Positions 1 through 64,000 of a stretch of DNA of 64,000 nt are shown one piece after another. Numbering within the stretch: position 1 is the first letter of the stretch; every line of letters starts with the position of its first letter. This DNA is from Vibrio gallaecicus (GTDB lineage Bacteria; Pseudomonadota; Gammaproteobacteria; Enterobacterales; Vibrionaceae). A program made the translations under genes and the position numbers. Where the stretch lies: assembly GCF_024347495.1 (NCBI RefSeq), contig NZ_AP025490.1:2046001-2110000 (forward strand). The letters are read 5' to 3'. The notes beneath the pieces were generated by a model. The model made no database searches. It was not told where the DNA came from and saw only the letters and a list, made by a program, of their open reading frames with translations.

Positions 1-683
1 TCAAACGTGCAGTTGATGCCGAAAAGATTAATGAATCATGGCCAAATAAGCTTCCTGAAATATCAATGGCACGAGTTGGGTCATTTCAGGATGCCCAATA
101 CAGAGCTAAAAAAAGTGTTCAGATGCTGCCCCACTCTGAATATCACTTAAAAAATCAGAAAGAATCATTGCGTAAGCATGCTGGTTTTAATGTTCTTTTA
201 CATACAGCATGGCGACAAGGTGATGAAGGTAAAGGGTCTGCTCCTATCTTCAGAATACAAGCCGGAAGGGATTATTCGGCACAATTTAATGCTGATGGTT
301 CTGAAAAATCTGCGTTGTCTGGTAGCAGTAATGATGCATCTTTTAAAGAAGAGACTATTGATAAGCCCCTATATGAATTAGACGGTAAACTTCAAATTTA
401 TGTACAGCATTACCTATACGCGGAAACAACTTTAGATTTAAAAGCACCCAGTGTAAGAGAGATTACTCTTCAGGACCAAACCATTGAATTAGATGCGCCT
501 TTAAGCGGTGCTGACAGTACAGTTCAGGTCGGGAATTTAAAAGAAATATCCCCTACAGTTGAAGTAGAAGAGTTTTTGAAAAGCTATCGTATGGATCAAA
601 AACGTCGTATGCGCAGCACAGAAACTCATTACTTAGATAACCCTCTTCTTGGTATGATCATCCAAGTAAGACGAGTGGAGTAG
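1..683 (+). CDS. csiV: CsiV family peptidoglycan-binding protein, 5' end cut off by the window
   Basis: The reading frame is open from base 3 to the stop at 683, so the N-terminus lies outside the window. The internal Met at base 66 is not the real start, because the codons before it also read as protein. The C-terminal part keeps the look of the CsiV family (formerly a DUF): polar, with YVQHYLYAETTLDL and a conserved end near LDNPLLGMIIQVRRVE. CsiV is a periplasmic protein needed for cell-shape integrity in Vibrio cholerae exposed to certain D-amino acids or LOS changes. That role comes from the family; here I see only the sequence similarity. Confidence 0.8.
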   Translation, partial: KRAVDAEKINESWPNKLPEISMARVGSFQDAQYRAKKSVQMLPHSEYHLKNQKESLRKHAGFNVLLHTAWRQGDEGKGSAPIFRIQAGRDYSAQFNADGSEKSALSGSSNDASFKEETIDKPLYELDGKLQIYVQHYLYAETTLDLKAPSVREITLQDQTIELDAPLSGADSTVQVGNLKEISPTVEVEEFLKSYRMDQKRRMRSTETHYLDNPLLGMIIQVRRVE

Positions 684-761
684 CACTTACTCATTAGATA
701 AATCGCAATTTCAATTGCAACTATACGCCCTCTTCCGAGGGCGTATTATTAGGTAAAGAGC

Positions 762-1298
762 ATGAGCCCAGACTATCGAATATCTTCAAACCGCGTAACC
801 TTAAGAATTATAGAAGCATCTGATGCTCGTGAGTTTTCTGAACTTGTTCGCCAATCTAGTAGCTTATTTAAATGGATTGATTGGTGTACTCCTGACTATA
901 GCGAAACAGAAGCTGAAAAGTTCATTCTAGCAACACGATTAAACTGGGTGAAAGCCGACGCTTTTGGCTTTGGTGTTTTCGATAATATCAGTGGCAATAT
1001 ACTAGGAATGGTAGCAATTAATGAGCTTTACCATACCTTCAACATGGCTAGTCTAGGTTATTGGATTGGAGACAAATACCAAAGCAAAGGCATAGCAACA
1101 GAGGCTCTTCAAGCTCTTATCAATTTTTGCTTCGAACAATTAAAGCTCACTCGTCTCGAGATTGTTTGTGACCCTGATAACTTACCTAGCCAAAGATTAA
1201 TTGAACGCTGCGGTGCAGAAAAAGAAGCCATAGCCAGAAATCGATTTGTGTTTAATGGTAAGCCTAAAGATGGGGTTGTGTTTTCTATCATCCCCTAG
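762..1298 (+). CDS. GNAT acetyltransferase, RimJ/RimL type
   Basis: This 178-residue protein is a single GNAT domain of the RimJ/RimL group, enzymes that move an acetyl group from acetyl-CoA to an amine, often a ribosomal-protein N-terminus or a small molecule. The N-terminal SSNRVTLRIIEASDAREF, the strand LGYWIGDKYQSKGIATEAL with the CoA-binding loop QSKGIA at about residues 107-112, and the later NLPSQRLIERCGAEKE are typical. The gene follows csiV by about 80 bp and ends at a strong hairpin. The substrate cannot be read from the sequence. Confidence 0.85.
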   Translation: MSPDYRISSNRVTLRIIEASDAREFSELVRQSSSLFKWIDWCTPDYSETEAEKFILATRLNWVKADAFGFGVFDNISGNILGMVAINELYHTFNMASLGYWIGDKYQSKGIATEALQALINFCFEQLKLTRLEIVCDPDNLPSQRLIERCGAEKEAIARNRFVFNGKPKDGVVFSIIP

Positions 1299-1321
1299 AA
1301 CTCAATTGAAAATTTCCACAT

Positions 1322-1351
1322 AAAAAAAGAGCTCCTAAGAGCTCTTTTTTT
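1322..1351. terminator. Bidirectional rho-independent terminator
   Basis: The stem GAGCTC, loop CTAA, GAGCTC is flanked by seven A on the left and seven T on the right. It sits between the convergent acetyltransferase and ndh genes and can stop transcription from both sides. Confidence 0.85.
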
Positions 1352-1402
1352 ATTACCTGCAACGATTTACTAGAGATATAACAAATCGTTCATCAAAGTT
1401 TA

Positions 1403-2692
1403 TTAGTGAAGCTTCAAGTTTGGTCGTAACACACGGTTAATACGCCCAACTAGCATCATTAATGATGTTTTAATAATACCGTGTAGAGCCATTTGGTGCA
1501 TTCTGTAAAGCGAGATGTATACGATTCGAGCAATACGCCCTTCTACCATCATCGACCCTTTAGTTAAGTTACCCATCAAGCTACCAACAGTAGAAAAACG
1601 GCTCAAAGATACTAATGAACCTTTATCTTTATATTCATAAGCTTTTGGCTCTCGCCCGTTTAACTTCGCAATGATATTACTGAATGCACAGCTTGCCATT
1701 TGGTGCGCGGCTTGCGCTCGTGGCGGAACGAATGATCCATCAGCTTGTGTACACTGTGCCAAATCACCAATAACAAAAATGTCGTCATCGCGAGTCGTTT
1801 GCAATGTATCTTTAACAACTAACTGATTAATACGGTTAGTTTCAAGACCTGCAATATCTTTAATGAAATCAGGAGCTTTAATACCAGCAGCCCAAACCAT
1901 GATTTGTGCCGGGATTTTCTCGCCATCTTTGGTCGTTAGACCGTCTTTCTCAGCTTGTGTAACCATTGTTGTCGTGCGGACATTTACACCAAGCTTAGTT
2001 AATTCAGAATGGGCAGCACTCGAAATACGAGGAGGAAGAGCTGGAAGAATACGCTCGCCCGCTTCGACTAGGCTAACGTTCAGTTTGCTAGAGTCTAAGT
2101 CACCAAAGCCGTAAGTACGTAATTCTTTCACTGCATTGTGAAGCTCAGCTGAAAGCTCAACACCTGTAGCTCCAGCACCAACAATGGCAATATCAACGGT
2201 TCCTTGACCATTTTTCGCATGAAGCTTCAAGAACTCATTATTCATTTCAGTTCGGAAACGGTGTGCTTGTTCTGGGCTGTCTAAGAAAATGCAGTTATCG
2301 CGAACGCCTGGAGTATTAAAGTCATTCGAAGTAGAGCCAATCGCCATAACCAAAATATCGTATTCTAGTTCACGTACTGGCATTAAAAGCTCGCCGTTGT
2401 CATCTTTTAATTCGCTCAATACAATGACTTTACGTTCACGATCGATATCGCTCAGGCTACCCATTTGAAAATCAAACTGATGGTTTTTTGCGTGTGCACG
2501 ATAGCTTAAAGCATCAACACCTTCATCGAGAGAGCCCGTTGCAACTTCATGTAACAAAGGCTTCCATAGATGGCTAGCTTTACGATCGACAAGAGTGATT
2601 TTTGCGCGGTTCTTACGCCCTAAGGTTCGACCTAGTTTTGTTGCTAGTTCTAAACCACCAGCACCACCGCCAACTACGATAATATTTGTCAT
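1403..2692 (-). CDS. ndh: Type II NADH dehydrogenase
   Basis: This 429-residue membrane-associated flavoprotein passes electrons from NADH to quinone without pumping protons. The FAD-binding motif GGGAGG is at residues 8-13, the NADH-binding GAGATG at 172-177, and the second FAD motif [10 protein letters not shown] at about 305-314. The length matches E. coli Ndh (434). A Shine-Dalgarno AGAGGA precedes the ATG. In E. coli ndh is repressed by FNR when oxygen is absent, and a perfect FNR box lies upstream here. The ndh-ycfP neighbourhood is also that of E. coli. Confidence 0.95.
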
Positions 2693-2920
2693 AATGACAA
2701 TCCTCTACAAAAATGAATAAATTAGTGTTCGGCTCGACGAATCCAACCGATAAATTCTTTCGCTGTTACTCAATGCAGTCAGTGCACATTCATTGAGTAT
2801 TTAGAGGGGCTAGACCAAGGAGGCTGGCTCCAAGGTTCTGTTCACATAGATTTAAAGGTGCGCAACATGAGGGTTACTGCACATATTTTGGGTAAGTTTT
2901 TCACTTACTCTCAATTTTAT

Positions 2921-2934
2921 TTGATAAATATCAA
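2921..2934. promoter_or_regulatory. FNR box upstream of ndh
   Basis: TTGATAAATATCAA matches all ten fixed bases of the FNR consensus TTGAT-N4-ATCAA. It lies 229 bp before the ndh start codon. FNR repression of ndh is established in E. coli; the role here is inferred from the site and the gene. Confidence 0.7.
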
Positions 2935-3059
2935 CATATTTAGATATTAAACATTATATAGAGCAAAACAATGTCCGCAACTAAAATCCTTACCTTCAAT
3001 GAGGTTTCGATTAAATTTAACTCAATATCAGTACGTGATGTCAACTTTGCTTTACGCAT

Positions 3060-3095
3060 AAAAAAAGCAGCACCAACATGGCACTGCTTTTCATC
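3060..3095 (-). terminator. Terminator after ycfP
   Basis: Read on the minus strand, an AAAAGCAG-type arm, a short loop and CTGCTTTTTT form an imperfect hairpin with a T run just past the ycfP stop codon. Confidence 0.55.
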
Positions 3096-3108
3096 ATAAA
3101 TTTATGAT

Positions 3109-3648
3109 TTACATATCTTTGAATGCTTTCATCGCTTGTAGATGCTGAGAGATCTTCTTAAATTTATGGGGTTCTTTCTCATCCCAAATCAAATCGTAAT
3201 AATCTTCTAACTCTTCTGCGGATTTGCTGTTGTCGTGTATTTCATCATTACGAGATAAAATGACCAAACAACGACCTTTATTTTTCATTCGATACTGTTC
3301 AACACACTTAGTAGCAATATCTTCGTATTCTTCAGGTCGGTCAATTCTACCCACCATATTATTTTCTGGATGCAAGTTAGGGTTAAAGATAACTTGTTTA
3401 ATTCCACATAAGAAACCAATGCGTTCCGACCAAAATGCACCCAAACCAACACCGCAAATAATAGGGTGTGGGTCATCAGACTGCTCTATCACTTTATGTA
3501 CTTCTTTAAGCAGGTGCTGCATGTCGTGTTTTGGATGTAAAGTACTGTAGTTAATAAAACGAATGTCATCATCAATGAATTGCAACTGCAGTATTTTTTC
3601 ATGGTTACCAGGGCTTGTAGAGTCAAACCCGTGTAGATAAATAATCAT
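3109..3648 (-). CDS. ycfP: YcfP family (UPF0227) alpha/beta-hydrolase-like protein
   Basis: This 179-residue protein matches the YcfP family in length and in its start [18 protein letters not shown], which is an alpha/beta-hydrolase opening. The usual GXSXG nucleophile elbow reads GVGLGAFW here, so the serine is missing, as is known in part of this family. The biochemical role is unknown. A strong ribosome-binding site (GGGGGAGGT) supports the start. The gene sits behind ndh in the same order as in E. coli. Confidence 0.88.
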
Positions 3649-3757
3649 TGTACCTCCCCCGTTGAATGCTGGTACTCGTATTGTAAATCTAACACGAAAA
3701 TTATGGTTTTAAAGGGATGGGCAGTGAAATTACACATTTCACACAATAAACGTGATC

Positions 3758-4612
3758 CTAGCTACAGAAAGTGTGACTCAGCGCTTCAGCCTCTTCAAGG
3801 AATGATGCGTCCCCCCATAGTTGATGAGCCAGTAAGTACCAGAGCATCGCCATCATCTGGCTTCGAGGTAACCAAGCTTGTACACCTTCGACCCAAGTAT
3901 CAACATCTTCGATTCCGCGTAATTGACAGTAACGATACACCGATTGCAACAAAGGTTGCTGTGCAACAGCAATACTTAATGTTAAATCCAGTCGTGGATC
4001 AGCTAATGCTGCGTATTCCCAATCTATTATTTGAATCCCTTGCTGATTTTTCACTAAGTTATAACCACCTAGATCAAAATGGCAAAGTGCATTATCTACA
4101 CTTTTCACATTCGGTGAAGAACGCCATTCTTGATAAATACTTTTAAACGGTTCAATCCTATGCTTTTCATTTAGTTGAAACCAGTAATGATCGACTCGTG
4201 CCGTAAAACAAAAAGGGGTTAAAGGAATTCTTGCCGTATTGACTTGATGTACCGAAATAGCGGTTCTTAATAAGCTATCCAGTGCTAAGCCATCCGATAA
4301 GGTTTCACCGTCTAGCCATTCGACAAGTAGCCCTTTATCATTCAGAAGTATCGGTTTAGGGGCTATTTTTAATAACTCTATGGCGGACAGAACTTGGTTT
4401 TCTTGATGACGAGTTATAGAAAAAGCTTTAGTAATTGCCGTTGTTGGTCGCCAAACATAAGCAACGCCTTCAGCGTCAACTATTTTCCAGCAGCGGTTAG
4501 TAAGCCCCCCAGTTAAGGTTTGAACCGACTGAGGCGGAAAAGCAAAGAAATCGTCCAGCGAATTCAAGCTATCATCTAACTGTTTCGCTTCAGACCAAGC
4601 AAAAATCGCCAT
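3758..4612 (-). CDS. thiK: ThiK-like aminoglycoside/choline-kinase-fold phosphotransferase
   Basis: This 284-residue protein of the choline-kinase/APH fold has the catalytic loop HFDLGGYN (H178, D180, N185) and the metal-binding IIDWEYA with D197. The N-terminal LTGGLTNRCW is the glycine-rich loop of the group. Its position between ycfP and lpoB is that of E. coli thiK, the thiamine kinase of salvage, which is the main argument for the name. Sequence alone allows another small-molecule kinase. Start codon and AAGGA ribosome-binding site agree. Confidence 0.7.
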   Translation of the reverse strand: MAIFAWSEAKQLDDSLNSLDDFFAFPPQSVQTLTGGLTNRCWKIVDAEGVAYVWRPTTAITKAFSITRHQENQVLSAIELLKIAPKPILLNDKGLLVEWLDGETLSDGLALDSLLRTAISVHQVNTARIPLTPFCFTARVDHYWFQLNEKHRIEPFKSIYQEWRSSPNVKSVDNALCHFDLGGYNLVKNQQGIQIIDWEYAALADPRLDLTLSIAVAQQPLLQSVYRYCQLRGIEDVDTWVEGVQAWLPRSQMMAMLWYLLAHQLWGDASFLEEAEALSHTFCS

Positions 4613-4983
4613 ACTTAATTCCTTCTAAAATTTTTAATGTCATCAACAATAATGACGGCACTATCAACTTCAAATCCCGTCTAACACAACCGTTCTAATT
4701 CTCATGCCTAATACATTTATACAATTGGACACCAATTTAAGGGTTTTCGTTCCACCGATTATAAATTCCATAATCATTAAAACTTTATTTATCTGATAGA
4801 TAGAGCACATATTTCTATTGAAAAACGAAAAGTAACGCCAATTTTAATACAGATCAACCAACCTTCTATTGATAAAAACAACAACAATTCAAATGAGAAT
4901 ACGTTCAACAAATGTAATCCATTTAACAGGTATTACTAGGCTAATGTCCCTCTTTATATTGCTCTTCTTTTTATAGGTGCCTT
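4613..4983. other. 371-bp divergent gap between thiK-like and Dcu genes
   Basis: No gene seen. It separates two divergent transcription units, is A/T-rich, and carries the FNR-like box at 4844-4857, about 130 bp before the Dcu start. Confidence 0.5.
4844..4857. promoter_or_regulatory. FNR-like box before the C4-dicarboxylate transporter
   Basis: TTAATACAGATCAA fits the FNR consensus TTGAT-N4-ATCAA at nine of ten fixed bases. The identical 14-mer occurs before the permease gene at 55200. Dcu transporters are classic FNR-activated genes, so activation without oxygen is the likely role. Confidence 0.6.
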
Positions 4984-6312
4984 ATGCTCTATTTTGAATT
5001 TATCTTTTTGTTGTTAGTTCTGTATATCGGTTCTAGATTTGGTGGTATCGGACTTGGTGTCGTATCTGGCATAGGCTTAGTGATTGAAGTATTTATCTTC
5101 AAAATGCCACCAACATCTCCACCTGTTACAGTCATGCTCATCATTTTAGCCGTAGTGACTTGTGCCTCAATTCTTGAAGCGGCTGGCGGGCTCAAGTACA
5201 TGCTTCAGGTTGCTGAGCGTATTTTAAGAAAGAACCCCAAACGCGTTACTCTTATCGCACCTTTTGTCACCTATTCAATGACCTTCTTATTGGGTACAGG
5301 CCACGCGGTTTATTCTATTATGCCAATCATTGGTGATGTGGCTTTGAAAAACGGTATTCGCCCTGAACGACCAATGGCTGCAGCCTCAGTTGCTTCTCAA
5401 ATTGCTATTACTGCCTCCCCTTTATCGGCAGCGGTTGTCTACTATTTAGCTCAATTAGTCGATATTGATGCATCTATTACGCTAATGTCTATTTTAATGG
5501 TCACGGTTCCTTCCACTTTGTTCGGTACTTTGATGCTCTCTCTGTACAGCTTACGCAGAGGTAAAGAATTAGACGATGATGAGGAATACCAAGCTCGATT
5601 AAAAGATCCAATCTGGCGTGAAAAAATCCTCAATACGACATCAACTTCTCTAGATGAAGAGTTACCCGCTAAAGCTCGTAATGCTGTTTTGATATTCTTA
5701 GGAGCAATTGTGGCAATTGTCGTTATTGCAATGTTCCCAGAGATTCGAACAATAGTCGATGGTGAAAAACCAATTAAAATGTCTGTTGTGATTCAAATGA
5801 TGATGTTGGCATTTGGTGGCGTTATTTTACTTTCGACCAAAACAGACCCACGAGATGTGCCAAACGGAGTTGTGTTTAAATCCGGTATGGTTGCTGCTAT
5901 TGCTATTTTTGGTATCGCTTGGATGTCAGATACCTATTTCCAATACGCTATGCCTCAATTCAAAGCAGGTATTGTTGATATGGTGACACTGCACCCATGG
6001 ACATTTGCCCTTTCACTTTTCATTGTCTCTGTTGTAGTTAATTCACAAGCTGCGACTGCACGAATGATGCTTCCTGTAGGTTTAGCATTGGGGTTAGAAC
6101 CAGCATTAGTGATTGGCTTAATGCCCGCGGTGTATGGATACTTCTTTATTCCAAATTACCCATCTGATATTGCAACTGTGAACTTTGATAGTTCAGGTAC
6201 AACTAAAATCGGTAAGTGGTATTTCAACCATTCCTTCATGTCCGTCGGTTTAATTGGGGTAATATCGGCTTGTACCATAGGTTATGTTTTAGGACAAATC
6301 GTTATCGGATAA
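4984..6312 (+). CDS. Anaerobic C4-dicarboxylate transporter, Dcu family
   Basis: This 442-residue inner-membrane protein of the DcuA/DcuB family exchanges fumarate, malate or aspartate for succinate during anaerobic growth. About ten to twelve hydrophobic segments are visible. The stretches GTGHAVYSIMPIIGDVA and GIRPERPMAA look DcuB-like, while SQIAITASPLSAAVVY and VNSQAATARMMLP look DcuA-like, so I do not choose a symbol. The gene is inserted, on the opposite strand, inside an otherwise E. coli-like lipoprotein cluster. A strong terminator follows and an FNR-like box precedes it. Confidence 0.92.
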   Translation: MLYFEFIFLLLVLYIGSRFGGIGLGVVSGIGLVIEVFIFKMPPTSPPVTVMLIILAVVTCASILEAAGGLKYMLQVAERILRKNPKRVTLIAPFVTYSMTFLLGTGHAVYSIMPIIGDVALKNGIRPERPMAAASVASQIAITASPLSAAVVYYLAQLVDIDASITLMSILMVTVPSTLFGTLMLSLYSLRRGKELDDDEEYQARLKDPIWREKILNTTSTSLDEELPAKARNAVLIFLGAIVAIVVIAMFPEIRTIVDGEKPIKMSVVIQMMMLAFGGVILLSTKTDPRDVPNGVVFKSGMVAAIAIFGIAWMSDTYFQYAMPQFKAGIVDMVTLHPWTFALSLFIVSVVVNSQAATARMMLPVGLALGLEPALVIGLMPAVYGYFFIPNYPSDIATVNFDSSGTTKIGKWYFNHSFMSVGLIGVISACTIGYVLGQIVIG

Positions 6313-6360
6313 TCGATAAAACCCAACTAAACAGTAAAACTAACCAACCTAAATTAACTA

Positions 6361-6397
6361 AAAAAAGCCCGCAGAAACTTATCTGCGGGCTTTTTGT
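6361..6397. terminator. Terminator after the Dcu gene
   Basis: The hairpin GCCCGCAGA, loop, TCTGCGGGC has A residues before it and a T run after it. It lies between the convergent Dcu and lpoB genes and is probably bidirectional. Confidence 0.85.
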
Positions 6398-6495
6398 TGA
6401 CCTTAGGCTAGAACATTCAAACTATATGATGCGAAACATACTTATAGAAGAACCTTCTTAGCTTAGATCTAATAACTTAGTCACTTAATCAGTGA

Positions 6496-7086
6496 TTATA
6501 AGCCAAGTAAACTTTTTGATTTTTGCTTACGAATTTCTGTTTCGTCTGCCCATTCAATCAAGCCACTTTCAAGATCCATTAGGCGCATTGTCATTTTGTA
6601 GTACACGTCTTGGTCACTACCATCGTTCTTCACAATGCTAGATAGGTTGCCATACAACATGTATTGAGCACCTACCATTTTACCGAATTGAATCGCTGAG
6701 CTTTGATTAACCAGTTCATCGTTGTTTTGGAAATTAAGCTGATCACGAACAGATTCAACTCTGTCCATATCTACGAAACGGAATTTGCCAGAATTAAGCA
6801 TTTTAGTACTGATCGTATCTGTAATTGATTCTGTATCAATGTGTTCGCTTGTTTTATTCTTAATGCGCTCAACAAATACAATTGGACGTTGCTCACGAGT
6901 AATATACGCAACAGAGCCAGAAGTCATCATACTATCAACCATTTGACCGGCGATAGTTTGTAGATCCGTAGAACCAAAATCAATAGTTGTGGTTTCTACA
7001 GCTTGTGCGTCGCCATAGCTTACTTTATTAGAACAACCACCTAAGATCACCGCTAAACCTAATAGCGCAATTACACTCTTCTTCAT
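6496..7086 (-). CDS. lpoB: Penicillin-binding protein activator LpoB
   Basis: This 196-residue outer-membrane lipoprotein reaches through the periplasm to stimulate the peptidoglycan synthase PBP1b. The signal peptide ends in the lipobox LGGC with the lipidated Cys at residue 18. The folded domain (PIVFVERIKNKTSEHIDTESITDTISTKM, GAQYMLYGNLSSI, WADETEIRK) is the LpoB/YcfM domain. The proline-rich linker of the E. coli protein is missing, so the protein is shorter. A GAGGT ribosome-binding site supports the start. It is the last gene of the hinT-to-lpoB run. Confidence 0.88.
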   Translation of the reverse strand: MKKSVIALLGLAVILGGCSNKVSYGDAQAVETTTIDFGSTDLQTIAGQMVDSMMTSGSVAYITREQRPIVFVERIKNKTSEHIDTESITDTISTKMLNSGKFRFVDMDRVESVRDQLNFQNNDELVNQSSAIQFGKMVGAQYMLYGNLSSIVKNDGSDQDVYYKMTMRLMDLESGLIEWADETEIRKQKSKSLLGL

Positions 7087-7192
7087 CTTAATACCTCAAT
7101 CTACAAACGGGCAAACCATGCTAGGTTTGCACTTTAATCTATTGCCATCCACTCAAGCTGAGCCAAAGCAGATGCATTTAAAAACATACTAT

Positions 7193-7576
7193 TTATTGCT
7201 CACGGAACTGAACTCGAAACTGTGTGCCTTTCGGATTCAGCGACACTTCAGAAATCGAAATACTTTCAAAACCTTGTACAATCGCTTGTCTCCATGGACC
7301 TTCTTTAGCATTGACTTCTAAGCCAGCATCGTCATACCAATAGAATCGATAAATGATGTTTTGTTCACCTTTAAACTGACTAGTTAAACGTACAATACCT
7401 CGAGTATGACCATCGACTTGATCAGTACGTACATCTTCAACAAGTAAGCGACTGCCTAATACTTTGTCCCCAAAAATCACGTTTTGAGTTAGGCTGTCAA
7501 CTCTTACACCTGCCGTATTGTTCGCACAGCCAGCCAGCGTGATAACCGCTACTAAGCACATCAACCATTTTTTCAT
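7193..7576 (-). CDS. YcfL family (DUF1425) lipoprotein
   Basis: A 127-residue lipoprotein with lipobox LAGC (Cys 17). The body (LGSRLLVEDVRTDQVDGHTRGIVRLTSQ, YRFYWYDDAGLEV, RVQFREQ) fits the YcfL/DUF1425 family, whose role is unknown. Its ATG overlaps the stop of the upstream COG3014 gene in an ATGA arrangement, so the two are translationally coupled. The neighbourhood hinT-ycfL-lpoB is conserved with E. coli. Confidence 0.8.
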   Translation of the reverse strand: MKKWLMCLVAVITLAGCANNTAGVRVDSLTQNVIFGDKVLGSRLLVEDVRTDQVDGHTRGIVRLTSQFKGEQNIIYRFYWYDDAGLEVNAKEGPWRQAIVQGFESISISEVSLNPKGTQFRVQFREQ

Positions 7577-8973
7577 CTCAGCCTCCCTAGCTGTTTATGC
7601 CACATTGTTGCATTGCTTCCTTGTCGAGAAACCCAAATTAATGTGGTTTGATCTTTTACAACATTAAATTCATATTGCTGGCTGCCGACTTCAAGTCTAT
7701 GCATCCCACTCTGAATTACGTAGCTACTGCTGCGAACTTCTGCCGGGAGTGACTGCCAACTGCGAGTGTCTGGTTGTTCTGTTAATGTATTCCACACATT
7801 AAAGAGTAAGTTACCAACATCATCACCTTTCGCTGTTTCTTTACGTATTCTATCTTTTGCTACCACACGTAACGCTTGGCGAATAACAATACTCGGTAAC
7901 CTTTCTGAAAGATCGTTTTGAGCCATCGCATTCACATCAGTGAGTAAACTATTCGGCAGAACTCTCCCATCAAGTTTTATCTGCGAAAATTTCTCTACGT
8001 TTTGACTTGGATAATAAGGAAGAGCTAGCGAATAAATCGCGCCTTGATCTCGGCTATCATAAACTGGCAAGTCTAAACGCCAGCTATCCATTGCTTGAAC
8101 AACGCTTTGCTCTTGTAAAACAATGACTCGCCCATGACCTATTGGTAAAGGTTTCGATTTACCATAGCGCTTATTTAGGATATTTAAATCTTCTTTCATC
8201 CCTAAGCGTGTCGCAACCGCTAGCGTTCTTTCTACAATCTGCTGATTATCAGGCATCACGGCTAGCGCACGACGATAATCAACATAAGCACTGTTTAAGT
8301 CATTTGATGCTTCATATAACAAGCCTGATAAAAACATTAAGTAAGCATTTTGAACAGATCGAAGCTTATCACCCGCGTCTGGGTAGTTTGACAAGATACT
8401 GCCAACATTTGCTGAAACGCCTTTGGATTGAGCCTCATTCGCTGCTGCATTCAACTCATCTTCACGCTGCTTCTTCGCACGTTCTTGAACTTGATTTGCA
8501 CGGCGCATTTCTATGACAGCGCCTTCAAGGTCATTTTGCTTTAGATAGTTTAAACCTAGGTATAGATGAAGAAATCCGAGCTCATAATCAGCAGGGGAAT
8601 ACTCGGTAAGGTTGTCGTTGACGGCTAATACCCCAACGCTTGCGGCACTATCTCCAACAGAAATTACAGCTTTATCTTGCTGAGTCGTTACCGCTTTATC
8701 CGCAAGCTCGAATGATGTTTTACTTTCAGGATAAAGTTGATCAAGAAAGTTAACTCGACCTTTCTCAAAATTATCAAGAATATCACCCGCTCTATATTCT
8801 GGTAATTCTTGCTGGGCTTGTGAATACTCCCCCAACTTCACAGCTTGATATACTTCGTTATTTTGTGCGCTGTAATGACTAAATAAATTGCCTGCCGACA
8901 GACTCGAACACCCTGTTATAAGTGCGGATAGCAAAGAAATAGAAGCTAATTTAACGTGTCGCTTCAAAGTCAT
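7573..8973 (-). CDS. COG3014 family lipoprotein with TPR-like region
   Basis: I place the start at the Met at 8973 because it gives a clean lipoprotein signal (KRHVKLASISLLSALITGC, Cys 22); the Met 11 codons upstream would put a charged stretch in front. The mature part is about 440 residues and helical in its first half, with TPR-like segments (LGFLHLYLGLNYLKQNDLEGA; YLMFLSGLLYEASNDLNSAY). It ends in a beta-rich part. The family has no assigned function. It overlaps the YcfL gene by 4 bases and is likely in one operon with it and lpoB. Confidence 0.75.
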   Translation of the reverse strand: MTLKRHVKLASISLLSALITGCSSLSAGNLFSHYSAQNNEVYQAVKLGEYSQAQQELPEYRAGDILDNFEKGRVNFLDQLYPESKTSFELADKAVTTQQDKAVISVGDSAASVGVLAVNDNLTEYSPADYELGFLHLYLGLNYLKQNDLEGAVIEMRRANQVQERAKKQREDELNAAANEAQSKGVSANVGSILSNYPDAGDKLRSVQNAYLMFLSGLLYEASNDLNSAYVDYRRALAVMPDNQQIVERTLAVATRLGMKEDLNILNKRYGKSKPLPIGHGRVIVLQEQSVVQAMDSWRLDLPVYDSRDQGAIYSLALPYYPSQNVEKFSQIKLDGRVLPNSLLTDVNAMAQNDLSERLPSIVIRQALRVVAKDRIRKETAKGDDVGNLLFNVWNTLTEQPDTRSWQSLPAEVRSSSYVIQSGMHRLEVGSQQYEFNVVKDQTTLIWVSRQGSNATMWHKQLGRLR

Positions 8974-9162
8974 TCTCCATACTCTATCTCCAGTCATACT
9001 GAACATTAAAAAATGCCAACTTTTACATCTCGTAACTTGCAGCTATGTAGAACTCTGACAGCTATCTAGACAAAAAGTTGACATCAGTTTCAAAAAATAT
9101 TGAATGCTATAAATAAGCTTAGTTCATTGTTCAGTATGGCTCAGCTCATTACAAAAGGGGAC

Positions 9163-9513
9163 TTAGCTCATTAAAAGAGGACCTAGTGGTCGACCTCCAA
9201 CCAGGTGCATATGGATATGATAAACCTCTTGCCCGCCGTGAGAATTACAATTCACGATTAAGCGGTAGCCGTTTTCATCAATGCCTTCTTCTTTAGCTAG
9301 TTTTTTAGCAACCGTAAACATACGCCCCATCATTGCTTCATCTTCAACTTCTACATCATTAGTCGTTGGAATTAGCTTATTCGGGATAATCAAAATATGG
9401 CTTGGAGCGCGCGGGTTAATGTCACGAAATGCCGTCACCAGATCATCTTGGTACAATAAATCAGCAGGAATCTCTTTATTGATAATTTTTGTAAAGATTG
9501 TTTCTTCAGCCAT
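9163..9513 (-). CDS. hinT: HIT-family purine nucleoside phosphoramidase
   Basis: HinT hydrolyses AMP-linked phosphoramidates. I use the Met of [16 protein letters not shown] at 9513, which gives 116 residues, the normal family length; another Met lies four codons upstream. The HIT triad HIHMHLV is near the C-terminus, and the nucleotide-binding [16 protein letters not shown] is in place. It is the first gene of the leftward cluster that continues with the COG3014, YcfL and LpoB genes, as in E. coli. Confidence 0.92.
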
Positions 9514-9744
9514 TTTGTTCTCCACTTAATATTCTCATCTAAATTTATGCTTTGAGTATGCGTGATGGCAGCTTAAAGCTCAATAAAAAACACTGTTCAT
9601 TTACAATGTACGCCATTCTGCTTAGTCTGCTTATCTATTTTTGAAGACTCCGTCATAAAATGTGCAGCCCAAGCTGAATACAATGCTGATAATTTTGTAA
9701 GTTTCCATATACCTACCAATTAGGTCCATTTTAGGGAGAATGCC

Positions 9745-11736
9745 ATGAAAGGCTCAGTGATTAAGCGTATGTACGCAGGTTTCGCACTGATCATCATTAT
9801 GTTTGCAATCACGATTACCATCATGATGAGCAGCATGAATCAAATTCACACCAACTTTGAAAGTGTGTCAACCACCTCTTTACCTCTAGTTTCGCTTTCA
9901 AACCAAACAAGTGTTCAATTACTTTCAGCTGACAAGTCATTTAAAGATTTCTTAACTACACAAAACGCTGAGCGCATGTCAACCATGCGCAGCGAATTTA
10001 TTGCATCTAAAGGCGAGTTTTCTCAAATACTTGGGCAGTTGGAATCAGCAAGTATGAGTAATAACGATCTCGCAGAACGTATCACTCAGCTGAAAGAGAT
10101 GGAAAAGCGCTACTTTTCTGAAGCTGCCGAAGCAATGGATAACTACGAAGCAATGTTTGCCGCTCAGGCTCAAGTTCAAAAAGCTGCACGTGATTTCCAA
10201 AGGCTTCATTCTGAGCTAACGGTTGGTATGAAAGAGTACGTAGCAGACCAATCAAGCATCACCGTAAAAGTAATGGCGAAAAGTTATTTCATCAAACTAC
10301 AAGATGCAGAAGTCACTACTTCAGATGCTCTAGCAAGTTCAGATACTGATTTTGTAAGTAAAGCGGTAAAACAAAATAGAAAGGCAGTGGCGCATCTTAA
10401 TTACGCATACCGAGGGCTTGCGACACAAGTGCCTGCAATTAAAACCGTTTTCGATAAGCCTGTTGAACAATTCACCTTGGATGTTGGTAAAAAAGGTGGT
10501 GTGCTCGATAAACACAACAATTATCTTCAAGCTAAAAAAGCGCTATATATCAATATCGGCAACTTAGCGACTGAAGTTGATAATGCAATGACAGTGTTAA
10601 ATTCATTTAATACTGTGGCAAGTGAGCAGCTGGGTAATTCTCTAGCTGAAGCAAGTGATGTATATGACCAAGGTTTAATTAAAGCGATCACTATTGGTGT
10701 CATTGTTACTGTTTTTGCGGCAGCGATTGGTTACCACATTGCTCATAGCGTTCGAGAGCCACTAACGCGCATTCTAAGCGCTCTAGAAGGTCTAACTGAA
10801 GGTGATATGACTCAACGTATTGATATTCGCTATAACAACGAATTTAGCCGTGTAAGCGGTCACATTAATACGTTGGCAGATAACCTACGCAATATCCTCG
10901 TTAAACTAAATGATGCTTCTGATGATCTGACAGAAACGGCAAGCAACAACCAAAGAACATCTTCACAAGCTCAAACTCAATTGAGCAGTCAACGTGAGCA
11001 AACTGCAAATGTAGCAACCGCAATGACCGAGATGTCGCATTCTGTGCAAGAAGTAGCACAAAGTGCTCAGAGCTCACTATCAATGGTTCAGCAAGTGGAA
11101 TCTGCTTCAGATTCTGGTCGCCAAATCATGAGCAACAATATAAGTACAATTAACCAATTAGAAACACGTTTAAATGAATCGGTTAGTGCCGTGGATGAAC
11201 TTCAAAAAATGAGTAGCCAAATAGGCTCTATTCTTGATGTTATTCGTGGCATTGCCGAGCAAACTAACCTGCTTGCATTGAATGCCGCGATTGAAGCCGC
11301 TCGTGCAGGTGAACAAGGACGCGGTTTCGCAGTGGTTGCAGATGAAGTTCGTGTACTGGCGCAGAAAACGACTCAATCAACGTCTGAAATTGAAACTATG
11401 ATCAGTAATTTGCAGTCTAGCTCTAAAACAGCAAGTGCCGTAATAACTAGCTGTGTGAGTGATATGGACATGTCAGTTCAACAAGCTTCAAGTGCGAACA
11501 GTGCAATGGAAGAGATTCAAGCATTAATCTTAGAGATTAGTCATATGAGTACTCACATTTCACAAGCTGCAGCTGAGCAAAGTGAAACATCAGGTGACAT
11601 CGCCCGTAATATCGAAGATATCAATTTAATTGCTGACGCGAGCTACCAAGCAATGTCAACAATTGCTGAAGCAAGCCAAAACCTGACTAAACTTGCAAAT
11701 CAACAGGGTGATTTAGTCCATCAATTTAAACTTTAA
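9745..11736 (+). CDS. Methyl-accepting chemotaxis protein
   Basis: A 663-residue transmembrane chemoreceptor. A first membrane helix lies at about residues 9-30, followed by a long helical periplasmic sensor of about 280 residues, a second membrane helix at about 312-334, a HAMP domain and a cytoplasmic signalling domain. The highly conserved hairpin tip [20 protein letters not shown] begins near residue 502. The sensor ligand cannot be told from the sequence. The gene stands alone and ends at a strong terminator. No CheR-docking pentapeptide of the NWETF type is seen at the C-terminus. Confidence 0.95.
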
Positions 11737-11807
11737 TAAACAATTAATTGGCAGTAAACACTGCACCGCAGCTTAAATAATGGCTGTTAAAGTTAATAAC
11801 TAATTGA

Positions 11808-11846
11808 ACAAGGGTAACTTTTATCAGAAGTTACCCTTGTTTTTTG
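11808..11846 (+). terminator. Terminator after the chemoreceptor gene
   Basis: A 13-bp perfect stem (ACAAGGGTAACTT and its complement) with a 7-nt loop is followed by a T run. Confidence 0.9.
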
Positions 11847-11931
11847 GGGCTAGTGTCATTATATGATTAGTATGGCTTGCTGTTATTCCAGTTTTCTTTT
11901 CTTTTGAGTGAGCCAACACTAAGGAACATTT

Positions 11932-13092
11932 ATGGCTGTACATGTTGGCATTATCGATCAAGACCCTATCCGCTTGATTACTCCACTCTTAGATAACCGA
12001 ACAATCAGTACCCACATTGTTTTTATCGGGGATAAAACACAAGAACACATGTACCTGAGATTACACTCAGTACTCACAAAACGTGATATCACGAGCGAAT
12101 TTTTCGAGCTTCCAACTGCAATTAATACTTCAGCAATTAAAGAGTCTGTACAAGTACTCGCTGAAGATTTAAAAGCCAGAGGGGAAGAAGTAAAACTCAA
12201 TGCAAGTTGTGGTTTACGTCACCGCTTACTCTCTGTCTATGAAGTTTTCCGTACCTACCACTGGCCAATTTTCGTCGTTGAACCAAACAGCGATAAGTTA
12301 TGCTGGCTATACCCGAATGGAAAGGAAGATGCGCAAGTTCAAGACCGCATCACAATCGATGATTACTTAACCATTTTTGGTGCTCGTGGTGAATTCAGCG
12401 ATATCGAATTACCTCCACAACTGGACCAAAAGCTTTATGAACTCGGCGAACGTTGGGCTGGTAATGCACTGGAACTAGGTCCCGGTTTAGCAACACTGAA
12501 TTACCTAGCAACGACTTGTCGTAAAGAACAAAGATTAGATGTCGGGCTTTCAGAGAAGCAACAAGGCTACCGAGAACTAAATATGCTGCTCAGTGATCTT
12601 GTTGAAGCTGAAATTGCTACTTACGATAACGGGATTTTGACCTTCGCAAATGAAGATGCACGCCGATTCTCTAATGGGGAATGGCTTGAAACCTTGGTGC
12701 ACAGCACAGTTAAACAGATTCAAGATGATCTGCCTACCATTCAAGATCGTTCATTGAATGTACAGGTTTACCGTCAGCTAGGCGAACGAGAAGTTCGAAA
12801 TGAGCTTGATGTGGCTTCTGTTGTGAACAACAAACTGCACATTATCGAATGTAAGACGAAAGGCATGCGTGATGACGGGGATGACACGCTCTATAAGCTT
12901 GAGTCACTTCGTGATTTGCTTGGTGGCTTACAAGCGCGTGCAATGCTAGTGAGTTTTAGACCTTTACGTCACAATGACATCACTCGTGCGGAAGACCTAG
13001 GCTTAGCCTTAATTGGACCTGATGAATTGAAAGACCTTAAAACACATTTAGCCGCTTGGTTTACAGCAGCCGGTGGGCACGAAGAATTGTAA
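11932..13092 (+). CDS. CARF-nuclease protein, Card1/Can2-like (DUF1887 family, VC1899 type)
   Basis: This 386-residue protein resembles Vibrio cholerae VC1899 and the Card1/Can2 family: an N-terminal CARF-like Rossmann domain (about residues 1-150), a helical/winged linker (about 160-245) and a C-terminal PD-(D/E)XK nuclease. The nuclease residues are visible as D293 (ELDV) and E306/K308 (IIECKTK). In Card1, cyclic tetra-adenylate made by type III CRISPR switches on the nuclease. Here no CRISPR or cas gene is within 64 kb, and the usual CARF loop N-x-TGGTK reads NASCGLRHR at 90-98, so the ligand may differ or be absent. It is a single-gene unit with its own terminator. Confidence 0.85.
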   Translation: MAVHVGIIDQDPIRLITPLLDNRTISTHIVFIGDKTQEHMYLRLHSVLTKRDITSEFFELPTAINTSAIKESVQVLAEDLKARGEEVKLNASCGLRHRLLSVYEVFRTYHWPIFVVEPNSDKLCWLYPNGKEDAQVQDRITIDDYLTIFGARGEFSDIELPPQLDQKLYELGERWAGNALELGPGLATLNYLATTCRKEQRLDVGLSEKQQGYRELNMLLSDLVEAEIATYDNGILTFANEDARRFSNGEWLETLVHSTVKQIQDDLPTIQDRSLNVQVYRQLGEREVRNELDVASVVNNKLHIIECKTKGMRDDGDDTLYKLESLRDLLGGLQARAMLVSFRPLRHNDITRAEDLGLALIGPDELKDLKTHLAAWFTAAGGHEEL

Positions 13093-13169
13093 TTTCACTG
13101 GCTAGTCACTCTTAAGAACAAACCTTAAGAATCAAATAGCTTTACGAAACTAAAAATATTTAAAAACAA

Positions 13170-13199
13170 AAAGCTAGGGTAATAACCTAGCTTTTTTAT
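13170..13199 (+). terminator. Terminator after the Card1-like gene
   Basis: AAGCTAGG, loop GTAATAA, CCTAGCTT and a T run. Confidence 0.85.
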
Positions 13200-13257
13200 A
13201 GCTACGGTTTAGTGAAAATCTTACCCTTATCAATCTTTGTATCTTATATTTTTTCCA

Positions 13258-13292
13258 TTCATAGCTTCATAGCTTCATAGCTTCATAGCTTC
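13258..13292. repeat. 8-bp tandem repeat, unit ATAGCTTC, four copies
   Basis: Four perfect head-to-tail copies of ATAGCTTC lie between two terminators in a non-coding gap. The same unit recurs at 40980, and other 8-bp arrays are found at 26914, 30683 and 56143. Confidence 0.95.
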
Positions 13293-13338
13293 AAAATACA
13301 TGACCACTTTTCTCTAGTCATACAACAATTTTTGCGCA

Positions 13339-13372
13339 TAAAAAAACGCTCGCATTTTCATGTGAGCGCTTT
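13339..13372 (-). terminator. Terminator after udp
   Basis: On the minus strand, AAGCGCTCACATG and ATGCGAGCGTT arms pair around a short loop and end in a long T run. Confidence 0.8.
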
Positions 13373-13449
13373 GAATCTATCAGCTTTGTGCTTTCTCAAT
13401 ATTCTACGTTAAACAATAGAAAGTTGTTGTCGTAGTATTGATAATACTC

Positions 13450-14208
13450 TTAAAGCATTTTACGAGCAGCTTCTACAACCACTTTGATTGAACGAGCTTC
13501 TGTTACTTTTAGAGTTTCGTGATCAGGCGTTTCTTTCTGAGTACGGTTGATAATAACACCCGCAACACAACCCGCTTTAAGACCAGAACTTGCACACATA
13601 GTTAGCAGTGTTGCAGATTCCATTTCAAAGTTTAGAACACCCATGTCTTGCCATTCTTGCATAGAACCTTGGAAACGCTTAACAACGCGACCAGAGAACG
13701 TGTCGTAACGCTCTTGACCTGGGTAGAAAGTATCACTTGATGCTGTAACACCCATATGAACCGTCGCGCCAGACTCGTCAACAGCAGCTTTCATTGCTGT
13801 TGCAACTTCAAAGTCAGCAACTGCTGGGAACTCCATTGGAGCAAAGTGTAAGCTTGCACCATCAAGGCGAACGGAGCCAGTAGAAACAATCATGTCACCC
13901 ACATTTACATGCGGTTGAATAGCACCAGTAGTACCAACACGAAGGAAAGTACGAACACCTAGCTGTGCTAACTCTTCCACTGCGATAGATGTTGATGGAC
14001 CGCCGATACCAGTTGAACATACAACAACAGGTTTGCCATCTAGTTCAGCTCGGTAAAGCGTGTATTCACGGTGGCTAGCAAGGAAAACTGGGTTTTCCAT
14101 TTCTTCTGCAATTTTTTGAACACGAGCAGGATCACCAGGGATGATAGCAAGAGTAGCACCGTTAAGATCAGCTTCAGTAACACCTAAGTGGAAAACAGCT
14201 TGAGACAT
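13450..14208 (-). CDS. udp: Uridine phosphorylase
   Basis: This 252-residue cytoplasmic enzyme splits uridine with phosphate to uracil and ribose-1-phosphate. The length and motifs match E. coli Udp closely: [52 protein letters not shown] and [14 protein letters not shown] ribosome-binding site (AAGGAG) precedes the ATG. A CRP-type box lies about 100 bp upstream, in keeping with the CRP/CytR control known for this gene in enteric bacteria. Confidence 0.96.
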
Positions 14209-14309
14209 AGTTTGCTCCTTGTGGCTTATAGACGTTGTTCGTCCTTATTTAAGCGCATAATAAATTCATGGGGTACAGGTGTACTTTAACGAAGGCAAAC
14301 ATCAAATGA

Positions 14310-14325
14310 AGTGACGAGAGTCACA
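14310..14325. promoter_or_regulatory. CRP-type box upstream of udp
   Basis: AGTGA-N6-TCACA differs from the CRP core TGTGA-N6-TCACA at one base. It lies about 102 bp before the udp start on the minus strand. Regulation by CRP is inferred from the site and from the known E. coli udp. Confidence 0.6.
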
Positions 14326-14419
14326 TTGAACGTTGTAATGTATCATGACATTTCAAGAAAAATCGGTTGGCATCACAAAAATCAGTAATTTCGACATTTT
14401 AGTTGCATATTAATGAGAC

Positions 14420-14460
14420 AAAAAACGCCTCTAGCGGTAATCCGCGAAAGGCGTTTATAA
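14420..14460 (-). terminator. Terminator after zntA
   Basis: AACGCC and GGCGTT arms with an inner CGCGG/CCGC stem and ATTA loop, followed on the minus strand by TTTTTTG. It starts about 140 bp past the zntA stop. Confidence 0.7.
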
Positions 14461-14602
14461 GATGCAGTTCACATTATCTTGGTAACGTACATTCTAGTCA
14501 CTGCGCAATGTAAACTAAATTACCGAGTAAATAGCGAAATAACTCCGAGATATAGCACTCATTACTCTTTTAAGACTTGGTTAAAATATACGGATATAGG
14601 CA

Positions 14603-16939
14603 CTACTCTGATTTTGGTTTAAAACGAAGTAAACGAAGTGCATTCAATGTTACAAGTGCTGTTGCCCCGCTATCTGCTAAAACTGCGACCCAAAGACCTG
14701 TAATTCCGAATAGACTCGTCACTAAGAACACGCCTTTCAAACCAAGTGCGAGTGCAACATTTTGACGAATGTTATTCATCGTTGCTCGTGATAACTCTAT
14801 CATCACTGGTAATTCAGTCAGCCTATTATGCGTCAATGCTGAGTCGGCGGTTTCAAGCGCTACATCAGTACCGCCCCCCATTGCAATTCCCACATTCGCT
14901 GTTTTCATTGCAGGAGCATCATTGATACCGTCACCCACCATGGCAACATGTGACTGTTCAGATAAGGCTTCTACATAATTGACCTTATCACTAGGAAGTA
15001 AGCTCGCTTTAAATTGGATACCAATCTTCTTACTGATTGCAGCAGCACTTCGAGGGTTATCCCCTGTCAGCATTATTGAATCAATACCTAAAGCTGTTAA
15101 TTTATCTATCGCCTCTTTAGCGTCTTTTCTTAAAGTATCTTGCCATGCGATCAAACCAATAGTGTTGGTTGAACTAGCTTCACCTTCCAAGGCAACTACA
15201 ACTGTTTTACCTTCACCTTCTAGTTGACCAACGAGATGAGTAACCTCATCAGGAAGGTCTGATTCAACTTTAGATGGCGCGATAACACTGTATTTAACAC
15301 CGCCAACATACCCCTCAACTCCACTGCCGATTAATGCTTTTTTATCTTCTGCTTCAGGAATAACAATGCCGTCGGCTTCCACTTTTTTAACTAAAGAATG
15401 AGCCAATGGGTGAGTCGAGCCCATCTCAATAGCTGCTACCACTTGCAGCATCGCCGCTTCTTCCCAATTGGAAAGCGCATGAACATCCGTTACTTGAGGT
15501 TTACCTTGAGTTAGCGTGCCGGTCTTATCAAATGCGATAGTTTCAATTTTTCCCAATTGCTCTAAAGCTGCACCGCCTTTAATCAGTGCACCACGCCTTG
15601 CAGCAGCAGCCAAACCTGAAGTAATGGCTGCTGGTGTTGAAATCACAAGTGCACAAGGACATGCAATCAGCAGTAATGCTAAGCCTCGGTATACCCAGGT
15701 TTCCCACGGTTGTGCGAAAAGAGTTGGAGGGATAGTTATCACAAGGACTGCAACAAACATCATTAATGGTGTATACCAACGACTAAATTTATCGAGAAAG
15801 CGTTCTAAAGGTGCTTTACGTGACTCAGCCTCTTCAATTAAATGAAGAATTCGATCAATCGCATTTTCACCTTGTTTCGAAGTGATGGTAAGGCGTACCA
15901 CTTGATCTACAACAACTGCCCCAGCCATTACACTGTTGCCTTCCATATGCTCAACAGGGACTGATTCTCCTGTTAATGCGCTTTCATCAAAACTCGCGGA
16001 AGCCGTTACTAATGCTCCGTCTGCTGGTAAACGAGAACCGGGGGCAACTTCAATGACATCGCCTGGAACTAGCTCACTTACGGCAGTTTCAATACGTTCA
16101 CCATTAACTATCTTAATGGTATTTTCCGGAACCAAAGCCATTAACGCCTGCACACCGCTACGCGCTCTCGATGACGCAAAAGCTTCTAGTCGCTCACCAA
16201 TCAAAAACAGCAGCAAAACCATCGCCGCTTCTACTGTTTCTCCAAGATATAAAGCACCTAATGCAGCAACGCTCATCAGTGTTTCAATCGCAAATGGAGT
16301 ACCAGAGCGTGCTAATTGGACAGCTTTTTTTGCAACGGGATATAAACCAAGAAGGCACGTTAAGGTAAATAGACCTTCACTGATGATTGGTAACGGTCCT
16401 TTAATCACAGCGGCAATCAACATTGAAAATGCTATGGCTATGATTTGAATATTGGGTTGAATATACGTAGACCAAAAGGTCTCTGGCGCTTGGTTGGATG
16501 GACTAGCGCCGACAGCACTTAAAGTGAAGCCTGTCTTTATAGCGGTTTGTTCGATGATTTCTGAAAGGGCTTGATCATTAAACTGAACGACTAACTTTTC
16601 GGTCGCAAATAAGACTTTCGTATGTACCACACCGCTTATTTTATTGATTGCGGTTTCAATTTTTTTAGCACATGAAGGGCAGTCCATACCATTGACTTTC
16701 CAACTTTGAGTAAATGTAGCGACTGCGGCTTGACTAGAAACCAGACTGTCTTCTTCTCCACTATCTGAACTGCAACAAGAATCGCCTTTGGATGCGCCAC
16801 CGCCGCACCCTCCCTCGGAATTACCAGCAAGGTCGCTTTCAGCGCTTATACTGGTAATTTTAGAATTCGAGCAATTTGAATGTCCCACAGACTGAACATT
16901 CACTTTGGACGAGCGGCATGCTGTATGTTTTGTGCACAT
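14603..16939 (-). CDS. zntA: Zn(II)/Cd(II)/Pb(II)-exporting P1B-type ATPase
   Basis: This 778-residue inner-membrane ATPase expels divalent soft metals. It has an HMA domain with GMDCPSC (C87, C90), the transmembrane CPC site at 427-429, the phosphorylation motif DKTGTLT at D471, the HP motif STHPLAHS and the hinge GDGINDAPAM. The first 64 residues form an unusual Cys/His/Ser-rich tail (CTKHTAC, HSNC, GGCGGG, SCCSSDSG) that probably binds metal. The promoter has a ZntR-type operator inside a 20-bp spacer, which supports the zinc/cadmium/lead assignment over copper. Confidence 0.92.
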   Translation of the reverse strand: MCTKHTACRSSKVNVQSVGHSNCSNSKITSISAESDLAGNSEGGCGGGASKGDSCCSSDSGEEDSLVSSQAAVATFTQSWKVNGMDCPSCAKKIETAINKISGVVHTKVLFATEKLVVQFNDQALSEIIEQTAIKTGFTLSAVGASPSNQAPETFWSTYIQPNIQIIAIAFSMLIAAVIKGPLPIISEGLFTLTCLLGLYPVAKKAVQLARSGTPFAIETLMSVAALGALYLGETVEAAMVLLLFLIGERLEAFASSRARSGVQALMALVPENTIKIVNGERIETAVSELVPGDVIEVAPGSRLPADGALVTASASFDESALTGESVPVEHMEGNSVMAGAVVVDQVVRLTITSKQGENAIDRILHLIEEAESRKAPLERFLDKFSRWYTPLMMFVAVLVITIPPTLFAQPWETWVYRGLALLLIACPCALVISTPAAITSGLAAAARRGALIKGGAALEQLGKIETIAFDKTGTLTQGKPQVTDVHALSNWEEAAMLQVVAAIEMGSTHPLAHSLVKKVEADGIVIPEAEDKKALIGSGVEGYVGGVKYSVIAPSKVESDLPDEVTHLVGQLEGEGKTVVVALEGEASSTNTIGLIAWQDTLRKDAKEAIDKLTALGIDSIMLTGDNPRSAAAISKKIGIQFKASLLPSDKVNYVEALSEQSHVAMVGDGINDAPAMKTANVGIAMGGGTDVALETADSALTHNRLTELPVMIELSRATMNNIRQNVALALGLKGVFLVTSLFGITGLWVAVLADSGATALVTLNALRLLRFKPKSE

Positions 16940-17013
16940 AATATTTATCCTTAATACATTAAATACTCTGACTGTCGATTATCAAAAGTTGACAGCATTA
17001 CAAGAATATAAAA

Positions 17014-17045
17014 AGTATAAACCTTGGAGGCGACTCCAAGGTCAA
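17014..17045 (-). promoter_or_regulatory. ZntR/MerR-type promoter and operator of zntA
   Basis: Read on the minus strand, a -35 TTGACC (17045-17040) and a -10 TATACT (17019-17014) are separated by 20 bp, the over-long spacer typical of MerR-family activators. Between them is a perfect inverted repeat at 17021-17042: ACCTTGGAG, GCGA, CTCCAAGGT. The E. coli ZntR site at zntA has the same architecture. No merR-type gene lies nearby, so the regulator is encoded elsewhere. Confidence 0.88.
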
Positions 17046-17063
17046 TAGATAAATTAAGAAAAA

Positions 17064-18521
17064 TCACTTGGCTTCAGCGGTTTCATCTCTATTTTTTGAA
17101 ACATCATCAATTAAAACCGCGTCATGAGAGCAGAAAGGCTGCGTGTTTAAACTCACAATAGAAACATCCTCCTCTTCTACTTCTACCTTAGAACCAGCCG
17201 TTAATTCAGCGATGTGGAATCGTAAAACAACAATAGCAATCAGACCGAATAATATATTCCCCACGGCTTGCCCATAGATAACACCAAGAGCCCCATACCA
17301 CTCAGAACCGAAATACACAAAAGGCAAGGTGCCTAATGTCGCTTTGCTTAAATTCAAAGCCGTCGAATAAAGGGGCTTACCGAGGTTATTAAAAGAAGTG
17401 TTCGCAACAAATAATGCACCATTAAAAATGAATGTAAGAGCAATATAAGTACAAAAAGCCCCGACAATTATGGCTGCGTCCCCTTCTAAGCTAAAACCTA
17501 AAATAATGAAGTCTTGGACAAAGTACAGAATGGTACATACGATTATCGTATAGATAGTGGTAACCAATAATGAATTGTTTAATGTCTCTTTAACCCTATC
17601 AACCCTGCCAGCCCCAAAATTTTGTCCTATAATTGGGCCTACCGCTCCAGACAAAGCAAATATAACGGCAAAGCAAACTGGCGTTAAACGACCGATAACC
17701 GCAAAGCCTGCGACGAAATCTTCCCCGTATTGAGCAATACCAGTAGTCACAATAGCATTACCAATTGGAGTGGCTGCATTGGTAATAATGGCAGGTAAAG
17801 CAATAGCCAAAATAACTCTTAGATTACTACGCCACGCTCGGTAAGTAGGTGAGGCAACCAAATCGTGATCACGGATCAAAGGGTAAATAGAAAAGAATAA
17901 AACCGCGAATCGAGCAATCACAGAAGCAATAGCGGCCCCTTCAATATTCCAGCCAAAACCAAAAATGAATAAAGGATCGAGTATGGCGTTTACTATCCCT
18001 CCAGATAAGGTTGCCAACATTGAACGTTTAGCATCACCCGCAGCTCTTAAGCCAGCACCCGCAGCCATAGCAAGGGCAAGAAAGGGACCACTCGGTAATA
18101 AGATCTGTAAATAAGCGGCAGCACGTTCCGCCGCTAAACCTTTAGCACCAATTGCGGAAAGTAATTCAGGAATATGGGCATACATAACCGCCGTTATAAT
18201 TGCGCTAATAGCAAAAGCCGTCATCATTATACTGCTGCTCAAGTGCCGAGCATGTTCACGATCTTTAGCACCAATAGCCTTAGAAACTAAGGCTCCCATC
18301 GCAATTGAAGTACCAATGGATACCGAAGTAGAGAAGAAAGTAAGAGTGCCTGCAAACCCGACGGCAGCTGCTAACTCGATTTGTCCCAACATACTGATAA
18401 ATAACATGTCTAACAAATCGACCACAAATAACGCCATTAAACCAACAGAGCCAGCACCCGACATTACTAAGATATGACGCATTGTCGAGCCTTCAACAAA
18501 CTTGGCGGTTTGATTCGTCAT
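17064..18521 (-). CDS. MATE family efflux transporter
   Basis: A 485-residue inner-membrane protein with about twelve hydrophobic segments in two similar halves, as in MATE antiporters that expel drugs or metabolites using a Na+ or H+ gradient. Typical stretches are ALVSKAIGAKDREHARHLS, GDAKRSMLATLSGGIVNAILDPLFIFG and GPIIGQNFGAGRVDRVKET. The C-terminus has an extra acidic hydrophilic tail (SKVEVEEEDVSIVSLN). It starts after an AGGGG ribosome-binding site. Its substrate is unknown, and it is separated from the CBS gene by a terminator. Confidence 0.92.
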   Translation of the reverse strand: MTNQTAKFVEGSTMRHILVMSGAGSVGLMALFVVDLLDMLFISMLGQIELAAAVGFAGTLTFFSTSVSIGTSIAMGALVSKAIGAKDREHARHLSSSIMMTAFAISAIITAVMYAHIPELLSAIGAKGLAAERAAAYLQILLPSGPFLALAMAAGAGLRAAGDAKRSMLATLSGGIVNAILDPLFIFGFGWNIEGAAIASVIARFAVLFFSIYPLIRDHDLVASPTYRAWRSNLRVILAIALPAIITNAATPIGNAIVTTGIAQYGEDFVAGFAVIGRLTPVCFAVIFALSGAVGPIIGQNFGAGRVDRVKETLNNSLLVTTIYTIIVCTILYFVQDFIILGFSLEGDAAIIVGAFCTYIALTFIFNGALFVANTSFNNLGKPLYSTALNLSKATLGTLPFVYFGSEWYGALGVIYGQAVGNILFGLIAIVVLRFHIAELTAGSKVEVEEEDVSIVSLNTQPFCSHDAVLIDDVSKNRDETAEAK

Positions 18522-18559
18522 TTATACCCCTTACTTACACTCATTTATAAAAACAAATA

Positions 18560-18585
18560 AAAAAGGCGCTTAATGCGCCTTTATC
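18560..18585 (-). terminator. Terminator after the CBS-domain gene
   Basis: AAAGGCGC, loop, GCGCCTTT with a T run on the minus strand. It lies between the CBS gene and the start of the MATE gene. Confidence 0.8.
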
Positions 18586-18626
18586 GTCAGAGAAATATAG
18601 TCAAAAACACAACTTGTTACAATGAA

Positions 18627-19043
18627 TTAAACAGGGTGCTTGAAGCAGTCATCTAAGGTTTTTCCTATCGCACGTAATACATCTGTTCGTGTGATGATAC
18701 CCACCAGCTTTTTGTTATCGATAACAGGGTAAGCCTTAGGTTTACCAACCTTCATCAGATCGGCCAGTTCAATAATAGGTAACTCTGGTGATACAGACAG
18801 TACATCAGGATGCATACAATCCCCCACAAGGTGGGTGTCTTGACAAAAATAGCTCACTTTTACCAGCTTATCTAATAAGTCCTGTTCCGACAAAAATCCA
18901 ATCACTTCTTCATGTTCATTAATAACAGGACCGCCCATATGAGCACTCTTCATCACTTTGTCCAAAGCTAAGCTTAATGGCATCTCAGCTTTAAATGTTA
19001 CGGCTTGCTGAGTCATATAGTCTTTAACTTTTAATGATTCCAT
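18627..19043 (-). CDS. Two-CBS-domain protein
   Basis: This 138-residue protein consists of two CBS domains (about residues 8-65 and 75-132), a module that binds adenosine nucleotides and senses energy state. Motifs include GGPVINEHEEVIGFLSEQDLL and AYPVIDNKKLVGIITRTDVLRAIG. It has no attached catalytic or transport domain, so its partner is unknown. A GGGAG ribosome-binding site supports the start. Confidence 0.9.
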   Translation of the reverse strand: MESLKVKDYMTQQAVTFKAEMPLSLALDKVMKSAHMGGPVINEHEEVIGFLSEQDLLDKLVKVSYFCQDTHLVGDCMHPDVLSVSPELPIIELADLMKVGKPKAYPVIDNKKLVGIITRTDVLRAIGKTLDDCFKHPV

Positions 19044-19398
19044 AACTTACTCCCTAAACTTTCTTTGCTTTGAATTTAATTTTTCCTATAAGTTAATTGT
19101 TGTCTAAAATCTTGATTTTACTAAATGGATTTCAACAATTTTATTGATAGGTAAAACCTATAAGCTCAGCAGACTATAGGGAGAAAGGCTTCGCTCGTCA
19201 TTTTCACTTTTATCTTTCAAAAAAATGACGCTTACGAACTATCCAAATTAACGAATTTAAAGGGCAATTTATTATTCGTTTCATGTACTTTTGCCACTTT
19301 ATAGGTACCTCTTACATTGCCTTACTTACAAACTCTAGCGAGCTAAAATCATTTTGTTACTCTACAGCCAATTATTTCAGACCTTAGTTTTTGCCCTT
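19044..19398. other. 355-bp divergent gap
   Basis: It lies between the divergent CBS-domain gene and a small hypothetical gene. It is A/T-rich; I see no convincing operator, hairpin or small gene in it. Confidence 0.4.
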
Positions 19399-19632
19399 AT
19401 GCCACATCAAAACATCACTTATGCTTTCATTTATGAACGAGAAAATGGCGTTGACAGTATTGTGACCGCTAACATCAATGGAGAAGAAAAGGCATTAATG
19501 TCTGACAACATTGCGGATATAGAAAGCATGACGAGCATCGCTATAAATTGCGCGGCTAATGACAATAAAAAAATCAAACTAGCAAAGTACCAGAAAATAC
19601 AAGAAATCGACTTTGCGGCTTTTATTGGTTAA
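19399..19632 (+). CDS. Small hypothetical protein
   Basis: I use the ATG at 19399 (MPHQNITYAFIYERENGVDSI), giving 77 residues; the frame stays open upstream to a TTG but the extra 15 residues look like non-coding translation. The product is soluble and acidic, with no signal peptide or membrane segment. I do not recognise a family. It stands alone between two unrelated genes, and the start has only a weak ribosome-binding site. Confidence 0.5.
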   Translation: MPHQNITYAFIYERENGVDSIVTANINGEEKALMSDNIADIESMTSIAINCAANDNKKIKLAKYQKIQEIDFAAFIG

Positions 19633-19799
19633 AACTCGCTACTCCTTGCGTAAATCAAAACCAGTTAAATAAGACAAAAAAGCCCACACATGCTCCAAAG
19701 TAAGTAGCTTTGAAACAGTGCGGGCAATTTTACCTATCAAGTTGGGTAATAGACATTCAGTTGATGGCTATCTAGATAGGCGAATACAAGCTACATAAC

Positions 19800-21824
19800 T
19801 TAAAAATCGGCAGTCATACCTACATAGTAAGTACGAGGAGCTTCTACATAACCTAAGTTTTCTAATTCTTGCGAAACCGCTTCATCAGTAAGGTTGGTAA
19901 TACCAGCGCGTAGTCTTACAGAATCATTCACGTAATAAACCGTACCGAAGTCCAAAGTAGTATATGCATCTTGATATAAATTATCTTCGATCTTACGCTC
20001 ACCACGGTAACGAGCACTCAAGAATGTGCTTAGTTCATATGTTGGGTTCCAGTTCACTTTAACTAGACCAGAGTGCTTGTATCTTTCAAGTAACTCTTCG
20101 CCCGTTGATTTATCTTCAGTATCTAAATATGTGTAGTTTGCCGATAAATCCCATTGCTCTGTAATGCTTACTTGACCAGCAATTTCAGCTCCTTGAATAA
20201 CAGCTTCAGATACATTCACATATGTACGGCTACCGTTACTGATAAAGTTACCGTTGTTATCAACACAACCAACACCGTTTCCACCCCAAGTCCCGCCCAG
20301 CTCACATGTGGTGTCGCCACGATCAATCAAGTTCTCAACTTCGTTACGGAAAATAGCACCTTCTACATTCCAACGTTGTTGGGTGTAAACGGCTGCTAGC
20401 TCGTAGTTCCAGCTTGTTTCAGGGTCTAAGTCTTCATTACCAACAAGATCACACCAACCTTTGCAGCTAGACACAGTGTAATCGGCATGGTTTTGCGTCA
20501 ATGTCGGCGCTTTAAATGCCTTACCCACACCACCTTTAATGATTAGTTCATCCGTTGTTTGATGGACTAGGTACACACGCGGGCTGAACTCTTCGCCGTA
20601 TTTTTCATGCTTATCTAAACGACCACCCAATGTTGCAGTTAATTGCTCAGTCATCAACCACTGATCTTGAATGAACAGGGCTCCTTGGTAAGCTTCTGCT
20701 GGTGCACCTTGAATGTTTTCTTCATTCGTCAGTTCGCTTAATTGGTAATCCATACCAAACGTAAGAGTGTGAGACTGACCAAGATCAGCGGTTGCAGACG
20801 CTTCAACTATTTGTGTTAACTCTTCAACATCACGAGTAGAGCGACCGACGTCAGCCGCATTTTTATCGACAACATTTTCACGAGAATAACGAACTTGCGT
20901 GTCGCCCCATGCCCAAAAACCATTATGAGTTAATGCTTGGCTATTACGCTTAACATGAGACTTAGTAACATTCACGCCTGTTGCATGCTCTGCCACGCTG
21001 TCACGTTGGTCGTCACTGTACCCTAAGTCCAAATCGATAGTTTGGTCGTCAGTTACGTTCCAAGATAAAGTACCAAACAGGCTGAGAGTGTCTCTACCTT
21101 CTAACGCCGTTACTTCTTCACGATCATAACCATTGCTGTGCTGACCAGAATACGGTTGCCAAGCATCACGTGTGGTTTGGTTAACAGAGAAACGAGCAAA
21201 TAGTTCATCTTCAATTAATGCGCCAGAAGACGTTAAGCCTACTGAATACTCCTGACCACCATCGCCATCGCCCGGTGTGGCGTTATCCATGCTGAGTGTC
21301 GAATTCCAATCATTAGATGGCGCTTTAGTTATGATATTAATTGTGCCACCCATGCCGTCTGAGCCATATAGCGCAGACATTGGACCTCGAATGATTTCAA
21401 CGCGCTCAATAGACTCTGAAGGAATAGTCGAAAGATCAAAATCATTGCCTCGAATAATCGCACTTGCCGAGCTCAAACGTCGACCATTCACCATAATTAA
21501 GGTGTAGTCTGAATCCATACCACGGATAGATATCATCTGGCGACCAGCACGAGTACTATCAAAGTCAGATTCAACGCTTGTGGCTTCACCAACAATATCC
21601 GCCAAAGTGATGCCTGGGCTATTTTCAATATCTTCTGAAGTAATCACCGACATAGATGCAGGTGCTTGCTTAAGCGCCATTTCTGTACGCGTAGCTGTCA
21701 CGACCATCTGTTCATCAGTTACTACTTCGTTTTGTTCAGCTAAAGCGTTCAATGACAGAGTTGAGCAAATAATAGCTACGGCTAAAGATAGTGGGCAGCG
21801 GTTAAACTGTGAATTCGTTGACAT
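19800..21824 (-). CDS. TonB-dependent siderophore receptor, VctA/IrgA-like
   Basis: An outer-membrane receptor of about 674 residues. I start it at the Met of MSTNSQFNRCPLSLAVAI, which gives a proper signal peptide ending near LNALA; the 27 upstream codons overlap the Fur-box region. The TonB box is near DEQMVVTATR, the plug follows (SIRGMDSDYTLIMVNGRRLS, VEIIRGPMSALYGSDGMGGTINIIT) and the protein ends in the aromatic ...YYVGMTADF of a beta-barrel. It resembles enterobactin-type receptors. With the IrgB-like regulator and the ABC importer next door, catechol iron uptake is likely. Confidence 0.88.
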   Translation of the reverse strand: MSTNSQFNRCPLSLAVAIICSTLSLNALAEQNEVVTDEQMVVTATRTEMALKQAPASMSVITSEDIENSPGITLADIVGEATSVESDFDSTRAGRQMISIRGMDSDYTLIMVNGRRLSSASAIIRGNDFDLSTIPSESIERVEIIRGPMSALYGSDGMGGTINIITKAPSNDWNSTLSMDNATPGDGDGGQEYSVGLTSSGALIEDELFARFSVNQTTRDAWQPYSGQHSNGYDREEVTALEGRDTLSLFGTLSWNVTDDQTIDLDLGYSDDQRDSVAEHATGVNVTKSHVKRNSQALTHNGFWAWGDTQVRYSRENVVDKNAADVGRSTRDVEELTQIVEASATADLGQSHTLTFGMDYQLSELTNEENIQGAPAEAYQGALFIQDQWLMTEQLTATLGGRLDKHEKYGEEFSPRVYLVHQTTDELIIKGGVGKAFKAPTLTQNHADYTVSSCKGWCDLVGNEDLDPETSWNYELAAVYTQQRWNVEGAIFRNEVENLIDRGDTTCELGGTWGGNGVGCVDNNGNFISNGSRTYVNVSEAVIQGAEIAGQVSITEQWDLSANYTYLDTEDKSTGEELLERYKHSGLVKVNWNPTYELSTFLSARYRGERKIEDNLYQDAYTTLDFGTVYYVNDSVRLRAGITNLTDEAVSQELENLGYVEAPRTYYVGMTADF

Positions 21825-21845
21825 AATTTCAATCTTAATGAGGTT

Positions 21846-21864
21846 GGTAATGATAATGGTTTGC
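21846..21864 (-). promoter_or_regulatory. Fur box before the TonB receptor gene
   Basis: The 19 bases beginning GGTAATGATAATGG match the classic GATAATGATAATCATTATC consensus at 14 of 19 positions. They lie just upstream of the receptor start, as expected for an iron-repressed promoter. Confidence 0.65.
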
Positions 21865-21977
21865 ATTAGATATTTAACCAATGACCATATCAATAAAAGC
21901 TTCATATCGATTTGTAATTATCACTATTTAATTATTAAATAATTGAACCGATGAATATTCAAAGTTCATTATTCACG

Positions 21978-22913
21978 TTATGAATAAGTCTCTTTAAACA
22001 ACGAACGAATCCACTGACACATAGGATCATTATGAAATCGCTTATGCCAGTAAAGGTATACATCTTCGGATGGATGACGCAGAGCTTCAGGAACTCGCTT
22101 ACATACAAGGTTTCTATGTTCCGCGGCTTGTTCAGCAAATGGTGTGGGGAGATGGAAGATTACATTCGTTGTCTCTGCAATCGCAGGAGCAACGTTAAAA
22201 TTAGAAAGCTGGATGGGCACAGACAAGGTTTGATTCTTATCGATGAGCCCAAGCTTTTTAAAGCGACCTTCTATTGAGAGTTTTTTATCACCCTGTAAGG
22301 ATATTTGACCAAACGGGCTAACTAATAAGTCATTCACCGTGATTTCTTTATCTGCTAAAGGGTGATCTTTGCTCATTAATAAACGGTAATCACGGCTGAC
22401 AACAAACATTCGATATAAGTTCTGCTCTGAACTCAACGGCTCATGAGTTGAAAGCACAAAGTGAGCCTCACCAGATAACAATGCTTCAAAGGGTCTTTTG
22501 GGAATGGAATCTATATCAACGATCATGCCTGGCGCATCCTGCCTTATCTTTGCCACTATCTGAGGCATGAGATGCGTAATTTGAGGTACTAAACCAAAAA
22601 ATCGTACCGTGCTCTGGCTTTCCAAAGGATCGAAATTATCCCCATGAACGAGCTTTTCAAGACTCGCTAATACAGAATTTAAATCTTGCTTTATCGACTC
22701 TGCTTTAGGAGTCAGCTCATAGCCATAAGCTGTTCTGACCAAGAGATCATCTTTAAACACACCTCGTAATTTTTGCAATGTTCGACTAACGGTTGGCTGG
22801 CTTATATCAAGAGCTAGCGCTGTATTGGATACGTGTTTTTCTTCGAGAAGGTGCTTAAGAATAACTAAAAGGTTCAAGTCAACCTGAGATAGATTCATTT
22901 TCAGAATACTCAC
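21978..22913 (-). CDS. LysR family regulator, IrgB-like
   Basis: This 311-residue LysR-type regulator has the N-terminal winged helix-turn-helix (LNLLVILKHLLEEKHVSNTALALDISQPTVSRTLQKLR) followed by the ligand-binding domain. It lies between the siderophore receptor and the iron ABC genes, and is divergent from vctP. In V. cholerae, irgB encodes a LysR protein that activates its neighbouring receptor gene irgA; the same relation is inferred here from position and similarity. Confidence 0.85.
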   Translation of the reverse strand: MSILKMNLSQVDLNLLVILKHLLEEKHVSNTALALDISQPTVSRTLQKLRGVFKDDLLVRTAYGYELTPKAESIKQDLNSVLASLEKLVHGDNFDPLESQSTVRFFGLVPQITHLMPQIVAKIRQDAPGMIVDIDSIPKRPFEALLSGEAHFVLSTHEPLSSEQNLYRMFVVSRDYRLLMSKDHPLADKEITVNDLLVSPFGQISLQGDKKLSIEGRFKKLGLIDKNQTLSVPIQLSNFNVAPAIAETTNVIFHLPTPFAEQAAEHRNLVCKRVPEALRHPSEDVYLYWHKRFHNDPMCQWIRSLFKETYS

Positions 22914-22964
22914 TATTACAGAAATGCGATTGACGCATAGTGAACCTATGATAACGTAAACGCA

Positions 22965-22983
22965 ATTAATAACTATTCTTATT
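22965..22983 (+). promoter_or_regulatory. Fur-like box before vctP
   Basis: ATTAATAACTATTCTTATT matches 12 of 16 fixed bases of a 19-bp Vibrio-type Fur consensus. It touches the FNR box that begins at 22983. Confidence 0.45.
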
Positions 22984-22996
22984 TGATCTATATCAA
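22983..22996. promoter_or_regulatory. FNR box before vctP
   Basis: TTGATCTATATCAA matches every fixed base of TTGAT-N4-ATCAA. It lies 23-36 bp before the ATG at 23019 and directly after the Fur-like box. Confidence 0.6.
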
Positions 22997-23018
22997 TTTC
23001 ATCTGCCTAGGTTCTCGA

Positions 23019-23936
23019 ATGTTAACTAAAATCTTTAACAAATTGGCGTTTACGGCGTCTTTAATCGCTCTTTCTTCTGCCTCTGTCTTTGCGAAAACAT
23101 ACGAGCACAGTATGGGAACGATTGAAATCAATGAAGTGCCACAACGAGTGGTAGTGTTAGGGTTTGGTAGCTTAGATTTTGTTGACGCACTAGGTATTGA
23201 ACCTCTTGGTATGCCGAAAAACTTGCTTCCAGAAGCACTTAGTAAATACAAGTCTGATAAATACATTAATACGGGTAGCTTGCAAGAAGCTAATTATGAG
23301 ACTCTTTTTACGCTTAAACCTGACCTAATTATTGCTGAAGGTCGAATGGCAAGTATCTACTCAGATCTAGCTGACATTGCCCCTACTTATATGTTCCAAA
23401 TCGATTCAAAGAATTACTGGGATACCACTCAGAAGCACTGGAGCACACTAGGTGAAATTTTCAATAAAGAAGAAAGAACAGACGCGTTAATTACAGAAAT
23501 TCAAGCTAAGGTTGATACACTAACTAGCCTCACAAAGCAGGCAAAACCTAAAGCTTTAACTGTAATGAGCAACGGCAGTAACATTACTATGTTTGGACCA
23601 ATTAGCAGATTCTCATTTATTTATAATGAAGCTGGTATGCAAACGTCTACATCAGATAATGTTTCAAGCGAAACTCGCACACACGGTAACTTAATCTCAT
23701 TTGAATACATCGCCGATGCGAAACCAGATGTACTGCTAATTTTAGACCGAGATCAAGCTATCGGAAAAGCCAGTGGTCAAGCAAAGCAACTGTTTGATAA
23801 TTCATTAGTATCCTCAACGCCTGCAGCAAAAAATAAGCACATCACTTACCTTGACCCTTCAGCTTGGTATTTGGCTGCGGGTGGCTACCAATCTATTAAA
23901 GTGATGATTGATGATTTACACGACTCTATTCGCTAG
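23019..23936 (+). CDS. vctP: Iron-siderophore ABC transporter, substrate-binding protein
   Basis: The periplasmic binding protein of an iron-chelate importer, 305 residues from the ATG at 23019. I reject an upstream TTG that would place the FNR and Fur sites inside the gene. The signal peptide MLTKIFNKLAFTASLIALSS ends near VFA-KTYE. Two lobes of the type III binding fold follow: VPQRVVVLGFGSLDFVDALGI, LKPDLIIAEG, and KPDVLLILDRDQAIGK. It belongs to the YclQ/FatB/VctP group that carries catechol or petrobactin-like siderophores. It heads the vct operon, but a strong hairpin separates it from the permeases. Confidence 0.87.
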   Translation: MLTKIFNKLAFTASLIALSSASVFAKTYEHSMGTIEINEVPQRVVVLGFGSLDFVDALGIEPLGMPKNLLPEALSKYKSDKYINTGSLQEANYETLFTLKPDLIIAEGRMASIYSDLADIAPTYMFQIDSKNYWDTTQKHWSTLGEIFNKEERTDALITEIQAKVDTLTSLTKQAKPKALTVMSNGSNITMFGPISRFSFIYNEAGMQTSTSDNVSSETRTHGNLISFEYIADAKPDVLLILDRDQAIGKASGQAKQLFDNSLVSSTPAAKNKHITYLDPSAWYLAAGGYQSIKVMIDDLHDSIR

Positions 23937-23963
23937 GTCACCAATTACCAAAATTACCATACG

Positions 23964-23999
23964 CTTGGCGATTGATTAATATCAATCGCCAAGTTTTTC
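23964..23999 (+). terminator. Hairpin with T run between vctP and vctD
   Basis: A 13-bp perfect stem (CTTGGCGATTGAT and its complement) with a TAAT loop is followed by TTTTT. It would stop most transcripts after vctP, giving more binding protein than permease. The apex TTGATTAATATCAA is also a perfect FNR consensus. Confidence 0.85.
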
Positions 24000-24048
24000 G
24001 TTATAAACCGTACGAAAAACACTAAATATAAGTACCGTATCCAACAAA

Positions 24049-25005
24049 ATGAAATCATCACACTTATTAGCATTTTTAATTTTACTCGGCCTTGCTAGCG
24101 GCTCTCTATTAGTTGGCGCTGCCAATGTTTCTTTATCAGGAATATTGTCCGGCGATAGCCATGCAATCAATATTCTATTTACGAGCCGACTGCCTCGTTT
24201 ATTAGCCATTATTCTTGCAGGTGCTGGATTAAGTATTGCTGGTCTTATCATGCAGCAAATTGTTCAGAACCGATTTGCAGCTCCTTCTACCACAGGTACC
24301 ATTGATTGGGCCATGCTGGGTTACATCGTCGCCTTAATCACTTTCTCTGGAATGAGTGCTTGGGTCCACTTGCTTACGATTTTTGCTTTTTCTGTTTTCG
24401 GCACAGTTGTGTTCGTGCGTTTTTTACAGCGCTTAAAATTCAAAAGTACTGTTATGGTTCCACTCATCGGCATCATGTATGGCAACGTTATTTCATCGAT
24501 GACGACTTTCATCGCTTATAAATACGATCTTGTTCAGACATTAGGGTCATGGACTGTTGCAAACTTTGCTTCGGTATTACGTGGCAACTATGAATTTCTT
24601 TATATTGCCCTTCCGGTTTCGCTACTGGCATATGCGTACGCAAACCGCTTTAGCGCGGCAAGTGTAGGAGAAAGCTTTGCAAAAAACATTGGCTTAAACT
24701 ACCAACGTATTGTGTTGATTGGCGTTATCCTTGTTGCGGTATTGTCTTCATCCGTCGTGATGATCGTTGGAATGATCCCTTTCTTAGGGTTAATTGTTCC
24801 CAACATTGTTTCTTTGTTCATAGGCGACAACATGCGCCGTAATCTTCCATGGACAGCTTACGTTGGCGTGGTGATGGTCTTAGCTTGCGACATTTTAGGA
24901 CGGATCATTATATTCCCTTACGAAATGCCCATTTCAATGATCATCAGTATTCTAGGTGGTGCCGTGTTCATTTACTTAATCATGAGAGATAAGTCGAATG
25001 CGTGA
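24049..25005 (+). CDS. vctD: Iron-siderophore ABC transporter permease
   Basis: A 318-residue inner-membrane permease of the FecCD family with about nine hydrophobic segments. RLPRLLAIILAGAGLSIAGLIMQQIVQNRFAAPSTTG and VGMIPFLGLIVPNIV are the family's coupling regions. Its partner overlaps it by 8 bases, so the pair is translationally coupled. By order and size it corresponds to the first permease of the VctPDGC and FatB/CD systems. Confidence 0.87.
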   Translation: MKSSHLLAFLILLGLASGSLLVGAANVSLSGILSGDSHAINILFTSRLPRLLAIILAGAGLSIAGLIMQQIVQNRFAAPSTTGTIDWAMLGYIVALITFSGMSAWVHLLTIFAFSVFGTVVFVRFLQRLKFKSTVMVPLIGIMYGNVISSMTTFIAYKYDLVQTLGSWTVANFASVLRGNYEFLYIALPVSLLAYAYANRFSAASVGESFAKNIGLNYQRIVLIGVILVAVLSSSVVMIVGMIPFLGLIVPNIVSLFIGDNMRRNLPWTAYVGVVMVLACDILGRIIIFPYEMPISMIISILGGAVFIYLIMRDKSNA

Positions 25006-25948
25006 TTCAAATAAACTTATTCTTCTCATAGTGATGGCTTTTGCTATTTGTGCACTATTTTTGGGTAAAGGGCTCACGCCAGAGAATTACCAATTCTTTT
25101 TATCACGAAGAATTCCCAAAGTACTGGCTATCATACTCTCAGCAATGGCTATTGCATCGTCGTCTTTAATTTTTCAGACGATTACAGCGAACCGTATCCT
25201 TACGCCTTCTATTTTAGGTTTTGACTATCTCTACGTCATGATTCAAGTGATACTTGTAGCGGCTTTTGGTGGCTTCAGTACCATCATCATTGATACGAAA
25301 ATGAACTTTCTATTTGCAACATGCATCATGATTGTATGTGCCATGACGTTATTTCATTTTTACTTTAAGGGTAGGCAAAGGAACATTTTTACTTTGCTAT
25401 TGATTGGCGTGGTATTAAGCGGCTTATTCAGCAGTGTGACGAGCTTTTTCACTATGGTCATCGACCCTGATGAATTCACTTACATACAAGGTTCTATGTT
25501 TGCGAGCTTCAATAACATCAACGCTGAACTTGTTTACTGGTGTACGATTCCTTTGGTCGCTTGCTGCGCATATTTGTTCAAAATAGCGAACAAGCTGGAC
25601 GTAATGTGGTTAGGCGTTGATAACGCAAAAAGCTTGGGGGTTGATACCCACAAGCTAACCATGCAAGTAATGTTCATCATCACTGTGATGGTATCAATTT
25701 CCACAGCTTTGACTGGTCCCGTGCTGTTTTTCGGTCTTATCGTCGTTGCACTCACCCGCCAGTTATTCAGCCGATTCCAACATCGATTCTTGCTTTTTGC
25801 GACGGCGATACTTTCTATTGTGCTACTTGCTGGCGGACAGTGGGTAGTCGAGAACCTCTTTGATTTTGATACAACTATCAGCGTAATTATCAACTTCCTT
25901 GGTGGCGGTTATTTCCTATTTCTCCTAATGAAATACAAATTTGATTAA
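24998..25948 (+). CDS. vctG: Iron-siderophore ABC transporter permease
   Basis: A 316-residue second FecCD-type permease. RRIPKVLAIILSAMAIASSSLIFQTITANRILTPSILGFD is the diagnostic region. Its start overlaps the end of the first permease by 8 bases. Together they should form the heterodimeric membrane channel for the VctP-delivered iron chelate. Confidence 0.87.
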   Translation: MRDSNKLILLIVMAFAICALFLGKGLTPENYQFFLSRRIPKVLAIILSAMAIASSSLIFQTITANRILTPSILGFDYLYVMIQVILVAAFGGFSTIIIDTKMNFLFATCIMIVCAMTLFHFYFKGRQRNIFTLLLIGVVLSGLFSSVTSFFTMVIDPDEFTYIQGSMFASFNNINAELVYWCTIPLVACCAYLFKIANKLDVMWLGVDNAKSLGVDTHKLTMQVMFIITVMVSISTALTGPVLFFGLIVVALTRQLFSRFQHRFLLFATAILSIVLLAGGQWVVENLFDFDTTISVIINFLGGGYFLFLLMKYKFD

Positions 25949-25959
25949 GGTCTACCCTC

Positions 25960-26721
25960 GTGATTGAAATTAGCGGACTAAGCAAAAAATATAATAATAA
26001 ATACGTCGTAAAAAACGCCGATGCATTGTTTCCACAAGGAAAAGTGACCAGTATCATTGGGCCTAACGGTGCAGGCAAAAGCACCTTACTTTCTATGGCA
26101 AGCCAGTTAACTGAGAGCGATGCCGGACAAGTCATCATCGGTAATCAACCACTAGAACAATGGAGCAGTGCTGACCTTGCAAAACGTTTATCGGTGTTGA
26201 GACAATCTAACAACATCAACATGCGGTTTACGGTTCGAGAACTAGTTGCCTTTGGTCGTTTTCCTTATTCCCAAGGTCGACTCACTGATGAAGATAACAG
26301 CATTATTGATCGCGCTCTTTTCCATCTCGACATATCGGAGTTGCAAGACAGCTATATTGATCAACTTTCTGGTGGTCAAAGACAAATGGCGTTCATTGCG
26401 ATGGTTGTCGCGCAAGATACCGACTACATATTCTTAGATGAACCACTGAATAACCTAGATATTAAGCATTCTGTCGATATCATGGCAACTTTGAAAAAAC
26501 TGGCTGATAAACACAACAAAGCGGTGGTGATTGTTATTCATGACATTAACTTTGCTTCTAGTTATTCGGATAATATTGTGGCAATGAAATTTGGTGAAGT
26601 AATAAAAAGCGGTACTGTTTTAGAGGTAATTCAAGAAGATGTACTCAGTGAAATCTATGAAATCCCTTTCAAAGTACAAGAAATAGATGGCAATCGCATA
26701 TCACTTTATTACCGTAGATAG
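25960..26721 (+). CDS. vctC: Iron-siderophore ABC transporter ATP-binding protein
   Basis: A 253-residue ATPase that powers the importer. The Walker A motif GPNGAGKST is at about residues 34-42, the signature LSGGQRQ in the middle and Walker B YIFLDEPLNNLD after it, with the switch VIHDINFA. The start is GTG, 11 bases after the permease stop. It is the last gene of the operon and is followed by a terminator. Confidence 0.92.
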   Translation: MIEISGLSKKYNNKYVVKNADALFPQGKVTSIIGPNGAGKSTLLSMASQLTESDAGQVIIGNQPLEQWSSADLAKRLSVLRQSNNINMRFTVRELVAFGRFPYSQGRLTDEDNSIIDRALFHLDISELQDSYIDQLSGGQRQMAFIAMVVAQDTDYIFLDEPLNNLDIKHSVDIMATLKKLADKHNKAVVIVIHDINFASSYSDNIVAMKFGEVIKSGTVLEVIQEDVLSEIYEIPFKVQEIDGNRISLYYRR

Positions 26722-26842
26722 CTAATTTCTTATCGTAGGTAACCTATTGATTATCTAATACAATTACCTTCTCGGTGTGCATTTTTTAAGAGCAACAAAG
26801 CCTAGCCAAGGATATAGTTTTAAGTTTTTCGCTCTCGAATAC

Positions 26843-26872
26843 AAAAGGTCAGCAATTATGCTGACCTTTTTA
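26843..26872 (+). terminator. Terminator after vctC
   Basis: AAAAGGTCAGCA and its complement pair around ATTA, with a T run after the stem. Confidence 0.85.
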
Positions 26873-26913
26873 ATGCATGCTCAAAGTACAGACAGGAGTT
26901 CAGTAATTTTGCA

Positions 26914-26995
26914 CTATCAAGCTATCAAGCTATCAAGCTATCAAGCTATCAAGCTATCAAGCTATCAAGCTATCAAGCTATCAAGCTATCAAGCT
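26914..26995. repeat. 8-bp tandem repeat, unit CTATCAAG, ten copies
   Basis: Ten perfect head-to-tail copies of CTATCAAG, the longest array in the window. On the minus strand the last copy supplies the TGA stop of the neighbouring YbiB-like gene, so copy number can change without changing the protein. The complementary unit CTTGATAG is close to the ATAGCTTC unit found elsewhere. Confidence 0.97.
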
Positions 26996-27945
26996 GCGCA
27001 GTATTGCTTCCAATATTGTAAAGCCAAAGCATAGGCTTCTTCTTTATTGTGCTTTTCTGCAAATAAAATCGCTGTCATGGTATCCACAACACTATTAACC
27101 ATGAGTTCATGTTCATCTTCAGGTGTCCCTAGAACGCATTCTTTAGGCGTAGGTAACTCAACATTCATTGACCCTTCCCAATAAAATGACTCTACTTTCT
27201 CAGGAGTACTCATCCATACTGTTTGGCTCACTTTCGGGTTGTATTCAGACTCACCTGATTGACCTTTAAATGAAATAACCGAGTGTGACTTATTGCCTAT
27301 TACATGTTCCACTTCAGCGTGTAATTGTGGGAATCCTGGATGGAAACTGCCCCTTAAACCTAAACGACCGCCACCGGGGTTTAACGCTCGAACTACGGTG
27401 TTGATAGGAGTACGAAGACCATAGCGATTTTTCCAGCTGATCATGGTTTTTGCTTCAGGAGCAAAGTTAGCCAATGGCAAATAAGCAATACCATCCGCAT
27501 CCATTATTGCTTTCGCATCTTCTGGGCTTTCGGCACTTCGCACGTTGAGTGTTTCGAGGTAGGTTTCAACATGCTCTCGCCCGCTTGGCTTATCCATATA
27601 ACCATGCATTAAAATTTTATAACCTTGTTCCGACAAAATTTTTGCCGCTAAGAGATTCCAAGGTTTACCGCTACTTTTGTCATTTCGCTTACCTGCGTAG
27701 CACGGCCAGTCAATATCGGCACCAAGATCTGGGACTCGAGATTGGAATGCTTTAACGAAGCCGGCAATCTCTTCATTCGTTTCATTTTGCACTCGAATCA
27801 GCATTAAAAGCATTGCCATTTGGTCATCACCAACTTGCCCACTTAAATACTCATCCATGATTCTATAAGCTTGGTCGAACGATAAAGGCTTACGCCCTCT
27901 TTCACCACGTCCAACAGTTCGAATACACTCTAAAATACTGCTCAT
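26989..27945 (-). CDS. YbiB/TrpD2-like glycosyltransferase-family protein
   Basis: This 318-residue protein has the fold of anthranilate phosphoribosyltransferase: an N-terminal helical domain (LSFDQAYRIMDEYLSGQVGDDQMAMLLMLIRVQNET) and a C-terminal domain with GRLGLRGSFHPG. It belongs to the YbiB (TrpD2) group, which binds nucleic acid and has not been shown to make tryptophan. Its stop codon is inside the 8-bp repeat array. It stands alone. Confidence 0.8.
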   Translation of the reverse strand: MSSILECIRTVGRGERGRKPLSFDQAYRIMDEYLSGQVGDDQMAMLLMLIRVQNETNEEIAGFVKAFQSRVPDLGADIDWPCYAGKRNDKSSGKPWNLLAAKILSEQGYKILMHGYMDKPSGREHVETYLETLNVRSAESPEDAKAIMDADGIAYLPLANFAPEAKTMISWKNRYGLRTPINTVVRALNPGGGRLGLRGSFHPGFPQLHAEVEHVIGNKSHSVISFKGQSGESEYNPKVSQTVWMSTPEKVESFYWEGSMNVELPTPKECVLGTPEDEHELMVNSVVDTMTAILFAEKHNKEEAYALALQYWKQYCAA

Positions 27946-28208
27946 TAACTCTCACTACTCTTCAATTTAATCTTAACGGGTAAACCGTTGGTCGACTGAT
28001 TCAGCTAAGTAAAATACGTTCAGCACTTCAAACTCTTCCGCTTTATCAATCGAGAATATGCGTCACTCCTAAAACATGCACACTGACCATCCAAGTCCGA
28101 TGAACATCAAAAATTCTGACGCAAACTATAGGAGTATTGATTCTATGACACGTGGGTCTTGATTCAAAGCAATAGTCTTAATCCGCTTTAATGCCTCTAA
28201 AATAAAGA

Positions 28209-29327
28209 ATGACATTCCATACAGCACTGCTTTCTTCCCGTAACGAAAACGGTCCTAAAAGTGGGACTTCATTATCAATATATGGGCTATATCCGGTTAA
28301 AATTGATGAAATACGCTATATCTTTATTAACAGTTGGATTTATCAGGACCCCGAAAACTTGGATTCAGTATTTTACCGAGCAGTCAGCAACAACCCTGAA
28401 GTCATCTCAAAGGTGTTTGATGTACTTCCAGAACCAACATTCTTAATTAATGAGGATGGCTTCTACGTGGAAGCTTGGGGTGGAACAGATCATACGCGTC
28501 ACCATAGTCCAAACTTAGTGGTAGGAATGCACATTCGTGAAATTCTACCTATGGAAAAAGCATGTTGGTTTGAAGATATTGTCCGGCAAGTAATCCGAAC
28601 TCAACAAGCTTATGAGTTAGAGTATGAATTAGACTCAAGGCAATTACCGTGCTTTAAAGGTATGGATGGACCTTCCGGATTGCAATACTTCAGCGCTTTT
28701 GTTGTTCCGTTAGCTCAACACCATGTACTTTGGACCGTGCGAAACATCACTGAATACAAAGTCATTCAAGTTCAACTGGCTGAGCAGCAACAAGCCCTTG
28801 AAAAGCAAACTTATACAGACCATTTAACTCAAATATATAATCGTTTTGCTTTAGAAAAACTTCTTCCAACGGCTTTGAATACTACGATAATAAATAAAAC
28901 AAGTGCCGCTTTATTTATGATCGATATTGATTGTTTTAAGAACCTTAACGACCGCTACGGACATTTACAAGGTGATCAAGCATTAATAAAAATAGCTCAT
29001 TCAATTAAGAGTTGGTGTGCAAGTAAAGGTGGTGACTGTTTCCGTTTTGGGGGTGATGAATTTTTAGTTTTCATGCCTAAAGTCAGTAAGGATGAAGCGC
29101 AACAATACGCTCAAAAATTGCTTATGATTATTCAATCGCTGAAAATTCCTAATATCGACTCGACAGTTAGTAACGTACTTTCGATTACCATTGGACTTAT
29201 GCATCGCAAAACAATAAACGATGAAGTCAATATTGAACAATTCATAGCGATAGCAGATAGAGCTCTATTTTATGCGAAAAATATGGAACGCGGGACCATA
29301 CACATGTTTAACGAAAGTAGAGAATAA
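28209..29327 (+). CDS. PAS-GGDEF diguanylate cyclase
   Basis: This 372-residue protein should make cyclic di-GMP. A PAS sensor domain lies at about residues 60-190 (VLPEPTFLINEDGFYVEAWGG) and a GGDEF domain at about 205-370 with the intact active site GGDEF at 281-285. The inhibitory site RxxD is replaced by KGGD at 273-276, so product inhibition may be weak. No membrane segment is seen. The first 50 residues look poorly conserved, and a TTG near 28359 is an alternative start. Confidence 0.85.
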   Translation: MTFHTALLSSRNENGPKSGTSLSIYGLYPVKIDEIRYIFINSWIYQDPENLDSVFYRAVSNNPEVISKVFDVLPEPTFLINEDGFYVEAWGGTDHTRHHSPNLVVGMHIREILPMEKACWFEDIVRQVIRTQQAYELEYELDSRQLPCFKGMDGPSGLQYFSAFVVPLAQHHVLWTVRNITEYKVIQVQLAEQQQALEKQTYTDHLTQIYNRFALEKLLPTALNTTIINKTSAALFMIDIDCFKNLNDRYGHLQGDQALIKIAHSIKSWCASKGGDCFRFGGDEFLVFMPKVSKDEAQQYAQKLLMIIQSLKIPNIDSTVSNVLSITIGLMHRKTINDEVNIEQFIAIADRALFYAKNMERGTIHMFNESRE

Positions 29328-29420
29328 TATTGAATCACATCGAACAATTGGCGGGTTACCCTTGGTCATGTATGATGCTTAACAACGAAAGTTATTGTTT
29401 AAACTAGATTGCGATCATTC

Positions 29421-29837
29421 ATGCCAAAATTGCTTAATAAAATTTGGATACATGCTTTTATGTTGTTTGCTATGTTAGTAGCAAATAACTCAGTTAGTGC
29501 CATAAAACGCGCTGACACCGGGCTTGTATCTGAAATTCCGGCAACAGAAAGCACAAGCCTACATAACAGCCCTAGTTTTGCGAATACCATTCAGCCAGTG
29601 ACTTCTCACCTAACTACCGAAGTCACTCACTTAGATTGCCCGAATAACTATCAAGAGACTGAAGTTAAACACACTGAACACAGTGGTTGTAGCTCTGTCT
29701 GCCTGTTAAAAATGCCACCTTTCAAGGCTTCAAGCTCTATTGATTATCAGCATCAATCTTTAGCGCTTATAGAACGCGAACCTAAACTAAAACCGGTTTT
29801 ACATAGCCAAACTTTACTACGCCCTCCTATTTCCTAG
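29421..29837 (+). CDS. Exported Cys/His-containing hypothetical protein
   Basis: I start at the ATG at 29421; a TTG lies four codons upstream. The 138-residue product begins with a signal peptide (MPKLLNKIWIHAFMLFAMLV) and ends near VSA. The mature part is polar and carries the cluster HLDCPNNYQ, HTEHSGCSSVC, which could bind a metal or form disulfides. I do not recognise a family. It lies just upstream of a dsbA-like gene in the same direction, so it may be that protein's client or partner; this is inference. Confidence 0.5.
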   Translation: MPKLLNKIWIHAFMLFAMLVANNSVSAIKRADTGLVSEIPATESTSLHNSPSFANTIQPVTSHLTTEVTHLDCPNNYQETEVKHTEHSGCSSVCLLKMPPFKASSSIDYQHQSLALIEREPKLKPVLHSQTLLRPPIS

Positions 29838-29929
29838 CTTTCATCTCAGCTTATACAACAACATAAATTCATTACGCTACTACTTATGGCGTGATGACTG
29901 ACGATTTAATTATTGGAAATAAAATCATT

Positions 29930-30529
29930 ATGAAAAAATTACTTACTCTATTTAGCGCATTAATTCTTAGCTTATCAGCACAAGCGGCACAATTTGAAGA
30001 AGGGACGCATTACACAACTTTAGATGTGAAAAAAGCAAAAACATCTACAGTGACGGAGTTTTTCTCTTTCTATTGCCCGCATTGCTACAAGTTTGAAGGT
30101 GTGGTTGAGAACTTGAAAAAAAGCTTACCGAAGGATGCTAGTTTTGAGAAAGTGCACGTAGCCTTTATGGGCAGCAACATGGCAGTGCCTATGGCTAAGT
30201 CATACGCAACTATGATCGCTCTTGACGCTGAAGAAAGCATGATTCCTGAAATGTTCAAACAAATACACGACCTAAGACAAGCGCCAAAAGATGAAGAGGC
30301 TCTACGTCAAATCTTCTTAGATACTGGGATTGATGCTAAAAAGTTTGACGCTGCATATAACAGCTTTGCTGTTAACTCGATACAAAAACGTTTCGATAAG
30401 CAGTTTGAGGCAAGTACTTTAACAGGTGTTCCTGGCGTATTAGTGAATGATAAATACATTGTGAAACCTGGTAGCATCAAGAGCTATGAAGAATACAACC
30501 AATTAGTTAACTACTTACTGGATCTATAA
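29930..30529 (+). CDS. Thiol:disulfide interchange protein, DsbA family
   Basis: A 199-residue periplasmic oxidase from the ATG at 29930. The signal peptide MKKLLTLFSALILSLSAQAA is followed by the thioredoxin fold with the active site CPHC (C49, C52) and the cis-proline loop TGVPGVLV. The CPHC motif is that of DsbA. The main dsbA of vibrios usually lies elsewhere, so this is probably a second copy. A terminator follows. Confidence 0.9.
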   Translation: MKKLLTLFSALILSLSAQAAQFEEGTHYTTLDVKKAKTSTVTEFFSFYCPHCYKFEGVVENLKKSLPKDASFEKVHVAFMGSNMAVPMAKSYATMIALDAEESMIPEMFKQIHDLRQAPKDEEALRQIFLDTGIDAKKFDAAYNSFAVNSIQKRFDKQFEASTLTGVPGVLVNDKYIVKPGSIKSYEEYNQLVNYLLDL

Positions 30530-30616
30530 TAGTCATTTTCTGGCTAGCTTTGTGCTGATATTTGCGGGTACTTCCAAGCGAATATTAATTTGAACAATCA
30601 TCCAGTTTATTAATCC

Positions 30617-30646
30617 AAAGGCTTAGTTCATGACTAAGCCTTTTCG
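30617..30646 (+). terminator. Terminator after the dsbA-like gene
   Basis: AAAGGCTTAGT, loop, ACTAAGCCTTT and T residues. Confidence 0.85.
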
Positions 30647-30682
30647 TTTCTAGTATGGCTTTCGTATTCTGTTGGTCCTCGA

Positions 30683-30721
30683 CTCTTCTACTCTTCTACT
30701 CTTCTACTCTTCTACTCTTCT
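30683..30721. repeat. 8-bp tandem repeat, unit CTCTTCTA, nearly five copies
   Basis: Four perfect copies and a partial fifth of CTCTTCTA lie in the promoter region of ppiB. A possible -10 TATACT at 30736-30741 puts the expected -35 position at the repeat's right end. Confidence 0.95.
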
Positions 30722-30772
30722 TTATGGAATTTCCTTATACTGCCTTCAACTATTTTTAAAACAGTAAATACT

Positions 30773-31267
30773 ATGATTATTTTTACGACAAACTTTGGTG
30801 ACATTGAGATTGAGTTGGATTTAGAGAAAGCTCCGGTTAGCTCTAAGAACTTTTTAAAGTATTGCCAAGATGGATTTTATGAAGGCACCACATTCCACAG
30901 AGTCATCGAAGGTTTCATGATCCAAGGTGGTGGGCATACCATCGATATGACAGAAAAACCAACAAGAGCTCCGATTGTTAATGAAGCAAATCGTGGTTTA
31001 AAAAATGTCATTGGTTCCGTCGCTATGGCGCGTACAGATGCTCCTCATTCCGCTACCGCTCAATTTTTCATTAACTTAGATAACAATGAGTTTTTAGATC
31101 ATACCTCTACTACAAATTCTGGTTGGGGATATGCCGTGTTTGGAAAAGTGTCGGCTGGTATGGATGTGGTCAGAAAAATAGAGTCAGCCCCTACAACAAT
31201 TCGTTGGGGCCATGAAGATGTTCCATGCGAAGATATTGTCATATCTAAAGTTACGGTCAGTGAATAG
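30773..31267 (+). CDS. ppiB: Cytoplasmic peptidyl-prolyl cis-trans isomerase B (cyclophilin)
   Basis: A 164-residue cyclophilin that speeds up proline isomerisation during folding. It has no signal peptide, which fits PpiB and not the periplasmic PpiA. Active-site motifs FHRVIEGFMIQGGG and SATAQFFINLDNN are intact, and the length equals E. coli PpiB (164). It stands alone. Confidence 0.95.
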   Translation: MIIFTTNFGDIEIELDLEKAPVSSKNFLKYCQDGFYEGTTFHRVIEGFMIQGGGHTIDMTEKPTRAPIVNEANRGLKNVIGSVAMARTDAPHSATAQFFINLDNNEFLDHTSTTNSGWGYAVFGKVSAGMDVVRKIESAPTTIRWGHEDVPCEDIVISKVTVSE

Positions 31268-31444
31268 GCGCGAGTAATAAGCCACAACGAAAACTGCATA
31301 TTGATGATATTGGATGTTTTTTAATAAAATGGTATGCAGTTAACTTTTTTCATCAGAACAAAAAGCATTTCTAGTGCTTATTGCATCAGCATTAGTTACG
31401 ATGACAATAGTTGTATTATCACAGTAAGAACTGGATGTAAGAAA

Positions 31445-31873
31445 ATGCCGGAAGAGTTTAATAGACAAAGTAGCTTTGGCTGGATGATCAATGTCGTTGC
31501 TAACAAAGCCAGTAAAGACTTTGATGCTGAGTTGAAAAAGCATGGGTTAACCATTGCTTTGTGGCCAACATTGATGTGTCTGTGGGAAGAAGAAGGCATC
31601 ACCCAACGAGACATCGCCGCTAAATCGAAGGTTGAAAATTCAACAACCACACGAACATTAGACAAATTGGAAAAACTCGCACTCGTTGAACGCAGAGATG
31701 ACCCAAATAGCCGTCGATCATTTAGAATATTTTTGACTGAAAAAGGTAAAGCGCTGGAAACAGAGTTGATCCCTATCCCTCTAAGATTAAACAAAGACTT
31801 ACTTAGCGCTCTCGACTCAGATGAGCAGAAGCAAATGATCGCTTTACTACAGAAAATGGTTGCTGATATCTAG
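31445..31873 (+). CDS. MarR family transcriptional regulator
   Basis: A 142-residue winged-helix regulator starting at the ATG at 31445 (MPEEFNRQSSFGWMIN); the frame upstream does not look coding. The DNA-binding part GITQRDIAAKSKVENSTTTRTLDKLEKLALVERRDDPNSRRSFRIFLTEKG is a clear MarR domain. It converges with an EamA transporter gene and shares its terminator. The ligand and targets are unknown. Confidence 0.87.
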   Translation: MPEEFNRQSSFGWMINVVANKASKDFDAELKKHGLTIALWPTLMCLWEEEGITQRDIAAKSKVENSTTTRTLDKLEKLALVERRDDPNSRRSFRIFLTEKGKALETELIPIPLRLNKDLLSALDSDEQKQMIALLQKMVADI

Positions 31874-31949
31874 CGAAAGGTTTTCGCTATCTAACAAATA
31901 AGCTCCCTGCAATTCAGTCAAGATTCAGTAAGTACAAAACCAAATCACC

Positions 31950-31984
31950 AAAGCCCTCGCTCTAGTCGAGGGCTTTATTTTTTC
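31950..31984. terminator. Shared terminator of the MarR and EamA genes
   Basis: AAAGCCCTCG, loop, CGAGGGCTTT with T residues. It overlaps the 3' end of the EamA gene. Confidence 0.8.
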
Positions 31985-32840
31985 TCGACCATTTGATGTA
32001 GCAACACAGTGACGCAATGATTACCGCCCCACCTATTAATTTTTGCAGTTCTACACTCTCTCCAAGTACACAGACACTTAATAACAACGTCCATACCGGT
32101 TCTAAAATCATGATAAGAGCAGCCACTTCCATATTCACTGAATGTTGTCCCACAGTCTGCAGTAAATAGCGGATAGATGTGGCAACGACAGCAGAGACTA
32201 CGAACCAAAACACAAGAGTTTGAGTTATTTCAAACTCAGGTTGAACAGTCGAAGACGCAAACACGAGCCCACTGATGCCGACCACAAAAAGTTGAATACA
32301 AATTGATGCAATAGGCTTGATATTGGTGATGACTCGTTTGTTCATTACAAAGTGAAGTGATAGCAGCATTGATGCCAGCAGAAAATAGATCTGGCTCGGC
32401 TCTAGATGCCAACCATTAGTTAAGGTAAGCAGCAACATACCAATAATCGCGATAGGAAATGACAGCCAAAACGCACGATTAGGTTTAACTCGAAAGATCA
32501 CCCAAGAAACAAATGGGGCAATAATCATTGCTAAGCTCATAATAAACGCCCCTTCAGATAACGTTTCGGTCACTGAAACTGCATACACCCACACCTGTAA
32601 TGAGACGGAAAGCAGTAAGCCAACACCGCATAGCGACATAATTTGTTTAATCGTCAGTTGGCGAATATGGCGAAAACAAAAGGGTAAAAGCAATAAACTT
32701 GCGATCGTAAATCGGACACCAATAAACACGGGACCTGGCATTTCTAAGACCACCAGCTTAGAAGCAATCCATCCAACCCCAGCTAATAAAGTTGCACATA
32801 AGAGATAAAGTTCTCCACGCATTGCTTTTACGTTCATCAT
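31962..32840 (-). CDS. EamA/DMT family transporter
   Basis: A 292-residue inner-membrane protein of the drug/metabolite transporter superfamily with about ten hydrophobic segments in two EamA repeats. Typical stretches are LLAGVGWIASKLVVLEMPGPVFIGVRF and LEPVWTLLLSVCVLGES. The start could be either of two adjacent Met codons. The substrate is unknown. Confidence 0.88.
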   Translation of the reverse strand: MMNVKAMRGELYLLCATLLAGVGWIASKLVVLEMPGPVFIGVRFTIASLLLLPFCFRHIRQLTIKQIMSLCGVGLLLSVSLQVWVYAVSVTETLSEGAFIMSLAMIIAPFVSWVIFRVKPNRAFWLSFPIAIIGMLLLTLTNGWHLEPSQIYFLLASMLLSLHFVMNKRVITNIKPIASICIQLFVVGISGLVFASSTVQPEFEITQTLVFWFVVSAVVATSIRYLLQTVGQHSVNMEVAALIMILEPVWTLLLSVCVLGESVELQKLIGGAVIIASLCCYIKWSRKNKALD

Positions 32841-32859
32841 TTACATATGGTCCAATAAC

Positions 32860-32893
32860 AAAAAAGCAACCCGACTCTGCGGGTTGCTTTTAT
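32860..32893 (-). terminator. Terminator after nemA
   Basis: AAAAAGCAACCCG pairs with CGGGTTGCTTTT around a 6-nt loop, with the T run on the minus strand. Confidence 0.85.
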
Positions 32894-32948
32894 AAACATT
32901 TCACAGGATCAAGATACTATCTTAATACTCTGCTTTCAGGCAGTATTT

Positions 32949-34049
32949 TTAGCCTGCATATACTGGGTAGTCAGTCAGACCTTTTTCAGCACCGCCAAAC
33001 AATGTGTTTGGATCATGTGCTGCTAGTGGGTAACCATTTTGAATACGCGCGGGTAAATCAGGGTTCGCGACAAACGGGCGACCAAAACCAACCATATCAG
33101 TCACTCCTTCAGCAACTGCTCTCTCACCGCGTTCGCTGTCATATTTACCTGCGTAAATCAGAACACCATCGTAAGCGTTACGCACCGCTTCTTTAAATGT
33201 TTTAGGTGTTTCTGGAGCATCATCCCAATCGACTTCTGCAATATGCAAATAAACGATTTTGTATAAGTTGAGTAGCGTCGCTGCGGCTGTGTAAGTCTCA
33301 ACAGGTGTCGCATCAACAGTGCCATTTAGTGATGTAAACGGAGCAAGGCGAACACCTACTTTATCAGCACCGATAGCACTAACCATAGCTTCAACAACTT
33401 CACCTAAGAAACGTAAGCGATTTTCAACTGAACCGCCGTATTCATCTGTTCGACTGTTTGCTTCAGAATCAATAAACTGGTTAATCAAGTAACCATTCGC
33501 CGCATGTAATTCAATGCCATCAAAACCCGCTTCAACCGCATTTAAAGCCGCTTGACGGTATTGTTCGACAACATCTTTGATGTCTGACTTCGTCATTTCA
33601 CGAGGTTCAACAACATCAACAAATCCAGGAGCATCAGTACCATTATCGATAAATACTTTTACATTTTCAGCTTTCATTGCTGATGATGAAATTGGCTGTT
33701 CACCACCGATGTTGTCTGGGTGTGTAACACGACCAACATGCCAAAGCTGCGCGAATATAACGCCATCTTTTTCATGCACAGCATCCGTTACTTTTTTCCA
33801 ACCCGCGATTTGTTCATCTGAATAAATGCCAGGAGTCCAAGCATAACCCTGTCCCATAGCTGAGATCTGTGTACCTTCCGCAATAATTAAACCTGCAGTT
33901 GCACGTTGAGCATAATATTCAGCCATCATTTCATTTGCTGCGTTGCCAGGCTGAGTAGCACGAGAACGAGTCATGGGTGGCATTACAATACGATTCTTTA
34001 GAGTGATATTACCAAGTTGAATCGGTTGGAATAGTGCGTTTGTCATCAT
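32949..34049 (-). CDS. nemA: Old-yellow-enzyme family NADH:flavin oxidoreductase, NemA-like
   Basis: A 366-residue FMN-dependent ene-reductase (TIM barrel) that reduces electrophiles such as N-ethylmaleimide. Motifs: KNRIVMPPMTRSRA, AEGTQIS, AQLWHVGR, the substrate-binding ELHAANGYLINQF with the H-x-x-N pair, and VGFGRPFVANPDLP. It follows gloA by 12 bases, so they form one operon; E. coli also pairs nemA with gloA to handle toxic electrophiles. No NemR-like regulator is seen next to it. Confidence 0.9.
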   Translation of the reverse strand: MMTNALFQPIQLGNITLKNRIVMPPMTRSRATQPGNAANEMMAEYYAQRATAGLIIAEGTQISAMGQGYAWTPGIYSDEQIAGWKKVTDAVHEKDGVIFAQLWHVGRVTHPDNIGGEQPISSSAMKAENVKVFIDNGTDAPGFVDVVEPREMTKSDIKDVVEQYRQAALNAVEAGFDGIELHAANGYLINQFIDSEANSRTDEYGGSVENRLRFLGEVVEAMVSAIGADKVGVRLAPFTSLNGTVDATPVETYTAAATLLNLYKIVYLHIAEVDWDDAPETPKTFKEAVRNAYDGVLIYAGKYDSERGERAVAEGVTDMVGFGRPFVANPDLPARIQNGYPLAAHDPNTLFGGAEKGLTDYPVYAG

Positions 34050-34061
34050 GTTATCCTCTAA

Positions 34062-34439
34062 TTAACCTAATTGAATCAGTTCGATTTGGTAGCCATCTGG
34101 GTCAGTAATAAAAGCAATATGAGTGGTTCCACCTTTTACAGGTCCCGCTTCACGAGTCACATTCCCGCCCAATGATTTAATCTTGTCACACGCTTCATAA
34201 ATATCTTCTACACCTAGTGCCAAATGACCAAATTGGTTGCCCATGTTGTACTCATTGGTATCCCAGTTAAATGTCAGCTCGATAGTTGTTCCACCGTGCT
34301 CGTAACCCACAAAAACCAGTGTATAACGATATTCAGTGTTCTCGTGACGCTCAAGCTCCTTCATACCCAGAACCTTCGTATAAAACTCAATAGATTTATT
34401 TAAGTTCGTCACTCGAAGCATTGTGTGCAAAAATTTCAT
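34062..34439 (-). CDS. gloA: Lactoylglutathione lyase (glyoxalase I)
   Basis: A 125-residue enzyme that turns the glutathione adduct of methylglyoxal into lactoylglutathione. The four metal ligands expected from E. coli GloA are found as H5, E54, H72 and E120, each shifted by at most two positions. The start [26 protein letters not shown] is typical. It is the first gene of the gloA-nemA pair. Confidence 0.95.
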
Positions 34440-34630
34440 TTATTCACCTTTGTATACTTCAAACTAATGAAGCGATTTGTCTGTTCTGAAGTCTTAATCT
34501 TCTCTGTTGTTGGGTATATTAGGGGAAAGGTACAATTTAATGAAATTATCAAAAATTCTCATAGTGATAATTTTTTGTTATCAATGTGATTGTTGGGAAG
34601 GGAGAGACGGGTAATATGAAAGTTTAAATA

Positions 34631-34655
34631 GAAAAAGGAGACCGAAGCCTCCTAT
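34631..34655 (-). terminator. UUCG-loop terminator after the LysR gene
   Basis: On the minus strand AGGAGGC, tetraloop TTCG, GTCTCCT and then TTTTTC. It ends transcription from the LysR gene before gloA. Confidence 0.8.
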
Positions 34656-34697
34656 TTAATTTATATCATTGAATATTAATGGAAATTTATACTTTTT

Positions 34698-35639
34698 CTA
34701 TTTTTTAAAAGCAGGACGCTTATGATGTAACAGCTGTGACATTTCATCGGAAGTGTTGATAATTTCTTGTCTGAACCACTTATGAGCAGGATCGTTATTT
34801 TGTTTTTTCAGCCAAATCAGATAATGAGAGATAGGCAAATACTCAAAAGGAGGCTGGAATAACTGTAAATCTAAACGCTCTTGAAATTGAATTGCCATTG
34901 AAAGTGGCACAACCGTTATGTAGTCCGACTGACTGCACAGTAATAAGTTACTAAATAGCGAACTGCCGTGAAAAACAATCTTACGCTGTGATATATCCAG
35001 TGAAGTATAGTGACTTAAGCTTCTAACCTGACGCCGAGTTCGATCCAAAACAGCATGTTTTTCTGTCATGTATTGCGCTTCAGTTATCTCACCCTTAATT
35101 CTTGGGTGTCCAGTGCGACAAGCAATCACAAACTCACCATCATAAAGCTTCTCACTGACGGTACTTGGATGCTCAGGCAATACAATATCAATCATTGCAT
35201 CAAACTTTTGCGTTAAAAGATCTTCATGAACTTGATCATCAGTGTCAGGTTGATCATAAACTTCCAACGAGATCCCTTGGTTAGGCAACTGAGCAAAGCG
35301 GTTAAGCAATAACCACTGCAAATGTTCAGGGGCTGAGACGACAAATTTACGCTCAGATGTCACCTCATCAAATGATGCCATTCCCTGAAAGACGCCATTA
35401 AGCTCTTGTATTGGAGCTTTCACCTGCTCATACAAACTCTGCGAAAAAGCGGTTGGTACCACTCCTCGCCCGCTGCGTACAAACAATTCCTGACCAACAT
35501 CATTCTTTAATCGTCCCAAAGCGGTACTGATTGTCGACTGGTTGGTATTCAAGTGCTCGGCCGCCTTACTTAAACTCCCCTGCTCCATCACAGCAGAAAA
35601 TACAGCCAATAAGTTAAAGTTCGGAATGTCGTTACTCAT
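34698..35639 (-). CDS. LysR family regulator, candidate controller of the ATCG-N6-CGAT regulon
   Basis: A 313-residue LysR protein with an N-terminal helix-turn-helix (NLLAVFSAVMEQGSLSKAAEHLNTNQSTISTALGRLKND) and the usual effector domain. One ATCG-N6-CGAT box lies 16 bp before its start codon, and six more lie before the gene groups that follow on the other strand. In Pseudomonas aeruginosa the LysR protein SdsB1 controls the alkylsulfatase SdsA1; here a LysR gene again lies near an alkylsulfatase gene. Control of this set by this protein is my inference. Confidence 0.85.
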   Translation of the reverse strand: MSNDIPNFNLLAVFSAVMEQGSLSKAAEHLNTNQSTISTALGRLKNDVGQELFVRSGRGVVPTAFSQSLYEQVKAPIQELNGVFQGMASFDEVTSERKFVVSAPEHLQWLLLNRFAQLPNQGISLEVYDQPDTDDQVHEDLLTQKFDAMIDIVLPEHPSTVSEKLYDGEFVIACRTGHPRIKGEITEAQYMTEKHAVLDRTRRQVRSLSHYTSLDISQRKIVFHGSSLFSNLLLCSQSDYITVVPLSMAIQFQERLDLQLFQPPFEYLPISHYLIWLKKQNNDPAHKWFRQEIINTSDEMSQLLHHKRPAFKK

Positions 35640-35654
35640 TCATTTTTCCTATCA

Positions 35655-35668
35655 ATCGTTAAAACGAT
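35655..35668. promoter_or_regulatory. ATCG-N6-CGAT box 1, before the LysR gene
   Basis: ATCGTTAAAACGAT, ending 16 bp before the LysR start codon. A bound protein here would block or adjust expression of the LysR gene. Confidence 0.65.
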
Positions 35669-35923
35669 AATTAACTTATCTTTTACTTGTTTTTCGTAAT
35701 AGGTTCAATGTTTACCATTTGCTTGCTTTCTATATGTGAACTGAAACTTAACTCTTCAAACTCAATTGCTATGAGTAGTACCACTAGACCTAATAATAAG
35801 AGCGATAGATTTCAGTGTTTACTACTGACGTATTGCGGTCTAACTATATAATCACTTAATTTCATAGATTTTCTAAACAACACATTTATATAACCGACTT
35901 TTGACATCCACCTAGATTGAATC

Positions 35924-35937
35924 ATCGTGAAAGCGAT
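35924..35937. promoter_or_regulatory. ATCG-N6-CGAT box 2, before the FadL-like gene
   Basis: ATCGTGAAAGCGAT, 89 bp before the FadL-like ATG. The GTAGAT element that follows three other boxes is not seen here. Confidence 0.6.
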
Positions 35938-36026
35938 AATTAAATAATTATTTTGCTTATGTTTCTCACTTTAAAGTCCATCTAGTATCCGCCTGTTTAT
36001 GGTAGTCATCACAATAGGTTGGTTAA

Positions 36027-37274
36027 ATGAAAAAACACTTTTTAGCTTTGGCAATTACTACGGTAGTAAGCCAAGCATATGCTGCGGGTCCACTTCTTCC
36101 TGAATTAGGCTCTTTAAATGTCAGTACAGCAGGAGCAGGAAGCGCAGCATTAGCAGAAAGTGCTTTAACAGCATGGACAAACCCAGCAGGTATGTCGCAG
36201 TTAGAAGAAATGAATGTAACGATGAATGCTGCGCTACTTGATACCACATTTAATTATACAGACGCGGGCTCAACGGGTGCGTTCGCTAATGGTCAAAATG
36301 CAGATGGTGGGACGCTAACCCCTGCGGCCAGTTTCTATTTCGCAACCCCGATTAATGACAAGTTTCACGGCGGAATTGCGCTTGCATCCCAAGGAGGATC
36401 AGGGGTTGATTATGGGAAAAACTTTCACGGGCAAAGCTTATTAGAAAATGCCGAGTTTGTTACCGTACAAATTGCACCAGCCATATCTTATAAAGTAAAT
36501 GAAGAATTAGCGGTTGGTATGTCAGCTAACTTTGAATACTTTACGGCAAATGGCGAGCTTGATGTACTCCCCGGCTCACTGCCTACTATTGGAACGGGTG
36601 TGCTTGAAGCAGAAGCGAACGATTTTAACGTTGGCTATTCATTAAGTGCGTTTTATAAACCAAACAATAACCATAGATTTGGCTTAATTTACCGTTCTGA
36701 AATCGCACATTATGGTGAAGGAGACGTGAAGGCCAGCCATACCGGGTTTTTAGACACAGCTCCTTCTGCAGATGTTGGTTTGGACTTCATTATGCCAGCA
36801 CACCTACAAGCAAGTGGTGTACACACAGTTATTCCAAAATGGGATTTACTGTGGAGTGTCACTTGGTACGATTTATCAACCTGGACTGACTTAACGCTGG
36901 ATATCAATGATAGCCCTATCCCTGTTGTGACTCGAAACTTTGATGATGTTTGGAACTTCGCAATAGGCACTCACTACCAATTAAGCCGAAAAGTACGTTT
37001 AGAAACAGGAATAAGTTACGAAACATCTCCTCAAGACAATCCAAATAATATTTACATGGATGTGCCTTTAGGTGAAATTTGGCGATTTGGTCTAGGAGCA
37101 ACGTATAAAATCAACCGTAATTGGGAGATGCGCGGCTATTACGACTACATCGACTTAAGCGAACCTGAGATCGATTATACGCTCGATGTACTTCCTAATC
37201 TTGGTAACATGAAAGGCTCCTATGAAAGCCATGCTCATTATGTAGGTCTCCAAGTTAACTATCGCTTCAAGTAA
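36027..37274 (+). CDS. OmpP1/FadL family outer-membrane protein
   Basis: A 415-residue outer-membrane porin for hydrophobic compounds such as long-chain fatty acids. The signal peptide MKKHFLALAITTVVSQAYA is followed directly by the family's plug region (GPLLPELGSLNVSTAGAGSAALAESALTAWTNPAGMSQLE) and a barrel that ends in YVGLQVNYRFK with a C-terminal aromatic pattern. It is single, with a terminator behind it and a regulon box in front. The match of plug and barrel is strong; the exact cargo is not readable. Confidence 0.9.
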   Translation: MKKHFLALAITTVVSQAYAAGPLLPELGSLNVSTAGAGSAALAESALTAWTNPAGMSQLEEMNVTMNAALLDTTFNYTDAGSTGAFANGQNADGGTLTPAASFYFATPINDKFHGGIALASQGGSGVDYGKNFHGQSLLENAEFVTVQIAPAISYKVNEELAVGMSANFEYFTANGELDVLPGSLPTIGTGVLEAEANDFNVGYSLSAFYKPNNNHRFGLIYRSEIAHYGEGDVKASHTGFLDTAPSADVGLDFIMPAHLQASGVHTVIPKWDLLWSVTWYDLSTWTDLTLDINDSPIPVVTRNFDDVWNFAIGTHYQLSRKVRLETGISYETSPQDNPNNIYMDVPLGEIWRFGLGATYKINRNWEMRGYYDYIDLSEPEIDYTLDVLPNLGNMKGSYESHAHYVGLQVNYRFK

Positions 37275-37318
37275 CGATTAACTCAGGTATAAATCTACTC
37301 AGTACTTATCGGAATATT

Positions 37319-37346
37319 AAGCTTAGCGTTGGCTAAGCTTTTTCTA
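37319..37346 (+). terminator. Terminator after the FadL-like gene
   Basis: AAGCTTAGC, loop GTTG, GCTAAGCTT and TTTCTATTT. Confidence 0.85.
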
Positions 37347-37771
37347 TTTATGTCGCGTATATACACTCTAAAAGAGTCTCATCCTTCTCTTTAGAGCTTT
37401 ATCCGTAAATCATGACTACACCGTTTCGATTTGTATTGAATTTTAGCCTAATGAACGGGATAAACAAGGGCTTATTGTCTCACTTTTCGTGACACTGTTT
37501 CGCGCATCACTTTCTGTCATGTAGTAAAGCTCGTTTTATATTTATATCGTACGCACCGAACATTACACCTTTTCCCACCATACAGCTTTCCAGATAAATC
37601 CATTCATCTTCAAGCATCATAAGCTCTAGCCCTTACTATACTTAGCATGGTGAACTTTTCGTTCACTTTATCTGCACGTCATTCCTCTAAAAATCGACAC
37701 ATATCTTTTCTCAAAAGCCGGCCGGTTATTTGTTATTAATCTGTATATCCAAGGAATAAATAACTATAACT

Positions 37772-37812
37772 ATCGGATTCACGATAATTACAAAACGAAA
37801 TATCACGTAGAT
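37772..37812 (+). promoter_or_regulatory. ATCG-N6-CGAT box 3 with GTAGAT promoter element
   Basis: ATCGGATTCACGAT at 37772-37785 is followed after exactly 21 nt by GTAGAT (37807-37812), the same spacing as at 38996 and 41149. TAGATT is a plausible -10, which would centre the box near -41.5. Confidence 0.65.
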
Positions 37813-37919
37813 TCATATTATTCGCTTCCTCTATATTCCTCCCAACGAATAAACGCTTCATGGCTAATGGCTATGAAGATGAAATAAATTTCCTAAAAAT
37901 TATGGCTAAGGATATAGAT

Positions 37920-38825
37920 ATGCTTAAAAAGAATCTCCTTTCTGTTGCAATCACCGCAGCAGCACTACTTTCGACAACAGCAAGTGCACAAGAAAAATTA
38001 TCAGTGCAAGAAGCTGCAAAAAAATCAGCTAACCCTGTATCTGATGTTTGGATGTTGATCACCCAAAATGATTACACAGTCCTAGAAAAAGACGATGGTC
38101 ACCATGAAATGCAAAACCGTTTCAGCTTTCAACCAGTAATGCCAGTCCCTATTATGGATGGCGAATGGAACCTAGTTAACCGTCTGGTAGCGAACCATTA
38201 TAGCGCTCCAGGAGATCGTGAAGACGGTGACTTCTTTGAAGGTCGTACAAATGGCATGGGCGACACCGTTTTTCTATCAATGGCCGCACCTAACCGTGAC
38301 GACGGTTGGATTTGGGGTGTTGGTCCAACAATGATTATGCCCACCGGTACTGACGGTTTAACACAAGATAAATGGCAAGTAGGTCCTGCTGCAATGGTGG
38401 CTCGTCTTGGTAAAGAAACAGGTAACCCAACAAGCATTGAAAGCTGGAACGTAGGTTTCTTAGCCCAGCAATGGTGGGATGTTGGCGGAAGTGATAGCGT
38501 CACCGACTCAACAAGCCAAGCTGATATCCAGTATTTTTTAAACTATCGTTTAAGCAACACAGCCCTAATAGGTATGACACCGAATATACAAGTTGATTGG
38601 ACAAAAGATGGCTCAGACCAATTCACGGTACCAGTAGGCTTGGGCTATATCGATATGTTTAAAATTGGACCTATGCCCGTACGCTGGGGGGTTGAACTTC
38701 AGTATTATGTAATGAAGCCTGATGCCAATGTTGGTGCTACTAACCCATCAGAATATGTTCCGTATGCTCCAGATTGGAACCTGAAATTCTTCATTGCTCC
38801 GGTTACACTGAATCCATTCAAATAA
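37920..38825 (+). CDS. Outer-membrane protein of the 'MetA-pathway/neuromedin U' annotation group
   Basis: A 301-residue exported protein from the ATG at 37920, which has an AAGGA ribosome-binding site and gives the signal peptide MLKKNLLSVAITAAALLSTTASA. The mature part is a small beta-barrel with the pattern QNRFSFQPVMPVPIMDGEWNLVNRLV, GMGDTVFLSMAAP, GVGPTMIMPTGTD and YFLNYRLSNTALIGMTPNIQVDW. Such proteins are often annotated as transporters or 'neuromedin U', and no function is proven. Its promoter shares the box and spacing with the alkylsulfatase and HlyD genes, suggesting a common job with hydrophobic or amphipathic compounds. Confidence 0.75.
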   Translation: MLKKNLLSVAITAAALLSTTASAQEKLSVQEAAKKSANPVSDVWMLITQNDYTVLEKDDGHHEMQNRFSFQPVMPVPIMDGEWNLVNRLVANHYSAPGDREDGDFFEGRTNGMGDTVFLSMAAPNRDDGWIWGVGPTMIMPTGTDGLTQDKWQVGPAAMVARLGKETGNPTSIESWNVGFLAQQWWDVGGSDSVTDSTSQADIQYFLNYRLSNTALIGMTPNIQVDWTKDGSDQFTVPVGLGYIDMFKIGPMPVRWGVELQYYVMKPDANVGATNPSEYVPYAPDWNLKFFIAPVTLNPFK

Positions 38826-38843
38826 ACTGTCCAAATCCCCCCT

Positions 38844-38886
38844 GACTGGTCTAATTTCTCAAATATTTTAGACCGGTCTTCCTAAT
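38844..38886 (+). terminator. Terminator after the second outer-membrane gene
   Basis: GACTGGTCTAA and TTAGACCGGTC arms (one G-T pair) around a 12-nt loop, followed by a T-rich stretch. Confidence 0.7.
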
Positions 38887-38963
38887 TCTTTTTTACCCAC
38901 TTCTATGATCCAGACCAAGTTAATGAACAAAGTTTTCAAGATGTATATGAGCCTTTTCAAATA

Positions 38964-39036
38964 ATCGGAGTACCGATTTAGTATTAAATAAACACATCGT
39001 AAATTCGATATATCAAAATCGTATTACACGGTAGAT
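38964..39036 (+). promoter_or_regulatory. ATCG-N6-CGAT boxes 4 and 5 with GTAGAT promoter element
   Basis: ATCGGAGTACCGAT at 38964-38977 (a nearly full palindrome) and ATCGTAAATTCGAT at 38996-39009, with starts 32 bp apart. After the second box, 21 nt lead to GTAGAT at 39031-39036. The roughly 45 bp after the box closely resemble those at the alkylsulfatase promoter. Confidence 0.7.
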
Positions 39037-39410
39037 ACCACTCAGTTCTCTTCCTATTATCCTGCTAGTAAATCAATGTTCACTCGAACTAACAGAATGA
39101 CGAATGTTTTTATCGTGCTCAGTGTAAAGCATCATGGAAGAGCCCCTTATTTAAGGTGAGTTACACCGGATAATGACCAATACTCGTATTTTTTTGGAAC
39201 GAGACAATGAAGTTGATTCACTAAGGGGCCAATTTGTGCCTAATACAGAGAATCCGTTGTCTGGATATAGCGCCATTATTTTTAGAGTTCATCGACACCT
39301 TTTGTCTATGCGTAGTATGACTAAAACGCGGTAGGCATTAACTTCTCAGGTGATGCTAAAAAGTATTCTAGGCTACAAGTTCTCTCTTCTTATTTTACGT
39401 AGGTAGAGAT

Positions 39411-39977
39411 ATGAAATTTCTTAAAATTGTTTTCCAAAAGATTTGGGCTGTCGCCTTAGTCTTTATTAAGTTCATCCTTTTTATGGTGCTGATGTTTGCT
39501 GGCGCTTGGGTGCTGGCACCAATGGGTAAAATACATTCAAAAGACATCGACCTTAGCCAATTCAATAACCACCCAAATGAAATGATGATGACGTTTTTTC
39601 AAACGGAGTATTTCTCGGGTTATCTGTTTTCTGTAACCATGGCTGTGGTACTTGCTGTTATATACGGCATGTGGCAAGTCCATGAACTCGGTGTGCATAA
39701 AGCGAAAGAGCATAAAAGTGCACATGTTCAAATTGTATTCGCCCTTTCTCTTTGCGGTCTATTCATCAGCAAAACCTTTTGGGTTATCGCTTTGGTTATT
39801 GCCCTAGCAAATTGGAAACATGTTGGCCAATCCATCAGTGACGTTATTCGCCGTGGTGTTCAACCTAAAGACCCCGCTGCCAGCGATAAAGCCCCAAATA
39901 ATCAAGATTCAAACGACCAAAATCTTATCAACCAAGCGAATCCTAAACAGACAGCAACCGGAAACGAGGCAGCATAA
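39411..39977 (+). CDS. Inner-membrane protein, DUF3302/YibI-like
   Basis: A 188-residue protein with hydrophobic segments at about residues 10-35, 66-85 and 103-130 and a polar Gln/Asn-rich tail. The segment IYGMWQVHELGVHKAKEH, followed by SAHVQIVFALSLCGLFISKTFW, resembles the YibI/DUF3302 family, which in E. coli is encoded next to the HlyD-like YibH. Its stop overlaps the start of the HlyD-like gene by one base (TAATG), so the two are made together. Family assignment is by pattern and context, so moderate. Confidence 0.65.
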   Translation: MKFLKIVFQKIWAVALVFIKFILFMVLMFAGAWVLAPMGKIHSKDIDLSQFNNHPNEMMMTFFQTEYFSGYLFSVTMAVVLAVIYGMWQVHELGVHKAKEHKSAHVQIVFALSLCGLFISKTFWVIALVIALANWKHVGQSISDVIRRGVQPKDPAASDKAPNNQDSNDQNLINQANPKQTATGNEAA

Positions 39978-40966
39978 TGAAAGAAATGATGATCCCATAT
40001 ATCCTGATTGTATGGTCCCTGTTTGCAACTGGCGCATTAAAAAAGAGCTTTAAAAACTACACATGGGCAGCCATTGGAGGCGCGGTTATTTTAGGTCTTT
40101 TAGCTATCGTATCTCGCCTTTGGGCACCTGTTGATATGACTAACTCGACAACGGTAAAAGCACCACACGCTGTAATGTCTCCGGTTTTCGGTCAACAGAT
40201 CGACCAAGTGTTCGTTGATCACAACCAAATCGTTAAGAAAGGCGATGTGATCTATACATTAGTCGACATTAATTCGGCGGCAGATAAAGCAAAAATTGAA
40301 TCTTCGATTGTACAAAAAGAAGAAGAGATTAAGCAGATGACTCGCGATTTGGATCGCGCTGAAACATCGCCTCAAATTTTCAATACTCGTGACGTAGAAA
40401 AATTAAATTCAGATCTTCGTGTTATGAATGCTGCATTAGCGTCACTCAGAGCCGATTTACAGAAGGTTAACTGGGCACAAGAAAAGAAAACAATTACCGC
40501 CGAGTTTGATGGTCAAGTGTCAATAGTGAACATTGCTGAAGGTTCGGTTATGGGTAACATGCACCTATACAACACCAGTAAGAAATTCCTTGAAATGCGT
40601 ATTTCAGACCAAACTTACGGTTACGTAAAAGTGGGCGATTTTGCCGAGTTCTTTGTTGACGCTTACCCAGGTCACGTGTTCCGCGCCAAAGTTCACAGCT
40701 TTACAGCTGGTACTGGTGAATCGAGTATTTCACCTCTTCAAGGGCCACAAAGTGTCGGTCAACACGTTGTTCGAAACGGTAATGGCTTAGGGCGAACTAT
40801 CGTACTAGAAATATTTGAACCTGAAGGCTACACCATTCCAATAGGTGCAGCAGGTGCAGCTTGGATTTCCGCAGAGAAACCGCATCCATTTTGGGGCTTC
40901 ATTGATGTGATTGGCGCAGCAACAGTCCGCCTTCAATCCTACAAATCTTATCTGGGTGCTTGGTAA
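39977..40966 (+). CDS. HlyD/YibH-like membrane-fusion protein
   Basis: A 329-residue periplasmic adaptor anchored by one or two N-terminal membrane segments. The lipoyl/biotinyl-like half-motifs are visible: HAVMSPVFGQQIDQVFVDHNQIVKKGDVIYTL, then a coiled-coil hairpin, then ITAEFDGQVSIVNIAEGSVMG. No outer-membrane factor or ATPase is encoded next to it, so it may work with its DUF3302-like partner alone, as YibH is thought to do with YibI. It probably exports a small amphipathic compound; that is inference from context. Confidence 0.82.
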   Translation: MKEMMIPYILIVWSLFATGALKKSFKNYTWAAIGGAVILGLLAIVSRLWAPVDMTNSTTVKAPHAVMSPVFGQQIDQVFVDHNQIVKKGDVIYTLVDINSAADKAKIESSIVQKEEEIKQMTRDLDRAETSPQIFNTRDVEKLNSDLRVMNAALASLRADLQKVNWAQEKKTITAEFDGQVSIVNIAEGSVMGNMHLYNTSKKFLEMRISDQTYGYVKVGDFAEFFVDAYPGHVFRAKVHSFTAGTGESSISPLQGPQSVGQHVVRNGNGLGRTIVLEIFEPEGYTIPIGAAGAAWISAEKPHPFWGFIDVIGAATVRLQSYKSYLGAW

Positions 40967-40979
40967 TATGATCGTTCGC

Positions 40980-41015
40980 ATAGCTTCATAGCTTCATAGC
41001 TTCATAGCTTCATAG
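40980..41015. repeat. 8-bp tandem repeat, unit ATAGCTTC, four and a half copies
   Basis: Four copies plus ATAG of the same unit as at 13261. It begins shortly after the HlyD stop codon and lies before the terminator. Confidence 0.95.
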
Positions 41016-41042
41016 AAAGACTCTATGCTCCATTACTGAATC

Positions 41043-41073
41043 AAAAACACCTCATTCTTGAGGTGTTTTTTTG
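41043..41073 (+). terminator. Terminator after the HlyD-like gene
   Basis: AAAAACACCTCA, loop TTCT, TGAGGTGTTTTTTT. Confidence 0.9.
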
Positions 41074-41117
41074 TATTCATCAATGCCAAAAATCATTGTT
41101 TGACCTTGATCAATAAA

Positions 41118-41189
41118 ATCGAATAAGCGATTGAATGAAAATCAAATCATCGTAATAACGATATGTCGAAATCGATTTACCTCGTAGAT
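41118..41189 (+). promoter_or_regulatory. ATCG-N6-CGAT boxes 6 and 7 with GTAGAT promoter element
   Basis: ATCGAATAAGCGAT at 41118-41131 and ATCGTAATAACGAT at 41149-41162, with starts 31 bp apart. 21 nt after the second box comes GTAGAT (41184-41189). A start of transcription near 41197 would put the boxes near -72.5 and -41.5. Confidence 0.72.
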
Positions 41190-41258
41190 ACCATTCACTT
41201 ACCTCTTTATGATTACCCCATCAAATCCTATTCCTGTTTTAAAAATAAAGGTCACATT

Positions 41259-43235
41259 ATGACTAATACGTTTAAGAAAATGGCTTTACCCGTTGCGATT
41301 GCAAGTGTTCTTTTCACTTCTGGCTTTGCCTCTGCAACTCCAGTTATTGAAGCAACATCGAAAGTAGGTCAAGAACTTCAAACTGCAAATGCAGCTCAAT
41401 ACCAAAACATCGATCTTGATTCACGTTACAAGAGTGAAGTTCTATTTGAACATAAATCTAACTTATTCTGGGGTAAAGGCGAACGTATTCAGGTTGTTTC
41501 TAAAACAGGTGATTCTCTAGCTTACACCGCTGAGTCTGACCATGTTCACCCTATTTTAACCAAGCACGGTCGTAAAATGGATCAAGCTATCATCAAAGTA
41601 GATGACAATGTTTACCTTGGTTACGGTTTCGGTCTTGATACACCAGTAATGATTGAAGGTGACGATGGCATTATCATCGTTGATCCAGGTGAATCAGTAG
41701 AAATGGCTCAATCGGTTAAAGCGCAATTCCGTCAAATCACAGATAAGCCAGTTAAAGCTATCATCTATTCTCACAACCATATTGACCACATCTCTGGTGT
41801 TCGTGCATGGGTGACAGACGAAGAAGTGGCATCAGGCGACGTTAAAATCATCGCTGAAGAAGGCCTAACAGCAGCCGTGGCTAACTGGTCTTCAAACTTG
41901 GGAACATTATTCGGTCACCGTACTTCTTATACTGGCGCTAAGCACGTAGAAGAAGGAGAGCACGGTACTGTAAACGATGGTCTAGGTCCTCGTTTCATGC
42001 AGGGTGCTATCTCGTTCATCGAACCAAACGTGCTTGTACCAAGCCAAGGGCACTTAGAGATTGAAATTTCTGGCGTTAAAATGCACATTGAAAACGTGCC
42101 TTCTGAAACTAAAGATGAGCTAGTTGTTTATCTTCCAGAGCAAAAAATTCTACATGCTGCAGAAGTACTTCAAGGTGAAAACTTCCCGAACCTTCACACC
42201 ATTCGTGGCACGAAATTCCGTGACCCTTCAATGTGGTTCAAAGGTATCGACGTAATGCGTAAGTTTGACACTGAGATTATGATTAACTCTCACGGTCGCC
42301 CTGTTGAAGGTAAAGAAGCGGTATCTGACGTATTAACGGCTTACCGTGATGCGATTCAATACACGCATGACCAAACAATTCGTTACATGAACAAAGGCAT
42401 GACGCCAGATGAGTTAGTTGAAGTGGTAAAACTTCCTAATCACCTTGCAGAGCACCCTTGGTTAGGTGAACACTACGGTACTGTTGCACACGCAGTGCGC
42501 CAGATTTACGTAGGTTACAACGGTTTCTTCGAAGCGGATCCATGGCAACTAGAGCCAATGGCATACGAGCAACGCGCTAAAGCATTCGTAGAGATCATGG
42601 GCGGCCGTGAGAACATCATCGAAACCGCTAAAGCAGCAATCAAAGCAGAAAACTACACATTTGCGGCAGAAATTCTTTCTTACCCTATTACGGTTAACAA
42701 GCAAGATATGGAAGCTCGCGAGATGAAAGCACAAGCTTACAAAGCATGGGCTGCAGATCAAGTGAACATCAACTGGCGTAACTGGGCACTTAACGCTGCT
42801 GCTGAACTAGAGAACAAACGTGATTTCTCTAACATGATCAGCTTTGCTTCAGTTGACGTTCTTACTGCATTACCAAGCAAGCAGATCTTCGACATGATGA
42901 CTTCAACGCTTATCGCAGAAAACTCGCTAGACGTAAACATGATGCTAACGTACAACTTCTCTGATACTAACGAAGCATTTACTATCGAAATCCGTAACGG
43001 TATTGCACAGCTACACGAAGAAGCAGTAAAAGGTGCTGATGTACAAATCGACACCACGCGTACAGTATTGAACCAAATCTTGATTGCGGGTCCAAACGCT
43101 CAACAAGTGATTGGTAAAAACTTACAGTCTGGCGCATTCAAATTCTCGAATGGCGACATCAAAGGCTTCGGTCAATTCATGAGCTACTTCGATAAGCCAA
43201 TGACTCCTGAAGAAATCATGCTTATCGTTCGCTAA
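41259..43235 (+). CDS. Exported alkylsulfatase with metallo-beta-lactamase fold (SdsA1/YjcS-like)
   Basis: A 658-residue enzyme from the ATG at 41259, which has a ribosome-binding site and a signal peptide (MTNTFKKMALPVAIASVLFT, cleaved near ASA). An earlier in-frame ATG lies inside the promoter boxes and is rejected. The zinc-binding motif HNHIDH is at H172, H174, D176 and H177, followed by a helical dimerisation domain and a C-terminal SCP2-like domain with hydrophobic pocket. The family cleaves alkyl sulfates such as SDS to alcohol and sulfate. It carries the best-defined regulon promoter. Confidence 0.9.
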   Translation: MTNTFKKMALPVAIASVLFTSGFASATPVIEATSKVGQELQTANAAQYQNIDLDSRYKSEVLFEHKSNLFWGKGERIQVVSKTGDSLAYTAESDHVHPILTKHGRKMDQAIIKVDDNVYLGYGFGLDTPVMIEGDDGIIIVDPGESVEMAQSVKAQFRQITDKPVKAIIYSHNHIDHISGVRAWVTDEEVASGDVKIIAEEGLTAAVANWSSNLGTLFGHRTSYTGAKHVEEGEHGTVNDGLGPRFMQGAISFIEPNVLVPSQGHLEIEISGVKMHIENVPSETKDELVVYLPEQKILHAAEVLQGENFPNLHTIRGTKFRDPSMWFKGIDVMRKFDTEIMINSHGRPVEGKEAVSDVLTAYRDAIQYTHDQTIRYMNKGMTPDELVEVVKLPNHLAEHPWLGEHYGTVAHAVRQIYVGYNGFFEADPWQLEPMAYEQRAKAFVEIMGGRENIIETAKAAIKAENYTFAAEILSYPITVNKQDMEAREMKAQAYKAWAADQVNINWRNWALNAAAELENKRDFSNMISFASVDVLTALPSKQIFDMMTSTLIAENSLDVNMMLTYNFSDTNEAFTIEIRNGIAQLHEEAVKGADVQIDTTRTVLNQILIAGPNAQQVIGKNLQSGAFKFSNGDIKGFGQFMSYFDKPMTPEEIMLIVR

Positions 43236-43297
43236 TTGAATGTTCGCTAAATCAATAGCTGATAGCTTGTTTGATTTCAAGGATAGATAACGATATA

Positions 43298-43328
43298 CAA
43301 AAGGGACCCTCATGGTCCCTTTATCTTT
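43298..43328 (+). terminator. Terminator after the alkylsulfatase gene
   Basis: AAAGGGACC, loop, GGTCCCTTT and T residues. Confidence 0.85.
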
Positions 43329-43495
43329 TGGTTTGATTACTGGTAAAGTGCGCCATCCGGCAGGCTGGTAGATGATTTAGCGGCTTCTTTAAGCTGCATC
43401 AATATCAAAACACCTATGCCACTGCATCTATGTTAGTGCTGCCTATATTAGTGCAGCTAAACGTGCATTTTTACCGCTTAAAGTTAGAGGTCACC

Positions 43496-43978
43496 ATGTT
43501 AAAACGAATTGCTCTACTTCTTTCATTAAGTTCTTCGCTTGTTTTTGCGTGTGGTTTACACCAAGAAACTGGCTTTAGCTTAGTTACAGAACCAGGTTCA
43601 CTTGAAGTCTTTGGCAATATCATTAATGCCCGCCAAGACGATGAATTTAATAATCTCAATAAACCAGACCACTTCCGATTATTTGCTATAAAAGCAGCGC
43701 TTGCCAAAGAGCACTCACTAAGCACTGACTTCAACTTATTCGAAGCCATTAAAGGTCATTACAGTGAAATTAATGTAGCAAATGAGGTGAGCGTTTCGGG
43801 GCGAGAAACCCTCCCAACAAAAGAAGATCTATTACTAATTACTGAACTCGATGTATTTGATGCGATCGCAACTGGCACCATTTCTTGGGATCAAGCCAGC
43901 CTTCAGGGATTAGTAGTCATCAATGGACCTGATGATAAACGTGAACAGTTAAACGCTTGGTTCAGCGACATCTTTTGA
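43496..43978 (+). CDS. Exported hypothetical protein
   Basis: A 160-residue protein from the ATG at 43496, supported by an AGAGG ribosome-binding site. The N-terminus MLKRIALLLSLSSSLVFACG is a signal peptide; VFAC could be a weak lipobox, so it may be a lipoprotein. The rest is acidic and soluble with no known motif (EVFGNIINARQDDEF, AIKAALAKEHSLSTDFNLFEAI). It converges with the ferric-reductase-like gene. Function unknown. Confidence 0.6.
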   Translation: MLKRIALLLSLSSSLVFACGLHQETGFSLVTEPGSLEVFGNIINARQDDEFNNLNKPDHFRLFAIKAALAKEHSLSTDFNLFEAIKGHYSEINVANEVSVSGRETLPTKEDLLLITELDVFDAIATGTISWDQASLQGLVVINGPDDKREQLNAWFSDIF

Positions 43979-44023
43979 TGCCGCTGCCTTTAAGTGGGAT
44001 TCGAATAAATGAGTTACTGAAAA

Positions 44024-45304
44024 CTATCGCATGCTAAAGTTTTCATTGTGCCACTGATTGGTTTTCATACCCTTCTCAACTAGCTGAGATTTCAATGACA
44101 TCAGCATTGGTGTTGGTCCGCATGCAAACCATTGATACTGTTTAATATCCAACTCTAGCTTGCTACACATGGCCTCTGCAGTTAGTCGCTCACTTCCAGA
44201 ATGTTGCTTATGCAGTACAATTCGCTTAGAGCCAATCAAGTGTCCCACTTTTTCTAACATTAACGAATAGAGTGACCCTCTTCCTACATAAAACAAATGC
44301 ACGGGTTGATCGCTTTCTTTCCAACTTCGAATCCACGCTAGGAATGGAGTAATACCTATACCACCAGCAATCCAAACTTGAGGTTTATTGGCTTTCTTTT
44401 TCGCATGTAAGCGTCCATAGCCGCCATCAACCGTGACAGGTAAACCAACTTTAAGCCTACTTTGTAATTCTTTGGTGTGGCGACCAAGCCCTCTAATAAC
44501 GAAGCTCAGTTGTTGACCAGTGCCTTTATTTTTAGCACTTGCTGCATTGGAAGCTGCAATAACTTCAGGTGCTGATGTAATGGTGAATGGGTGAAAATGT
44601 TCTACACGGTCAAAGCCAAAATCAAGATAAGCAAACTGACCTGCATGATATTGAATGCTTTCATCTTCCGCTTTCATGACCACTTCAACTGCATCATCAA
44701 TTGGGTTCACTTCCGTCACCTGATAAGCTCGATACTGCTTAGGCTTCATGAATGTTTTGTAGATCCAACTAAGCGAGCCAATGAGGGAAACCGCAACCAA
44801 AGCTGCCCCGGTTACACTGAATAATTCAAACGGTACATCAGAAAAAAACGTGTGGTAGACAGAAATTAGGAAAATAGGCCCCATAAGCTTGTGAGTATAA
44901 AACCAGATACGATATGGGATTTGTTTAACCATACTCACTCCACCTAGAAGCAACAAACCATACATAGCCCATTGCCCAACTTCTTCCCCCATTTCAGCAA
45001 ACTGAGGATCAAGTGCATTACCAGCAGGTCCTGGTACTAGCATCCAGTGAAAACTTGCACCAATTAAACCGAAAATACCCAGCCATTTGTGCCAAATGTA
45101 CGCTTTATCCATGCCTCCGACCAAAGGCTCAATCCACTTAGGGCGGCAGCTGATCACCATAGCTAAAGCCATGCTAATCATTGAGATAGTGGCAAAGAAT
45201 GCAGGAATTTTTCGTGCCAGTTCCAAATCAACAGGAAGCAAAAACCAAACGCCTACCAACAGTAAGAAGCTAATGATAATTAAGGTGAAATTTTTGAATG
45301 TCAT
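44024..45304 (-). CDS. Ferric-reductase-like transmembrane oxidoreductase
   Basis: A 426-residue inner-membrane protein. The first half has about six membrane helices with candidate haem-ligand histidines (YIWHKWLG, ASFHWML, YTHKLMG, SVYHTFF). The second half is a ferredoxin-NADP+-reductase module: FAD-binding HFHPFTITSAPE and NAD(P)-binding WIAGGIGITPFLAW. This is the architecture of FRE/NOX-like reductases, which pass electrons across the membrane to iron, copper or oxygen. The acceptor is not known. Confidence 0.88.
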   Translation of the reverse strand: MTFKNFTLIIISFLLLVGVWFLLPVDLELARKIPAFFATISMISMALAMVISCRPKWIEPLVGGMDKAYIWHKWLGIFGLIGASFHWMLVPGPAGNALDPQFAEMGEEVGQWAMYGLLLLGGVSMVKQIPYRIWFYTHKLMGPIFLISVYHTFFSDVPFELFSVTGAALVAVSLIGSLSWIYKTFMKPKQYRAYQVTEVNPIDDAVEVVMKAEDESIQYHAGQFAYLDFGFDRVEHFHPFTITSAPEVIAASNAASAKNKGTGQQLSFVIRGLGRHTKELQSRLKVGLPVTVDGGYGRLHAKKKANKPQVWIAGGIGITPFLAWIRSWKESDQPVHLFYVGRGSLYSLMLEKVGHLIGSKRIVLHKQHSGSERLTAEAMCSKLELDIKQYQWFACGPTPMLMSLKSQLVEKGMKTNQWHNENFSMR

Positions 45305-45414
45305 AATAAACCGGAACAGGTAATAAGATACTTTTAGAATGCCATGCTGAATGTGAATAAAACATGAACCTATTGTTCAGCTTATTGATGGGTATAAAGA
45401 AACGAATCAATACA

Positions 45415-45454
45415 AAAAGGCCAGTCACCTATGCTTGAAAGGTTGACTGGCACA
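45415..45454 (-). terminator. Terminator after the nitroreductase gene
   Basis: GCCAGTCAACCT and AGGTGACTGGC arms around an 8-nt loop, then TTTTTG on the minus strand. Confidence 0.7.
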
Positions 45455-45542
45455 TAAATATAGAATCATTAGTTTTACAAAAAATAAGAATAAATGATTA
45501 AAAGAACAAGGTGGACCCTAGCCTCATACACATCGATTCGAA

Positions 45543-46325
45543 CTAGAGATTGTGGTTCATAAAGCCTTGCTTCTCAATGTAATGAAGAACGCTTTGTGAA
45601 AACTCAACGTGTGACTCTCGCGTATATTTTAGAGTTGTATATAGCTGAGCTAAGTTCTTCACATCTGATGCTTCAATCTTAGCTTTAAGTTCAGGGAACG
45701 ACATATAACGGTTCCAACCGTCCGTTTCTCGCTGCTTATAAATGGCTTTAATCTGTTCATCCGTCTGGTCTTGATAAGTCTCGTAATGGACAAGCCCTTC
45801 TAATGGTAAACGATCTCGCACTTCAGGGTTTTCATCTGCATAACCGAGCGAATAACCTACCACGGGGACTACACCTTCCGGTAAATTGAGTATCTCACCG
45901 ATCTGATCGCAGTTAGCTAATGTAGAACCCATATAACATAACCCTAAACCTTTCGCTTCAGCCGCAGTCGCAACGTTTTGCGAGACTAAAGTGGCATCAA
46001 TCGTCGCAATCATGAAGCTCATAAAGTTATCGAAATTAGGCTTCGCTTCATTGAGTTCTAACCACTTTTTCATTCGACGAAAATCAGCACAAAAAGTGAC
46101 TAATACTGGTGCATCAACCACCATATTTTGTTCCATGTGTGGCTGATAAAGTTTTTCACGAATAGCAGGATCTTTCGTGACTATAATCGAATAGGACTGC
46201 ATGTTACCCGATGAAGAAGCTCGAATACCGGCTTGCAGCACTTCATCTAACACCTGTTGCGGTATTTCTTGAGATTTATACTGACGAATTGAACGATGAG
46301 AATGCAAGTGAGACAAAATATCCAC
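45543..46325 (-). CDS. NfsA/FRP-type nitroreductase family protein
   Basis: A 260-residue FMN-dependent NAD(P)H oxidoreductase. The N-terminal HRSIRQYKSQEIPQQVLDEVLQAGIRASSSGNMQSYSIIV and the central GLGLCYMGST are the FMN-binding regions, and the C-terminal tail fits the NfsA/flavin-reductase P branch. It reduces nitro compounds, quinones or flavins in the cytoplasm. It reads in the same direction as the ferric-reductase-like gene but is separated from it by a terminator. Confidence 0.88.
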   Translation of the reverse strand: MDILSHLHSHRSIRQYKSQEIPQQVLDEVLQAGIRASSSGNMQSYSIIVTKDPAIREKLYQPHMEQNMVVDAPVLVTFCADFRRMKKWLELNEAKPNFDNFMSFMIATIDATLVSQNVATAAEAKGLGLCYMGSTLANCDQIGEILNLPEGVVPVVGYSLGYADENPEVRDRLPLEGLVHYETYQDQTDEQIKAIYKQRETDGWNRYMSFPELKAKIEASDVKNLAQLYTTLKYTRESHVEFSQSVLHYIEKQGFMNHNL

Positions 46326-46504
46326 TGAAATATCCTTATTGATTTAGTTATCCTTATGTAGCCTCATAGTAACTAACTCATTATCGAATCATATGTTCTA
46401 AAAATAAAAATGAGACATTCGGTCAGATAAGTTTCTCTCTGCATTTCACATAGAATGCAGACCGACTTTCTATTTCCCAACCCCATAGCCACAAACACAA
46501 ACAA

Positions 46505-46522
46505 AGACATAGACATAGACAT
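46505..46522. repeat. Short hexamer repeat AGACAT, three copies
   Basis: Three copies of AGACAT lie between the nitroreductase promoter side and the RND pump terminator. Unlike the other arrays, its unit is 6 bp. Confidence 0.7.
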
Positions 46523-46551
46523 AAAAAAGCACAGCCTTAGCTGCGCTTCTT
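46522..46551 (-). terminator. Terminator after the RND pump operon
   Basis: On the minus strand, AAGCGCAGC, loop TAAG, GCTGTGCTT and a T run. Confidence 0.75.
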
Positions 46552-46578
46552 ATTAAACTATTCATTACACTCTTATAT

Positions 46579-49500
46579 CTAATCTGAGACTAATCTCTGA
46601 GAATGCAGCCCTTTTCTACGTGTCATCAAGTGGAACACGACAGGCACAAAGTAGAATGAAATCAGCGTGGTTAATACTGTACCGCCGACGATGGCAACTG
46701 CAAATGGCGGCCAAAAACCACCGCCTGCAATAATCAAAGGCATAAAACCGCCAACCGTTGTGATGGTTGTGGAGCTAATATGACGAGTACACGACATCAC
46801 CGCTTCTACCACAGCATCAACATTGCCAGATGAAGCCCTCTCATCCAGTTTAAGCTCAGTCAAAATTACAATGGCTGCATTGATAGCTAAGCCAGCAATA
46901 CCCAACATAGCGATGATTACAGTGAAGCCAAATGGGTAACCAAATATCCACACGGACAATAACCCAAGACCGCCCGCAAGCGCTGCCACCATGAATATGA
47001 TGCTACTCATTCTGAATGAGTTAAACGACATCACCACTACTAGTACCATCAAGACCACAACAACGGCCACATTAGAAATTAGACTATTTACAGAGTTATC
47101 TCGTTCCGCCGATTCGCCACCAAACCCAATAGTGTAGCCTGACGGGATCTCATAACTTTCTAAACGCTTTTGGAACTCATTGAGTACAGTCTGTGGTAGT
47201 ACACCAGCTTTGATGTAACCCTCAATAGTATTCACACGCTGCCCATTACGTCTAGTGATAGAACCGCGGCTAGTCGTAAGCTCTAACTCTGCTAACGTTG
47301 AAACATTGATACCCGTTGAATACACCTCTGAGCTTATCGGTAAACGGATATTACTTAGGTGCGATAAATTCTCGCGGGCATCATCCGCTACACGTACTCG
47401 AATGGGTACTGACTCACTGCCTTCAATCACTGAGCCGCTTTCACGACCCGTTAACGTGGTTTGTAGCATGCCTGCAAATTGATTAAGAGAAATACCATTT
47501 AGCTTGGCTGTATCCTCATCGACCTTAAGCCATACTTTAGGCGTACCCGGCTGTAAGGTTTCTCGTGTATGAGTAACATTGGGAATATTGGCAAGAATTA
47601 AGCGTACATCTTCACCAATCGCCTTCAAGGTATCTAAGTTTTCGCCATAAACACGTAATTCTACAGGCGCAGTAAATGGCGGCCCTTGATTAAGCTTTCT
47701 TACCAAAATCTGCGCTTCTGGAACCTCTTTATCCAACACCTCTTGTAACATTGGAATCAAAGCATTGGCTTGTGCGAAGTTCTCCGTTTTCACCATCGCT
47801 TGTGAAAAATAAGGCGCGTTGTTTTGTCTTGCTTGCAGGTTGTAATAGAAAGACGGGAAGTTAGCTCCTACCAGCCAATCAATACGCTCCACTTCTTGGT
47901 AACGGTGAATAATGTCATCGACTTTTTCTGAAGTGGCTTTGGTCGCATAGATACTTGCTTGAGGCGGCATGTAAACCTGAATCTCAAACATGTCTCTGTC
48001 CGAAGGTGGGAAGAACTGCTCTGTTAATTGAGACATGCTCCAGTAACCGGTAAAAGGTACTAACAGCACAAGGGCAATCGTGATTATCGGGTGAGTGACA
48101 CCAAAGCGAACTGACGACGAAAACCAGCGAGTCAATGCAGGAATTCTCAGCCCTGTAATAAACCAGTGGTGCTGACCTTTTTTATCAACATCACTGAGCT
48201 TTTTAGGAAGAAGCTTAGTCGCTAGACCTGCGATCAGCGTATGCGAAATTAGGTAAGAACCTAACAGAGAGAAAGAAACGGTAATCGCAATGCCGCCCAC
48301 AAATTCACCTGAAGCTCCTGGCATTAAGATGATTGGTGCAAAAGCAAGAACGGTCGTAAGTGTTGAACCTAGTAGCGGCACCCATAAATGCTTAAGTGCA
48401 TTCATCGTTGCTTCGGCTCGCTGCTGACCTTTCAAACGGTAAGCTTGAATGGTATCCACCATTACCACCGCATTGTCCACCATTATCCCGAGTGCAACAA
48501 TTAAACCAGTCACCGACATTTGGTTGATTGGTACTCCGGTCATCTTCATGATGGAAAGTGTGAGTAATGAGGTTAACGGAAGAGAAATGGCGACTAAAAT
48601 TGCAGCTCGAACACCTAGAGTCACGAACAGTACAATTAAGATCAGCACAAAACCAATCATTAAACTTTTGCCTAAGTCATCTAAGCGAGTCTCGGTGTAA
48701 CCCTGCTGATTAAACAACACAGTTACTTGAACATTGCTTGGCAGTTCTTGCTCAAACTTATCGATAACGGTATTGGCTCTAGCTGTCCAATTATCCACTC
48801 GCAAGTCAGGATGCATTCGCGCAGCAACAATCACTCCGGGCTCACCATCAACAATCGCGATTTGATTTTGTGGCGTTTTTTCCCCTCGGCGTACAGAAGC
48901 AATATCTTCCATTCGGATGATGTGCCCATTACTGTCTGTCGCAATTGGCACTTGTTTAATTCGTTCAATCGAGTCGAGTTCTGATTCAATTTCTAACCCA
49001 AAACGAGAATATGCACTGACTAATTCCCCGGCAGAGTTTTTCGCATCAGCGCCTTCCAGTGATTCCGCAATATTAGCGCTTGAACGCCCTAATGCCGCAG
49101 CATCAGCAGTTCGCAAACTGATCTGAATTTCTTCTTGTGGCATCCCGTATTCATCAACGAATTCGGTGCCTGATAAGGTTCTTAATCGCTTAGCCAATTC
49201 TTTTGCATAACGACCAAGAGTTAGCCTATCTGGCTCTCCAGAACCTGACCAAGTAAGCGCAGTAATTGTGGTGAAGGCGTAAGTATGGTCACTGTCGAGA
49301 TCCGGAGAGTGTGTGCCTGATGGCAAGAGCGCCTCAACATCAGATAATTTGTCACGAGCCTGCGACCAAACAGGTTCTGGCTCGGTAATGTCATCATTCA
49401 ATTCCAGTGTCACAATCGACACTCCCGGTCTTGACGTTGAGGTGACTAATTTAACTTCACTCAGTTCACGCAATTTGTTTTCGATGACTTCAGTCACCAG

Positions 49501-49680
49501 CGTTTCAACCCGCTCGGCACTAGCACCTGGAAAACTGGTGGTAATGTTTGCATAACGGTTTTCTATGACTGGGTCTTCAGCTCGCGGTAAGGTCATGAAA
49601 GCTGAAATACCGCTTACAAGAAGTAAAGCAGTCATTAATATCAGTAGCCGAGTATTGGAAATAGTCTCTATGATTTTCAT
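46579..49680 (-). CDS. RND family efflux transporter, inner-membrane pump
   Basis: A 1033-residue proton-driven pump of the AcrB/MexB superfamily with the usual twelve membrane helices and two large periplasmic loops. Motifs: LPRAEDPVIENRYANITTSFPGASAERVE at the N-terminus, GIMVDNAVVMVDTI in helix 4, and a repeat half ending in FYFVPVVFHL. It resembles the AcrB/CzcA-related group often annotated as multidrug or dye efflux. Its adaptor gene lies 8 bp upstream in the same operon; no outer-membrane factor is encoded here, so it probably borrows TolC. Confidence 0.93.
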   Translation of the reverse strand: MKIIETISNTRLLILMTALLLVSGISAFMTLPRAEDPVIENRYANITTSFPGASAERVETLVTEVIENKLRELSEVKLVTSTSRPGVSIVTLELNDDITEPEPVWSQARDKLSDVEALLPSGTHSPDLDSDHTYAFTTITALTWSGSGEPDRLTLGRYAKELAKRLRTLSGTEFVDEYGMPQEEIQISLRTADAAALGRSSANIAESLEGADAKNSAGELVSAYSRFGLEIESELDSIERIKQVPIATDSNGHIIRMEDIASVRRGEKTPQNQIAIVDGEPGVIVAARMHPDLRVDNWTARANTVIDKFEQELPSNVQVTVLFNQQGYTETRLDDLGKSLMIGFVLILIVLFVTLGVRAAILVAISLPLTSLLTLSIMKMTGVPINQMSVTGLIVALGIMVDNAVVMVDTIQAYRLKGQQRAEATMNALKHLWVPLLGSTLTTVLAFAPIILMPGASGEFVGGIAITVSFSLLGSYLISHTLIAGLATKLLPKKLSDVDKKGQHHWFITGLRIPALTRWFSSSVRFGVTHPIITIALVLLVPFTGYWSMSQLTEQFFPPSDRDMFEIQVYMPPQASIYATKATSEKVDDIIHRYQEVERIDWLVGANFPSFYYNLQARQNNAPYFSQAMVKTENFAQANALIPMLQEVLDKEVPEAQILVRKLNQGPPFTAPVELRVYGENLDTLKAIGEDVRLILANIPNVTHTRETLQPGTPKVWLKVDEDTAKLNGISLNQFAGMLQTTLTGRESGSVIEGSESVPIRVRVADDARENLSHLSNIRLPISSEVYSTGINVSTLAELELTTSRGSITRRNGQRVNTIEGYIKAGVLPQTVLNEFQKRLESYEIPSGYTIGFGGESAERDNSVNSLISNVAVVVVLMVLVVVMSFNSFRMSSIIFMVAALAGGLGLLSVWIFGYPFGFTVIIAMLGIAGLAINAAIVILTELKLDERASSGNVDAVVEAVMSCTRHISSTTITTVGGFMPLIIAGGGFWPPFAVAIVGGTVLTTLISFYFVPVVFHLMTRRKGLHSQRLVSD

Positions 49681-49688
49681 GGTATTCC

Positions 49689-50792
49689 CTACTTAGCCAC
49701 TTCAGCAGGCTTTACTGTTTGCCCTGGAACTAAACGATGCAAACCACTGGCAATCACCTGCTCGCCATCAGCTAAGGCACCAATCACATAAGCTTGTTGA
49801 TTATTTGCAAATAGAACCTGAACGCTTCTGCGTTCAACTTTGTTACCTTCACCAATAACGAAAATATTCCACACGCCACGTAAACCATCGATTAATCCGG
49901 TTAATGGGATCCAATAACCTTGTTCATCTATCGTTTCATCAAATTGAAGGTAAGTAAGCTGCCCTTCTAAAACTGGTGATTTTTCTGGGAAGAGATAGCG
50001 TAATGCTACGCTGCGAGACTGGGTATCAACCATGGCACCAGGGTTAAGTAAACTCACAGAATAATTTGAGTTAGCCACTCTTATCACCGGAGCTTCAAGT
50101 GAAGTGACCTTTAGCATTTGATGAGCAGGAATGCCAATGAAGGCTTCTTTCCCTTCCGTTGCAAGTAGAGTCAATGTCGGGTTTCCCACATTTACCACAT
50201 CACCTAATGAAACAAAACGCGTTGCTATCGTGCCCGAATACGGAGCAAGAACAGTCGATTTAATCAGTTTTAAATCATTTGCTTGTACTGAAGCATCAAT
50301 CCGCAGAAGGTTAGCTTGCAGTACACGCTGCTCACTAGTCAGTGTGTCGATTTCAGCTTCAGCACTGAAACCTTTCGCTTTGAGCGAACGCTGACGCTTT
50401 AGGTTAGCCGCCACTAAACTTAACTGAGCTTTTACTTCTTCAGATTGGGCTTTTAACTGGCTGGACTCTGTTTTAAGAAGCTGAGTATCTAAACGAATAA
50501 GTGGCTGCCCTTCTGTGACGGTATCACCCACATCAACAAATATCTCTTGTACTTTCCCTGCTAATTCAAAGCCCAAATTGGCTTGCTGCCCAGCTTTGAC
50601 AACTCCAACATATTCACGCTGAACTGCATAAGAAGGTGATAGCTCCAAAGCGATCGTTTCAACAGTTAATACCGTTCCTGTAGTTGAAACAGCTGAGTCA
50701 ACTGGAGACTCAGTTTGCGTTGCTTCTCCACATCCAATAAGAAAAGTCGATAGCGCTAACGCCATCGCACTTCTCTTCATCAATTTATACAT
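49689..50792 (-). CDS. RND efflux adaptor (membrane-fusion) lipoprotein
   Basis: A 367-residue periplasmic adaptor. The lipobox LIGC puts the lipid anchor on Cys 21. Barrel-sandwich halves AGQQANLGFELAGKVQEIFVDVGDTVTEGQPL and LKLIKSTVLAPYSGTIATRFVSLGDVVNVG flank a short coiled coil. It is the first gene of the pump operon and is divergent from the TetR gene, with a 27-bp palindrome in its promoter region. Confidence 0.92.
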   Translation of the reverse strand: MYKLMKRSAMALALSTFLIGCGEATQTESPVDSAVSTTGTVLTVETIALELSPSYAVQREYVGVVKAGQQANLGFELAGKVQEIFVDVGDTVTEGQPLIRLDTQLLKTESSQLKAQSEEVKAQLSLVAANLKRQRSLKAKGFSAEAEIDTLTSEQRVLQANLLRIDASVQANDLKLIKSTVLAPYSGTIATRFVSLGDVVNVGNPTLTLLATEGKEAFIGIPAHQMLKVTSLEAPVIRVANSNYSVSLLNPGAMVDTQSRSVALRYLFPEKSPVLEGQLTYLQFDETIDEQGYWIPLTGLIDGLRGVWNIFVIGEGNKVERRSVQVLFANNQQAYVIGALADGEQVIASGLHRLVPGQTVKPAEVAK

Positions 50793-50840
50793 ATTACTGT
50801 TCCTATGCAGTTTTCAATCGTATCCTTTTTAGACTAACCA

Positions 50841-50867
50841 AATCAAACTAGACTGTCTAGTTTGATT
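50841..50867. promoter_or_regulatory. 27-bp perfect palindrome, likely TetR operator
   Basis: The half-site AATCAAACTAGAC is followed by a central T and its exact reverse complement. It lies 49 bp before the adaptor gene and 221 bp before the divergent TetR gene. Repression by that TetR protein is inferred from size, symmetry and position. Confidence 0.8.
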
Positions 50868-51087
50868 ATGTTAAATATAAGTTTCATCGTTAATGATTGA
50901 TAAAAACATCACAAAAAGCATAATGCTATCCATCGGCTAACTTACATTTGGTTCAATGCGATTTGTCGGATCAACTTGAGCCTTGTCAGCACCTGGAAAG
51001 AAAAACAGTTACAATTAGAGTAGCAATGCAACGTAAGTAGCGATGCCCCGAAAAGTAACGAGAAACAAAACGTAACGAGAAGCAAAC

Positions 51088-51699
51088 GTGACAAAAATCA
51101 TCAAGAGTGAACAAAAAAAATCGCAGATCTTAGCCGCAGCCAGTGAGCTATTTTCTCAATACGGCTACAAGATCAATATGGATCAAATAGCGAAAGCTGC
51201 AAATGTTTCTAAGCAAACGGTCTATTCTCATTTCAAAAACAAAGATGAGTTATTTGAAACCTGCATGCAGACCAGATGTATTGAGAGAGAGTTAAGCCCA
51301 AGCGCATTTGATATGGATGCTCCTGTCGCCGAAGAACTGGTCAAATTTGGAATGAAGTTTCAGAACTTATTGCTTGATGAACAAGCAAGGCAAACTTTTC
51401 AAAATGCAGTCAGCCAAGCCAACACTCATCCTGAAATAGCCGCGGTTTACTTGCAGTCTGGTCCCCAGAAAACGACTAACTTATTGGCTGAGTATCTAAA
51501 AGACAAAGTCAATTCAGGTGACTTTAACTTGTCAGTTTCAAGTTCACCAAGAATTGCAGCCATGCAGTTGTTGCTCATGTTCCACGGAAAATCCGCTTAC
51601 TGGGGATTCTTCGGGCAAGACAGCCAAGAAAGTGATGAAGATAGACTAAATTACATCCAAGAATGCGTGGCTCTGTTTATTAACGGTAACTGTTCTTAA
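51088..51699 (+). CDS. TetR family regulator of the RND pump
   Basis: A 203-residue TetR-type repressor starting at GTG. The DNA-binding domain is SQILAAASELFSQYGYKINMDQIAKAANVSKQTVYSHFKNKDELF; the C-terminal part is a helical ligand-binding domain of the TetR_C_14-like type (YLQSGPQKTTNLLAEYL). It is divergent from the RND operon with a large palindrome between, the classic layout of a locally acting pump repressor. Confidence 0.9.
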   Translation: MTKIIKSEQKKSQILAAASELFSQYGYKINMDQIAKAANVSKQTVYSHFKNKDELFETCMQTRCIERELSPSAFDMDAPVAEELVKFGMKFQNLLLDEQARQTFQNAVSQANTHPEIAAVYLQSGPQKTTNLLAEYLKDKVNSGDFNLSVSSSPRIAAMQLLLMFHGKSAYWGFFGQDSQESDEDRLNYIQECVALFINGNCS

Positions 51700-51786
51700 T
51701 AAACGACTGATCTACATGAAAAATTGTGTTGTTCCCCCCCATCTAACCGTTTACATGTACTGCTGAATATCAGCTTCGCTATTGAG

Positions 51787-52692
51787 TTAAAAGGTAAAGT
51801 CTCGTGTTGCCGCTGAACTCAGTAATAAAGAGTAAAACTCTTTTGCCGCAGAGCCTGTCTTCACCCCTTTAGGCAGTGTCAAATGCAGCGGAACTTGGTA
51901 GCTTCGAGAGTGCTCGATGTTCAGTATAGTAAGTGTTTCTTGCCCTCGGCTTTCGACGATATGCTTAGGTAAACGACAATATCCAACACCTTGTTCGACC
52001 GCTCGAAATGCGTGGTCGAAGTTATCAACCGTAACGCGCTGACTCGACTTTAGCCAACCCACATCTTTTTTATCACTCTGCTTTTCAACTGATCCTAAAT
52101 CTCTTACCACTATTTGAGGCAACGTTGAAAGCTGATTCAAAGACACAATATCAACACTCGCTAAGGGGTGTGATTTAGCAACGACTGGAATTAATGAAGT
52201 CACCCCAAAAGCTTCAGCAGGAAAATTAGTCACGGGTAAGTTAATAATAGCGACATCAGCCAGCTCCCGAGTCACCATCTCTGTCGTTTTAGAAAGCGAT
52301 GTCTCGATAAGCTGAATAGATGTTGTACTGTTACTTTCAAGGAATTGAGCCATTATTTGATATACCCATGTAGGGTTACAAAGGTGATCGACCGCTACAG
52401 TAATTTCAGATTCGATTCCTTTCGATAACTGCTCACTGATCAGCTCTAACTCACGGGCTTGATCCAGCATGCTACAAGCTCTTCTTAACAATGCTTTACC
52501 ATCTTCAGATAACACAGCTCTGCGCCCTTCGACACGAACTAACGTCACACCAAGTTGCTCCTCCAATTTACGCACCGCATAGATCAACGTGGTGTGGCTT
52601 TTATTTAACTGTATGGCGGCAGATTGAATGCTCCCTGCACGGTCTATTTCATACAAGGTTTGCCACTGGTCTAAGGTCGTCTTTAATCTCAT
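51787..52692 (-). CDS. LysR family regulator
   Basis: A 301-residue LysR protein. The helix-turn-helix region is WQTLYEIDRAGSIQSAAIQLNKSHTTLIYAVRKLEEQLGVTL; the effector domain follows. It is divergent from the ydhR-like gene (about 130 bp between starts), so that two-gene unit may be a target. No ligand can be named. Confidence 0.88.
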   Translation of the reverse strand: MRLKTTLDQWQTLYEIDRAGSIQSAAIQLNKSHTTLIYAVRKLEEQLGVTLVRVEGRRAVLSEDGKALLRRACSMLDQARELELISEQLSKGIESEITVAVDHLCNPTWVYQIMAQFLESNSTTSIQLIETSLSKTTEMVTRELADVAIINLPVTNFPAEAFGVTSLIPVVAKSHPLASVDIVSLNQLSTLPQIVVRDLGSVEKQSDKKDVGWLKSSQRVTVDNFDHAFRAVEQGVGYCRLPKHIVESRGQETLTILNIEHSRSYQVPLHLTLPKGVKTGSAAKEFYSLLLSSAATRDFTF

Positions 52693-52824
52693 AGTCTAAT
52701 TTCTTGAGGATTATTGGCAGTATTATGAACTTTTCTGTTCAATTTTTACAGGTGATACTTACCTCAACGACAAACAAGACTCATCTTGTCCGTCAGTTTA
52801 CTCATCGAAAATTGGAGAAACACC

Positions 52825-53139
52825 ATGAAATTATTACAAGTAGATTTTGGATTTAAAGGACCATTTGGTGAAGATATGGCAAATGCATTAATGGAGCTAG
52901 CAAACTCAATTAATAACGAACCTGGCATAGTTTGGAAAGTTTGGACTGAAAGCGAAAAAGACCAAATGGGTGGTGGTATTTACTTATTCGAAGATGAACC
53001 CAGTGCTCAAGCTTACCTAGATATGCATACCACTCGATTACAGAACATGGGCATTAATGATGTACGTGGCTTCATATTTGACATTAATCAACCATTAACG
53101 GCTATCAACAGAGGTCCTGTAGCACAGGTGGTTCAATAA
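52825..53139 (+). CDS. YdhR-family mono-oxygenase-like protein
   Basis: A 104-residue protein of the ferredoxin-like dimeric alpha-beta-barrel YdhR family, from the ATG at 52825 with a GGAGA ribosome-binding site. GIVWKVWTESEKDQMGGGIYLFEDEPSAQAYLDMHTTRL is nearly diagnostic. The family is a putative mono-oxygenase without proven substrate. Its TAA overlaps the ATG of the next gene by one base. Confidence 0.88.
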   Translation: MKLLQVDFGFKGPFGEDMANALMELANSINNEPGIVWKVWTESEKDQMGGGIYLFEDEPSAQAYLDMHTTRLQNMGINDVRGFIFDINQPLTAINRGPVAQVVQ

Positions 53140-53510
53140 TGAACAACAAAACTTTTTTAAGTTTGCATAGCGGTATTTATACCGCTTTTGCTCTGGCTTT
53201 ATTTCTAATACCAGAGCTAATGTGGCCGGTCTATGGCGTGGAAATCAATGACCAAAATGCGCTATTTCTATCTCAACATACCAGTATTTTCCTTGGTGGA
53301 CTTGCCATAATTAGTTTTATGCTAAGAGATATAGAGCCTGGAAAAGTAGCAAAGAACTTATTCTTATCTTTACTGCTGACTAACCTATTAGGTGTCATCA
53401 TTACATTTTATGGTGCTGTAATAGGTGTTTTTACAGGCTTAGGATGGAGTGACCCAGCATTCTTTATGCTTCTGTCCATTTTAAGCTTTGTACAAATGAA
53501 AAAGCAGTGA
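53139..53510 (+). CDS. Four-helix inner-membrane protein, unknown function
   Basis: A 123-residue protein with four hydrophobic segments (about residues 8-27, 46-64, 73-96 and 100-118). It is coupled to the ydhR-like gene by a TAATG overlap and probably belongs to the same LysR-controlled unit. The arrangement resembles small DoxX/DUF4345-type proteins, but I cannot name a family firmly. Confidence 0.65.
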   Translation: MNNKTFLSLHSGIYTAFALALFLIPELMWPVYGVEINDQNALFLSQHTSIFLGGLAIISFMLRDIEPGKVAKNLFLSLLLTNLLGVIITFYGAVIGVFTGLGWSDPAFFMLLSILSFVQMKKQ

Positions 53511-53554
53511 GTGATCACTGCTTCATTTATCTTATCTACTGGAACAGAACCATA

Positions 53555-54487
53555 TTATTTGCTTACCTGCTTAACATTAGATAACCCTTTCCATAAACGC
53601 CCGTCGATAGCTGAAAGTCCTAAAGCAATTAAAGACATGCCAATAAAATGGATAGGTTCAAGGGTTTCATTCAAAAAGGCGTACCCAAGTAATATTGCAG
53701 ACACAGGAACCAATAAGGTGACAAGTAGTACATTGGTAGCACCAGCTAATTCGATTATTTTGAAGTACATAACATAGGCAAGAGCAGTCGATACCACAGC
53801 TAATCCAATGATTGCGAGCCAAGTCTGTGAACTAACATTTGATACATTTAGCGGACCATCAACAAACAATGAGATAGGCAGCAATATCATTGTTGATGCT
53901 GTCACTTGACCAGCTGCAACAATGATAGGATTAATGCCTAGCGTTTTAAAACGGCGGCTATAAACGCCAGCAAATGCGTAACAAATAGTCGCTGTAATTA
54001 CGGCAAGCTGCGCAAGTAAACTCCCCCCGCCGCTCAAGGCTGGTAAACCAATCATAACCACCACACCAATAAATCCTATTGCTACACCCATAATTTTTAA
54101 AGGCGTTGGGCGCTCATCTGGTAACAATAAACCAGCCACAATCACAGCCGAAATTGGCGTTGCTGCATTCAAAATAGACGCTAAACCAGAAGCAATTTGA
54201 GTTTGACCCCAAACAATCAACACAAATGGAATAACATTATTTAATAAACCAACTTTAAAAAAGGCTCCCCAAATACTTAGCTCTTTAGGTGGTTTCAAAC
54301 CAAGTAGTAAAGCGATAAACCATAATGTTAGCGCTGCAATACCAACTCTTAAAGCAACGATGGTTAATGGCGGTAATTCATTGACGGCTATTCCAACAAA
54401 GAAAAAAGAGCCACCCCAAAGCATTGAAAGTAGTACCAGCATTATCCATAAGCGAGTACTCATAGAGGTTGAGATAGCAGATGTCAT
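53555..54487 (-). CDS. EamA/DMT family transporter
   Basis: A 310-residue inner-membrane protein with about ten hydrophobic segments and two EamA repeats (LLSMLWGGSFFFVGIAVNELPPLTIVALRVG; VPVSAILLGYAFLNETLEPIHFIGMSLIALG). It belongs to the large RhaT/YedA-like branch of metabolite exporters. It converges with the small membrane-protein gene. Substrate unknown. Confidence 0.9.
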   Translation of the reverse strand: MTSAISTSMSTRLWIMLVLLSMLWGGSFFFVGIAVNELPPLTIVALRVGIAALTLWFIALLLGLKPPKELSIWGAFFKVGLLNNVIPFVLIVWGQTQIASGLASILNAATPISAVIVAGLLLPDERPTPLKIMGVAIGFIGVVVMIGLPALSGGGSLLAQLAVITATICYAFAGVYSRRFKTLGINPIIVAAGQVTASTMILLPISLFVDGPLNVSNVSSQTWLAIIGLAVVSTALAYVMYFKIIELAGATNVLLVTLLVPVSAILLGYAFLNETLEPIHFIGMSLIALGLSAIDGRLWKGLSNVKQVSK

Positions 54488-54773
54488 AGCGAACAGTCCA
54501 TGTAACTGAGTTGAAATTGCATACTAGCGGCATCCCTATCAATAAGACACGTATTTATTCACGAATTTAACGATTGAGCTACAAGTCACATGGTTCTATG
54601 CGGCTAGGTTTACCACTTACATTTCCATATATCAGCAATACCTTTCACCGACTCGATAAACAAATAATGCTAATCCTAACGATAAATAACCCGATTAGGT
54701 CAGCTCAAGACTATCTGCTTTAATCGCGCTCAGACAATTGTCCTGTTCTATTTTCTATTATTAGGGTATTTAA

Positions 54774-54926
54774 ATGTTTTCAATTGATGACGTAGTAGTA
54801 GCTACAAAAGGTATCGAGCTTGGTGAGATGACTGTAACTGGCATCAGCGCAGGCGGTTTCTACATTCATGTAACGGTTGATGGTATGGCTCTGACTTACC
54901 CAGCTCAAGACCTTAAAAAAGCATAG
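54774..54926 (+). CDS. 50-residue small protein
   Basis: The frame ATG at 54774 to TAG at 54926 encodes a 50-residue acidic protein beginning MFSIDDVVVATKGIELGEMT and ending in YPAQDLKKA. It has TTAGGG as a possible ribosome-binding site, codon use like the neighbours and its own terminator 30 bp behind. The predicted strands (VVVATKG, FYIHVTVDGMALTYP) suggest a small beta-barrel. I know of no named family. Real by structure, function unknown. Confidence 0.72.
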   Translation: MFSIDDVVVATKGIELGEMTVTGISAGGFYIHVTVDGMALTYPAQDLKKA

Positions 54927-54957
54927 TTCGTTGCTAGCTTGACCACTACAGATATTA

Positions 54958-54986
54958 ATAAAGGCAGCCTCGCGCTGCTTTTTTGT
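54958..54986 (+). terminator. Terminator after the 50-residue gene
   Basis: GGCAGC, loop, GCTGC and TTTTTTG. Confidence 0.8.
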
Positions 54987-55052
54987 TTTGCCCCTTCCAG
55001 AAACCTACCAATTTTCATCTTCAGAACCAACCTAGATACAATTACCACTAAT

Positions 55053-55066
55053 TTAATACAGATCAA
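55053..55066. promoter_or_regulatory. FNR-like box before the permease gene
   Basis: TTAATACAGATCAA, identical to the box at 4844-4857 and matching nine of ten fixed bases of the FNR consensus. It is 133 bp before the permease ATG, much as the other is 126 bp before the Dcu ATG. Confidence 0.55.
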
Positions 55067-55199
55067 TCACTTAACAAAAAACTCAATAATCAAGCTTTGT
55101 ATAAAATAAAATTATTTCCAATTTTATCGAAATATCTATTGATCTAATAAATCGACGAGCGTATATTTCGATTATTCCAGAAATATGAAGATTTAGATT

Positions 55200-56117
55200 A
55201 TGTTTAATATTACACAAGATATGATAATGGACACTTTAGGCATGTTTGCCTTTCTAGCAGTTGAACTAACAATCCTATTCTTACTGATTAGTTACATTGT
55301 TGGTGTACTGCAGCTATACATTCCACCAGCAAAAATTCAGAGCATTCTTAGCGGAAAAAATGGTAAAGGTTACTTTATTGCAGGGCTATTAGGAGCAATT
55401 ACTCCGTTCTGCTCATGCTCAACGATTCCTTTCTTAAAAGGTTTGCTACGAGCAAAAGCTGGCTTCGGTACTATGATGGTATTTTTGTTTGCTAGCCCAC
55501 TTTTAAACCCAATTATTATTGGCTTATTTGCCGTAACCTTTGGTCTGAAAGTAACTGCGTTCTACTTTGCCATTGCGATGGGTGTATCCGTAATTGCTGG
55601 TTACACACTAGAAAAGCTAGGCTTCGAGAAATATGTAAAAGAATCGGCGTATATTGAACCGGAGTCTAAAGGTTGTGGGTCATCATGCGGGGCTAAAGCA
55701 GCGCCAGTGAATAAGTGGAAGAAAATTTGGAACAGCACATGGTCTGATTTTAAGAAAGTTCTACCTTATTTAGTTGGTGGTATAGCTTTAGGTTCAATGA
55801 TTTACGGCTTCATGCCAACAGAATTAGTGGCGAGCGTAGCAAGTGAAGATAACCCATTTGCTATTCCAGTTGCTGCCGTTATTGGTATCCCTCTGTACAT
55901 TAGAGCTGAAGCTGTAATTCCGCTAAGTGCCGCTTTAGCTGCAAAAGGAATGGGGCTTGGGGCAGTAATGGCACTGATCATTGGTAGCGCAGGGGCAAGT
56001 TTAACTGAAGTCATTTTGCTTAAATCAATCTTCAAAAACCAAATGATTGCCGCTTTCTTATTCGTAATTTTAAGCATGGCAATGAGCGCAGGCTTCCTAT
56101 ACCAATTTATCTTCTAA
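55200..56117 (+). CDS. ArsP/DUF318-family (PF03773) permease
   Basis: A 305-residue inner-membrane protein with about eight to ten hydrophobic segments. GAITPFCSCSTIPFLKGLL and FLFASPLLNPIIIGLFA in the first half, and IPLYIRAEAVIPLSAALAAKGMGLG in the second, are the family's conserved regions. A cytoplasmic loop carries GCGSSCGAK, possibly a metal or thiol site. ArsP proteins export organoarsenicals and relatives have other cargo. No arsR or other ars gene is near. Confidence 0.85.
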   Translation: MFNITQDMIMDTLGMFAFLAVELTILFLLISYIVGVLQLYIPPAKIQSILSGKNGKGYFIAGLLGAITPFCSCSTIPFLKGLLRAKAGFGTMMVFLFASPLLNPIIIGLFAVTFGLKVTAFYFAIAMGVSVIAGYTLEKLGFEKYVKESAYIEPESKGCGSSCGAKAAPVNKWKKIWNSTWSDFKKVLPYLVGGIALGSMIYGFMPTELVASVASEDNPFAIPVAAVIGIPLYIRAEAVIPLSAALAAKGMGLGAVMALIIGSAGASLTEVILLKSIFKNQMIAAFLFVILSMAMSAGFLYQFIF

Positions 56118-56142
56118 CGGTTTAGTGCTGAATTCAGCTCAC

Positions 56143-56186
56143 AGAAGTTAAGAAGTTAAGAAGTTAAGAAGTTAAGAAGTTAAGAA
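56143..56186. repeat. 8-bp tandem repeat, unit AGAAGTTA, five and a half copies
   Basis: Five perfect copies and AGAA lie in the gap after the permease gene, directly before the terminator. Confidence 0.95.
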
Positions 56187-56187
56187 A

Positions 56188-56226
56188 ATGGCACATTCAA
56201 TCGAATGTGCCATTGGCTTTTTACAA
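56188..56226. terminator. Terminator between permease and aspartate kinase genes
   Basis: ATGGCACATTC, loop AATC, GAATGTGCCAT and a T run on the plus strand. Confidence 0.8.
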
Positions 56227-56245
56227 AGTCTTTTCGCGTAATCGA

Positions 56246-57670
56246 CTAAGCTACTTTGCTAGAAAGTTCGCCTTTATCTGAAGAGTTGAAAAATTCACCA
56301 TGCAATGCACAAATTGCTGAGCCATATTCTTTATGACCCACTACAAATTGAACATTCACATTACGCATTGAAGAGTGCAATGCTACAGGTGTCACCCCTT
56401 CTTTCATCAAGGCTAAAACACCCTGAGTGAGTGCTTTGTTAGTATCAATCTGAGAACCAATCACAGAAATAAGAGCGACCATCCGGCCTTTAATCTCCGC
56501 TTTTGGATATCGCTTTTCAGCTTTATAAAGTACTTTATTCAAACTTTCAGTACTGCCGCCTAAATAATAAGTAATCGAGTTTGCATTCATCTCTTTACCT
56601 ACAAGGCAAACGTGAGCGTCCGCAATAATTTCCATCAATTCATAGCTCACATTATCCACCTGACCAACCATAGTTTGATCAAATAAATGCAAAGCAAAAA
56701 CCTTTTCTTTTCCGGCAATAATTTCAACTTTATTTGCTGTAGGTTGATGGTCACTCGAAATCAATGTACCTGCGTGCTCTGGCTCAAAAGTGTTTTTAAT
56801 TTGCAGCTCAATATTACTTTCACGCAAGCCTGCTGCTGCATTCGGATGGATAGCTTCCATACCTAAGTTCGCAAGTTGATCCGCCACATCATAATTCGTA
56901 CGACCAATTGGCAATACTTTATCGGAACCTACGACTCGTGGGTCTGCTGAACTTAAATGATACTCTTTATGGATGATCGCTAAATCCGCTTTGGTAATCG
57001 ACGCAATACGGCTAAAAGTCATCTCGCTATATCCGCGATCGTAAGTGGACATCAAACCTTCTGAACACGAAGCATAACCAGTAACAATCGGAAGCTCTGT
57101 TGTGACATCAATATCAGCGAATACATCACGGATATTGTCATCCAGACTTTTCGGCTTTTCAGAATTCCAACCACACAAATCAACGAACTTGGCGTTAACA
57201 CCCAAGTTTTTTAACTTTAGTGCTGTATTAAATGCACTATGCGCTTCACCGATCGAAGATAAGAATTCACGAACTTGTGGCAGATAATGGCGTAACGAAA
57301 ATTGACCATACTGGCAAGTTTCCAAGATATTCGAGATACAATGCTTAGCTTCTGAAATACGAGAACCAATGAATTTATCTGCACGAAGGCGGCTCATTGG
57401 ATCTGCAAAAATATGTTCATTAGTCAAAAGCATTCGCTGTTCAACATAACTGAGGGCTTCTTCCCAGTTATCATCACGCTTCGCGATGAGCTGATACACG
57501 CCAGGTTTACTGGTCTTTTTGCACTCAAGCAGTGCGTCTGTCATACCGCTATAAGCCGAAACCACAAATACGCGATTGTAGCGGTTAGTTGGACGTAACA
57601 TTATATTTTCTAAAACAGCATCAAATGCTGTCATGGATGTACCGCCGATTTTCTCTACGGTATAAGTCAT
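56246..57670 (-). CDS. ask: Ectoine-type aspartate kinase (Ask_ect)
   Basis: A 474-residue aspartate kinase that makes aspartyl phosphate, the entry to aspartate semialdehyde and so to ectoine. The start EKIGGTSMTAFDAVLENI is the ectoine-cluster variant of the usual K-F-GGTS motif, and a C-terminal ACT region (VALISVIGSQIDTNKALTQGVLALM) is present. Ask_ect enzymes are typically less feedback-inhibited. It follows ectC by 189 bp in the same direction, with a hairpin in between. Confidence 0.92.
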   Translation of the reverse strand: MTYTVEKIGGTSMTAFDAVLENIMLRPTNRYNRVFVVSAYSGMTDALLECKKTSKPGVYQLIAKRDDNWEEALSYVEQRMLLTNEHIFADPMSRLRADKFIGSRISEAKHCISNILETCQYGQFSLRHYLPQVREFLSSIGEAHSAFNTALKLKNLGVNAKFVDLCGWNSEKPKSLDDNIRDVFADIDVTTELPIVTGYASCSEGLMSTYDRGYSEMTFSRIASITKADLAIIHKEYHLSSADPRVVGSDKVLPIGRTNYDVADQLANLGMEAIHPNAAAGLRESNIELQIKNTFEPEHAGTLISSDHQPTANKVEIIAGKEKVFALHLFDQTMVGQVDNVSYELMEIIADAHVCLVGKEMNANSITYYLGGSTESLNKVLYKAEKRYPKAEIKGRMVALISVIGSQIDTNKALTQGVLALMKEGVTPVALHSSMRNVNVQFVVGHKEYGSAICALHGEFFNSSDKGELSSKVA

Positions 57671-57750
57671 AGGGGAACCTTAGTATATGAGGTTGGTAGC
57701 TTTGAAGGCTTTACTAGATTTTATTACTGCAATAGCTTTGCATACCGATA

Positions 57751-57790
57751 GCTTGAAAAAAGCTCAGTGAGGCATTGCGCCTCACTGAAA
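57751..57790 (-). terminator. Hairpin with T run between ectC and ask
   Basis: Read on the minus strand, CAGTGAGGC, a 5-nt loop and GCCTCACTG are followed by AGCTTTTTTC. It may partly stop transcription after ectC. Confidence 0.75.
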
Positions 57791-57859
57791 TGTGGAGCCC
57801 GTTACATCAACGGCTGATCTCCACTCGCTCTTCGTCAATTTACAATGAATAGGCTTTAC

Positions 57860-58246
57860 CTAATCAACTAACGGGTAAACACCATTTTCATCATGCGTTT
57901 CTTTACCAGTAATTGGCGGGTTAAAGACACACGCCATTACCATTTCTTTGTCTTTAAACGCTCGAAGAAAATGCTCATCGTGTTTATCAAGTATGTATAA
58001 CGTTCCCGGTTTAATTGGATACGTCTCACCACCCACCACTTCAATTTCACCTTCCCCACTCATGCAGTACACAGACTCCAAGTGGTTTTTGTAATGAATA
58101 TGCGTTTCTGTATTTTCATATATCGTTGTGATATGAAAAGAGAAACCCATATTGTCATCTTTAAGGAGCATGCGGACACTTTCCCATGTTTCCGACGCTA
58201 CTCTACGCTCACTATCGCGACACTCATCCAGTGTTCTAACAATCAT
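57860..58246 (-). CDS. ectC: L-ectoine synthase
   Basis: A 128-residue cupin enzyme that closes N-gamma-acetyl-diaminobutyrate to ectoine. The length is typical, and the sequence [27 protein letters not shown] through [23 protein letters not shown] is diagnostic, including the metal-binding region around ESVYC and [11 protein letters not shown]. It follows ectB by 14 bases. Confidence 0.97.
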
Positions 58247-58260
58247 CTTTCTAATCCTTC

Positions 58261-59526
58261 TTAAGATGCTTTTTTAAAGTGCTTCGCTACTACTAGCTCT
58301 ACTGCGTTTTCAAAAATACTCAAGCCTTGCTCTAGCTCAGATTCTGTAATAGTCAGTGGGCAGAAAAACTTCACAACTTCATCGTTTGGTCCCGCTGTTT
58401 CGATAATCATGCCATTTTCAAAACATGTCTTCGCGATTGCACTTGCGTACTCGCTGTCATTACATTCAATACCAATCATCATTCCACGGCCTTTCTGCTG
58501 TGCAAAAAGATCTGGATGGCGTTTAACATTGCGCTGAATGACTTCTGAAATTTTCGATGAACATGAGGCAATATGCGCTTCAAATTGATTATCAGACCAG
58601 TAAAGTTCAATCGCTTTAGCAGCGGTAACGAATGCATGGTTATTCCCACGGAAAGTACCGTTATGCTCACCTGCTTTCCAAATATCCAATTCAGGGGCAA
58701 GTAAAACCACGGCCATAGGTAAACCATAACCACCGATAGACTTAGATAACGTCACCATATCGGGTTTAATGCCTGACGGTTCAAAACTGAAGAATGTGCC
58801 TGTACGACCACAACCCGCTTGAATGTCATCAACAATCATTAAAATATCATGCGCTTTACAGATTTTATCTAGGCGCTGTAACCACTCATTAGATGCAACG
58901 TTCAGCCCGCCTTCACCTTGTACCGTTTCTAGTAAAACAGCGGCTGGCTTATCCATTCCTGCTGAATTATCTGAAAGCATAGTTTCAAACAATTTAAGAC
59001 CATCAATGTCGGCATAACCTTCAAATGGAATTCGTGTTACTTGGTTTAAGCTCATACCAGCGCCTTGACGGTGGTGTTGGTTACCGGTAGCTGCTAATGC
59101 TCCAGCTGTACAACCATGGAAACCATTGGTAAACGCCACAATTGAGCTGCGACCTTTTACTTTTCGAGCAAGTTTAAGTGCTGCTTCTACGGCATTGGTT
59201 CCTGTAGGACCTGTAAATTGAACCTTATAGTCCAAACCTCTAGGGTGAAGAATGTCGCGTTGAAGCGCGGTTAAGAAACCAGCCTTTGCTGATGAATGCA
59301 TGTCTAGACCATGAGTGATGCCATCCATCTCAATGTAGTCCAGCAATGATTGCTTCAGCTCAGGGTTATTGTGTCCGTAATTCAGTGATCCTGCACCAGC
59401 AAGGAAATCTAGGTAACGTTCGCCTTTGTCTGTTTCTAGCCAGCAACCTTTCGCTTTTGTAAAAATGACAGGGAAGCTATTTGAGTAAGAACGTACTTTT
59501 GATTCTTGCTTGTTAAAAATATCCAT
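58261..59526 (-). CDS. ectB: Diaminobutyrate-2-oxoglutarate aminotransferase
   Basis: A 421-residue PLP-dependent class III aminotransferase that makes diaminobutyrate from aspartate semialdehyde and glutamate. [18 protein letters not shown] binds the cofactor phosphate, [13 protein letters not shown] precedes the PLP lysine in TLSKSIGG, and the length agrees with EctB. It follows ectA by 19 bases in the ectABC operon. Confidence 0.96.
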
Positions 59527-59545
59527 GATGAGACCGTTTGGTTTC

Positions 59546-60103
59546 CTATTTTTTAGAATTGTTTAACGGGATTCGATACAAATATTCCGTATCGTGTTTC
59601 CCTTTAAAATGTGTTTTTTCATCTAGAAATGTGCTGACTTCACCCTGCTGATCATTCTCGGCGTCCAGTTTTTTGAACAATGCCCAAGAAGCGGCGTTAT
59701 CTTCCGTTATTGTCGTTTCAACAGCCGTTACAGTATTAAGAAAGTCTCGTCCGAGTAATTCGCTGAGCATTTTAAAAGCTAGCCCTTTACCTCTGAAACG
59801 GGGAGAAACTGCAACTTGCCATACGAATAAAGTATTTGGATCGTCTGGTTTTCTGTAACCAGAAATAAAACCGGCTATTTCACCGTTCGATCTTGCGATG
59901 ATACAAGTTCGGCTGAAGTGTGATGACTGAAGGAAGTTGCAATATGATGAATTAACATCAAGAGGAGGGCATGCTGCAATGAGACTGAAAACTTCATCAC
60001 CATCTTCTGCTGATGGCTCAGAAAAGATCCATTTTTCGTTAGGATCTTGCTCTATATCGGGATACATCATCCAAGGTACTGATGTGATCATGTGTAAATA
60101 CAT
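59546..60103 (-). CDS. ectA: Diaminobutyrate acetyltransferase
   Basis: A 185-residue GNAT enzyme that acetylates diaminobutyrate at the gamma nitrogen. WIFSEPSAEDGDEVFSLIAACPPLDVNSSYCNFLQSSHF and VAVSPRFRGKGLAFKMLSELL are typical of EctA. It heads the ectoine operon, so its promoter lies in the gap to the right. The ATG at 60103 gives a slightly long N-terminus; the Met at residue 5 or 12 is an alternative start. Confidence 0.93.
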   Translation of the reverse strand: MYLHMITSVPWMMYPDIEQDPNEKWIFSEPSAEDGDEVFSLIAACPPLDVNSSYCNFLQSSHFSRTCIIARSNGEIAGFISGYRKPDDPNTLFVWQVAVSPRFRGKGLAFKMLSELLGRDFLNTVTAVETTITEDNAASWALFKKLDAENDQQGEVSTFLDEKTHFKGKHDTEYLYRIPLNNSKK

Positions 60104-60574
60104 TTCCTTTGTACTCTAAGCAAATTTCGCCGTTATTAGGCACAGAACTGCTCTTCAAAATCAAAAATACCCGTTTATTAAGCTCAAATTTGAGACCTGA
60201 ATCACAAAAACAAGCCAGATCGACCTTAAATAATTTAATTAGATCTCTAATCTTTTTATTGAATAAGCATTTAAAAAAGCTAATTACGCGGTATTTTGTT
60301 TATAAAAAAGCCCTTAAAAACAGTCAAAAAAGAAAGCAATACACCAACTCTCAGGTCTGAAATTATGGGTATAAAAAAACAAAAACCAGTACAAATAGTG
60401 AACCGAGAATGTGACAAATAAACAAGTAAGAGGATGATCAAAGATGGAAGGAAGTTTGGTTAGAGAGAAGATTTTTATAAAAGAAAAGAGACAGACTGTT
60501 ACGTTTATATTCGCAACAAACTGCCTCCTTCATGTATTTAAGAGTGTCAGATATTTCAATCTAATGTGTATTTG
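60104..60574. other. 471-bp gap before ectA
   Basis: It lies between ectA and a lipoprotein gene, both reading left, so it should hold the ectoine promoter. It is very A/T-rich. An 83-codon frame here starts with TTG, is lysine-rich and does not look coding. I see no clear hairpin; osmotic control cannot be read from the bases. Confidence 0.45.
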
Positions 60575-61675
60575 CTACTTTATTTGAGTAATGAAACTAT
60601 ATTTATCTGAATCAGCTTTGGTTACCCAGTGTGCTCCGTTTGCAGGTGCTGAATCCAGAGTAAACAGATAAAAGTCGATGCCCTTATCGCCCATCATTTT
60701 TTTGAAATAGGTCGCCTGCTTACGATGGCTTTCGTCAGTATATGGGAAGTCTTTCGCTGTCTTGTCCCCCTGCCCCCAACTATGCACCCCTATTTGTTGG
60801 TTTTTCTCGATCGCTTTTGCTGCATTTGAACGAATCAAAGTACGCTGTTTACCTGCTGAAAATAAATCCGTCCCGCCAGAGAAAACAGAACCCGTTGCCG
60901 TGACAACCGTGTCCATATCGTTATCTTTAATCAAAAGTCCGGTATACATATTAATGTCATCGTCAGCACTTCCTCCAATATGATTGTTAAATTGCATTTC
61001 CATATTGGTTCCTTGGTTCGCTTTCACAATTTCATCCAACTGTAAGTAAGTTGTATAACCCAACGTTGAGTTAATTCTTTCGCCTGTACCATCGTCTGCA
61101 AAAACAACTTTATAAAACTTATTGAACGCAAATGAAGTTTGAATGTTGACTTGGTTATCTTTCACTTGTGGGGTCAGTAAAGTTGAGCCTATGCTACCGA
61201 TGTGCTCTTCAGCTTCCGTGTAGAACTCCACCTGAACTGGTCGCTTCATATCCGATGTAGCGCTACTAATCAATGTGGTTTCATTTGAAACAGAACGAGT
61301 GGATTGGCTACATGGGAAGGTCTCAAAGTCTTCTGCGTTTTGATAAATAACACAAGGCTCAGAACCCTCTGCACTTTGTAGGTAAAGATCGACACTTTTA
61401 CCATTACTGTCCGACAATTTAACGAGTGTCGCTTCGCCTAACGCTTCGGCGAATTTCATACTTGAATAAGTGGTCCCACCATAAGACAAACGCATCACTT
61501 CAAGTATTTGTTGGCGTTCACCCACTAACTGAGCCTTAGCTTGCTCGGAAAAGTCATAGTTTGCTAAAGGCTTATCCACTGTACTTGGTTTAGTCGAGCT
61601 GCCAGGTGATCCAGAGTTGCATCCAGCGAGAATAATAAGAGGAGTAGCCAGTAAAAGAGTGCGATAAGATTTCAT
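60575..61675 (-). CDS. Lipoprotein with possible ClpP-like fold
   Basis: A 366-residue lipoprotein (signal MKSYRTLLLATPLIILAGC, Cys 19). The second half, about 225-366, has the rhythm of a ClpP/crotonase fold: GSADDDINMYTGLLI at about 235-249, then SVFSGGTDLF at 263-272 with S266 as candidate nucleophile, then IGVHSW with H298 as candidate base. The first half has no recognised domain. It is divergent from an RstA/RstB-like regulator pair, perhaps its sensor. The assignment is my reading of the pattern, so moderate. Confidence 0.6.
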   Translation of the reverse strand: MKSYRTLLLATPLIILAGCNSGSPGSSTKPSTVDKPLANYDFSEQAKAQLVGERQQILEVMRLSYGGTTYSSMKFAEALGEATLVKLSDSNGKSVDLYLQSAEGSEPCVIYQNAEDFETFPCSQSTRSVSNETTLISSATSDMKRPVQVEFYTEAEEHIGSIGSTLLTPQVKDNQVNIQTSFAFNKFYKVVFADDGTGERINSTLGYTTYLQLDEIVKANQGTNMEMQFNNHIGGSADDDINMYTGLLIKDNDMDTVVTATGSVFSGGTDLFSAGKQRTLIRSNAAKAIEKNQQIGVHSWGQGDKTAKDFPYTDESHRKQATYFKKMMGDKGIDFYLFTLDSAPANGAHWVTKADSDKYSFITQIK

Positions 61676-61839
61676 GTGTTTGTCCCAGTTTTGAGTATGG
61701 GAGAATTTTATGAGTTAAAAGTGTAATTTACTGTCTTGGTTATGTATGGAAATGTCGTTTACCCCGTTAGAATACAAACCATTAAAGGTGCTCTTAACTT
61801 AAGAACTACAAAGCATAAGTACAACAAGGTTGATACAGA

Positions 61840-62544
61840 ATGACACACCCAACAATGCTTATCATTGAAGACGACTTAAAGCTGCAGAAGATGTTGAAAG
61901 ATTACTTCATCACACAAAACTTCGATGTCAGTGCTTTAGACGATGGCAGTAATGCCGCACAAACGATCATCAATGAGCAACCAGATATTGTTCTACTTGA
62001 TTTGATGCTTCCTGTAACTGATGGACTGACAATCTGCCGACAGACACGCTCCCAATACCAAGGTAAGATCTTAATGCTGACTGCAAGCGATGATGACTTT
62101 GACCACGTTGCGGGGCTTGAAACTGGTGCTGATGACTATGTGACTAAACCTATCAAGCCGCGCGTTTTGCTCGCGCGAGTTCGGTCTTTGCTTCGTCGTC
62201 AAAATAACTCAGCCGCTTCGATTGAAAACTCGGATCACATTAGTTTTGGAAAACTTGTTCTTAAAAACAAGTACAAGAAATGTGAGTTAGCGGGTGACTT
62301 ACTACCTTTGACAGATAGCGAGTTCGATTTGCTTTGGTTACTGGCAAGCAACCCTGACGAACCTTTATCTCGTGATTACCTTACCCAAGCATTACGAGGC
62401 ATTGAGTACGATGGCATCGACCGGACTATCGATAACAAAGTGGTCAAACTGAGAAAACTGCTTGGTGACGACAATGCTTCAGCAGAAAAGGTGCAAACAA
62501 TCAGAGGAAAAGGCTACTTGTTTGTTTCAACGGCTTGGAATTAA
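61840..62544 (+). CDS. OmpR-family response regulator, RstA-like
   Basis: A 234-residue response regulator. The receiver domain has phosphorylation site D54 (VLLDLMLP), the acidic pocket E10, D11, D12 and lysine in VTKPIKP. The winged-helix output domain ends in LRGIEYDGIDRTIDNKVVKLRKLL and IRGKGYLFVSTAWN, closely like the end of E. coli RstA. The sensor kinase follows after 36 bases. It is divergent from the lipoprotein gene. Confidence 0.9.
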   Translation: MTHPTMLIIEDDLKLQKMLKDYFITQNFDVSALDDGSNAAQTIINEQPDIVLLDLMLPVTDGLTICRQTRSQYQGKILMLTASDDDFDHVAGLETGADDYVTKPIKPRVLLARVRSLLRRQNNSAASIENSDHISFGKLVLKNKYKKCELAGDLLPLTDSEFDLLWLLASNPDEPLSRDYLTQALRGIEYDGIDRTIDNKVVKLRKLLGDDNASAEKVQTIRGKGYLFVSTAWN

Positions 62545-62580
62545 CGACGCTCAAATTGAGCGTGTGAAAAGAGAACGCTA

Positions 62581-63912
62581 ATGCGACGTATCTATCTAGA
62601 ATCCATACTCGGCTTAATCGCTTGTTTTTTAACGGGTGTGATCACCTTTGAAATCAGTGTTTATCAACTCAATACTGATTATGAGTACATACTGCAGGAC
62701 TACGAAGCGGTCGCCCATCAGCAACTTTTAGAAAATATTGCCCAAAGTCAGGGTTTAGAAGCCGCTCAGCAAGCCATTAATGAATTTGCGAATACCACTA
62801 GGCTTGTTCTAACCGTTTACGAACCGAACGATACTGTTCCGGACTTAGCTGCTAACTTTTTTGCAAAGAACCCGACTTTGCATACCTTTCATGATGACAA
62901 TAGAGATCTATGGTTTCGACTTTCTGATAGCGACCATATTTATCATTACTACCCTGATGATCAGTCTTTAGTTCGTGAAAAAATTGAACTCGAAGATAAG
63001 TTACTTTGGGTTTTCTTCATCTCTAGTTTTATTGTGTACAGCTTAGGTCATTTATTAATTATTTTCCGACGAGTCAATAAGTTAGAACAGGCAACCTTAC
63101 GCTTTGCCGAAGGTGATTTATCTTCCCGTGCTGATACTTCAGGAGGAAGCTCAATTGGTACGTTGAACAAATCATTCAACATTATGGCAGACAGGATTTT
63201 TCATCTTATTGAAAGTAACCGTTCTTTAACTAACGCCGTCGCCCATGAGCTTCGCACTCCTGTTTTTCGCATCCAATGGCAAGCTGAATTATTAAAAGAT
63301 ACCCCACTGTCGAATGAGCAACTTGCCACCATTGAAAGCATTGTGGAAGACACTGAAGAAATGGAACAAATGGTCGATGAGCTTTTATATTACGCAAAAC
63401 TCGACAATAGTTGCCTTGAGTTAATGTATGAGAAACTAGAGCCCACAGACTTCTTTGATAAAGCAATCAAACGCTGGAGCAAAGAAACCAAGCTTGATAT
63501 ACATTTTGCTCTTCCCCAGCCCCTCAGTACTTCAACACTGTTTTTTGAAGCCGATAAAAAATTGCTCAGCCGCGCGCTAGATAACTTAGTGCGAAACGCT
63601 TTTAAATATGCTCAAACACAAATTCTTATTGAACTAACCACTCACGATGAGCAATTTCAGATTGCTATTCATGATGATGGTCCCGGTGTTGAAGATGAAC
63701 ATCAAGCTCATCTATTTGAACCTTTTTATGTCGGCAATAAAGCACGAAACAAGGCAAAAAGTGGGCATGGCTTAGGGTTATCTATCGTCAAAAAGATTTG
63801 CGAACAGCACAATGGCTCCATAAATATCGAGCGTAGTACCAAATTGCATGGTGCGCTTTTTATTATAACTTTACCGTTATGTAATGAATGCGCTGACAAA
63901 CCTATACAGTAA
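62581..63912 (+). CDS. Sensor histidine kinase, RstB-like
   Basis: A 443-residue membrane sensor kinase. One membrane helix is at about residues 7-28, a periplasmic loop of about 115 residues, a second helix at about 143-163, a HAMP domain, then the phosphorylated histidine H222 in AHELRTPVFRIQW. The ATPase domain has DNLVRNAFKYA, DDGPGVEDEHQAHLFEPF and GHGLGLSIV. It is the partner of the preceding RstA-like regulator. The signal sensed is unknown. Confidence 0.92.
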   Translation: MRRIYLESILGLIACFLTGVITFEISVYQLNTDYEYILQDYEAVAHQQLLENIAQSQGLEAAQQAINEFANTTRLVLTVYEPNDTVPDLAANFFAKNPTLHTFHDDNRDLWFRLSDSDHIYHYYPDDQSLVREKIELEDKLLWVFFISSFIVYSLGHLLIIFRRVNKLEQATLRFAEGDLSSRADTSGGSSIGTLNKSFNIMADRIFHLIESNRSLTNAVAHELRTPVFRIQWQAELLKDTPLSNEQLATIESIVEDTEEMEQMVDELLYYAKLDNSCLELMYEKLEPTDFFDKAIKRWSKETKLDIHFALPQPLSTSTLFFEADKKLLSRALDNLVRNAFKYAQTQILIELTTHDEQFQIAIHDDGPGVEDEHQAHLFEPFYVGNKARNKAKSGHGLGLSIVKKICEQHNGSINIERSTKLHGALFIITLPLCNECADKPIQ

Positions 63913-64000
63913 ATCAATAAAAGCTCTGGAATAATAAGCGACATCGGTTAGGAGATGCACGAGAACATTTTTCATGATGCACACCTTTGTTACTCCTGAC
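63913..64000. other. Window end, no gene seen
   Basis: The last 88 bases after the sensor kinase stop hold no recognisable feature. Confidence 0.4.

Follow-up and report, generated by a model that had tools for sequence, protein, structure and literature searches.

Which regulator acts through a short palindrome that recurs at one locus of Vibrio gallaecicus, and what do the genes behind it do? A pattern scan of the window (the whole 64-kb stretch of DNA that was analysed) finds seven copies of ATCG-N6-CGAT at 35655-41162, all intergenic, and an eighth at 6304 that overlaps the 3' end of the ORF 4984-6312. A sequence-only reading had given exactly these coordinates for the seven boxes, had placed each between genes and had described their clustering as far above chance, and all of this holds: shuffled sequence carries a mean of 0.63 sites per 64 kb, with at least 8 sites in 0/100 shuffles, and the genome's own density predicts 0.095 boxes in 5.5 kb versus the 7 observed (P for at least 7 approximately 1.2e-11; approximately 1e-8 across all stretches of that size). 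The longer AlkS ORF begins with an upstream ATG at 41163; the start that gives a signal-peptide-like N-terminus by eye is 41259.

The seven boxes are unequal: the copy at 35655 is a self-site of the LysR-type gene, those at 35924, 37772, 38996 and 41149 are the main promoter sites, and those at 38964 and 41118 precede main sites by 32 and 31 bp, respectively (Table 1). Box 2 has as its counterpart in most relatives a single box common to FadL and LysR. Judged from sequence comparison, the adjacent LysR-type regulator very probably uses the boxes as its operators.

Table 1. Features of the locus, in window coordinates
Feature	Position	Strand	Basis or remark
LysR-type regulator, proposed box reader	34698..35639	-	PF00126 4.9e-18, PF03466 2.5e-15
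Box 1, LysR self-site	35655..35668	.	15 bp before LysR ATG; proposed autorepression
Box 2, FadL promoter main site	35924..35937	+	pattern scan; -10 spacing
Predicted FadL -10, TAGTAT	35983..35988	+	+59 from box start
FadL/TodX-type outer-membrane porin	36027..37274	+	PF03349 7.8e-64
Box 3, main site before 'barrel' gene	37772..37785	+	-10-like hexamer at +60
Exported-looking protein ('barrel')	37920..38825	+	no family match
Box 4, upstream accessory site	38964..38977	+	32 bp before box 5
Box 5, DUF3302-like/HlyD promoter main site	38996..39009	+	TANNAT at +59
Degenerate second site	39018..39031	+	+22 offset; proposed activation site, approximately -42
Predicted DUF3302-like/HlyD operon -10, TATTAT	39055..39060	+	+59 from box 5
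Small protein before HlyD	39411..39977	+	DUF3302 label below cut-off
HlyD-type periplasmic adaptor	39977..40966	+	PF16576 5.8e-8, above cut-off
Box 6, upstream accessory site	41118..41131	+	31 bp before box 7
Box 7, alkylsulfatase promoter main site	41149..41162	+	TANNAT at +59
Predicted alkylsulfatase -10, TATGAT	41208..41213	+	+59 from box 7
Exported SdsA-type (type III) alkylsulfatase, AlkS	41259..43235	+	PF00753, PF14863, PF14864 above cut-off
Secreted protein, probably SCP2-like, 3' of AlkS	43499..43978	+	

Operator sequence and distribution

The operator consensus is the 14-bp palindrome ATCGTAATTACGAT. This even form occurs in 37/148 genomes and a 15-bp odd palindrome, which was rejected, in 1/148; the 14-bp form is therefore taken as the real one. 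The consensus was absent from the literature searched, as was the ATCG-N6-CGAT pattern in variant spellings: the DNA word appears to be new, and the kind of switch familiar.

The bare pattern is at background genome-wide (95 sites versus 104 for a reversed control), so the regulon is local and a genome-wide regulon for ATCG-N6-CGAT was rejected. The sequence-only reading had proposed such a scan and named random density as grounds for refutation; the density is indeed random, yet it shows only that the regulon is local. Of the 88 off-locus sites of this genome, 19 were examined: 15 all lie in open stretches of at least 194 aa with TANNAT at +59 on neither side, and five near-consensus sites (one also among the 15) are all inside ORFs. 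Four extra exact palindromes from LysR-positive relatives were examined, two of them in long ORFs and two outside ORFs of more than 150 aa; the latter are one site in opposite orientations (genomes G087 and G116), where TANNAT at +59 is absent. A search profile built without window sequences, with 150 of 2437 first-look candidates scored, ranks two locus promoters first in this genome (53.3 and 52.9 bits); the best off-locus match reaches 16.8 bits, and the FadL and LysR sites are lower (15.3-15.5 bits).

The palindrome follows the regulator. In a scan blind to LysR, the exact form was found in 23/29 LysR-positive genomes of the genus (22 at the locus) versus 14/119 LysR-less ones (Fisher 2.8e-12), with the reversed control in 4/29 and 10/119. 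All 55 orthologous loci (approximately 48 distinct) keep a full box no more than 150 bp ahead of the LysR match; these loci were found through LysR and so contain it by construction, and LysR identity in them falls from 92% to approximately 53%. Compact loci of other genera also keep the box, often as the sole copy, and LysR and its targets are mostly gained or lost together. Conversely, an upstream box is present at 0/40 target homologues in LysR-less genomes of the genus; approximately five of these are informative (four pairs at 65-67% and one AlkS at 56%), because most box-less homologues are at 41-53% and paralogue-like. Four of the five face an LTTR (LysR-type regulator) of 25-28% identity with a different HTH, and box loss in these few cases could come from divergence. 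The sequence of the box, its conservation, its spacing (below) and its association with this LysR are computational observations.

Promoter layout

Counted from the box start, a TANNAT -10 hexamer stands at +59 in 32/38 AlkS, 29/29 DUF3302-like and 13/13 FadL promoters, all picked for having an exact box and related to each other in sequence; the 'barrel' gene promoters are off by one, with TAnnnT at +60 in 7/7 and TANNAT at +59 in 0/7. The hexamer places the box centre near a predicted -64.5, with transcription predicted to begin approximately 71 bp beyond the box start. A degenerate second site lies near a predicted -42.5 in AlkS and DUF3302-like promoters, where no 14-mer outside the box matches better than the one at offset +22; a clear +22 site was not found in the FadL promoters compared. 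Away from the box itself, the 8 fixed bases match best at offset -32 in 29 promoters (box 4 spacing), and in 38 AlkS promoters offset -31 gives the second-best 14-mer match (box 6 spacing). Counted from the predicted starts, a recognition site near -65 is combined with an activation site near -35, and centres at approximately -64.5 and -42.5 give the usual LysR-type layout, not that of CRP/FNR. The DUF3302-like gene was also examined for an RNA element in its 5' leader: an Rfam match and, by eye, a conserved ORF were absent, and the consensus fold is weak (-9.9 kcal/mol; 2/24 pairs changed on both sides).

The regulator and its targets

The protein encoded at 34698-35639 has an N-terminal HTH_1 and a C-terminal LysR_substrate domain, both above cut-off, and the HTH segment TNQST.ST is invariant among 15 aligned orthologues. 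Its best NCBIfam matches fall in the LeuO/BsrA/CitR subgroup of LTTRs (LeuO 9.1e-49, 166 bits), but at scores that miss the curated cut-offs (LeuO 166 versus 262, BsrA 155 versus 480, CitR 133 versus 400). The textbook LTTR operator is a T-N11-A dyad; here the dyad is present, but as T-N10-A. Other LTTRs have been reported with T-N10-A and T-N9-A boxes through a SELEX study (excerpt of PMC8407307), so that an even palindrome can still suit a LysR protein.

Two labels in the sequence-only reading fared differently from the rest. The DUF3302 assignment falls (PF11742 E = 2.5, 8.8 bits versus a cut-off of 32), and we refer to the gene as DUF3302-like; for the supposed outer-membrane barrel, a Pfam search to E 10 gave no match, and its structure model was unusable (pLDDT 28.9). 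AlkS has the MBL, dimerisation and C-terminal SCP2-like domains and matches SdsAP (2.5e-72) and SdsA1 (2.6e-68), to which its zinc ligands align (HNHIDH, the E of dELVV, the E of aaEVLQ and the H of nSHGRP); SdsA-type ligands are HxHxDH, two Glu and one His (excerpt of PMC5426288). The SCP2-like gene, which was not included in the earlier gene set, is next after AlkS in 40/43 loci; a profile comparison of its product with the sulfatase C-terminus found nothing. Among 14 control genomes, a sulfatase domain match occurs only in E. coli and Caulobacter. The gene set plausibly fits cleavage and capture of sulfated amphiphiles, and on balance we favour sulfated long-chain amphiphiles as what it handles.

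Proposed mechanism and alternatives

We infer LysR binding, the direction of control, the use of a tetramer and the start sites as follows. A LysR dimer would occupy the palindrome centred near -64.5 as its recognition site, and the second dimer of the tetramer would occupy the degenerate site two helical turns downstream, which adjoins a weak -35 (TAGATA). Once it has bound ligand, LysR would engage RNA polymerase and so activate FadL, the exported 'barrel' gene, the DUF3302-like/HlyD pair, and AlkS together with the SCP2-like gene. The box near the LysR start would mediate autorepression. AlkS may cleave its substrate outside the inner membrane, the SCP2-like protein and FadL may capture the product, and the adaptor pair may serve export or tolerance.

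The sequence-only reading had left the regulator between the adjacent LysR and a protein of CRP/FNR or TetR type. In the latter case LysR would itself be one of the targets. The perfect even 14-bp palindrome, the box at the LysR gene itself and a TetR gene nearby (51088-51699) would suit such a protein. CRP/FNR operators, however, are of the TGTGA-N6-TCACA or TTGAT-N4-ATCAA type, and neither motif is present in the consensus; a scan of the compact loci gave no match to the window's TetR; a centre at approximately -64.5 with a site 22 bp downstream suits LTTRs; the palindrome count in LysR-less genomes is near that of the reversed control; and targets of this kind that face an unrelated LysR lack the box. 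A weak point of the argument is that LysR was the means of choosing the loci. Conservation, spacing and absence without LysR thus favour the adjacent LysR, and another reader is improbable. Copying of promoter segments along the locus, giving repeated DNA with no regulatory role, would explain why stretches around the box are common to several promoters, but it is extremely unlikely: in AlkS promoters, positions 20-31, 36-41 and 59-65 keep a mean pairwise identity of 0.73-0.74, whereas the flank falls to 0.39 and the spacer to 0.36 (the box itself has 0.86, partly owing to the selection of rows), and the compact loci of other genera keep a box that often has no second copy.

A different output of the same regulator and boxes deserves more weight. 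The core function may be to export or tolerate an amphipathic compound, with the sulfatase as an accessory; this is a serious possibility, if not the one we prefer. In the stretch examined, 12/55 loci have LysR and DUF3302-like/HlyD without AlkS, and AlkS is absent at E 1e-150 from 6/29 LysR-positive genomes of the genus; against this, AlkS stands without DUF3302-like/HlyD in 16/55 loci, again in the stretch examined, so each half is missing from some loci. Returning to cleavage and capture, we suggest, tentatively and as a rather doubtful whole, an undescribed, dedicated route for uptake and cleavage of natural marine sulfated lipids, in which a LysR sensor with a T-N10-A palindrome would run a secreted sulfatase, a stand-alone secreted SCP2-like lipid carrier, FadL and an adaptor pair, and in which the Vibrio splendidus group would have split a compact operon with a single operator, as seen in relatives from other families of the order, into units with their own operators at equal spacing. 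From the distribution, we infer that the compact operon is ancestral and that change ran in this direction.

Comparison with known systems

The locus allows the operator and start sites of an apparently unstudied LysR protein to be predicted precisely, and it has natural controls built in (similar targets, a different LysR and no box). In marine bacteria it connects SdsA-type alkylsulfatases with a porin and with a probable secreted lipid-binding protein. Relatives differ in operon layout yet retain the operator spacing, which makes the locus useful for asking how regulons are rebuilt.

In Pseudomonas, SdsB/SdsB1 has its role beside sdsA. By gene arrangement the present locus is alike, a LysR-type gene adjoining an SdsA-fold type III alkylsulfatase; SdsB1 is PA0739 (excerpt of PMC8407307). 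In contrast to SdsB/SdsA, a defined 14-bp operator here precedes up to five units, including a porin, an adaptor pair and the SCP2-like protein. Divergent LTTR promoters such as that of AccR combine a recognition site near -65 with activation sites near -35 and -10 (excerpt of PMC11602165). The present promoters share with them the site positions, a weaker second site two turns downstream and a self-site, and differ in their even T-N10-A palindrome, in the several units per locus and in the accessory sites near -96.

Box cluster in the window

The pattern ATCG-N6-CGAT occurs eight times in the window. All seven copies reported by the sequence-only reading were recovered at their positions, inside 5.5 kb, while dinucleotide shuffles of the window (n=100) gave a mean of 0.63 copies and never reached eight. 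The genome-wide scan which that reading proposed (5,126,655 bases, 2 contigs) upheld the local cluster but showed no enrichment outside the locus, with 95 sites versus 104 for a reversed control. From the off-locus density of this genome, 0.095 boxes are expected in a 5.5-kb stretch; the probability of at least seven is approximately 1e-11 (approximately 1e-8 taken over the genome). The cluster is real.

Features of the locus, in window coordinates
Feature	Position	Description
Boxes	35655, 35924, 37772, 38964, 38996, 41118, 41149	ATCG-N6-CGAT
LysR	34698-35639 (-)	proposed reader of the boxes
FadL	36027-37274	porin
'Barrel'	37920-38825	label unconfirmed
Leader	39010-39410	between box and DUF3302-like start
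DUF3302-like	39411-39977	label below cut-off
HlyD	39977-40966	adaptor
AlkS	41259-43235	SdsA-type alkylsulfatase
SCP2-like gene	43499-43978	unnamed secreted protein, predicted SCP2-like fold
RND pump, adaptor, TetR gene	46579-51699	close to locus in many Vibrio relatives

Conservation in relatives

LysR orthologues were taken from 148 genomes of the genus (28 relatives plus the genome itself at E < 1e-100), 295 genomes of the order (11 outside the genus plus one additional genus member) and 15 named contigs (V. splendidus, V. crassostreae, V. lentus, V. fortis, V. methylphosphonaticus, Moritella, Aliivibrio and unnamed Vibrio). Because loci were chosen via LysR, its presence in them is by construction. 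The window and 56 loci were mapped. L089, with a LysR at 33% identity treated as an outgroup and its sole pattern match inside that gene, and L112, truncated by a contig end, were left out. The 57 mapped have 50 distinct upstream contexts, hence about 48 among the 55 kept.

In all 55 kept loci the LysR match has a full box no more than 150 bp upstream. Within 470 bp upstream, boxes precede AlkS (42/43), 'barrel' (13/13), DUF3302-like (34/39), FadL (14/19), HlyD (3/39) and SCP2-like (1/40) genes, with one box often shared between genes. The majority of FadL boxes are the LysR box itself, which is also the sole box, 297-422 bp off, in four 'barrel' cases (L059, L063, L067, L073). The five DUF3302-like (L083, L108-L111) and five FadL (L088, L108-L111) genes without a box lie downstream of AlkS in a compact run, with a single box between LysR and AlkS. 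The one AlkS without a box in range (L072, genome G087) is separated in its matched part from the box by approximately 2.5 kb; the match begins at residue 73 and the gene looks interrupted.

The SCP2-like gene comes after the alkylsulfatase in 40/43 loci. The DUF3302-like/HlyD unit has a box-to-start gap of approximately 340-450 nt, which Vibrio relatives of split layout retain and whose sequence is partly conserved among them. This leader contains GAGAAT and TTCTC segments that are invariant and could pair; neither a conserved ORF nor an Rfam match was found there. The RND pump stretch of the window contains no full box.

Operator and promoter layout

The operator consensus is a perfect palindrome, ATCGTAATTACGAT. 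TANNAT lies at +59 from the box start in 32/38 AlkS, 29/29 DUF3302-like and 13/13 FadL promoters; the 'barrel' promoters counted (n=7) have TAnnnT at +60 (7/7) and none has TANNAT at +59 (0/7). Promoters were picked for an exact box, so box identity in AlkS promoters (mean pairwise 0.86) is partly due to selection; the unselected positions 20-31 (0.73), 36-41 (0.73) and 59-65 (0.74) have clearly higher identity than flank (0.39) and spacer (0.36). For the AlkS promoters, the best second-site 14-mer match was at +22 (z 3.0) and the next at -31 (z 2.9); for the DUF3302-like promoters these were +22 (z 3.7) and -32 (z 2.3, or z 4.1 when scored by the eight fixed bases). In the same scan, neither +22 nor an upstream site was clear for FadL. 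With the predicted -10 at +59, the centre of the box would fall at about -64.5, that of the +22 site at about -42.5 and that of the upstream site at about -96. A section of one report places LysR-type sites at divergent promoters often near -65, -35 and -10 (PMC11602165).

A profile built from promoters of 30 relatives, window sequences excluded, was searched against the genome (150 of 2437 first-look candidates scored). The AlkS and DUF3302-like promoters scored highest (53.3 and 52.9 bits), followed by the AlkS box on the reverse strand (19.5), 'barrel' (18.8), one partial off-locus match (16.8; contig C1, 2603795), and the LysR site and FadL (15.5 and 15.3). No second strong promoter was found elsewhere among the candidates scored, and weaker regulon members are inseparable from background on profile score alone.

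Identity of the regulator

Scanned for independently of LysR, the exact palindrome is present in 37/148 genus genomes: 23/29 with LysR versus 14/119 without (reversed control, 4/29 and 10/119). Twenty-two of the 23 carry a copy at the locus; in G139 it is off locus, inside a coding sequence. This co-occurrence alone is weak, because LysR and its targets often travel together.

Target homologues without this LysR were compared: all 39 HlyD homologues from 29 LysR-less genus genomes, one AlkS homologue (G001, 56%), and three stretches from LysR-carrying genomes, comprising one partial match and a subset (two) of such paralogues. The full box is absent from 42/43; L192 has one only within the facing LysR-like gene. 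Most HlyD cases, at 41-53% identity, are possibly paralogues that serve a different function. The comparison is informative for G030, G056, G100 and G110 (65-67%) and for the G001 AlkS; a different LysR (25-28% identity) faces the target in G030, G100, G110 and G001. At L191, L192, L194 and L207, an unrelated LysR faces a DUF3302-like/HlyD pair or AlkS homologue and there is no upstream box. The HTH segment TNQST.ST, invariant across 15 aligned LysR orthologues, reads otherwise in the four replacement LTTRs. The loci L191, L192, L194 and L207 are taken as natural regulator replacement.

Box-less targets where this LysR is missing, together with the promoter layout, carry the case for the adjacent LysR as the predicted reader, which the sequence-only reading had named as one possibility. 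The boxes mark a LysR regulon that is real, conserved and local; its predicted operator is of the T-N10-A type, and its substrate and ligand are putative. This operator was not found in the literature searched. The type of regulation is standard; the operator, the gene set and the layout differences between relatives are new here.
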